Assembly (NCBI GenBank): GCA_030017955.1
Contig: JASEGR010000029.1
Span: forward strand, 1-33,671
Direction of reading: 5' to 3'
DNA length: 33,671 nucleotides
From: Candidatus Eisenbacteria bacterium
GTDB taxonomy: Bacteria; Eisenbacteria; RBG-16-71-46; JASEGR01
The notes under the pieces are model-generated. The model made no database searches. It saw only the letters and a list, made by a program, of their open reading frames with translations, and was not told the origin of the DNA. A program made the position numbers and the translations under genes. Shown piece after piece: positions 1-33,671 of this stretch; position 1 is the stretch's first letter, and each line of letters begins with the position of its first letter.

Positions 1-572
1 GGTGCTCAAACCCTTTAATACCACAACTCCCGAGGACGATGGCACTCTTTTTTCACCAAACTTGTGCATAATTCAGGCTAGGGAAGAGACCAACGCCTTC
101 TGCAGAGGTGTTCTCGCACCCTCCTGCAGGGCTTCACCTGCTGCCAGGCCGCCCATATGCTGATAGCCGAGTGGAACGCCTCTCATCCGGTGCCGGCTTT
201 CCGCCAGCCTCCCCGTAGTCCCTGAAAGAGCCAATCGCCGCAGGGCCCCCATTGTTGGCACGACCGGCAGGCCTTCTAAGTGTCCGGGCGCCAGCAGGTA
301 GTCCGCCGCCAGGGAACACCCCCCCAAAAAAAGCGGGTCAAGCGAAAAGCTGGCGCCTCCCCCGGCCGGATGACCGGAACCTGGGACCTGTCTCCATTCG
401 GCCCCTTCTTCGCCATACTCTTCCTTCTCTCTCGCCATATTCCTGGCAGACGATGCGCCCGCACTCTACCGGTCCACCTGCCGTAACCCTAGAATTCTCT
501 TTGGATTCGGGCGGTTTCCGGCAGAGGGGGAAGGACTTGAACGGAGTGCCCGGCTGGCCTGGAAAAAACCGG
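1..572. other. Stretch without a confident gene
   Basis: I see no gene I can support here. A minus-strand open frame at 438-73 (121 codons) is the longest candidate. It crosses runs of seven T and seven G on that strand, has no recognisable domain, and competes with other open frames on both strands, so GC-rich non-coding DNA is the simpler reading. The run-containing part could also be a frameshifted old gene: a second minus frame beginning near 416 has a purine-rich GGAAGAG just upstream and stays open to 276. No tRNA, rRNA or transposase signature was found. Confidence 0.3.
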
Positions 573-601
573 TTGACAGAGCGGGCCGGTAGTGGTACTA
601 T
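573..601 (+). promoter_or_regulatory. Sigma-70-type promoter candidate
   Basis: A perfect -35 box TTGACA (573-578) lies 17 bp from TACTAT (596-601, four of six matches to TATAAT). Transcription would start near 608 and run toward the secreted protein at 800, giving a leader of about 190 nt. Consensus and spacing are visible; activity is inferred. Confidence 0.5.
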
Positions 602-607
602 TATCAG

Positions 608-799
608 TGTGATTAGCTGGAATAGCTGGTTTAGGCCGTGGGATCTGAGGCTAGGAAGGTTTTAGGCGGAGAGGTTTTTTCGAGAGGGGGTGATTTGCAG
701 GTTCATAGGTGTTTAGAGGTCCATCCCCCTTGGTTCGCTCTGCGGATCAAGAGTTACATCACTAGAGTAGGTTTAGTTCGTTTCATAGGAGGAAGCAAA
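608..799 (+). promoter_or_regulatory. Long 5' leader with hairpin and strong RBS
   Basis: This is the untranslated stretch between the promoter candidate and the ATG at 800. It can form a hairpin between AGGGGGTG (685-692) and CATCCCCCT (722-730, one bulged T) with a loop of about 29 nt. It ends with a strong Shine-Dalgarno AGGAGG at 788-793. The ribosome-binding site decides the start at 800 over an upstream in-frame GTG/ATG. No known riboswitch class was recognised. Confidence 0.3.
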
Positions 800-1606
800 A
801 TGAGAAAACTGTGTGCGGTTCTATTCGTCATGCTTCTTTTCGCCTTGCCAGCATTTGCAGCTACGAATGCGAAGTTGAACATTCCGGCTCAGGGCCCGGG
901 TCCTGGGAAGCACGTCGTTGGTGAAGCGACTGCTGCCGGAAACATAATCATCTACACTGATGATTTGGTGTATTGGCCTCCTGCTGCCATTCAGGCTCTG
1001 AACGCCATAGGATATGGCTATACTTGGTATCATGCCGATCCATTCGGTTTTCAGGCTGCGCTTCAGCAGATGCCTTGGGACATCATACTTGTCAGTCATT
1101 GCACCTATTTTGAGCTGTCGTATGCATGGGATGACATCTACTATCAGATGATGCGTGGTGCCACCGTAGGTATCGACACATTTGATGGTGATTGCAGTCA
1201 CGACTATAGTGGTTTTGGTCCGACGCTTTTCCAGGCGATCGGCGCGGCTCAGATGAGCGATTTCGGTCCCGATGACATCTTCTTCGCAAATGACCCTGAG
1301 TTCTGGGGTCCGTTGTCCGGGCAATTCATTCGTAACATTGGCGTCGGCTACATTGACAACGGCGACATCATCGGATACATCATGCCTTGGGCGGTCATGA
1401 CGGCCCAGTGGGGCGGAATTTGGGCGCCGAATAATATAAGGCGTTTTCAGTTCCCGTGTTCGTGGCTGGATCTCTGGATTCTGGACTACGACTTCTCGCT
1501 GAACGATGCAGTCAATGTGTGGTTTGTGAGGTTGGTCTGGTTGGATATTTCTCCGACTGCAGCTCAGAATGAGAGCTGGGGCAAGATTAAGGCGATGTAC
1601 AAGTAA
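800..1606 (+). CDS. Secreted protein of unknown function, 268 aa
   Basis: The start at 800 has AGGAGG 7 bp upstream and opens directly into a clear signal peptide: MRK, then a hydrophobic core, then a cleavage site after ALPAFA near residue 22. The open frame extends further upstream, but that would bury the signal peptide. The mature protein is rich in Trp, Tyr, Phe and Asp. It begins with an IIIYTDD strand and continues with alternating strands and helices (for example PWDIILVSHCTYFE and GATVGIDTFDGD). This pattern resembles the Rossmann-like ThuA / glutamine-amidotransferase-like folds used by some secreted FCB proteins, but I see no catalytic triad and assign no activity. Two Cys (in SHCTYF and GDCSH) lie about 30 residues apart. 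It is probably transcribed alone: own promoter upstream, terminator at 1634. Export is well supported; function is unknown. Confidence 0.75.
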   Translation: MRKLCAVLFVMLLFALPAFAATNAKLNIPAQGPGPGKHVVGEATAAGNIIIYTDDLVYWPPAAIQALNAIGYGYTWYHADPFGFQAALQQMPWDIILVSHCTYFELSYAWDDIYYQMMRGATVGIDTFDGDCSHDYSGFGPTLFQAIGAAQMSDFGPDDIFFANDPEFWGPLSGQFIRNIGVGYIDNGDIIGYIMPWAVMTAQWGGIWAPNNIRRFQFPCSWLDLWILDYDFSLNDAVNVWFVRLVWLDISPTAAQNESWGKIKAMYK

Positions 1607-1633
1607 GCCACAAAGAAGCAATCAGCACATCCA

Positions 1634-1670
1634 AAGAGGGGCCGGCAGAACCTGGCCCCTCTTGGCTTTT
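1634..1670 (+). terminator. Rho-independent terminator
   Basis: AAGAGGGGCC (1634-1643) pairs perfectly with GGCCCCTCTT (1654-1663) across a 10-nt loop, followed by GGCTTTT. It sits 27 nt after the stop of the secreted protein, as expected for its terminator. Confidence 0.75.
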
Positions 1671-1712
1671 CCTGGCGCAAAACATGATGCGTTACCCCTG
1701 CCGAGTTTGGTA

Positions 1713-1741
1713 TTGACCCGAATCACATTCCGTGCTAAATT
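1713..1741 (+). promoter_or_regulatory. Sigma-70-type promoter candidate
   Basis: TTGACC (1713-1718) is followed after 17 bp by TAAATT (1736-1741), leading into TAAATTG. The element lies between the terminator at 1634 and the small secreted protein at 1825, giving a leader of about 75 nt. The TAnnTTG form also fits an FCB-type -10 element. Confidence 0.5.
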
Positions 1742-1824
1742 GTATATGTTGGTCGCACTTGATTGGGGACCTGGTCGAGTCGGTCGTTCGAGAGGATGTA
1801 TAGCTTGGTGAGGAAGGTGGTACG

Positions 1825-2193
1825 ATGAAGAATCATCAGCATTTGGCAAGAACTGGATGGGTGATGACTGCTATCCTGCTCGGTTCCCTGCTTCTCCTGA
1901 GCAGCTCTGCTTTCCCGTGGGTGAGACCGGTTGACGGCAACTATCGCGGGGACAGAGACCAAACGGTCGGCCAGGGCGACATTTGGTACGGCGATCCGGA
2001 CATGCCGCAAGGGAAAGGCCCTGGTGCGGAAAACCCGTTTGGTGCACCGGTTGTTGCTGACTCAAAATCCAGCTCAGGGACCGCGTCTTTCGTTAAGAAA
2101 GGTGACGGGGGTGCAAGGAAGCAGTTGGGTTCTCCTTGGCTCGAGATCAAGCTTGCCTCCAGGTTCTGGGTGCTTTATCTCGTTCAGCGCTGA
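1825..2193 (+). CDS. Small exported protein of unknown function, 122 aa
   Basis: The ATG has GAGGAAGG about 8 bp upstream. The N-terminus is a long signal peptide or membrane anchor: basic residues, then a hydrophobic stretch (ILLGSLLLLSSSAF, about residues 17-30). The rest is short, hydrophilic and of low complexity. It is rich in Gly, Asp and Pro up to about residue 80 (for example QGDIWYGDPDMPQGKGPG), and a hydrophobic patch ends in WVLYLVQR. No domain is recognised. It has its own promoter candidate and lies 61 bp before the sigma-54 regulator, so the two could be cotranscribed. The clear RBS and signal sequence make it probably real. Confidence 0.6.
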   Translation: MKNHQHLARTGWVMTAILLGSLLLLSSSAFPWVRPVDGNYRGDRDQTVGQGDIWYGDPDMPQGKGPGAENPFGAPVVADSKSSSGTASFVKKGDGGARKQLGSPWLEIKLASRFWVLYLVQR

Positions 2194-2254
2194 GTGAATC
2201 TCCAGTCCTTTCACTGAAACGTAGTAGCATTCTTTGTACTCTGGGGTTTTCGAA

Positions 2255-4717
2255 ATGGCACACTCAGAGCAAGAACAGATAACCAAGATCGAAAAAGAGA
2301 TCAGGCGGCTGAGGAAGAACAAGGATTTCCTCGAAAAACTTGAATCTCTCGCCGCACTTTACCTCACAACGGATTCCTACCTTCCCGCTCTGGACCTCCT
2401 CACGGCAATTCTGGCAAAGGAGTCATCCCTCTCGCTAACCAGAGAAGACATCCTGGCATTGAGGCTCAAGAAGGCCGAGTGCCACTTGAGGAGGGGCGAG
2501 CTTGCCAAGGCGAGTGCAGAGGAACAACTTGTCCATTCTCTTCTGGCCCTGGATGACTGCAATGCGATGAAAGGCAGGGCAGCTCTACTCTCATCTAGAA
2601 TACAGTGGGAGTCGGGAAGCTACGAGACTGCATTCAGCGAAGCCGGGAAGGCGCTTTCTCTGTTGAAAGACGGCGGGACCCTTCCTGAACTGGCCCAATG
2701 CCACATGAACCTCGGCAGGAGTCTATTCAGACTTGGGGACTACTCCCAGGCAAGGGAACACTACGAAAGCGCGCTTGCCTTCTACAGGCTGGCCGGGGAT
2801 GAGGTGGGAGTCGGGATGGCGCACAACAATTGCGGTCTTATCCTGAAGAACATCTGTGACTGGACGGGAGCAAGACGCCACCTTGAGCTTGCCGTTGAGA
2901 TTGCCAGGAAGCTCGGCAGCTATGGCGACGAAGCCGTTAGAAACCTGAACCTCGGTCTTCTCGAATTCCGGATGGGTGTCTGGGACAAGGCGGAGTCCCA
3001 CGTAAGAGTATCGCTTGACTCTTTCATCAAGATTGGGGACAGAGTCGGCGAGACGAATGCAAGACTTGCTCTCGGGAATTTTCTCAGAGCAAGGAGAATG
3101 TGGGACGAGTCAAGGGAAATCCTGACGCAGGCCTATGAGGTCGCGGAAAAATATGGGTTGAGAAGGCAGCTTGCGCTTGCGGATGAATTCATGGGAGAGC
3201 TTCTGTACGACACCGGAGAAATCGAAGACGCTTTGCATCACTACGCAGCAGCGCTTGAGATTGCGGAATCCATCGCACCTTCAGGCGACATGGTGCCGGA
3301 GATTGAAAGAAGAAGAGGCGAAGCTCTGATCTCCATGGGTGATTACTCCGGTTCGAGGACCGCCTTTGGCAATGCACTTAGACTTGCGGCGGAAAGCGGA
3401 GACCGGATTGAGGAAATATGCTCCAGAAGAGGTCTGGCAGAGCTTCTCATGAATGAGGGGATGACTGCTGAAAGCACGAGAGAGCTTCTCGCTGCAATCA
3501 AGACCTTGGAGGAGATTGGCGAGAAATTCGAACTTGCGAAGACTTACTTCTTGCTTGCGAGATTGAGCCCCCGTCCTTCTTCAGAAGAGGAGACTAGAAA
3601 AAGGAAGGGATATTTCCTCAGGGCAAGTCTTCTTTTTGATGAGCTGGGGCTGAGCCACCAGGCAGGGACTTCGAATAGAGAAATCGAACAGATTGAGTCT
3701 GCGGGCCCTGTTCTCCACAAGGGGAAAATGGGCGCCGGGGCCGGGAGCGTTCCCAAGACTCCCTCATCTGGCTGGGGGATTGTTACCAGGGACAAGAGAA
3801 CTCTCGACGCCCTGAGCTGCGTCGAAGCCATAAGAGATAGTTCTCTGGGCGTCCTTATTCAGGGAGAGACCGGCACCGGTAAGAATCTCTTTGCCTACAT
3901 CTTTGCAGAGCATGAGAAGGTGAAGGGCAGGCCATTCGTTGAAGTCAATTGCGCAACGCTTCCTGCTGAACTCATGGAGAGCGAGCTTTTCGGCTATGCG
4001 AAGGGGGCATTTAGCGGGGCTTCCGCGGAGAAGAAGGGAATAATCGAGGAGGCGAACGGGGGCACGATTTTCTTTAACGAAGTGGCGGAGCTTTCCGACA
4101 GGATGCAGGCAAAACTCCTCCAGGTTCTTGATGACGGGACCTACAGACGGCTTGGAGAAACGGGGCTAAAGAAGGTCTCCGTGCGAGTGATCTCGGCTAC
4201 GAACAAAGATATTTTGGGCGAGGTTGAATCGGGCCGCTTCAGGCGCGACCTGTATCACAGACTCAGCCAGCTCTCTCTGGAACTCCCGCCTTTGAGAGAG
4301 CGAAAGGGTGATGTTCCATATCTTGTTCAGCATTTTCTCGCCGGTTTTGAAAAACGTTATGGAAAGAAGATCAGGATCTCGGATGAGGCGGTAGGCCTGC
4401 TTGACGCTTACTCATGGCCCGGCAATGTGAGGGAGCTCAGAAATGAGCTCGAAGTCGCGTACCTCACCGCCGAGGATAGCTCTGTTCTCGGACCCGACAG
4501 TTTTTCCCACAGGATCGTCGCAGGGAATCCGGTGGCTGAGTTTCAGCCGGGACAGATCCAAGCCGGGCTTGAGAAGGTGAAGCGGACCTATGTTGAGGCG
4601 ACTCTCAAGAGATATCGTTGGAATAAAGCAAGGGCGGCAAAGGCCCTTGGCGTGAGTCCGTGGGGATTGAGGAAGATGATGGCGAGGTACGGACTGCACA
4701 GTACGAGAGAGAATTAG
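2255..4717 (+). CDS. TPR-sigma-54-activator with Fis-type HTH, 820 aa
   Basis: This is an enhancer-binding protein that would activate sigma-54 RNA polymerase. Residues about 10-470 form TPR-type helical repeats (LGRSLFRLGDYSQAREHYESAL, then several more), in place of the usual receiver or PAS input domain. A Gly/Pro linker leads to the AAA+ domain (about 510-735): Walker A GETGTGKN (537-544), sigma-54 contact loop GAFSGA (584-589, usually GAFTGA), Walker B region IFFNEV (N608, E609; the family has Asp-Glu), sensor I ISATN, arginine-finger region FRRDLYHRL, and WPGNVREL. A Fis-like HTH covers about 788-815. The start at 2255 is preferred over an in-frame TTG at 2234; neither has a strong RBS. 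TPR input suggests sensing of a protein or ligand rather than phosphorylation. A near-consensus sigma-54 promoter lies 138 bp downstream and is the obvious target. The Walker B Asn may weaken ATP hydrolysis. Confidence 0.9.
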   Translation: MAHSEQEQITKIEKEIRRLRKNKDFLEKLESLAALYLTTDSYLPALDLLTAILAKESSLSLTREDILALRLKKAECHLRRGELAKASAEEQLVHSLLALDDCNAMKGRAALLSSRIQWESGSYETAFSEAGKALSLLKDGGTLPELAQCHMNLGRSLFRLGDYSQAREHYESALAFYRLAGDEVGVGMAHNNCGLILKNICDWTGARRHLELAVEIARKLGSYGDEAVRNLNLGLLEFRMGVWDKAESHVRVSLDSFIKIGDRVGETNARLALGNFLRARRMWDESREILTQAYEVAEKYGLRRQLALADEFMGELLYDTGEIEDALHHYAAALEIAESIAPSGDMVPEIERRRGEALISMGDYSGSRTAFGNALRLAAESGDRIEEICSRRGLAELLMNEGMTAESTRELLAAIKTLEEIGEKFELAKTYFLLARLSPRPSSEEETRKRKGYFLRASLLFDELGLSHQAGTSNREIEQIESAGPVLHKGKMGAGAGSVPKTPSSGWGIVTRDKRTLDALSCVEAIRDSSLGVLIQGETGTGKNLFAYIFAEHEKVKGRPFVEVNCATLPAELMESELFGYAKGAFSGASAEKKGIIEEANGGTIFFNEVAELSDRMQAKLLQVLDDGTYRRLGETGLKKVSVRVISATNKDILGEVESGRFRRDLYHRLSQLSLELPPLRERKGDVPYLVQHFLAGFEKRYGKKIRISDEAVGLLDAYSWPGNVRELRNELEVAYLTAEDSSVLGPDSFSHRIVAGNPVAEFQPGQIQAGLEKVKRTYVEATLKRYRWNKARAAKALGVSPWGLRKMMARYGLHSTREN

Positions 4718-4723
4718 TTGTTT

Positions 4724-4746
4724 CTCCGGCAACTAAGTTGCTGGAG
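4724..4746. promoter_or_regulatory. Dyad, candidate activator site (UAS)
   Basis: CTCCGGCAAC (4724-4733) and GTTGCTGGAG (4737-4746) form a 10-bp dyad with one mismatch and a TAA centre. Its centre lies about 146 bp upstream of the predicted sigma-54 start at 4881, a typical distance for an enhancer-binding-protein site. The mismatch would be a G-U pair in RNA, so it could equally be a transcript hairpin after the regulator's stop. Confidence 0.35.
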
Positions 4747-4777
4747 GGCGGCGAGATAGTCTGGTAGAATCGATCGA

Positions 4778-4808
4778 AGGGCGGCTCAGGAAAGCTGCCC
4801 TATTTCAT
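4778..4808 (+). terminator. Probable terminator of the regulator gene
   Basis: AGGGCGGCT (4778-4786) pairs with AGCTGCCCT (4793-4801, one G-U pair) over a 6-nt loop, followed by the moderately T-rich ATTTCATT. It lies 60 bp after the regulator's stop and would separate it from the sigma-54 unit. The weak U tract makes this tentative. Confidence 0.4.
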
Positions 4809-4854
4809 TGAAAGACAAAATGTTAGCTTTGTGATGGAGATTCCGTCTCATAAG

Positions 4855-4870
4855 TGGCACGGCCTATGCT
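4855..4870 (+). promoter_or_regulatory. Sigma-54 promoter (-24/-12)
   Basis: TGGCACG at 4855-4861, four bases, then ATGCT at 4866-4870. The consensus is TGGCACG-N4-TTGCW, so 11 of 12 defined bases match. The essential GG (4856-4857) and GC (4868-4869) are exactly 10 bp apart. Predicted start: about 4881. A perfect TATAAT (4872-4877) overlaps just downstream but has no acceptable -35 at 16-18 bp. The motif follows directly after a sigma-54 activator gene, which strongly supports function. Confidence 0.7.
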
Positions 4871-4880
4871 CTATAATACT

Positions 4881-5003
4881 GGCGAGAGCTAGCTAAATGG
4901 GGGGACCAGATAGCCCGCTCATGCCAGGGTGTAAGCCTCACTTGAACGAGGGTTCCCATCGGTAGCGACCGATGAAAATGAGGCACGCCCTGGTTTTATT
5001 TTT
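4881..5003 (+). ncRNA. Putative sigma-54-controlled structured small RNA
   Basis: From the predicted start at 4881 the transcript would run about 123 nt to an intrinsic terminator. The 3' half folds as a long hairpin: CCAGGGTGT-AA-GCCTCA (4924-4940) pairs with TGAGGCACGCCCTGG (4979-4993), 15 bp with one wobble and an AA bulge. Inside is a second hairpin, ATCGGT (4958-4963) with ACCGAT (4968-4973), tetraloop AGCG, flanked by an internal loop containing CTTGAACGAGGGTTCCC and GAAAA. A 10-nt T-rich tail follows. The 5' part holds a G-rich stretch (4899-4904). I do not recognise an Rfam family. Alternatives are a tiny mRNA (an ATG at 4897 opens a 22-codon frame with a weak RBS, stopping at 4965) or a regulatory leader of uvrA, though the terminator would have to be read through. 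No expression is proven. Confidence 0.5.
4924..5003 (+). terminator. Intrinsic terminator of the small RNA
   Basis: The base of the hairpin (CCAGGGTG with CGCCCTGG) is GC-rich and followed directly by TTTTATTTTT (4994-5003). It is the strongest terminator-like signal in the window and would end transcription from the sigma-54 promoter. Confidence 0.7.
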
Positions 5004-5013
5004 CCCCCGAAAT

Positions 5014-5062
5014 AATTAGTGACAGTCACCTATTTCCTGGAAATAGGTGACTGTCACTAATT
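5014..5062. repeat. Perfect 49-bp palindrome
   Basis: Two 24-bp arms (5014-5037 and 5039-5062) are exact inverted copies around a single T. The arm contains AGTGACAGTCACCTATTT. It starts 10 bp after the small-RNA terminator and ends 29 bp before the chosen uvrA start. No transposase is adjacent. A perfect palindrome with almost no loop looks like a dispersed REP/MITE-type element of the kind mobilised by REP-associated (Y1) transposases, or a very strong RNA hairpin upstream of uvrA. The arms are read directly; the mobile origin is inferred. Confidence 0.7.
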
Positions 5063-5091
5063 CCCGGCGTATGATTCGGGAACCACCAGAC

Positions 5092-7848
5092 ATGGAAGAA
5101 GACAAATACATAGTTGTCACAGGTGCAAGGGAACACAACCTGAAAGGCATAACAGTGAGGGTTCCCGTGGGACAGCTCACCGTCATCACCGGGGTAAGCG
5201 GCTCGGGGAAATCATCCCTCGCGCTGGATACGCTCTACGCGGAGGGACAGAGAAGGTATGTGGAATGTGTCTCGCCTTATGCGAAACAGTTCCTTGAGAG
5301 AATGCCGAGACCCAATGTTCTTTCCGTAGAGGGAATCCGCCCCGCCGTTTCCGTTGAGCAGAAGAACTCGACACGAAGCGCGCGGTCAACCGTGGGCACG
5401 GCAACCGAAACCTATGATTTCATGAGGCTTTTGTTCGCCAGAATAGGCAAGATTCACTGCTACCAGTGTGGAGATCCTGTAGAGAAAAATACCGTCCAGT
5501 CAACTGCCCGGCAGATACTCTCTTTTGAGCACGAAAAAGTCCTGATCCTCTTCGCGCGGGCAATCACTCGAAAAGAAAATCTCAGCGAAACGGTCAAAGA
5601 GCTTGCTGCCTCGGGCTACGCCAGAGCATTCGGAAAGGGAGAGGTCCTGGATATCGATTCATCGCAGGGTTCTTTCGAGGATGAAAGCGAGTTGCTCGTG
5701 GTTCAGGACAGGATCACAGTCTCGCAGGGTTCACTGAAGAGGATCACTGATTCACTTGAGTCGGCCTTCAGGGAGGGAGGCGGAAAAGTTGTGATCGCGA
5801 CCGGCTCAGGAAAAAGCCTCACCTTCCATAATCGACTCATCTGCAAGAGATGTGGAATCGAGCTTAAGGAACCTGAGCCTCTTCTCTTCTCCTTCAACAG
5901 TCCTTTTGGGGCTTGCCCGTCGTGCAGGGGATTCGGGGACATTCTGCAGTTTGATATTGACCTGATAATCCCGGACAAGACCAAGTCGATAATGGCAGGA
6001 GCAATCGCGCCGTGGCGCACTACATGGTGGGCATGGTACGGCAGAAAGCTTTCGGAGCTTTCCGAGAAAGGGAAACTCAGACTGAAGGTGCCTTTCAAGG
6101 ATCTGAGTGAAAAAGAAAAAGAGCTGATCCTCCACGGTGACGGGAAATTCGACGGCGTGATTCCCTTCCTTGAGGAGCTCAGGAAGGAAAGGCACAAGGC
6201 AAGCTCGAGATTCCACGCAAAGAGGTACCTGACACCGGTCAGGTGCGGAGACTGCGGCGGGTCAAGATTGAGGAAAGAGGCGCTGTTTGTGAAGGTGGGC
6301 GGTTTCTCGATCGATCAAGTCGCGGATATGCCGGTCAAGGATTCTGTCTCTTTTTTCGGATCCCTCAAGCTCTCGCCGTACGAAGGCGAGGTGGCGCGGA
6401 GAGTTTTGGACGAGATCAAGTCACGGCTCAAGTTTCTCAAAGATGTGGGTGTCGGCTACCTGGCTCTGTCCAGAGCGGCGCGCACTCTCTCGGGGGGTGA
6501 AGCCCAGAGGATCGCTCTTGCAAATGCGCTTGGCTCGTCTCTTACCGACACCCTGTATGTGCTGGATGAGCCGACGATCGGCTTGCACCCCAGGGACGGC
6601 AAGAAACTCGTCGATGTGCTCGATAACCTCAAGAAGCTTGGCAATCCGGTTGTTGTTATCGAGCACGACAGGGACCTGATTTCAAGCGCAGACTGGCTTA
6701 TAGACCTTGGTCCCGGGGCAGGGCAGGACGGCGGAAATCTGATTTACGAAGGGAGACCGGACGGGCTGATGAGCTCTCCGGGCTCTCTAACGGGACAGTA
6801 CCTTGCAGGGAGTACGTTCCTTCCTGCAAAGAAGGTGAAAAGGCGGAAGCCCTCCGGCCTTATCACTATCGAAGAGGCAACTCTCCACAACATGAAGGGA
6901 ATCGACGTCGACATTCCGCTGGGCGCCCTTGTCTCCGTCACGGGTGTGTCCGGCTCGGGAAAGAGCACTCTCGTGGAGGATATCCTTTACCGGTCAGTCT
7001 CAGAATTCCCTTCCGTGCCTCCGGGGAAGATAATCGGCGCAAGTGCGATCAGGGGGCTTGAGACGCTGGAGAAGATTCTGCTCATTGACCAGTCTCCAAT
7101 AGGAAGGAGTCCGCGGTCCAACCCGGTTTCCTACGTGAAGGGGTTCAGTCCCATAAGAAAGCTATTCTCCGAGACCGTCGAAGCAAGAAAGAGAGGATAC
7201 TCGGAGGGAAAGTTCTCATTCAATACTGAGGGAGGAAGATGTCCGGAGTGCAAGGGCGAAGGATTCCTGAAGGTCGAAATGTACTTCATGGCGGACATTT
7301 ACCTCCCATGCGAGGAATGCGGGAGCACGCGCTACAAGCCCGAGGTTCTCGCAATCGCATACAAAGGGAAAAACATCAATCAGGTGCTCAACATGACGGT
7401 GGATGAGGCATTGAACTTCTTCTCGGTCCCCGCAATCCTGGAGAAGCTCTGGCTCCTGAAGCGCGTAGGCCTTGGCTACCTGAAGCTCGGTCAACCCGCG
7501 ACGACTCTTTCCGGAGGTGAGGCGCAAAGGGTAAAGATTGCGAGGGAACTGGGTGAAGGGAAGGGCGTCAAATGCCTGTTCATACTTGACGAACCGACAG
7601 TCGGGCTCCACATGGCAGACGTCGCTGTTCTGCTGAAAGTGCTCAACGATCTCGTTGATAAGGGAAACACGGTCCTGGTTGTTGAGCACAACATCGATGT
7701 CATTTGGGCCAGCGACTACGTGATAGATCTTGGCCCGGATGGGGGAGAGGAAGGCGGAAGGATTGTGGCCCAGGGGACTCCTGAAGAGATCATGTCGAAA
7801 GCCGAGTCGCACACGGGGAAAGCTCTCAGGAGCTGGGTTTCGTATTGA
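5092..7848 (+). CDS. Excinuclease ABC subunit A (UvrA), 918 aa
   Basis: UvrA is the damage-recognition ATPase of bacterial nucleotide-excision repair; as a dimer it loads UvrB on lesions. Two ABC modules are present: N-terminal Walker A GVSGSGKSSL (about 34-43) with signature LSGGEAQRIALA and Walker B VLDEPTIGLH, and C-terminal Walker A GVSGSGKSTLV (about 617-627) with LSGGEAQRVKIA and ILDEPTVGLH. Zinc-binding CxxC pairs are visible: CKRC...CPSC in the first half and CPEC...CEEC in the second. The segment between the first Walker A and the first zinc module is long enough for the UvrB-binding domain, so this is the UvrA1 type, near the usual 940 aa. Starts at 5047 and 5071 are in frame, but 5047 lies inside the palindrome and the protein family begins near the 5092 ATG; no strong RBS marks any of them. 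It converges on and overlaps the next gene by 23 bp. Confidence 0.95.
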   Translation: MEEDKYIVVTGAREHNLKGITVRVPVGQLTVITGVSGSGKSSLALDTLYAEGQRRYVECVSPYAKQFLERMPRPNVLSVEGIRPAVSVEQKNSTRSARSTVGTATETYDFMRLLFARIGKIHCYQCGDPVEKNTVQSTARQILSFEHEKVLILFARAITRKENLSETVKELAASGYARAFGKGEVLDIDSSQGSFEDESELLVVQDRITVSQGSLKRITDSLESAFREGGGKVVIATGSGKSLTFHNRLICKRCGIELKEPEPLLFSFNSPFGACPSCRGFGDILQFDIDLIIPDKTKSIMAGAIAPWRTTWWAWYGRKLSELSEKGKLRLKVPFKDLSEKEKELILHGDGKFDGVIPFLEELRKERHKASSRFHAKRYLTPVRCGDCGGSRLRKEALFVKVGGFSIDQVADMPVKDSVSFFGSLKLSPYEGEVARRVLDEIKSRLKFLKDVGVGYLALSRAARTLSGGEAQRIALANALGSSLTDTLYVLDEPTIGLHPRDGKKLVDVLDNLKKLGNPVVVIEHDRDLISSADWLIDLGPGAGQDGGNLIYEGRPDGLMSSPGSLTGQYLAGSTFLPAKKVKRRKPSGLITIEEATLHNMKGIDVDIPLGALVSVTGVSGSGKSTLVEDILYRSVSEFPSVPPGKIIGASAIRGLETLEKILLIDQSPIGRSPRSNPVSYVKGFSPIRKLFSETVEARKRGYSEGKFSFNTEGGRCPECKGEGFLKVEMYFMADIYLPCEECGSTRYKPEVLAIAYKGKNINQVLNMTVDEALNFFSVPAILEKLWLLKRVGLGYLKLGQPATTLSGGEAQRVKIARELGEGKGVKCLFILDEPTVGLHMADVAVLLKVLNDLVDKGNTVLVVEHNIDVIWASDYVIDLGPDGGEEGGRIVAQGTPEEIMSKAESHTGKALRSWVSY

Positions 7849-8353
7849 ATCTTATTCCGATCGAGAAATAGTCCAGCACGATGGCGCTCGGATAAGTGTA
7901 TCGGGTTTCACAGAAGAATGAGCTGTTCCCGTACTTCAGGAATTCTGCGCCGCATATTCCATGTACCTTTATGGCCACGCCCCATTTGGTGAACATGCTG
8001 TAGTCTCCCAGGTCGGCAAATCCGAACAGCATGTGCCCGCCGACGCCAAAATCGAGATAGGGTGTCAGAAAGAATATCTTCTTCCCCTTTGGCTCAAGTG
8101 AAGAAAGAGCATAGACTGACGAGACGGACATGGTGACATTGTTGCGGTTCGCAAACGTTTCAGACAGCGAAAAAACGAGAGGCATCCGGCCCTTCACTTT
8201 CACCTGACCTAGTTCCGTTCCTGCGTTCACTGCCTGCCTGAAATATCCGCGCTGCATAAGAACCGCTGCATCAACCTCACCGGCTGATGAACGGTGCGGG
8301 CTTAAGACAAGTAACACTACCAGGGCTAACGCTTTTTCACTTCTTCCCTGCAT
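7826..8353 (-). CDS. Exported, probable outer-membrane protein, 175 aa
   Basis: A signal peptide is evident (basic MQGRSEK, a hydrophobic stretch, cleavage near SSAG). The mature part consists of alternating polar/hydrophobic strands such as IFFLTPYLDFGVGGHMLFGF and ends IVLDYFSIGIRFN plus a short tail, which resembles a small beta-barrel whose last strand ends in an aromatic or hydrophobic residue. No enzyme motif was seen. It is the second gene of a two-gene unit, 24 bp after the lipoprotein gene, so the two may act together in the envelope. Its last 23 bp overlap the uvrA end on the other strand. Barrel topology is inferred from pattern only. Confidence 0.6.
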   Translation of the reverse strand: MQGRSEKALALVVLLVLSPHRSSAGEVDAAVLMQRGYFRQAVNAGTELGQVKVKGRMPLVFSLSETFANRNNVTMSVSSVYALSSLEPKGKKIFFLTPYLDFGVGGHMLFGFADLGDYSMFTKWGVAIKVHGICGAEFLKYGNSSFFCETRYTYPSAIVLDYFSIGIRFNTKPSS

Positions 8354-8377
8354 CTTTCGAGTTCCCGTTTGCGCCCT

Positions 8378-8842
8378 CTACTTGACTAGAATATCGCCTT
8401 GAGATTCAAAGTCGCCGGCCATGAGGATAGCCCGGTAGCTTCCAGGCGGGACTTTCACGTTTTTCGAATCAGTCAGGTCCCACGTTGCAGAGGAACTGCC
8501 GGTCACAACTGCATTGAATATTTCCCTGATTCTTCTTCCTTTGTCGTTGAATATTGCTATCTTCACCCTGACGCTGGCCGGGACGTAGAAGTTCACTGTG
8601 AAAACCTGGCCGCTCGTGACGGGATTCGGGTACGCGCAGACAGACGTTGAAGTTTGCGGGGGTGCCGTATGTTGGGCGCTTTGAGACGCCCCCTGAGTGC
8701 AGTCTTCCCAGAAGCGGGATTCGCCGGCACTGAAGAATGGAAAAGGATCCAGAAGGGTCTGGTTGTTGTCACACCCCTGAAGAAGGAAGACAGAGCCAAG
8801 AAACGCTGTGAGGAAAATATAAGGGCTAAGGGTGATTCTCAT
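8378..8842 (-). CDS. Lipoprotein with FlgD/Ig-like C-terminal domain, 154 aa
   Basis: The N-terminus is a lipoprotein signal peptide with lipobox LLQGC, so the Cys should be lipidated. A disordered Ser/Pro/Gln-rich linker follows. The C-terminal ~85 residues start with AYPNPVTSG and read as a FlgD-type Ig-like domain: alternating strands (VTVNFYVP-like, VKIAIFNDKGRRIRE), then TWDLTDSKNVKVPPGSYRAIL. Related domains sit at the C-termini of many secreted FCB proteins, often as sorting or attachment modules, but here the domain belongs to a short lipoprotein. An upstream in-frame GTG (8855-8857) is possible; the ATG at 8842 is preferred because it opens directly into the signal peptide. Neither has a visible RBS. 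It is the first gene of the unit with the barrel-like protein. Confidence 0.65.
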   Translation of the reverse strand: MRITLSPYIFLTAFLGSVFLLQGCDNNQTLLDPFPFFSAGESRFWEDCTQGASQSAQHTAPPQTSTSVCAYPNPVTSGQVFTVNFYVPASVRVKIAIFNDKGRRIREIFNAVVTGSSSATWDLTDSKNVKVPPGSYRAILMAGDFESQGDILVK

Positions 8843-9152
8843 GGAGGGAGGGCTCACGCGTACAAAAACACTTGTGGAGGGGGGACATTGAGGAAGTTCC
8901 CCACGCCGAAACGTGCACCTAAAGTCCGAAACCCCTGTGTCAAGGTAGCCCGCTCAAATGACTAGGTTTCTACCAAAGATGTCACTATTACCGTAGGGAA
9001 CTTCGCTTCGCTTGCCACAAGGCCAACCAGAGACAATATAGTCCACACCCCGAGGCCCTGTCAAGCCCCAAGTTGCCTTCCCAGGGCGCCTCGATTCATG
9101 AAACTTGGCTGCTCGTCACGAGAAAGCTCGTTAATCAGATGATGGTTCTTCC
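8843..9152. promoter_or_regulatory. Divergent intergenic region with hairpins
   Basis: No gene was found between the minus-strand lipoprotein and the plus-strand sugar cluster. A consensus -35 TTGACA on the minus strand (8943-8938) could serve the lipoprotein unit, but I see no good -10 at the right distance. An imperfect dyad pairs CGAGGCCCTG (near 9051) with CAGGGCGCCTCG (near 9083). Three alternating copies CTCGT / ACGAG / CTCGT (9112-9131) can form two mutually exclusive short hairpins just upstream of the promoter at 9153; they could be an operator. Confidence 0.3.
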
Positions 9153-9181
9153 TTGACGTTACAGCTGTCAGTGTTTACATT
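9153..9181 (+). promoter_or_regulatory. Promoter candidate of the polysaccharide cluster
   Basis: TTGACG (9153-9158), 17 bp, TACATT (9176-9181), continuing as TACATTTTG. It precedes the UDP-xylose synthase gene by about 95 bp and is the only good promoter candidate I see before the long plus-strand cluster. Confidence 0.5.
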
Positions 9182-9280
9182 TTGCCTGAGGGTCGCTGAC
9201 CGGGCGGGATTTGAGCCCTCCTGTTTCCAGCGGTCACTGTGTTCCGGGAGTCCCTTGTGGGCCAAGGGGGGAATATCCGC

Positions 9281-10231
9281 ATGAAGAGAATACTTGTTAC
9301 GGGCGGGTCAGGTTTTATTGGATCACATCTCTGCGAGAGACTTCTTTGCGAGGGTCACGAAGTCCTGTGTGTTGACAACTTCTATACAGGGCGCCGTGCC
9401 AATATCGCTCATCTTCTGCAGAATCCTGATTTTGAGGTGTTGAGACATGATATCTGCTTTCCTCTCTACGTTGAGGTGGATGAAATATACAATCTGGCTT
9501 GTCCTGCATCGCCGATTCACTACCAGTTTGACCCCGTCCAAACAGTCAAGACCGCCGTGCACGGGGCCATCAACATGCTGGGACTTGCCAAGAGGTTGAA
9601 GATAAAGATACTGCAGGCATCGACGAGCGAGGTCTATGGAAACCCAACGGTGCATCCACAGCCTGAGTCCTACTGGGGAAATGTGAATCCGGTTGGTTTA
9701 CGGTCTTGTTATGACGAGGGCAAGCGCTGCGCCGAGACGCTTTTCTTTGACTATCACCGCCAGCACAAACTGAAAATAAAGGTCGCGAGGATTTTCAATA
9801 CGTATGGCCCCAGGATGCACCCGAACGATGGAAGGGTGGTAAGCAACTTCATTATGCAGGCGTTGGAGGGCCGGGACATCACGGTTTATGGGAACGGGAG
9901 CCAGACCAGAAGCTTCTGCTACGTTGATGACATGATCGAAGGGCTGCTGAAGCTTATGGAAAGTCCGGATGAGTTTACCGGGCCGGTGAACCTGGGAGAT
10001 CCTACCGAGTTCAGCATCCTGGAGCTTGCAAAGAAGGTGATTACACTCACTGGTTCGAAATCAAAAATAATCCTAAAACCCTTGCCTCAGGACGACCCGA
10101 TGCAGCGGAAGCCCGACGTATCACTTGCGAGGAAAATGCTGAATTGGGAATGCACGACTCCCCTGGATGCGGGCCTCAAGAAAACAGTGGACTATTTCAC
10201 CGCAATAGTGGCAGAAGAGCAGGGGAAATAA
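9281..10231 (+). CDS. UDP-glucuronate decarboxylase (UDP-xylose synthase), 316 aa
   Basis: It converts UDP-glucuronate to UDP-xylose with bound NAD, supplying xylose for the polysaccharide. It is an extended SDR: GGSGFIG NAD-binding motif (8-14), TSEVYG active-site strand near 115-120, and catalytic Tyr144/Lys148 in CYDEGK. Stretches specific to the UXS subfamily include [28 protein letters not shown] and NTYGPRM. The start at 9281 has AAGGGGGGA about 10 bp upstream; an in-frame GTG at 9239 is less likely. Its length equals typical bacterial UXS. It is the first gene of the cluster, following the promoter at 9153, and a flippase gene follows after 58 bp. Confidence 0.9.
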
Positions 10232-10289
10232 CAAAACTTGCTGCCGGACGAGTTGCCACTACTGATAGTAATGCCCCGATAACTGTTCC

Positions 10290-11849
10290 ATGGAACGAGA
10301 ATTATCTGCGAAAATTATCCGGAACACGATGTTCAACGCGTTGGGACGCTTCTGGTCGATTGGCATCGCGCTGGCGTTGACTCCGTATGTCGTGGGTCAT
10401 CTCGGGGTTGAACGATACGGAATCTGGGCTCTAATCGGTCTGGTCACCGGCTATTTTGGCCTGCTTGACCTGGGAATCGGCAGTTCTTTCGTAAAATACA
10501 TCGCCGAACACTATGCCAGGAAAGACTACGGAGAGATAAACAAGGTCGTCAACACCGGGTTCGTTTTCTATTCGGTGCTCGCCCTGCTCATAGTTGGCGT
10601 GGCATTCCTCACCGTCAATCCACTGGTCAGGCTTTTCAAAATTCCGCACGAACTCCATTCAGAGGCGGTTTTTGTTTTCCTTCTGGGGATTAGCGTCTTC
10701 TGTGTCTCGAGCGCTTTGAGCGCGTTTGAGGCGGTCCAGAGCGCGCTCCAACGGATGGACATTACAAACAAAGTGGCGATTGCATGTTCCATCCCGATGG
10801 TTATCGGCACAATCCTGTTTCTTGAAGGCGGCTACGGCCTGCGGGGTCTCATGATCAATAATGCCATAGTGCTTGTCTTGAGCGGCATCACAAACACCAT
10901 TATAGCCTTCAGGATACTGCCGCAACTGAGATTCAACCCTCTCCTGCTTGAAAGGAAGACGCTGGGGACTTTGTTCAAGTTCGGGTACAAAGCGTGGGTG
11001 TGCGGCAAACTCGAAAGCCTCTTTTTGTTCCAGGTGGGAAAGTTATTGCTGTCACGCTTTCTTGGCGTCGCATCGGTGACATATTATCAACTCGGAAGCA
11101 CGATAATGAGCAAGGCAAGGGAACTGCCCTTTATACTCGTTTCGGCAACAGTGCCGGCAGCCTCGGAACTGGACGCGATACAGGACAAGAAAAGGCTTTA
11201 TGACTTATATTCGAGAGGAACAAAGTACATCGCGTTAGCCGGCATTCCTCTTATGTCTCTTGTGTTCGTAACCGCTCCCATGACGATGTTTGCATGGATG
11301 GGAAGCGGATACGGACAATCGGTTCTGGTGATGCAGATGCTGACGCCGTGCTACCTCATAAACAATCTAACTGGGATGGGAATTACAATAGCTTTTGGCA
11401 TAGGTAGGCCGGAGCTCCAAATGAGGGCCGCAATACTCGAGATGATTCTGAACGTCTCACTCAGTATCATTCTCGTCATCAAGATCGGGTTCATTGGAGT
11501 CCTGGTTGCAACGCTCGTGTCCCTTTCATTGAGCTCAACTTGGTTCGTTTACATGTTCCACAGGCATCTCGGCTACCCGATATTGGGGTTTTTTCGAAAA
11601 ACCGTCTCGAAGCCGCTTGTCACCTGCCTTGTCCTGGCGGCGGCAACGGGAGCAATCAATCACTACGCCGGCAATCTATTCCTTGGGGACCGATGGAAGA
11701 CTCTGTATGCGTTTGTGTTCGAAAGTCTGGTATTCTCAATCTGTTATGTTTTTGTTATTCTGAGAACCGGTTTTCTTGACGAGTACGACAGGGGACTTCT
11801 TGCGAAGCACATCTACTTTGCGCGATTTCTCGTGAAAACAAACAGGTGA
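10290..11849 (+). CDS. Wzx-like polysaccharide flippase, 519 aa
   Basis: This is a multi-pass inner-membrane protein of the MOP superfamily, which flips undecaprenyl-linked repeat units to the periplasm. About 12-14 hydrophobic helices span the length. The N-terminal sequence is typical of the family: NALGRFWSIGIALALTPYVVGHLG followed by YGIWALIGLVTGYFGLLDLGIGSSFVKYIA. The long amphipathic linkers are short and basic, and the length is slightly above the usual 420-500. No strong RBS precedes the ATG. Substrate specificity cannot be read from sequence. Presence of a flippase implies Wzy-dependent synthesis, which makes the broken polymerase remnant at 16080 notable. Confidence 0.85.
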   Translation: MERELSAKIIRNTMFNALGRFWSIGIALALTPYVVGHLGVERYGIWALIGLVTGYFGLLDLGIGSSFVKYIAEHYARKDYGEINKVVNTGFVFYSVLALLIVGVAFLTVNPLVRLFKIPHELHSEAVFVFLLGISVFCVSSALSAFEAVQSALQRMDITNKVAIACSIPMVIGTILFLEGGYGLRGLMINNAIVLVLSGITNTIIAFRILPQLRFNPLLLERKTLGTLFKFGYKAWVCGKLESLFLFQVGKLLLSRFLGVASVTYYQLGSTIMSKARELPFILVSATVPAASELDAIQDKKRLYDLYSRGTKYIALAGIPLMSLVFVTAPMTMFAWMGSGYGQSVLVMQMLTPCYLINNLTGMGITIAFGIGRPELQMRAAILEMILNVSLSIILVIKIGFIGVLVATLVSLSLSSTWFVYMFHRHLGYPILGFFRKTVSKPLVTCLVLAAATGAINHYAGNLFLGDRWKTLYAFVFESLVFSICYVFVILRTGFLDEYDRGLLAKHIYFARFLVKTNR

Positions 11850-11957
11850 TACGAACAGAACAACTGAAAAATCAAACGGAAGACCCGGCGCTGTGATGAT
11901 CATTCTTTCTGTTTTTGCCGCCCGGGGATCAACCTCTCCTGTTGCACCGGATATGAA

Positions 11958-12908
11958 ATGGAGACTCGTCAGTTGGATCATATGGACACAGAAAACACCA
12001 GAAAAGAATTATTGAGTCTTTTGGAGCGACAGGCACGATTACTGGAGGAGTTTCAACGAATCCACGGCGGCCATCTGCTCCTGCGGCGCTGTCGGAGGCT
12101 GGTGCGGTACAATTTCAGATACCTGCAATACGTCATTTCTACATTGAGATCAACTCCTACGCCCGTCCACGGAAAAACGTTTTGGGGAGACGGTTTCGAT
12201 GTTTTTCTGCCAGAGAATGTGGAACCATATTTGTTGGGTTTATTGGGTTCCGAGGAGGAAATTCGGCTTACGAAATATTTGATCAATAATACGGATGCCT
12301 CTGAGATATTTTTCGACGTAGGCGCAAACTGTGGGTACTACAGTCTGCTGGTGAGAAAATTGATCACTGATGGAGAAGTGCATTCTTTCGAGCCGGCGCC
12401 AGCCGTGTTCGAGATGTTAGAAAGAAACTGTCTTGCGAAAGGTATCGTTTTGAACCAATTGGCTCTATTTAGTTCGAAAGGAGAACTTGATTTTTTCGAA
12501 GCACTTAGATGGAGTGGGTGGAGTACCTTCGATATATCTACCATGAGCAAGGTGGCCAATCCAACTTCTTTCAGGAAAAGTAAGGTTCGTACGTGTACTT
12601 TGGACAACTATTGCCAGACACACTGCAAGCCGACTTTCCTTAAGATTGACGTCGAGGGAGCGGAGCAACATGTAATTGAGGGAGGGCTGGAAACCCTCAG
12701 GACATGTAATCCGGTTATTGCAATGGAAGTGTGGCGTAGCCCCTTGAATAACACCTCGCACCTGAAGGCTATGGAGATTCTGTATGAGCTGGGATACAAG
12801 TCGTATTCAATTGACCTTGATGGGTGCTTGGAAATTAGACACAAGATTGACCCCGAACACGACATTTCGGAAGGATTGAGAACGGATAATTTCATTTTCA
12901 AAAAATGA
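11958..12908 (+). CDS. FkbM-family methyltransferase, 316 aa
   Basis: This is a SAM-dependent methyltransferase of the FkbM family, often O-methylating sugars in polysaccharide clusters. Motif I FFDVGANCGYYSLL lies near residue 115-130, an acidic E follows in HSFEPAP, and the family hallmark FLKIDVEGAE is at about 226-235. The N-terminal ~70 residues are a helical, basic extension (LERQARLLEEF, RRCRRLVRYN). An alternative ATG at 11982 has GGA just upstream, so the first eight residues are uncertain. Its codons look noticeably more A/T-rich than the UXS and flippase genes, suggesting separate acquisition. The acceptor sugar is unknown. Confidence 0.8.
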   Translation: METRQLDHMDTENTRKELLSLLERQARLLEEFQRIHGGHLLLRRCRRLVRYNFRYLQYVISTLRSTPTPVHGKTFWGDGFDVFLPENVEPYLLGLLGSEEEIRLTKYLINNTDASEIFFDVGANCGYYSLLVRKLITDGEVHSFEPAPAVFEMLERNCLAKGIVLNQLALFSSKGELDFFEALRWSGWSTFDISTMSKVANPTSFRKSKVRTCTLDNYCQTHCKPTFLKIDVEGAEQHVIEGGLETLRTCNPVIAMEVWRSPLNNTSHLKAMEILYELGYKSYSIDLDGCLEIRHKIDPEHDISEGLRTDNFIFKK

Positions 12909-12983
12909 GAACCGCGCATCTTGTCCCAATTTGTGGCGGAAAGAGAACAGTCGCGTTCATGATGTCCGAGGCGGCTTGCATGA

Positions 12984-13196
12984 ACGCGCTTGCGATATCA
13001 CGTTTACAGGATTGCTCGATTTGCCTATCTCAAGGATACTGCCGATGAAATCTCGTACGCGATTTCGGCCAACTCAAGGTACGAGAAGATGAGAAGCACC
13101 ACGTGGCGCACGGCAAAGACAAGATACAACTTGGAAATTCACTTCAGCAGGCTTTGCAGCTCGCGCAAGAGGCTTCTTGAGGGCACAGCCGGATGA
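12984..13196 (+). pseudogene. C-terminal remnant of a GT4 glycosyltransferase
   Basis: The open frame (last ~70 codons, no good start; TTG at 12990) reads like the end of a GT4 glycosyltransferase: DTADEISYAISANSRYEKM, then a basic helix with TRYNLEIHFSRL and a final KRLLEG, which matches the usual pattern of GT4 C-termini (index region, then 'F...R...LY..LL'). Its stop overlaps the next gene's start as ATGA, as intact GT pairs in this cluster do. The preceding ~75 bp after the methyltransferase are non-coding. I infer a deletion that removed most of the gene. It could instead be a real short protein, but no RBS is present. Confidence 0.4.
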
Positions 13197-14332
13197 AGAT
13201 ATTGATGCAGTCGCGTTTCGATCTTCTTGCAGACAAAGGCGGGGACACCGTTCATGTCCTGAAAACAAAGGAAGAGTTAGAGAAGCTTGGAGTATCCGTT
13301 GACGTCTCAACAGAATTTGCGCCCGACCTGAAACAGTATGACCTTGTTCATCTGTTTAACCTGAAGCTTGTCGAATCCACCTATCTTCAGTTTCTGAATG
13401 CAAGAAGACAAGAGAAACCTGTGTGTTTTTCGCCGATATATTGGCGTCTGACCGAGGAGGAGAGCGGACAGTTCCACAAGCAGCAGTTATTCGCTTACGG
13501 GAGATTGAAGGTTATCCATTTGCAGAGAGCAAAGGAGAGGCTCAAGAAAATTGAAGGACTCTGGCCGCTTTTCAGCTGGTACACAAGGAAGCTCAAGACA
13601 AAACGGTTTCAGCCTGCGGAATTCTACAGACTGCGGAGGGAACCCGGTGAGAAGAGGATGCAGCTGGAGGTTCTTTGCGGATCGGCCATCCTGCTCCCAA
13701 ACTCCGAGTCCGAGATGAGCATGGTCAGGGAGTATTTCGGCGTGGAGAAGGACTACATTGTGGTGCCGAACGGGGTCGACCCCTGTTTTGAGAACGGAAA
13801 TGCGGACGCTTTCTGCAACAAGTACCATCTGAGAGATTTTATACTGTGTGTTGCCAGGATTGAGGAGCGGAAGAACCAGCTGTCAATAATCAGGGCTCTC
13901 GGGGACATGAGCATTCCGCTGGTGTTCATCGGAGCGAAGAGAGAGCCTTATTTTTCGCGGTGTGCCAGAGAAGCCGGAGGCAACGTTCATTTTCTGGGGC
14001 ACATGGAAGGGGTTGACCTTGCCGATGCCTATGCTGCTGCAAGGGCGCACGTAACCGCAAGCTGGTACGAAACTCCCGGTTTGTCGAATCTCGAGGCCGC
14101 GCTTGCGGGACGCAGCATCGTGGTTTCAACAAAAGGGTCAACAAGAGACTATTTCGGAGACCATGCCGAGTACTGCGACCCGTATGATGTCAACTCGATC
14201 CGGGAAGCGGTTGTGCGCGCGCTTGAGCGGCGTCCATCGAAAGAGCTGAGAGAGCTCGTAAGGTCGAAATACTCATGGGAGAAGGCGGCGCAATCCACGC
14301 TCACGGCATATCAAAAAGCGTTGAGGATATGA
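13193..14332 (+). CDS. GT4 family glycosyltransferase, 379 aa
   Basis: This is a retaining GT-B enzyme that would transfer a sugar from an NDP donor to the growing lipid-linked repeat. The N-terminal half has MKILMQSRFD...KGGDTVHVLKTKEEL, typical of the acceptor-side Rossmann fold. The C-terminal half has VVPNGVDP (about 187-194), the strand ILCVARIEERKNQ (nucleotide site), VFIGAKREP, and the EX7E motif in ETPGLSNLEAALAG. The start overlaps the remnant's stop; the ATG follows a GAG/CCGGATG context with a weak RBS. It ends by ATGA overlap with the GT2 gene, so the two are translationally coupled. Donor and linkage are unknown. Confidence 0.85.
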   Translation: MKILMQSRFDLLADKGGDTVHVLKTKEELEKLGVSVDVSTEFAPDLKQYDLVHLFNLKLVESTYLQFLNARRQEKPVCFSPIYWRLTEEESGQFHKQQLFAYGRLKVIHLQRAKERLKKIEGLWPLFSWYTRKLKTKRFQPAEFYRLRREPGEKRMQLEVLCGSAILLPNSESEMSMVREYFGVEKDYIVVPNGVDPCFENGNADAFCNKYHLRDFILCVARIEERKNQLSIIRALGDMSIPLVFIGAKREPYFSRCAREAGGNVHFLGHMEGVDLADAYAAARAHVTASWYETPGLSNLEAALAGRSIVVSTKGSTRDYFGDHAEYCDPYDVNSIREAVVRALERRPSKELRELVRSKYSWEKAAQSTLTAYQKALRI

Positions 14333-15279
14333 TGACGTCCGGCATGGAAAAACCGAAAGTGGGCATCGTCATTCTGAACTGGAACGGGTTCAACGATTCG
14401 AGACGGTGTGTTGAATCCTTTCGCGGACTGCGCTATCCCAATCATGAACTGGTAATCGCGGACAACGGCTCAACCGACGGTTCCTGCGAAGCCCTCAGGC
14501 AAGAATTTCCCGGGCTGACTCTTGTTGAAACCGGCAGGAATCTGGGCTATACAGGGGGGAATAACGTCGGAATCAAGCGGGCTCTGGCAGACGGGTCGGG
14601 TTATGTGCTCATAGTGAATAACGACACCGAGTCAATAAATCCTGATTTTGTTGGAGAACTCGTCCGTGAAATGGAGTCGCAACCGGGCCTGGGAGTAATC
14701 GGTCCGAAAGTATTGAATCCAGGAAATGTCGTACAGCACACGATACTTCTTGCTCCGACTTTGTCCAACTCTATAAGGGAGTCTGTTCTCTACAAAACCG
14801 GGAGAAAAGAGCCCGAGGACTATGACAGGGCTCAGGCTGTGAACGCCGTATCCGGGGTCTGTTGGATGATTAGGAGGGAAGTTTTCGAGAAAGTCGGCCT
14901 GCTCGATGAGGACTACCTTTCATACGTTGAGGAGCAGGATTACTGCTATCGCGCACAGAAGGCGGGTTGGAAAATCATGTATTATCCTGTCGAAAGCGTG
15001 GTTCACTACAAAGAAGCTGATGATAAGAACAAAGAGAGAGGATATAGACAATATGTCTATGCCAGGAGAAATCTCGTCCTTTTCTTGCGCAAGCATTCTG
15101 GTTTGAGGAAGGCATTTTTTCTGGCCGTTCTTTTTCTTTCCAGCAACAGTCTAAAGGTTGTCTACAGCAGCCTCAAGCGAGGGAGGAACGATTTCTACAG
15201 CCGTCGGCTGCTGCTCGATTTAGTGTCTCAGTTCAAGACAGTGTTGGCAAAAGAGGGGACTTGTGGAAGAAAAACATAG
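14329..15279 (+). CDS. GT2 family glycosyltransferase (rhamnosyltransferase-like), 316 aa
   Basis: This is an inverting GT-A enzyme of the type near RfbF/WbbL rhamnosyltransferases. The start KVGIVILNWNG (about 9-20) and IADNGSTDGS lead to the metal-binding VNNDTE (about 97-102, DXD-like), then VSGVCWMIRREVFEKVGLLDE and the acidic ED-type motif VEEQDYCYRAQKAGW. A C-terminal hydrophobic stretch (KAFFLAVLFLSSNS) may associate with the membrane. The ATG at 14329 has GAGG upstream and an ATGA overlap with the previous gene; a longer in-frame start at 14275 is disfavoured. Confidence 0.85.
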   Translation: MMTSGMEKPKVGIVILNWNGFNDSRRCVESFRGLRYPNHELVIADNGSTDGSCEALRQEFPGLTLVETGRNLGYTGGNNVGIKRALADGSGYVLIVNNDTESINPDFVGELVREMESQPGLGVIGPKVLNPGNVVQHTILLAPTLSNSIRESVLYKTGRKEPEDYDRAQAVNAVSGVCWMIRREVFEKVGLLDEDYLSYVEEQDYCYRAQKAGWKIMYYPVESVVHYKEADDKNKERGYRQYVYARRNLVLFLRKHSGLRKAFFLAVLFLSSNSLKVVYSSLKRGRNDFYSRRLLLDLVSQFKTVLAKEGTCGRKT

Positions 15280-16018
15280 GGCAGATCGCACAGAGTGTCT
15301 GGATTGGACCTTTGAAGCCGGTGCCAGAAAGGCAGTGTCAAAATTCTATGCTATTGCCGGGAGCAGCAGGGAGTGTTATGAGGAACTCATTTTTTCTGAG
15401 TGCAGTGGCAAAAACGTACTTGAGTATGGTTGTGGCGCCGGTTCATATGCGTTTCCGCTGGCAAACCGTGGTGCTTCGGTAGTGGGCATTGACATATCAA
15501 AAGAAGCTATTGAAATTGCAAGTTCCAGAGCCAAAGAGGAGGGACTTGACAAAGTAGTCTTTGCGGTGATGGATGCAGAGGCAACCCAGTTTGAAGATAA
15601 CAGTTTTGACATGGTCTGCGGTACGGCCATTCTGCACCATCTCCGGGTTGATCGAGCTCTGAATGAGATCGTAAGGGTGTTGAAGCCGGAGGGCAAGGCT
15701 GTGTTCATAGAGCCCATGGGGCACAATCCAGTCATAAACCTCTTCAGAAAGTTGACGCCTCAGTTTAGGATGAAGAATGAACACCCTCTCACGGGCAGGG
15801 ACCTGCGGTCGATTGAGCAGTTCTTTCACGAAGCTGATTTCAACTTCTTTCACTTGTTCTCATTGATAGCTGTCCCATTTCGGAATGCTTCCTGGTTCTC
15901 TTCGTTTCTGAGAATTCTTGACAACCTTGATAAGACGTTGTTTGAACGTGTACCATTGTTCAGGCGCGGCGCTTGGCAGGTGGTGATCACTCTCCATGGG
16001 CCGAAAAAGCGTGGATAG
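15263..16018 (+). CDS. Class I SAM-dependent methyltransferase, 251 aa
   Basis: A GTG start with GAGGGG 4-9 bp upstream overlaps the GT2 gene by 17 bp. A Methyltransf_11-type Rossmann domain: motif I VLEYGCGAGSYAFPLA (about 52-67), acidic residue in VVGIDISKEAIE, motif IV FDMVCGTAILHHL, and VLKPEGKAVFIEP. The C-terminal third (KLTPQFRMKNEHPLTGRDLRSI and hydrophobic FFHLFSLIAVPF) is typical of methyltransferases acting on lipid-linked or glycolipid substrates. In this cluster it probably modifies a sugar. It is not an FkbM protein. The substrate is unknown. Confidence 0.8.
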   Translation: MEEKHRADRTECLDWTFEAGARKAVSKFYAIAGSSRECYEELIFSECSGKNVLEYGCGAGSYAFPLANRGASVVGIDISKEAIEIASSRAKEEGLDKVVFAVMDAEATQFEDNSFDMVCGTAILHHLRVDRALNEIVRVLKPEGKAVFIEPMGHNPVINLFRKLTPQFRMKNEHPLTGRDLRSIEQFFHEADFNFFHLFSLIAVPFRNASWFSSFLRILDNLDKTLFERVPLFRRGAWQVVITLHGPKKRG

Positions 16019-16023
16019 GATGG

Positions 16024-16097
16024 AACTGACTTTCCCCCCTAAAACTGGGTCAGTTGTAATTAGAGTTGGGATGGTGTAGAGAGGGGCCAAGGGGGGA
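16024..16097. other. Junction of broken polymerase gene, possible IS end
   Basis: Between the methyltransferase stop and the surviving end of a Wzy-like gene lies AACTGAC (16024-16030), an 18-bp spacer with CCCCCCTAAAACTGG, and its inverted copy GTCAGTT (16049-16055). The pattern (CTGAC, C-run, AAAACTGG) resembles the terminal repeats of some IS3-like elements; I cannot confirm the family. Bases 16084-16097 (GGGCCAAGGGGGGA) repeat exactly the ribosome-binding-site region of the UXS gene at 9259-9272. Both hint at a rearrangement joint. Confidence 0.35.
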
Positions 16098-16421
16098 GGA
16101 CCGCATACTCATTCCACCTATTTCACCTTCCTGATTGAGAGAGGACTTGTGGGACTCTTGCTCTTCGTTGGATTCCTCTTTCAAATAGCTCGCGTGCTCA
16201 GAAGAGGAATCAAACTGCGGTGGAGGCAATGGGACAAATCCTGGCTGATATACGATGTTGCATTTCTGGCAGGCTTACTGGGCCTTTTGATCGGGCAGTT
16301 CTTGTATGACCTGAACTCGGAAACATTCTGGTTTTTTCTGGGTCTGGCTCTTACCTCAATGAACCTGCGTGAGGACGACAAGAGAAATGTTGCCGAAGGA
16401 GCATATCGTGGTCTGCAGTGA
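16080..16421 (+). pseudogene. 5'-truncated Wzy/O-antigen ligase remnant
   Basis: The frame opens after a stop at 16077 and encodes only the C-terminal end of an O-antigen polymerase/ligase-type membrane protein. HTHSTYFTFLIERGLVGLLLF is the classic Wzy_C loop-and-helix, in which the His-rich periplasmic loop precedes 'ERGLVGL'. Two further hydrophobic helices follow (about VAFLAGLLGLLIGQFLYD and FWFFLGLALTSMNL), then a hydrophilic tail. Typical proteins are 400-500 aa; about 300 residues are missing upstream, replaced by the junction at 16024-16097. The in-frame GTG at 16149 could start a 90-aa peptide, but that would lack the conserved loop. A truncated, probably inactive gene is the best call. 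Confidence 0.7.
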
Positions 16422-16430
16422 GAGCGGAAG

Positions 16431-17111
16431 ATGTCAACTCTGAGTCCTTCTGTAAGGCACTCAGCAGGACTCCGAAAGAAGTCTTATCTTCATAGAGAAG
16501 ATTTAGCGTTGAGCCTGCTTGACGGTGGTGATTGCCTGCTCGATGTTGGCTGTGGGTGCGGATCACTTGCGCTCAGGGCGGGCGAAAGGTTCAAGAGGGT
16601 GTATGGGATAGATATTTCTTCATCCCGGATTGACGAGGCCGGAAAAAGCGCTGATGCGCGCCCGGGAGGAGTGGCCGGCCTGCAGTTTTCCGTGCACGAC
16701 GTGAATAAGAAAACAAGTTTTCCGGAAAGAATGTTCGATAATGTGGTTTGCATTGCCGTACTCCAGTATGTTGACAATCCTTACTCTGTTGTGGGCGAGA
16801 TCAACAGAGTATTGAAACCCGGAGGGATATTCATTGTTCAGGTTCCAAATGCGGCTTATGTAAAGTATAGAATCCGTCTCGCCATGGGTAAGTTGCCGGT
16901 GACTTCGCCCTTCCCTGAGGTCGAGTGGAAAGAAGCCGGGTGGGATGGTGGAAACCTGCACTACTTCACGAAAAGTACTATGTGCAACATGCTTGCGGAC
17001 TGCGGGTTTACAGTTCTGAAAGTTACCGGCAGCGGCCTGTTCGCCGGATGGCGTAACTGGTGGCCGTCGCTGCTCACGGGAGACCTGGTGGTGAAGGCAC
17101 GGAAACATTGA
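16431..17111 (+). CDS. Class I SAM-dependent methyltransferase, 226 aa
   Basis: Motif I LLDVGCGCGSLALRAG (about 36-51), YGIDISSSRIDEA for the adenosine acidic residue, then MFDNVVCIAVLQYV and VLKPGGIFIVQVPN place it among Methyltransf_11-like enzymes. The C-terminal part has GGNLHYFTKSTMCNMLADCGF, common in cluster methyltransferases that act on sugars or lipids. The ATG follows GCGGAAG at short distance, 9 bp after the Wzy remnant's stop. It is distinct in sequence from the methyltransferase at 15263, so the repeat unit may carry two methylations in addition to any FkbM product. The acceptor is unknown. Confidence 0.8.
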   Translation: MSTLSPSVRHSAGLRKKSYLHREDLALSLLDGGDCLLDVGCGCGSLALRAGERFKRVYGIDISSSRIDEAGKSADARPGGVAGLQFSVHDVNKKTSFPERMFDNVVCIAVLQYVDNPYSVVGEINRVLKPGGIFIVQVPNAAYVKYRIRLAMGKLPVTSPFPEVEWKEAGWDGGNLHYFTKSTMCNMLADCGFTVLKVTGSGLFAGWRNWWPSLLTGDLVVKARKH

Positions 17112-17144
17112 ACGGTCATATCATCATGACAGGGTTGTTTGGAG

Positions 17145-18347
17145 ATGCTTAAGATCCTGCAAGTAGTTGCTTATTACGTTCCAGCGTGGGGATACGGAGG
17201 TCCGCCCAAAGTTATGTATGGGATGGCGAAAGCCCTGGCAAAAAGAGAACATGAAGTGACGGTCTATACTACCGACGCACATGACGGGACACGTCGTGTC
17301 GAGACTAGATTGAGGAATCTGGATTCGATAAAAGTGGTCTACCACAGAAATCTCAGCAACAGTCTGGCATGGAAGAAGAAAAAGTTCATTCCTATGGGCT
17401 TTCCATTATCGCTCATGAAGAATATTGAGAACTTTGACTTGGTCCATATTGCCGATACCAGGACGATCCCGAATTTCGTGGCTGGATATTTCGCCCGGAA
17501 GACGGCCGTTCCATACGTAATCTCTCCCTTTGGAGGTTTGCTTGGGGGCTACGGAACGAAGCTGAAGATGTTTGCCAAGAAAAAAGTTGATGAGTACTTC
17601 ACCCGACCGTTGTTTCTTGGAGCTGATAAGGTCCTCGCACAAACTCAACACGAGGAGTCAGTGGCTGTGGAATTCGGAATCAAAAGAGAGAAGGTAGAGC
17701 AGCTTCCCCTTGGGATTGATTTGGACGAATTCGCAGACATTGAGTCCAGGAGGAACGAGTTTCGTGAAAGGTTCGGAGTTTCTCCCGAGGAGAAGATTGT
17801 TCTTTTCTTGGGCAGAATCCACGAGTACAAGGGACTGCAGCTTCTTGTGAGAGCTTTCGCAACAGTTTCACGCTCAGTAAAAAACGCAAGATTGGTAATT
17901 GCAGGAAGAGATGACGGCTACCTGACCGCTATTGAAGATCTGGTGAGAGACCTCGGGCTTGCGAGCAAAACCGTTGTTACCGGGGCGCTCTATGGCGACG
18001 AGAGAATAGCCGCGTACGTCGATGCCGATGTTTTTGCAATTACACCCTACCACTACGAAGAGACATCTTTGGCCGCGTTGGAAGCGTGTGCGTGCGGAAC
18101 GCCGGTGGTTGTCACGGATCAATGCTCTTTCCCTTGGCTGAAAGAATACGAAGGCGGGTATGTTATCAACTACGATGTTCAGGAACTTGCGGATTGTCTG
18201 ACCAAGGTCTTGAGTGACCAGGAACTGAGGAACCGGATGGGTTCGAACGCCAGGAGAATGATTGAGCAAAAATTTGATTGGACAAGAATCGCTGCCCGTT
18301 TGGAGGAAATCTATCTGGAAGTGTTGGGTGAGAACAGAGTGAAATGA
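17145..18347 (+). CDS. GT4 family glycosyltransferase, 400 aa
   Basis: Retaining GT-B enzyme. It begins MLKILQVVAYYVPAWGYGGP, the usual start of this group, with a Gly-rich donor/acceptor loop (GGPPKVMYGMAKAL). Further on are LPLGIDLDEF, IVLFLGRIHEYKGL (nucleotide-binding strand), LVIAGRDDGY, and the EX7E motif in EETSLAALEACACGTPVVVTD. An in-frame TTG at 17139 is possible because the GGAG at 17141-17144 lies very close to the ATG. It ends one base before the epimerase-like gene, so the two are likely cotranscribed and coupled. Confidence 0.85.
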   Translation: MLKILQVVAYYVPAWGYGGPPKVMYGMAKALAKREHEVTVYTTDAHDGTRRVETRLRNLDSIKVVYHRNLSNSLAWKKKKFIPMGFPLSLMKNIENFDLVHIADTRTIPNFVAGYFARKTAVPYVISPFGGLLGGYGTKLKMFAKKKVDEYFTRPLFLGADKVLAQTQHEESVAVEFGIKREKVEQLPLGIDLDEFADIESRRNEFRERFGVSPEEKIVLFLGRIHEYKGLQLLVRAFATVSRSVKNARLVIAGRDDGYLTAIEDLVRDLGLASKTVVTGALYGDERIAAYVDADVFAITPYHYEETSLAALEACACGTPVVVTDQCSFPWLKEYEGGYVINYDVQELADCLTKVLSDQELRNRMGSNARRMIEQKFDWTRIAARLEEIYLEVLGENRVK

Positions 18348-18348
18348 T

Positions 18349-19341
18349 ATGGACATGAAAAACGCCTACAATAGGAAGAATGTCCTGATCACCGGGGGCC
18401 TCGGGTTCATAGGAAGCAATCTGGCAATAGAGCTCGTTAAGCTTGGAGCAAGAGTCACGGTGGTTGATGTTCTGTGGCCTGAGCACGGCGGAAATTTTTT
18501 CAACATCGAGCCGGTCAAGAACGACCTTCAGGTAAATGTAAGCGATGTGCGCGACCGGCAAGGGATGGAGCTCCTGGTAAAGGGCAAGGACCACATCTTT
18601 CATCTCGCCGGCCAGTGCAGTCATGTCCTGGGACAGTCCGACCCGTATCCCGACATCGAAATAAACATCAAAGGAACAACGAGTCTCATGGAAGCCTGCA
18701 AGTCGTTCAAGAGGGATGCACAGATCGTGTACACGAGCACTCGCGGTGTTTACGGAAGCTGCAAAACCCTCCCTGTCAATGAAGAAACGCGGCCGAACCC
18801 AAAGGGTCTGTACGAAATATCTAACCTCGCAGCCGAACACATCAATCTCTTCTATGCCAACACGTGCGGGATGCATGTCGTCAACCTGAGACTGTCAAAC
18901 ATCTACGGCGAGCGGTCTCAGATGAAACACAGCAAGTTTGGCGTGGTGAACTGGTTTGTCAGAAAGGCGCTGGACAGCGACAAGATTACCCTTTATGGAG
19001 ACGGCGAGATACTGAGGGATTTTCTGTACGTGGAAGATTGTGTTGAAGCGATTCTGCTGGCAGGAGCTGATGAACGTAGTTTTGGAAACGTGTTCAATGT
19101 GGGCAGCGGCACGCCGCACAGCTTCAAGGAGCTGGCGGCCGAGATAGTGGAAGGCTCCGGGAGCGGGTCGATCGAGTTCGCGGCTTTTCCCGAGGACAGG
19201 CTGAAACAGGAACCCGGCGATTTTTATCCGGACATCTCAAAGGCACGGAACATTCTGGGCTGGCAGCCAAAAACCGGGCTGAAAGAGGGACTCAGGAGGA
19301 CGATTGAGTACTACAAGCAGCACAAGAAATACTACTGGTGA
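18349..19341 (+). CDS. NAD-dependent epimerase/dehydratase-like protein, 330 aa
   Basis: An extended SDR of nucleotide-sugar enzymes: GGLGFIG (16-22) binds NAD, VVDVLWPEHGG follows, and the C-terminal half matches sugar epimerases (NIYGERSQMKH, TLYGDGEILRDFLYVEDCVEAI, FNVGSGTPHSF). The active site is unusual: the expected YxxxK reads Tyr155-Glu-Ile-Ser-Asn159 (GLYEISN), with Asn replacing the catalytic Lys, and the preceding strand reads TSTRGVYG rather than SSxxVYG. A subgroup of SDR sugar enzymes has similar STR strands and altered catalytic residues, so it may catalyse a different step or need a partner. It lies between a GT4 and a DegT aminotransferase, fitting a 4-keto or 3-keto sugar intermediate. 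Confidence 0.8.
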   Translation: MDMKNAYNRKNVLITGGLGFIGSNLAIELVKLGARVTVVDVLWPEHGGNFFNIEPVKNDLQVNVSDVRDRQGMELLVKGKDHIFHLAGQCSHVLGQSDPYPDIEINIKGTTSLMEACKSFKRDAQIVYTSTRGVYGSCKTLPVNEETRPNPKGLYEISNLAAEHINLFYANTCGMHVVNLRLSNIYGERSQMKHSKFGVVNWFVRKALDSDKITLYGDGEILRDFLYVEDCVEAILLAGADERSFGNVFNVGSGTPHSFKELAAEIVEGSGSGSIEFAAFPEDRLKQEPGDFYPDISKARNILGWQPKTGLKEGLRRTIEYYKQHKKYYW

Positions 19342-19342
19342 A

Positions 19343-20440
19343 ATGATGGTGCCCTTTCTTGACCTTGCGAGACAATACGACGCTATCAAAGAAGAAATAG
19401 ACCAATCCATAAAGCGAGTGCTCGACAGCGGCTGGTTTGTTCTGGGCGAAGAGGTCCTGGGCCTCGAACGCGAGTTTGCAGAATACTGCGGGGCGAAGTA
19501 TGCAGTTGGAGTCGGGTCCGGAACAGAAGCCCTGCATCTGGCGCTGCTTGCCTGCGGAGTGGAGTTTGACGATGAGGTGATCACAGTCGCTAATACGGCT
19601 GTTCCGACGATCAGCGCCATATCGTTTGCGAACGCGGCCCCGGTTCTTGTGGACGTGAGAGCGGATACGCTCCTCATGGATGCCTCCTTGATTGAAGAAA
19701 AGATTACCGACAGGACGAAAGTAATTCTGCCCGTTCATCTCTACGGGCAGTCAGCGGACATGGATGCGATATTGAGAATTGCAGGCAAGCACGGTCTCAA
19801 GGTGATTGAGGATGCATGCCAGGCGCATGGAAGTTTGTATCGTGACAGGAAAGCAGGGACGATGGGAAACCTGGGCTGTTTCAGTTTCTATCCCAGCAAG
19901 AATCTTGGATGCTATGGCGACGGCGGAATGGTCGTTACGGATAGCGAGGAATACTGCGAGCGGCTGAAACTTCTCCGCAACTACGGCCAGAAGACAAGAT
20001 ATTTTCACGAGATCAAGGGGTTCAACAGTCGTCTTGATGAGCTCCAGGCCGCAATCCTGAGAGTTAAATTGAGAAAACTGGATGGGTGGAACGAGAGAAG
20101 GCGTGTGGTCGCGAAAACTTATCACGAGGGGCTCTCGGAGAACACAGATTGTGTCTTGCCAGTAGAACAGCCGGAGACAAGGGGAAACCATCACCTTTAC
20201 GTGATAAGGCATCCGGAAAGAGACCGGCTCCAGGAGTGGCTCAAGAAGAACGGAGTTGCGACTCTGGTGCACTATCCTGTTCCCGTTCACTTACAGGAAG
20301 CGTATAGAGACCTCGGCCTGAGAGAAGGGGACCTTCCGGTAACAGAAGCTGCAGCGAAAAGAATAGTTTCTCTCCCGATATTCCCTGAGATTCTTGATTC
20401 GGAAGTTGAGGAAGTCGTCAAGCGTGTCAATGATTTCTAG
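19343..20440 (+). CDS. DegT/DnrJ/EryC1 sugar aminotransferase, 365 aa
   Basis: A PLP-dependent aminotransferase that converts a keto NDP-sugar to an amino sugar. It starts MVPFLDLARQY, typical of the FdtB/WbpE-like group. Catalytic Lys186 lies in SFYPSKNLGCYGDGG, Asp157 in IEDACQAHG holds the PLP pyridine nitrogen, and GSGTEAL (58-64) forms the phosphate cup. The ATG at 19343 is one base after the epimerase-like stop with GGTGA upstream; a start at 19304 inside the previous gene is less likely. Its close coupling to the epimerase-like gene suggests the two act in sequence. The product (3-amino or 4-amino sugar) cannot be read from sequence alone. Confidence 0.9.
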   Translation: MMVPFLDLARQYDAIKEEIDQSIKRVLDSGWFVLGEEVLGLEREFAEYCGAKYAVGVGSGTEALHLALLACGVEFDDEVITVANTAVPTISAISFANAAPVLVDVRADTLLMDASLIEEKITDRTKVILPVHLYGQSADMDAILRIAGKHGLKVIEDACQAHGSLYRDRKAGTMGNLGCFSFYPSKNLGCYGDGGMVVTDSEEYCERLKLLRNYGQKTRYFHEIKGFNSRLDELQAAILRVKLRKLDGWNERRRVVAKTYHEGLSENTDCVLPVEQPETRGNHHLYVIRHPERDRLQEWLKKNGVATLVHYPVPVHLQEAYRDLGLREGDLPVTEAAAKRIVSLPIFPEILDSEVEEVVKRVNDF

Positions 20441-21647
20441 CAGCGGTTTCCAGGACTCGGACAAGAAACTTAAAGTCATCATTCTGCACAACATAATAAA
20501 TCCTCATGTAAATCCGCTTTTCGAAGCCATATCAAACCTTCCGGACATAAGCTTGAAAGTATATTTCCTGAGCGAGTCAGCAAAGGATAGAAAATGGTCG
20601 GTTGAAACGAAACTGCCGTTTCAATACGAGATTCTGTCAAACACGGTTCTGAACCTGCACGACAGGGAAAGAGGCTTGTTTCCTTTTGTCATAAACCCAT
20701 CAATAGGGCTGAAGCTTTTCAAAGAAAGATACGATGTCCTGGTTTGCTCGGGATGGGAATCTCCTTCTGCGTACATGGCGTTACTTGTGTGCAAGCTGAG
20801 AAAGAAGCGGTTTGTGCTCTGGTCCGGGACAACGGTGAATGAAAAGAGCTCTCGGTGGAAATTTACGACCCCGTTTAAGAAGCTGCTGGCCGCGAAATCC
20901 GACGCGTGCATCAGCTACGGAACGCTGTCGAGGGAATTCCTGGTGTCTCTCGGCGCCGAGAAAAGAAAAACATTCATCTCTTATAACACCGTTGATGTGG
21001 AATATTTCCGGGACAGGGCGAATTCCGCCCGGAATGAAAGACGGAAGATTCTCGACAAACTCGGCGTAAGCGGAGACAGCAGCATAATCCTGTATGTCGG
21101 CCAGCTGATACAACGCAAGGGTATAGACCATCTGTTGAAGGCCTATGGAAGACTTAGACGTGAAGATACGAGCGCCAGTCTGTTCATAGTCGGCTACGGC
21201 CCGGAGGAGAGGGCGCTGAAGGAAATGTGCATCAGGGACAACATACCGGATGTTCACTTCAAGAGTTTCATTGACCTGCCGGATTTGCCTGAAATCTATG
21301 CAGTCTCCGCAGTCTTCGTTCTTCCGTCCAAGATTGAGGTCTGGGGTCTGGTCTTGAACGAGGCGATGGCCTGCGGGCTTCCGATCATAACCACGAACAC
21401 GGTAGGAGCCTCAAGAGACCTGGTCGAGGAAGGCGTGAACGGGTTTGTCGTCTGTGCCGGAGATGAGGAAGCGCTTTACTTAGGGATGAAGACGCTGGTT
21501 TCCGACCGGCCGCTCAGAGAACGGATGGGACGGGAATCGCTCAGGATCATAAGCGGGTTTACATACAAGAACGTAGTCCGCGGTTTCCAGGATGCTTTTG
21601 AATTCGTTAACCGGAGCAAGAGCAGCATGTCATCGGCGGGCCCGTAG
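20430..21647 (+). CDS. GT4 family glycosyltransferase, 405 aa
   Basis: GT-B enzyme, last gene of the plus-strand cluster. KLKVIILHNIINPHVNPLFEAIS starts the N-terminal fold; VLWSGTTVNEKSS and FISYNTVDVEYF lie in the middle; ILYVGQLIQRKGIDHLLKAY (nucleotide site), LFIVGYGPEE, and the EX7E-type motif EVWGLVLNEAMACGLPIITT are in the C-terminal half. The ATG at 20430 overlaps the aminotransferase stop by 11 bp. No RBS is obvious; an upstream in-frame ATG at 20394 is unlikely. It ends 59 bp before the convergent minus-strand operon, with no clear terminator between. Confidence 0.85.
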   Translation: MISSSGFQDSDKKLKVIILHNIINPHVNPLFEAISNLPDISLKVYFLSESAKDRKWSVETKLPFQYEILSNTVLNLHDRERGLFPFVINPSIGLKLFKERYDVLVCSGWESPSAYMALLVCKLRKKRFVLWSGTTVNEKSSRWKFTTPFKKLLAAKSDACISYGTLSREFLVSLGAEKRKTFISYNTVDVEYFRDRANSARNERRKILDKLGVSGDSSIILYVGQLIQRKGIDHLLKAYGRLRREDTSASLFIVGYGPEERALKEMCIRDNIPDVHFKSFIDLPDLPEIYAVSAVFVLPSKIEVWGLVLNEAMACGLPIITTNTVGASRDLVEEGVNGFVVCAGDEEALYLGMKTLVSDRPLRERMGRESLRIISGFTYKNVVRGFQDAFEFVNRSKSSMSSAGP

Positions 21648-21706
21648 CCGCACCCAATCAGACCGCTATCTATTCCACAGCCGCATTCGCACTGCACACA
21701 TTCTTG

Positions 21707-22441
21707 TTAAGCGCAGAGTGAAGACCTGGGCCCGGTTCTTGAGCGCAGCGCAACCATGAACTTGAGAGTTCGCGTGATGTGCCGTTTCCTGGAACGCAGA
21801 CTGAAGGCCCACTTGGAGGTGCCGTGCTCGCGCTTCCCGAAACTGACATCGAAAGTCTGGACCTTGAAGCCGTTGGACTTGGCCAGCCAGAAGAAGTAGA
21901 GGTCGAGGGAAAGGTCTGTTGGCGGGAACACGGCAAGACCAAGCAGGTCGCGGTGGAACGCCTTGGGTTGGGCATTTATGTCAGGAAGACGTTTTCCGAG
22001 AATAATCGCGGCCGCGGTCTCCATCCCGAAAGTGAAAAGCCTGTCTCCGGCAGGCCTTCCACGACGCCGGCCTTTCACAAACGTACGGCGGGGATTCTTT
22101 GCCGACTCCAGGATATCGAAAGCTGTCAACACATCTTTCGGCGGCGTCTGCCCGTCCGCGTGAGTCCAGGCCAGGTACTCTCCGCGCGCCGCGCGGAGGC
22201 CGGTCAGGATGCCGTGACCGTAACCGACGTTGGGGGCCGGGACTGTTGCGACAACGATGTACGGCTTTCCCTTTATCTCACGGTCGAGTGCAGAGGCGCT
22301 GTCATCCGTGCTGCCGTTATTCACGAGCACAAGCTCCCAATTGTCACCCGGCCGGTACAGCTCAGCAAACCGCGAAATGAGCGAAGGCAGGTTCAAAGCC
22401 TCATTGTAACAAGGAACGACGATGGACTTGCGGACGGTCAT
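21707..22441 (-). CDS. GT2 polyprenol-phosphate sugar synthase (DPM1-like), 244 aa
   Basis: It would transfer a sugar from an NDP donor to polyprenyl phosphate at the cytoplasmic face, making the donor used by GT-C enzymes. KSIVVPCYNEALNLPSLI (5-22) and LVLVNNGSTDDS match the GT2 Rossmann start; AWTHADGQTPP (91-101) carries the metal-binding Asp. KRLPDINAQPKAFHRDLL and TSKWAFSLRSR are typical of DPM1/GtrB-like proteins. There is no C-terminal membrane pair, so it is the soluble DPM1 form. It is the last gene of the minus operon, with an ATGA overlap with the GtrA gene, the usual partner. The sugar is unknown. Confidence 0.85.
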   Translation of the reverse strand: MTVRKSIVVPCYNEALNLPSLISRFAELYRPGDNWELVLVNNGSTDDSASALDREIKGKPYIVVATVPAPNVGYGHGILTGLRAARGEYLAWTHADGQTPPKDVLTAFDILESAKNPRRTFVKGRRRGRPAGDRLFTFGMETAAAIILGKRLPDINAQPKAFHRDLLGLAVFPPTDLSLDLYFFWLAKSNGFKVQTFDVSFGKREHGTSKWAFSLRSRKRHITRTLKFMVALRSRTGPRSSLCA

Positions 22442-22872
22442 AGAGAGAGACTCTCCCGCGGCCTGACCTTACGGAATACAACAAACTTCATGCCCAGATA
22501 GTTCGAGATTGTGGATGCGCCGGTGGCGAACAGCCACGCCAATGGCTTCGTGGCTCCCAGCGCAAGCAGCACGGAATTCGTTAGAGTGTTCAGGCCCAGG
22601 GTGAGCAAGTAAAGCACGGCGAATGGTATCACTTGGGAGGAAGCCTTTCTTTCTCCCGCACGGAAAACCACCTTGCGATTAAGCACGAAAGCCAGCGAAG
22701 CACCGGCCGCAAAGCTCGTGGCCTTGGAGACCGGGATTGGGATTACCGGAACCAGATAGACCAGAGCAAAGTAGACCAGGAAATCCGTCGCCACTGCCAT
22801 ACATCCGACGATGACGAAGCGAACCATCTCGCCTACCTGCGCGTTGACCCGTTTTTCACCGTTCTGGTTCAT
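22438..22872 (-). CDS. GtrA-family membrane protein, 144 aa
   Basis: Four hydrophobic helices and family signatures (MVRFVIVGCMAVATDFLVYFAL; a second helix in FAAGASLAFVLNRKVVF; final SNYLGMKFVVFR) define GtrA (PF04138). GtrA proteins are thought to help flip polyprenyl-phosphate-linked sugars to the periplasmic side. It overlaps the DPM1-like gene by 4 bp and follows the nucleotidyltransferase with a 3-bp gap. Together with the DPM1-like enzyme and the two GT-C proteins, it forms a complete route for polyprenol-linked sugar use outside the cytoplasm. Confidence 0.85.
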   Translation of the reverse strand: MNQNGEKRVNAQVGEMVRFVIVGCMAVATDFLVYFALVYLVPVIPIPVSKATSFAAGASLAFVLNRKVVFRAGERKASSQVIPFAVLYLLTLGLNTLTNSVLLALGATKPLAWLFATGASTISNYLGMKFVVFRKVRPRESLSL

Positions 22873-22875
22873 ACC

Positions 22876-24465
22876 CTACCTGGCCGCAAGAGGTCGTCCG
22901 CCACGAAAAACCTCATTCCAGTACTGAAACGTCAGCAACTCCTCGGGCGTACCCCACGGGATATATTTCTCGACGGGGAAAGACTTCACTCTCATACCGC
23001 GTTCTACCATTCGGCGCGCTATCGTGTCTATGTAGAATTCGCCGTTGATCCGGTCGTTCTCGGCGATCATTGCGTCCACTTCCCGGAGAAACGTGTGCCC
23101 GTCCCTGAAAAGGAATGTGCCTGTGATAACTTGTTGTTCCCCGGCGGGCACTCCCGGAACGAGTTTCTTGACGGATACAGTCTTTATTCTGCCTTGCTCC
23201 GCCGCAAACCAACCGTACATTTGCGGACGCCAGATCGCCGGAAGATGACCGTGAGCGCTCACAACGACGAGGTCCCAATCCTGGGTGCTCTCCATGTGGA
23301 GCCACTCGTCAACATTGTAAAGATACCCGGTGTCGCAGGGGGCGAACAGCACAGGAGCATCGAGATCTATGATTGGGGAACTTCCGTCCGTACCGAGCAC
23401 ACCGATCCTTGCCGTACACGCCTGGCCCTCGGTCACGTGCCTGAGCGGCTCGATTCGTGCCGCGGGCCGCAGCATGGAAATGACATGCCGAAACCGGTCA
23501 TCCAGTGCGTGCTCCTCCAAAGCGACCAGCACCCTGCTCAGAGGTATTGGCAGGCAGGCGATAGCTTGAGCAATCATCGGACTCCCTGCCACATCTATGA
23601 GAGGTTTCGGGTCATGGTAACCTTGCTCAGTGAACCGCGTTCCGCGCCCCCCCATTGGAATCACTTGACTCGCCAGAGAACGCGCCCCGGCCACCCTTTC
23701 CAAGAATGGATCCAGAGCGCGCATAGCCAACGCCCACGATTCGTAGTCGCGAAGGTCCTCGGGAGTGCCCCATTGATAGAAATGCGACAGAGGATAAACC
23801 CCGACCTTGGCGCCCTTCTCAATGAGATGTTCCATCACCGTGCTCACGTAGAATTCATTCTGCACCCGCTTCCCGCTTTCGATGAGCTCATAACTCAGAC
23901 GCTTGAGGTCGCACCCACGCCTGAAATAGTATAACCCGCTGGAAGCAAACTCTTCGAACCGGTTTGGAGTAAAGTGGTGCTTCTCCCTGATCTCAAGGAC
24001 TCGTTCCCCGTCGTTCCGCATGTATGCATAAAGGGTAGGGCCCAAAGAGTGAGGGTGAAAACCTTTGTACGCCGTCATCGCGCCATCGAACCTGCCTTGC
24101 CTCAACCAGCTCACGAAATTCTCAAACGACCAGTCAACTCCAAAGTCGCAGTAATTCAGGAGAATGTCCTCATCGTCCGGCAAATGCCTTGCACAAGATA
24201 GCACTGTCCTGACCGGACCATCCTTGTGGGGCTCAACGAGGACAGTGGCTGCCCCTGGCCGCAATTTACGGAGGACCTCAGGCAACTCAGTTTCATCCGC
24301 ATGGCGCCGGTTTATTGCGAAAAGAAATTTGGACTCCTGAGGGAAGCAGGAGAGGACTCTTTCGATCATCGGGACGCCATCCACTGGTATGAGCGGCTTG
24401 GGTTGTGTATAGCCCGCCCGCAGGTAGCGGTCGCCAAATCCTGCCATGGGAATAAAGATCAGCAT
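22876..24465 (-). CDS. Tandem two-domain sugar nucleotidyltransferase, 529 aa
   Basis: Two complete nucleotidyltransferase-fold (GT-A-like NTP_transferase) domains are fused head to tail. Domain 1 (about 1-245) starts FIPMAGFGDRYLRAGYTQPK; domain 2 (about 265-529) starts VIPMGGRGTRFTEQGYHDPK. Each retains the Arg and PKPLI motif of NTP binding, and they end alike (YQWGTPEDLRDY versus IPWGTPEELLTF). Ordinary members are 230-300 aa and single-domain. Domain 1 has a less canonical glycine loop (AGFGDR) than domain 2 (GGRGTR), so only one may be active. The ATG at 24465 has AGGA upstream and lies 8 bp after the aldolase stop; a longer reading from 24561 starts inside the aldolase gene. It should activate a phosphorylated small molecule with an NTP; the base and substrate are unknown. 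Confidence 0.85.
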   Translation of the reverse strand: MLIFIPMAGFGDRYLRAGYTQPKPLIPVDGVPMIERVLSCFPQESKFLFAINRRHADETELPEVLRKLRPGAATVLVEPHKDGPVRTVLSCARHLPDDEDILLNYCDFGVDWSFENFVSWLRQGRFDGAMTAYKGFHPHSLGPTLYAYMRNDGERVLEIREKHHFTPNRFEEFASSGLYYFRRGCDLKRLSYELIESGKRVQNEFYVSTVMEHLIEKGAKVGVYPLSHFYQWGTPEDLRDYESWALAMRALDPFLERVAGARSLASQVIPMGGRGTRFTEQGYHDPKPLIDVAGSPMIAQAIACLPIPLSRVLVALEEHALDDRFRHVISMLRPAARIEPLRHVTEGQACTARIGVLGTDGSSPIIDLDAPVLFAPCDTGYLYNVDEWLHMESTQDWDLVVVSAHGHLPAIWRPQMYGWFAAEQGRIKTVSVKKLVPGVPAGEQQVITGTFLFRDGHTFLREVDAMIAENDRINGEFYIDTIARRMVERGMRVKSFPVEKYIPWGTPEELLTFQYWNEVFRGGRPLAAR

Positions 24466-24473
24466 TGATCCTG

Positions 24474-25445
24474 CTATGGTGTCTGGAGACGAATACGATA
24501 CTGCTCGGATGGCATCGAAACAACTTTGTCGGGCTCGTCGTCGGGCAGATAGCAAGCACATTCGCCCAGCGCTTCCTCGAGCCAGTCATGAGCCGCGAGG
24601 ATCTCGCACGTATCATCGAGCTGTTCAAGGTTTCGAGCCACAGCTGCTCGTTGTCCCTGTGCGTCCACAAGTACTAATGAACGCCCGAGACCGGAAAGCG
24701 CATTCTCTGCAAGAGACCGCAAGTCATGAATGACGTCAATCTGTACTTTGCTCGCATAGACCGCCGCATCCGGAAATAGATAGCGCACAGAACCGCTCTC
24801 TTTGCGAGACGGAAGGCGTCGAGTCTTTCCGCCCTGCAGATCCATGACATCGGCTCCCAAATAATGGGCAACACGTTTCTCGAAATGAGGCAGATTCTGA
24901 AAGCGATCGCAAATGCGCCGGTCGATCTGTTCAGTCAGAAGCACGGCACGAGCAGCGTCCGGCGCAATGACCACCAAGCCGTGTGAGCGAAGCAAGAAGA
25001 CTTGTTCGTCGAAGCTCTTCCGGAGATCCCGCAGAGCAAGTGCAATTCCTCTGCCCGGGCGCAGATAGGGTACAGTTTCCACGAGTCCACCCAACCCGCC
25101 GTCCCGCGACGAGCACGCGAGCAGCAGAACGCCCAGGGAATGTGTGTGCGCAACTACCCGGCCCGGCAGAGTATGAAAATAGGTTTCCAGCGATGGCCGC
25201 GGCACGAGTGAGAAAAGTTCCGCATCCGCCTGCGGGTCACCATCCACTGCTCGAAGCGCAGTCTCCAGGCAAACCCGGGCAAAGCCTCCTTCACCAGCCA
25301 CGTCCTTGAGGCGCTTTCCACTGGCCTTGACCCAGAGCTCCCCGTCCTCCGTTTTGACCGAGACATTGCCTCCCGGACCCTGGACCCACCACGGCTTCCC
25401 CAGCCGTTCTCCCATTATCCTTAGCTCTTCAAGCGCATTGTTCAT
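24474..25445 (-). CDS. Class II aldolase/adducin-like protein, 323 aa
   Basis: A zinc-dependent aldolase or epimerase fold of the FucA/AraD/RhaD superfamily. GPGGNVSVK (23-31) and KASGKRL (40-46) bind the phosphate. Zinc ligands are His100 and His102 (AHTHSLG) and His155 (LRSHG). Glu87 (SLETYFH) matches the catalytic glutamate of FucA. A C-terminal extension of about 100 residues (from LFPDAAVYA onward) is like that of larger RhaD-type members. All ligands needed for activity are visible, so retro-aldol cleavage or condensation of a phosphorylated sugar is plausible. It shares ATGA overlaps with the HAD gene and is cotranscribed with the nucleotidyltransferase. The true substrate is not deducible. 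Confidence 0.85.
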   Translation of the reverse strand: MNNALEELRIMGERLGKPWWVQGPGGNVSVKTEDGELWVKASGKRLKDVAGEGGFARVCLETALRAVDGDPQADAELFSLVPRPSLETYFHTLPGRVVAHTHSLGVLLLACSSRDGGLGGLVETVPYLRPGRGIALALRDLRKSFDEQVFLLRSHGLVVIAPDAARAVLLTEQIDRRICDRFQNLPHFEKRVAHYLGADVMDLQGGKTRRLPSRKESGSVRYLFPDAAVYASKVQIDVIHDLRSLAENALSGLGRSLVLVDAQGQRAAVARNLEQLDDTCEILAAHDWLEEALGECACYLPDDEPDKVVSMPSEQYRIRLQTP

Positions 25446-26116
25446 GGCAGGAGTTCCACTATTGCTTTCTGAAGGCTTTCCTGCGAGTTCACATGGAGAA
25501 ACGGAATCCCAAGAGTATGTGCTGCGGCGCCGTCCTTGGCCGGACTGTCGCCCATGATCATGCAGTCTTCGGCCTGTACTCCCAGGCGTTCCATGGCGAG
25601 CAAGAACACCTCCGCGGCCGGCTTGTCCTCAGGAACTTCCTCACTTGCCGCCAGAACATCGATAAGAGCGAGGAGACCGAAGGACTCAAGCTTCCAGAGC
25701 TGAACTTCAAGAGTAAGGTCGGTAACAATTGCCGTCTTGCCCCCCCGGGCGTGCCAGGCCAGGATCAGTTCTCGCGCGCCTGTTCGGAGACTGGCTTTTC
25801 CGATGAACTCCTCCCAGAAGGTACGTTCCCAGCTCCGTACCCGGGGCAGAAGGTCAGAACGTCCGGATCTGTGCACGAGTTCGCTCAGATAGAGCAGCCG
25901 TGAGTGTGCGCTTGCGCGCGCACCGAGTCGCTCCTTCACCGCCATGCGTGATTCTTCCCAGAGACAATTCACTTCAGGCTGTCCCAGGTTGAGTTCGACC
26001 TCGACCAGCCGGAGTAATTTCGCGCGCGCCTGTTCCTCAGGGAACCTATACTCATAAAGCGTATCGTCAAGATCGAGCAGCAAAGCTCGCGGGCGCTTAG
26101 CTCCGGCCTGGTTCAT
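25442..26116 (-). CDS. HAD-superfamily phosphatase, 224 aa
   Basis: Motif I LLLDLDDTLYEY (nucleophile Asp15, Asp17), motif II in AIVTDLT, Lys in PEDKPAAEVF, and motif IV IMGDSPAKDG are all present, with an alpha-helical cap between motifs I and II. This pattern fits small-molecule phosphatases such as sugar-phosphate or polyol-phosphate phosphatases. ATGA overlaps on both sides (kinase fusion upstream, aldolase downstream) tie it to the same pathway, so it probably removes the phosphate of the aldolase product or substrate. Specificity is unknown. Confidence 0.85.
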   Translation of the reverse strand: MNQAGAKRPRALLLDLDDTLYEYRFPEEQARAKLLRLVEVELNLGQPEVNCLWEESRMAVKERLGARASAHSRLLYLSELVHRSGRSDLLPRVRSWERTFWEEFIGKASLRTGARELILAWHARGGKTAIVTDLTLEVQLWKLESFGLLALIDVLAASEEVPEDKPAAEVFLLAMERLGVQAEDCMIMGDSPAKDGAAAHTLGIPFLHVNSQESLQKAIVELLP

Positions 26117-28350
26117 GAAAATTCTGTGCCTGAGTCGGTTGAAAAAAAGCGGTCACCGCGCAGGCGCGTGCTTATCGCATGAACAACGATGAGCTGCGCC
26201 AGTCCGCGACCACCCGGCAGCCATCCTCCCTCCTGCACCAGCTCATCGAGATTCGGAATCAGCGCGCTGGCCATAGTCCTCAGCTGTTCCGCATCCACAT
26301 CACCATCGATGGTGATGCGGTCGCGGTTAAGTGTTTCCGCCGGATTCCAATCCATAGATAGCGAAGGAATCTCCTCAAGCACGTCGATGAGCAGATGCGG
26401 CTCAATCAGGCTTGAGAGCTCGAGTTCCATGTACACAGACGTATCCGTCGGCGAGGTCTGCAGCTTGTGGCGAACAACCAAATCAGCATAGCCCATTTGC
26501 GGCCGCACGAATTGCCTGGCATCCTCCATCCGCTCGTCCATCTGCCGGCTGGCTTCTTCAACCGTATAACCGCGTTGGTTCGTGTCGCGGGCCAGCTTCC
26601 ACGCCCGGCGGAGATCCTCGTCGGGATCCATGAATACCCTAAGGTGGAAAAGGGGTCGCTGGGATGCAAGATAGAAAAGATGCAATCCAATTACTGCCAT
26701 GAAGTCATTAGCCTGGATGCGTTCAACAGGAGTGAAGCGCCCCTTGTCGTGGTCATAACGACGCTTGCGCACCTCTCCCCCCCGGCGCAGAGCCATCAGA
26801 CCTTCAAGCTGTGCCTGAAGTCGATTCCCCCGCGGATTGAGATGGCTGTACCGCCGCCACATCGCGTGGCCTCGCTCCCATTTGTGGTCATCGTCGCCCT
26901 CGATGAGAGAAATCTGGGATCCGAAAAGTTGGGTCAGGTCCCGGCCCAGGGTGTGCTTTCCCGCGCCGCTGTCGCCTGCGATGCCGATCATGAAACTTTC
27001 GTCGCGGAAGCGATATATTGAGTTAGACCGTACGCCACGCCGGTACATCACGTAGACAGCAAGACTCGTTGTGGAAAAGAGGAGTGTCCACGCTATGCTG
27101 GAAGCACGCGTGCCGAACAGTGCAGGCGCCGCTTGTTGCAGCGCAGCAGCCGCCGAGCTGCCAAACCCCTTGCCCATAGTCGGATCCAGACTTTCCAGGA
27201 ATACGAGTGGGTCGCCGATAAAGAAGTAGACAAGATAGGCAGACGAGATTGCAAAGACGACGAAGCGTCCGCTGCGGGTGAAACGGGCACCCAGATAGGC
27301 AATGAATGGAATGGACCAGACGAACCAGCCCGGTTGAGGCGGTACCAGACTCACGAGAGCCAGGTACAGTGCTCCAAGAAACCAGAGTGTGAGCTCGCGG
27401 TTGATCTTACGGTAGCTCGCAAACCTGAGGAACGTCACCATCAAAACAGCAGGCGCCGCATAGAGAAGCAGTCCGCTCTGCCCATAAGGCACTGCTACCG
27501 CCCAAATTTTCTTCGCCTCCGGACTGCCCAGAACCATCTCGCGGAAGGCGGGCAGTGTAAGCGGATATGCATAGAGCGCAAGAGCCATGAGCCCGCTGAC
27601 AAGACTGAACCTGAACCAGGCAAGGCGCCGCCTTGGCAGCCGGAAGAGATAAACTGCCGCAAAGGGAACTGCGATGATTATGTGCCCCTTTGCCGCGAGG
27701 GCAAGACCAAAAACGAGCGCGCCTAGAGTAATGCGTTTTGTGAAAATCAAGTAAAGCGCAGCACAAAGCAGGGCCGTTGGAATCAGGTCAAGTTGGCCGT
27801 GAATATATGTTGCGTAAAAAATCACAGGGCTGAGCCAGTAAACGATCAGAACCTCGCGCACACTCCGTTGGGTCCAGCGCACCAGGAGCAGGCAAACAAC
27901 AATGTCGGCGGCGAGGAGCGGGAGTCTCAGGAGAAGCAATCCGATGTGAGATGCCGGGTCGAATGAGAAAATCAACGCCGGCAGCCAGGAGATTGCACCT
28001 ACGAGGAGCATTCCTGGCCCGTACGGGAACGCCAGAGGCTCTCCGCGTCCGAGAAAGATCTGCCATGGGTTTGAAAAGTGAGTGTGTACGAACTCGTAGA
28101 AAAACGGAGCGAACCATCGGGTTGCAAAGTGGGAGCCAAACAAGATTGCCGCACACAATTTGGCTGCAAGCCCGGCCCAGAACAACTTGCTCCCCGCGAC
28201 CAGGCGCAGCTCATTGCGTAGCTCCCGGCGGTCGAGGTCTATTGCCGCCCGCGGTTCTTCGCCCGAACCTTGAGTGACCGGTGAGCCGGCTGACTTTTCG
28301 GAGGTTCTCTTGTCTGGACCGGCAACCACTTTTTCTGTGATTTCACTCAT
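26113..28350 (-). CDS. Fusion: GT-C membrane enzyme + uridine-kinase-like domain, 745 aa
   Basis: After a soluble N-terminus, about residues 55-430 form a polytopic membrane domain with about 10 helices (YGPGMLLVGAISWLPALIF, IYWLSPVIFYATYIHGQLDLIPTALL), of the GT-C mannosyltransferase-like type with polyprenol-linked donors. From about 445 a P-loop kinase follows: Walker A GIAGDSGAGKHTLGRDL (about 453), DDDHKWERGHAMW, and the PRK/uridine-kinase hallmark VFMDPDEDLRRAWKLARDTNQRGYT with RPQMGYADLVV. A kinase fused behind a membrane glycosyltransferase is unusual and not one I recognise. The kinase faces the cytoplasm if the membrane domain has an even number of helices in that arrangement; I could not settle topology. 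ATGA overlap with the GDPD-like gene and GGAG upstream fix the start at 28350; a longer TTG start at 28383 is disfavoured. Confidence 0.8.
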   Translation of the reverse strand: MSEITEKVVAGPDKRTSEKSAGSPVTQGSGEEPRAAIDLDRRELRNELRLVAGSKLFWAGLAAKLCAAILFGSHFATRWFAPFFYEFVHTHFSNPWQIFLGRGEPLAFPYGPGMLLVGAISWLPALIFSFDPASHIGLLLLRLPLLAADIVVCLLLVRWTQRSVREVLIVYWLSPVIFYATYIHGQLDLIPTALLCAALYLIFTKRITLGALVFGLALAAKGHIIIAVPFAAVYLFRLPRRRLAWFRFSLVSGLMALALYAYPLTLPAFREMVLGSPEAKKIWAVAVPYGQSGLLLYAAPAVLMVTFLRFASYRKINRELTLWFLGALYLALVSLVPPQPGWFVWSIPFIAYLGARFTRSGRFVVFAISSAYLVYFFIGDPLVFLESLDPTMGKGFGSSAAAALQQAAPALFGTRASSIAWTLLFSTTSLAVYVMYRRGVRSNSIYRFRDESFMIGIAGDSGAGKHTLGRDLTQLFGSQISLIEGDDDHKWERGHAMWRRYSHLNPRGNRLQAQLEGLMALRRGGEVRKRRYDHDKGRFTPVERIQANDFMAVIGLHLFYLASQRPLFHLRVFMDPDEDLRRAWKLARDTNQRGYTVEEASRQMDERMEDARQFVRPQMGYADLVVRHKLQTSPTDTSVYMELELSSLIEPHLLIDVLEEIPSLSMDWNPAETLNRDRITIDGDVDAEQLRTMASALIPNLDELVQEGGWLPGGRGLAQLIVVHAISTRLRGDRFFSTDSGTEFS

Positions 28351-28931
28351 GGTTTGCTCCAGAGGTCTGGTCTCTTCGTGCAAGCTGCGTCAAATCGCCG
28401 CCCAGCCAATGTTGCCCTAAACTGACCAATGCTTTCTGACCCATGTCCCTGCAGCTCAGGGCTCACCACACAAATTTGGAAACGCTCGGCAATTCGCTGC
28501 CAGTCCTTCTCATCCCCGGGGTAGGCCGTAAAGCAGTCAGCCCATACCCAGCGTGCCTTTCCAGCCCAGCCAAGAACCCATTCGCATGGTTCGTACTCTG
28601 AATACCGCACGGCAATCCGGCTCTCGCCCGAACGGAGGAGCTTCACCGCCGCCGGCACGGAACAATCCAGAAAGAAAAAGTCTTCGATGTTGTACCGCTT
28701 CGCCAAATCAAGTACACGCGCCTCAATACCCTCGCACTTGACGTTGAAAATGCAGGGTCGCCCGCCGATGTGCGGAAAATATTCCTCTATGTCCGGACCG
28801 CTTGTAAACGGCTCGTGAGTTATGATGACGCGATCACCGTCAGAGCGCAAGTCGAACTCAATTCCGAGCGAATGCGGAATCTGTCGCAATTCTTCGATTG
28901 TGTTGACCCTGTGACGGTAAAGCTTCGACAC
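28347..28931 (-). CDS. Short GDPD-fold protein, 194 aa
   Basis: GTG start with GAGGGGG about 9 bp upstream. The sequence reads as a compact glycerophosphodiester-phosphodiesterase-like TIM barrel: HR near residue 6 (LYRHRVNTIEEL), the metal pair in GIEFDLRSDGD (Glu and Asp), the second His in VIITHEPF, and later strands such as RPCIFNVKCEG and FFFLDCSV. Family members usually have about 240 residues, so this is short but keeps the visible catalytic residues. In an operon with a kinase, aldolase and nucleotidyltransferase it may process a phosphodiester (for example glycerol- or polyol-phosphate linked) rather than a lipid headgroup. ATGA overlap with the kinase fusion gene. Confidence 0.65.
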   Translation of the reverse strand: MSKLYRHRVNTIEELRQIPHSLGIEFDLRSDGDRVIITHEPFTSGPDIEEYFPHIGGRPCIFNVKCEGIEARVLDLAKRYNIEDFFFLDCSVPAAVKLLRSGESRIAVRYSEYEPCEWVLGWAGKARWVWADCFTAYPGDEKDWQRIAERFQICVVSPELQGHGSESIGQFRATLAGRRFDAACTKRPDLWSKP

Positions 28932-28948
28932 TTGTCCCCCTCGCCCGC

Positions 28949-30466
28949 CTAATTGCGTCTCAGCAGGACCAGCTGGTAGACTGCACTATCGTCACCCAGC
29001 CGGCCGGCTTCTTTCCAGCTTCCACCCAAACGTTCAACTGCTTTCACCGCCTCAGACGGTCTGCCAATGATCGCCGAGATGCGCTCCCGCTCATAGTCAG
29101 GGATCTCCCTGAAACCTCGCCCGCCGGCGTAGGTAGGCGAAAAGGTTTCTGCAGCTCTCCGCTTCACCGCATAGTACGCAGGGTAGTCAGTATACACCCA
29201 CTCGTCCTGCCCGATACAGTTCGCCACAAAACGCTCCACCGGAGCAGGATCGCTGGCTTTCCACTGTGAGGCGACAAGAACCGTGCGGTAGGGTAAACCT
29301 ACGGCGATTGCGATGCCGATCAGAACTACGGACGGGAACTTTGTCCAGCGAGAGCTGCCGCTCCGGCCTAGCTCTAGCCCGGCGGCAGAACACAACGCGA
29401 TGGGTGCAAAGCCCATCCAAGCATATATGGCACCGTACTTGCCCACAAAACCCATGATGACCGGAAGCACGATCGCGATGGCGAGGCCGAAGAAGGCCAT
29501 CGAACGAAATCGAAACTCCCGGGCAATGACATCCCGGGCCATCAAGTAAGCCAGCAACAACATGAGTATCAGCAAGCTCGAGTCAAAAGTATAGAGGTTC
29601 GAAAGCGAATGGACAAAGGTCCTCAAGTCCTCGAGGAAACGGTTGTTGTGCAGGACGACCGTCTGAGCGACGCGGCCGGTCATCATGTGCCCTGACAAGA
29701 ATGTTGCTTCGAGAAATCGCCTGCCGTAGCCGATGACGGCGTAGCTGCCAAGGAGCGCAACCAAGCCAACCGCCATACCAACGCCCAGCCATATCATTGA
29801 AAACCGAATCTCCCGGTTGACCAGGAAAAAGAGTGCCACGCAAAATAGCCCGGCATACGCAATAAGCTGAATTCCTGCCAGAGAGCTCAAGAAGCCCAAG
29901 GAAAATAGAAGGCCAAGCCGCCAGCGCGCGTGTCGAACCGAGAATGCGTAGAGGCTGAGGGCAGAAAGAAGATACTTGACACCTTCAGGCCTGCCGTTGT
30001 GCAGGCAATCGCTGATGCCGCTGCCACTCAGGAGCAACGCAACCAGAACAACCCGGCCGGTCCCAGAGTGAAGGATGCGAAGCCGCCAAGCCGCAAGGTA
30101 AAGCACAAGAGCTCCGGCGGCCTGAAAAAGGGAGTAGAAGACTCGCGCGGAGAGAAGACCGAACCCGAAGAGGCGAAACCATCCGGCGAGCAGAAATTCA
30201 TGGAGTGGTGTGTTGCTCGCCCAAATCTCAGTCCTGGCCTGCGTGAACCAGGCAGTAGAGTGAAACCCTCGGCCCAGTGCCAGGTTGGCAGCAGGATCGG
30301 TGTACATCACCTCATCGACCCACGGGATGCACCATCGGGTCGCAAGAACCAAACTGACAATGACGTAAACCCCCACGAACAAGGCGACCACGAGCACTTC
30401 TCGCCGGGAAGGCCCGGCATTAGTGCAGAGTGCATCCGGAAGTGTAATGCGAGAGTCGTTCTTCAT
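28949..30466 (-). CDS. GT-C (PMT/ArnT-like) membrane glycosyltransferase, 505 aa
   Basis: First gene of the minus operon. About 10-12 hydrophobic helices. The first periplasmic loop has PWVDEVMYTDPAANLALGRG, with the Asp-Glu pair typical of GT39/GT83-like GT-C catalytic loops, and NTPLHEFLLAGWFRLFG after it. A soluble C-terminal part (about 400-505; QDEWVYTDYPAYYAVKRRA) follows. Such enzymes move a sugar from a polyprenyl-phosphate carrier to a lipid, protein or glycan on the outer face. The DPM1-like and GtrA proteins in the same operon could supply that donor. It lies 17 bp before the GDPD-like gene; no strong RBS. Confidence 0.8.
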   Translation of the reverse strand: MKNDSRITLPDALCTNAGPSRREVLVVALFVGVYVIVSLVLATRWCIPWVDEVMYTDPAANLALGRGFHSTAWFTQARTEIWASNTPLHEFLLAGWFRLFGFGLLSARVFYSLFQAAGALVLYLAAWRLRILHSGTGRVVLVALLLSGSGISDCLHNGRPEGVKYLLSALSLYAFSVRHARWRLGLLFSLGFLSSLAGIQLIAYAGLFCVALFFLVNREIRFSMIWLGVGMAVGLVALLGSYAVIGYGRRFLEATFLSGHMMTGRVAQTVVLHNNRFLEDLRTFVHSLSNLYTFDSSLLILMLLLAYLMARDVIAREFRFRSMAFFGLAIAIVLPVIMGFVGKYGAIYAWMGFAPIALCSAAGLELGRSGSSRWTKFPSVVLIGIAIAVGLPYRTVLVASQWKASDPAPVERFVANCIGQDEWVYTDYPAYYAVKRRAAETFSPTYAGGRGFREIPDYERERISAIIGRPSEAVKAVERLGGSWKEAGRLGDDSAVYQLVLLRRN

Positions 30467-30842
30467 GTGGGTTGTGACCTGAACAAAGTTTCCATCACAG
30501 AGGATTTCATAGGCACCGAAGACCCCAGGGGCCGCCGCTCACTATCCGGTCTGACCCGTGGTCAGCATTCGAGAGGATATTCTTCCACCCATGTCCAGCA
30601 ACGATGTCAGATTAATATCAAATTGCGGCAATAACCTCAACAAGTATCTTCCGAAAAGCAGAATATACGACATTAGTCCCGGGGTCTATCTTGAGGCTGG
30701 ATTTTTCTTTTGTTTTACTTCTTGCCTCGATTTCGGCATACTTGGGACGGATTTAACATATCGGGCTCGTTGAGTTCCAGGCGCTTCCGCCGAACACATC
30801 TCAAGCTGCCGGAGAGATACGCAAGCTGGGGGGGTTCGCCTC
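30467..30842. promoter_or_regulatory. Divergent intergenic region, galE promoter candidate
   Basis: No gene is supported here. On the plus strand TTGAGG (30691-30696), 17 bp, TTTACT (30714-30719) is a moderate promoter candidate for galE. On the minus strand TTGCTG (30602-30597) with TATCCT after 16 bp is a weak candidate for the eight-gene operon. The sequence shows no terminator or long repeat. Confidence 0.3.
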
Positions 30843-31832
30843 ATGAAAATTCTTGTGACTGGAGGAGCTGGGTACATAGGAAGCGTGGTCGTTGAAAGGC
30901 TTCTTGTGCGGGGAGATTCGGTCATTGTTCTTGACGACCTTTCGACCGGGCACGCGGAAGCCCTCTCGAACGGTGTGCGCTTTGTAAAAGGAAGGGTCGG
31001 AAACTCCTCCGTTCTCAGTAAACTTCTTGCTGAGGACCCTTGCGACTGTGTACTTCATTTTGCCGCCTCAACTGAGGTGGGAGAATCGATGAAGAAGCCA
31101 GGCACGTATTACAGGAGAAACGTTTCTGAGAGCATGGTTCTTCTTGAAGCAATGGTCGAACATGACACACGGAGGATTGTTTTCTCTTCTTCTGCGGCCG
31201 TCTATGGTGAGCCGGAGAAAACTCCCATCACGGAAGAGTCGCCGACAAATCCTACCAATCCATACGGCGAAACCAAGCTGGTTTTTGAACGTGCACTTGA
31301 GTGGCACAGAAGAATCCACGGAGTTTCATCCGTGAGCCTTCGCTACTTCAATGCAGCAGGGGCGACCGGGGAAAGGGGAGAGGATCACTCTCCCGAGACT
31401 CATCTTATTCCGAACGTTCTCAAGGTCCCGCTTGGACAGAGGAAAGAGGTCTCCATTTTCGGTGACGACTACCCTACGAGGGACGGAAGCTGCCTGAGAG
31501 ATTATGTCCACGTTGAGGATCTTGCCGAAGCACATATCCAGGCGATTGATGCCATGGCGGAGGGAAGGAGCGGGATTTTCAATCTGGGCAGTGAACGAGG
31601 TAACACGGTGCTGGAAGTGGTCAGGGCATGTGAAGAAGTGACCGGGAAAAGAATCCCGTTCAAGATTGTTGGAAGAAGACCCGGTGACCCGGCGACGCTT
31701 GTGGCATCTTCAGCGAAGGCAAAGAAAGAGCTCGGATGGGATCCCCGAAAACAGAATATTCTTGAGATCGTCGCAGATGCGTGGAAATGGATGAAAGAGC
31801 ATCCCAGGGGCTACGCGTCTTCCAGGGGCTGA
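30843..31832 (+). CDS. UDP-glucose 4-epimerase, 329 aa
   Basis: It interconverts UDP-glucose and UDP-galactose (GalE family, NAD-bound extended SDR). TGGAGYIGS (6-14) NAD motif, SSSAAVYG (115-122), catalytic Tyr141/Lys145 in NPYGETK, and RYFNAAGA with HSPETHLIPNVL are all typical of GalE. The C-terminal FGDDYPTRDGSCLRDYVHV is a strong family marker. The ATG follows a G-rich run (GGGGGGG) about 13 bp upstream. Length fits (330-340 usual). It is not in the plus-strand cluster but may feed it. The minus operon diverges from it. Confidence 0.95.
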   Translation: MKILVTGGAGYIGSVVVERLLVRGDSVIVLDDLSTGHAEALSNGVRFVKGRVGNSSVLSKLLAEDPCDCVLHFAASTEVGESMKKPGTYYRRNVSESMVLLEAMVEHDTRRIVFSSSAAVYGEPEKTPITEESPTNPTNPYGETKLVFERALEWHRRIHGVSSVSLRYFNAAGATGERGEDHSPETHLIPNVLKVPLGQRKEVSIFGDDYPTRDGSCLRDYVHVEDLAEAHIQAIDAMAEGRSGIFNLGSERGNTVLEVVRACEEVTGKRIPFKIVGRRPGDPATLVASSAKAKKELGWDPRKQNILEIVADAWKWMKEHPRGYASSRG

Positions 31833-31897
31833 TATCTACGGCTCAAGCGGGCGCCGATGAGGAGGCCATGTAGCAGCCAGGCTCGAAGGTAGGCCCC

Positions 31898-33355
31898 ATG
31901 TCCAATGAATGGGCAGGACCGCTTAAAGAGATAGACGAATTCAAATGGGAAATCCCCAGGACCTACAAGCGCGGAATGAGGGTTCCGGGGATCATCTATG
32001 CCGACAAACGGCTTCTCAAGATCCTCACAAGTGACTCCACTCCCGAACAGGTTGCCAACGTCGCACACCTTCCTGGAATCGTAAGAGCAGCACTCGCAAT
32101 GCCGGATGCACACTGGGGTTTTGGCATGCCGATAGGAGGTGTCGCGGCATTCAGGCCCGAAGATGGCGTTATCTCGGCGGGGGCGGTTGGGTACGACATC
32201 AATTGCGGAGTGCGGCTTGTAAGGAGCAATCTTACCAAGGAAGAAGTCCTTCCTGTTCTCACTCCACTCGTTGAAAGGCTCTTTGCCCGTGTGCCTTGCG
32301 GGCTCGGCTCTGAGGGAAACATAAGACTCTCCTCAAAGGATACCGACCGGGTGCTTGTCGAGGGGGCAAGTTGGGCATTGGAGCACGGATTTGGGTGGCC
32401 TGAGGACATCTCTCTTACGGAACAAAGCGGCACGCTCGATGGCGCAGACCCATCCAGAGTCGGCTCTGAGGCCAAGGACAGAGGAAGAGAGCAGCTCGGG
32501 ACACTGGGGTCGGGAAATCATTTTCTTGAAGTCCAGTACGTTGAAGAAATCTACGACGATGAGGCAGCGCAGGCGTTCGGTCTGTGGAGGGACCAGGTGA
32601 CCATTATGATTCACTGCGGGTCGAGAGGGCTCGGCCATCAGGTCTGTGACGATTACATCAGGATCGCATCCAGAACCATGCACGGATATGGGATTGAGCT
32701 TCCGGACAAACAGCTTGCATGTGTGCCGATCTCATCCGAAGAGGGAAAGGCATATCTCGGGGCAATGGCTGCTGCAGCCAACTTTGCGTGGGCTAACAGG
32801 CAGTGCATACTTCATCTGACGAGGCAGGCCATGGAGGAGATTTTCAGACGAAGCGCTGAGGATCTGGACCTGAGAATGATCTACGACCTCGCGCACAACA
32901 TCGCGCGTCTTGAGGAGCATGAAGTCGAAGGCAAGAAAACGAAACTGTGGGTGTTGCGGAAAGGGGCCACGAGAGCATACCCTCCCGGCCGGCCCGACAT
33001 TCCGGAACCGTATTCCCATGTCGGACAGCCGGTTCTCATCCCGGGAGACATGGGCAGATGTTCATATGTGCTTGTTGGCACGGAAAAGGCGATGAAGGAG
33101 ACATTCGGCTCAACGTGTCACGGAGCTGGAAGACTCATGAGCCGGACCCAAGCGGTGAAAACTACCAGAGGAAGGAGAATCCGGGAGGAGCTCGAAGCCA
33201 AGGGGATCATTGTCAGGTACGACGGCAAACAGACTCTTCATGAGGAAGTGTCCGAAGCATACAAGGACGTAAACCAGGTGGTGGACGTAGTTGAAGGGGC
33301 AGGGATTGCCAAACGTGTAGCGAAACTCAGACCGATGGGTGTGATCAAGGGTTAG
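31898..33355 (+). CDS. RtcB-type RNA ligase, 485 aa
   Basis: It joins RNA 2',3'-cyclic-phosphate (3'-phosphate) and 5'-OH ends in a GTP- and Mn-dependent reaction, used in tRNA splicing and RNA repair. Signatures: MPDAHWGFGMPIGG (69-82), GYDINCGVR with Cys103 as metal ligand, GSGNHFLEV, HCGSRGLGH, and STCHGAGRLMSR with His408, the nucleotidylated His. All are intact, and the length matches the 480-residue class. It follows galE after 65 bp with a weak AAGGTAGG ribosome site; no archease gene is visible nearby. The bases around the start suggest it is cotranscribed with galE. Confidence 0.95.
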   Translation: MSNEWAGPLKEIDEFKWEIPRTYKRGMRVPGIIYADKRLLKILTSDSTPEQVANVAHLPGIVRAALAMPDAHWGFGMPIGGVAAFRPEDGVISAGAVGYDINCGVRLVRSNLTKEEVLPVLTPLVERLFARVPCGLGSEGNIRLSSKDTDRVLVEGASWALEHGFGWPEDISLTEQSGTLDGADPSRVGSEAKDRGREQLGTLGSGNHFLEVQYVEEIYDDEAAQAFGLWRDQVTIMIHCGSRGLGHQVCDDYIRIASRTMHGYGIELPDKQLACVPISSEEGKAYLGAMAAAANFAWANRQCILHLTRQAMEEIFRRSAEDLDLRMIYDLAHNIARLEEHEVEGKKTKLWVLRKGATRAYPPGRPDIPEPYSHVGQPVLIPGDMGRCSYVLVGTEKAMKETFGSTCHGAGRLMSRTQAVKTTRGRRIREELEAKGIIVRYDGKQTLHEEVSEAYKDVNQVVDVVEGAGIAKRVAKLRPMGVIKG

Positions 33356-33671
33356 GCGAAGAGCAACGGGCAGGCGAGTACTGGAAGCGCAGCCGAGCCC
33401 GTGCCAAGAAACCGATTCTGATCGAGCTCAGGAAGAAGTGAGACTTGCGTTGACAGGAAGGCAGGGCTCTGCTACTTTTCCTTTCCCAGTCCTACTGGAG
33501 CTTCTGAAAGAAGACCTCACCTACATAACCTATTGAAATCTCATAAAATAACCGGACAACTGATTATGGGTGAAGGTCTCCTGTTGCCGTGACTGTTCTG
33601 ACCAATTAGGATGTAACTAGTGTGCCGTCCCAGAAATGACTTTACGAAATGCAGGGCGTTTCGTAAGGCAC
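33356..33671. other. Unassigned downstream tail with promoter and inverted repeat
   Basis: After rtcB a short open frame without a good start ends at 33441 and would encode a basic tail (EYWKRSRARAKKP...). I do not call it a gene. TTGACA (33450-33455), 17 bp, TACTTT (33473-33478) is a promoter-like element reading out of the window, so a gene may start beyond 33671. Near the edge TTACGAAA (33642-33649) pairs perfectly with TTTCGTAA (33659-33666), flanked by GTGCC (33622-33626) and GGCAC (33667-33671). This nested dyad could be an operator, a terminator or the end of a mobile element; the window ends too soon to tell. Confidence 0.35.

Follow-up and report, generated by a model that had tools for sequence, protein, structure and literature searches.

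What surrounds a sigma-54 activator gene in an uncultured Eisenbacteria lineage, and does a structured RNA encoded just beyond it belong to the same control unit? The question is raised by contig 29 of a 3.1-Mb Candidatus Eisenbacteria assembly (97% complete), analysed here as a window of 33,671 nt, for which a first-pass annotation had proposed a self-contained switch made up of a regulator, an activator site, a sigma-54 promoter, and a terminated RNA. Among the genomes compared, this one is the sole representative of its family, and the comparison set comprised 46 relatives of the same class, whose families and loci are given by working labels where needed. Orthologous loci support the switch, although its description had omitted a small secreted protein that is encoded directly before the activator; small secreted protein, activator, sigma-54 promoter, and RNA together probably constitute a conserved Eisenbacteria module in which the RNA would regulate in trans.

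The regulator occupies positions 2255-4717 of the forward strand. It had been read as a TPR/AAA+ protein ending at 4717, and Pfam bears this out, with TPRs, a sigma-54 interaction domain (PF00158, E 5.7e-57), an AAA lid, and a Fis-type HTH (PF02954, E 2.4e-7) arranged as a TPR superhelix (aa 1-482), an AAA+ domain (aa 510-740), and the C-terminal HTH (aa 772-812). The AlphaFold model has a pLDDT of 87.8, and Foldseek matches its AAA+ domain to ZraR, NtrC1, FleQ, and LuxO. The GAFTGA loop appears as GAFSGA in the window's activator and in family f6, and as GAFTGA in the remaining orthologs; GAFSGA is a conservative variant and was accepted as the loop of a sigma-54 activator. Given the AAA+ domain, the loop, the Fis-type HTH, and RpoN encoded by the same genome (PF04552, E 2.2e-63), the protein is an NtrC-type sigma-54 activator (bEBP). 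The window's GAFSGA in place of GAFTGA is counted against the explanation preferred here.

Beyond the activator, a terminator-like hairpin at 4778-4801 (forward strand, a consensus match) probably marks the end of the operon mRNA, and is followed on the same strand by the putative -24/-12 promoter TGGCACGGCCTATGCT at 4855-4870. This element reads TGGCACG-GCCT-ATGCT, with GG (4856-4857) and GC (4868-4869) set 10 nt apart as originally described, and the predicted RNA start lies 163 bp from the activator stop. Exact copies of TGGCACGNNNNNTGCW number one in the window and six in the 3.1-Mb genome; when one mismatch is allowed, the window holds two, versus 1.2 expected. Taken by itself, the window would place the promoter and the dyad upstream of it only moderately above chance, and it is the comparison with relatives that renders them convincing. 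A TATAAT (4872-4877) overlaps the predicted start region; it was rejected as a sigma-70 promoter, as a sigma-70 scan finds none there and the motif is not conserved in relatives.

The evidence that carries the argument comes from the region 3' of orthologous regulators, which the first-pass annotation had suggested comparing. Activator orthologs were gathered across the class, and 26 loci had enough downstream sequence; 25 of them carry a -24/-12 site beyond the activator stop, which reaches the threshold for a strong site (a score of at least 14/16) in 22 and scores lower in three (L025, 12/16; L041 and L051, 13/16). The promoter is absent downstream of the activator in a single locus (L038, 1/26), which is counted against the preferred explanation. 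All downstream sites share the activator's strand in a uniform order, at 138-389 bp from the stop codon, with the exception of L068, where the assembly has a shortened ORF. Other loci give a background of 10 sites scoring at least 14/16 in 255 kb of strand, or about 0.01 for every 300 bp, and about 0.3 sites would be expected by chance over all 26 loci (about 0.01 per locus). A second clade of TPR activators was scanned on both strands, and 13 of its 14 loci (12 of 13 in the sister clade, plus L052) are without a site of at least 14/16, L109 being the only one with 14/16 sites; the arrangement therefore belongs to the ortholog group of the window's activator. With GG-N10-GC, near-consensus flanks, and a conserved position, the element at 4855-4870 has the sequence features of a sigma-54 promoter.

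A candidate binding site for the activator is provided by the dyad CTCCGGCAACT-a-AGTTGCTGGAG at 4724-4746, which ends 108 bp upstream of the -24 element. Its earlier reading holds: the arms are 11 bp long with one mismatch, the dyad is the sole full match in its own genome, and when the 330-bp upstream region was shuffled 40 times, an equal score arose twice. Counterparts occur at a comparable position in families f8 and f3, the distance from the -24 element being nearly constant across families (about -108 to -128): f8 dyads of the form TGTYACC...GGTRACA end near -117, with a second set near -191, and f3 dyads (TGTGACAT..ATGTCNCA) lie near -115 to -128. Similar GTGNGAC...GTCCCAC dyads in some f3 operon leaders suggest autoregulation. 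A second sigma-54 promoter in the window's own genome (C59:12305-12290, minus strand) precedes a 253-aa ORF and has GGCAAC/GTTGC half-sites just upstream; as a single case, it fits a small regulon.

The predicted non-coding RNA extends over 4881-5003 on the forward strand and comprises a 5' hairpin (about 4881-4925), a long branched hairpin (about 4926-4993), and a U-rich end. Its minimum free energy of -55 kcal/mol compares with -36.8 +/- 3.8 for shuffled sequences (z -4.81; 0 of 200 as good), which upholds the structured RNA of the first reading; the terminator needs rewording, in that the long hairpin itself directly precedes TTTTATTTTT and no separate small hairpin is present. The RNA had been described as outside known families, and Rfam 15 at the gathering threshold indeed returns no family anywhere in the window, nor was any tRNA found there, while searches of eight relatives at E 0.5 gave tRNAs and noise only. 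A DNA search with the window RNA found no second copy in its own genome and no relevant match in relatives, and a protein-pattern scan of the genome's contigs gave no match. Support for the window's hairpin consists of position, fold energy, and analogy with relatives, the covariation evidence being confined to f8.

In f8, the RNA is about 400 nt long, has a highly conserved 3' domain, and ends in a GGCAGCC...GGCTGCC-TTTTC terminator. Compensatory changes affect 8 of 15 pairs of its stem, 94.3% of the cells pair (86.7% in shuffles, 43-55% when slid), and the fold z scores are -5.5 and -6.5. Scanned with a covariance model built on this family, 14 f8 genomes each yield a single strong copy, invariably next to the activator, and no confident copy elsewhere; the window, f3, and f6 give no match. 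Matches to an 18-mer f8 motif in L063 (Phycisphaerae) and L065 (Pyrinomonadaceae) show no flanking similarity and were taken as chance, several such matches being expected in 257 Gb. In f3, strong conservation extends over a core of about 125 nt that GGGCCGCGGA...TCCGCGRCCC closes, with one-sided changes only; the f6 RNAs (L025 and L026) keep a closing stem despite different sequences and have short motifs in common; and the f11 RNA (L048), a long hairpin followed by a U-tract (z -6.6), has the architecture closest to the window's. The RNAs, all extracted and aligned as read on the promoter's strand, have no ORF in common. Conservation of the hairpin, by which the first-pass annotation had proposed to judge its reading, is uneven: f8 has a covarying stem and f3 a strongly conserved sequence, while f6 folds are no better than shuffles (z -0.9 and -1.6) and the greater part of the RNA region is missing in L110. 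These last two observations are counted against the preferred explanation, as is the finding that RNA homology between families is not recognisable in sequence.

The component missing from the earlier unit of regulator, site, promoter, and RNA is the module's first gene (1825-2193, forward strand), which encodes a small secreted protein of 122 aa with a signal peptide, a GDPDMP motif, and an amphipathic C-terminus. Wherever sequence is available (27/27 loci), a small ORF lies directly 5' of the activator; the encoded homologs have a hydrophobic segment at the N-terminus, G-x-P-D without exception, and an amphipathic C-terminus, and a C-terminal LRF recurs among them. A profile of these proteins, which have no Pfam family, gives E 1.8e-15 in the window and one strong match per genome, at the activator locus, together with weak matches directly before other TPR activators. 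The tight pairing of small ORF and activator makes a role as ligand or modulator plausible. A candidate sigma-70-like promoter of this operon, read from its motif, lies at 1713-1741 on the forward strand (TTGACC - 17 nt - TAAATT); a similar TTGACC-N17-TAGCCT is seen in an f8 leader (L040).

Other readings of the locus have to be set against this one. Coincidence, in which the activator is unrelated to the promoter-like motif and GC-rich hairpin beside it, draws on the one-mismatch motif being expected about once in the window, but 22 of 26 ortholog loci with a site of at least 14/16, versus about 0.3 expected in all, refute it for the group and leave it scarcely credible. The RNA could alternatively belong to the next gene as its 5' leader or attenuator; that gene is uvrA-like, lies on the same strand, and has an ATG near 5092, about 90 bp past the RNA end. 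Yet the U-tract comes after the long hairpin, a repeated palindrome at 5017-5059 (42 half-site copies genome-wide) intervenes, and the RNA of some relatives is far from any same-strand gene; moreover, the next gene varies by family (tRNAs in f8, another ORF in f6), such that no constant gene lies 3' of the RNA, and we regard a leader as very unlikely. That the transcript serves instead to encode a short peptide (MGGPDSPLMPGCKPHLNEGSHR, whose ATG falls within the RNA's 5' portion) is prompted by a 22-codon ORF with G-x-P-D-x-P inside the window RNA; with no comparable ORF in any relative and RNA covariation in f8, this is extremely improbable.

Two further alternatives concern how the components act. 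Titration of a protein such as CsrA by the RNA, in place of base pairing, would suit a genome in which a CsrA gene is present and a search detected no Hfq (the latter being counted against the preferred explanation), but GGA is not enriched in the RNAs (155 observed versus 151 expected) and occurs once in the window RNA, making titration distinctly unlikely. Peptide signalling would add to the main explanation rather than replace it: the neighbour's TPR domain would sense the small protein, either whole or as its C-terminal part, with the RNA as output. In favour are the pairing of small ORF and activator in 27/27 loci, the weak homologs directly before other TPR activators, the invariant G-x-P-D and recurring C-terminal LRF, and the precedent of RRNPPA systems, in which TPR receptors have as neighbours secreted propeptides that usually carry their active part at the C-terminus (PMC9765709). 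Against these, proteins of 97-124 aa would make long pheromone precursors, neither an importer nor a protease was identified, overall identity is low, the TPR plus AAA+ architecture is unlike that of RRNPPA, and the small protein might just as well be a membrane-held inhibitor or the product of a target gene; we consider such signalling unlikely.

Returning to the conserved module with an RNA acting in trans, a course of events may be outlined. The TPR half of the activator would sense a signal, the HTH would bind the dyad, as the conserved position of the latter some 110 bp before the -24 element suggests, and the AAA+ ring would open sigma-54 polymerase at 4855-4870, in keeping with the domain, the motif, its position, and RpoN. 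The product, a short RNA carrying a terminator of its own, would by analogy with Pxr, CrcZ, and Qrr regulate in trans; control of the RNA by the activator is suggested by position and dyads. As to targets, CCTCC occurs 22 times in the RNAs versus 7.7 expected, mostly in f8, and pairing with ribosome-binding sites is thus possible in that family. At the small ORF's translation start, the RNA pairs no better than shuffles do. Complementarity between the 5' end of the f8 RNA (GGATACGGGG) and CCCCGTATCC, which lies at about -94 to -127 relative to the small ORF, is seen in 11 of the 14 f8 loci; L068 and L041 carry matching changes, and the statistics are weak locus by locus. Pairing of this kind between RNA 5' end and operon leader is absent in the window and the other families. 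A peptide circuit new to the phylum, leading from the G-x-P-D protein through the TPR-AAA+ activator to a fast-evolving sigma-54 RNA, with possible feedback on the operon in f8 through pairing of GGAUACGGGG at the RNA 5' end with CCCCGUAUCC in the mRNA leader, is a speculative and quite unlikely elaboration. The three-part locus itself looks like a conserved, unstudied signal-to-RNA control circuit.

An RNA gene adjoining its activator behind a sigma-54 promoter, the mark of the pxr/crcZ/qrr1 kind, is what the locus presents. The closest arrangement is nla19-pxr of Myxobacteria, in which the sRNA Pxr (about 108 nt, with stem-loops) is encoded downstream of a sigma-54 response-regulator gene, with a sigma-54 promoter in the 262-nt intergenic region and variable neighbours beyond (PMC5568312). 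In both systems the RNA gene lies directly 3' of the activator behind the sigma-54 promoter; the likeness is one of layout, the window having a TPR sensor without a receiver and a paired secreted protein. CrcZ, which titrates Hfq/Crc, is a few hundred nucleotides long and thereby resembles the f8 RNA in size, and its activator CbrB is the response regulator of a two-component system; the Eisenbacteria locus differs in its TPR sensor and in a genome where Hfq was not found. CbrB is a sigma-54 activator of Pseudomonas, and the promoters at which it activates regulatory RNAs have subsites upstream (PMC6296734). The AAA+ domain of LuxO is among the nearest solved structures to the modelled activator. 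LuxO has a receiver domain, its Qrr1 RNA is Hfq-dependent, and the two genes are divergent, in contrast to the same-strand layout in Eisenbacteria. In Vibrio, the quorum regulatory RNA Qrr1 is driven by this sigma-54 activator, which binds two upstream sites (PMC10162802).

The resemblance to RRNPPA systems concerns the other side of the locus, in that a TPR-domain regulator adjoins a small secreted protein gene in both (PMC9765709). RRNPPA regulators, known from Firmicutes, carry an N-terminal HTH or effector domain and are without sigma-54 AAA+ domains, unlike the window's activator, in which the TPR part is N-terminal and the AAA+ domain and HTH are C-terminal. A literature search for TPR sigma-54 activators with an sRNA found none in the papers covered. 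The locus thus belongs to the activator-linked sigma-54 RNA kind and differs by its TPR sensor, its paired secreted protein, and RNAs without an Rfam match. From family to family the sequence of the RNA turns over, while its promoter, its location, and the partner protein are retained; the group is for that reason a useful case for regulatory-RNA evolution, and the locus offers a testable trio of secreted protein, sensor, and RNA with a promoter, a candidate binding site, and RNA boundaries. In this way, the activator-plus-own-RNA layout of Vibrio, Pseudomonas, and Myxobacteria extends to an uncultured lineage and to a different kind of sensor.

In the genome carrying the window, a second sigma-54 consensus promoter was located by its motif on contig C59 (positions 12290-12326; loci L059 and L075), with GGCAAC/GTTGC half-sites resembling the window's dyad just upstream and a 253-aa unknown ORF following it; judged from these motifs, this promoter is a possible second target of the window's activator. 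Further consensus promoters lie a short distance downstream of three other sigma-54 activators of the same genome (C12:12997, C16:12401, and C52:20858; loci L055, L056, and L058), and the transcripts predicted from them appear to run into ORFs. The TPR sigma-54 activators at L096-L109, L052, and L112 form a second clade; a weakly similar small secreted ORF stands directly upstream of several members, and the unit of sigma-54 promoter and structured RNA is absent at these loci.

Within the window's predicted RNA, a 22-codon ORF, MGGPDSPLMPGCKPHLNEGSHR (4897-4965), includes G-x-P-D-x-P, the motif of the upstream small protein, whether by chance or not; this ORF is not conserved. Upstream of the module, a predicted secreted protein of ~270-320 aa (638-1606) has no Pfam match.

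Among the f8 relatives, 11 of 14 loci (e.g., L040 and L068) have an operon leader in which CCCCGTATCC is the complement of the RNA 5' end, GGATACGGGG; this complementarity may reflect feedback pairing. The RNAs contain 22 copies of CCTCC, an anti-Shine-Dalgarno-like sequence, against 7.7 expected, an enrichment seen mainly in f8; there, CCTCC was noted in the loop GCACCTCCA.

Lastly, between the window's RNA and the uvrA-like gene lies a near-perfect palindrome, TAGTGACAGTCACCTATTTCC/GGAAATAGGTGACTGTCACTA (5017-5059), the 21-nt half of which occurs in 42 copies in the window's own genome (reversed control, 0 copies); this palindrome is a repeated REP-like element.
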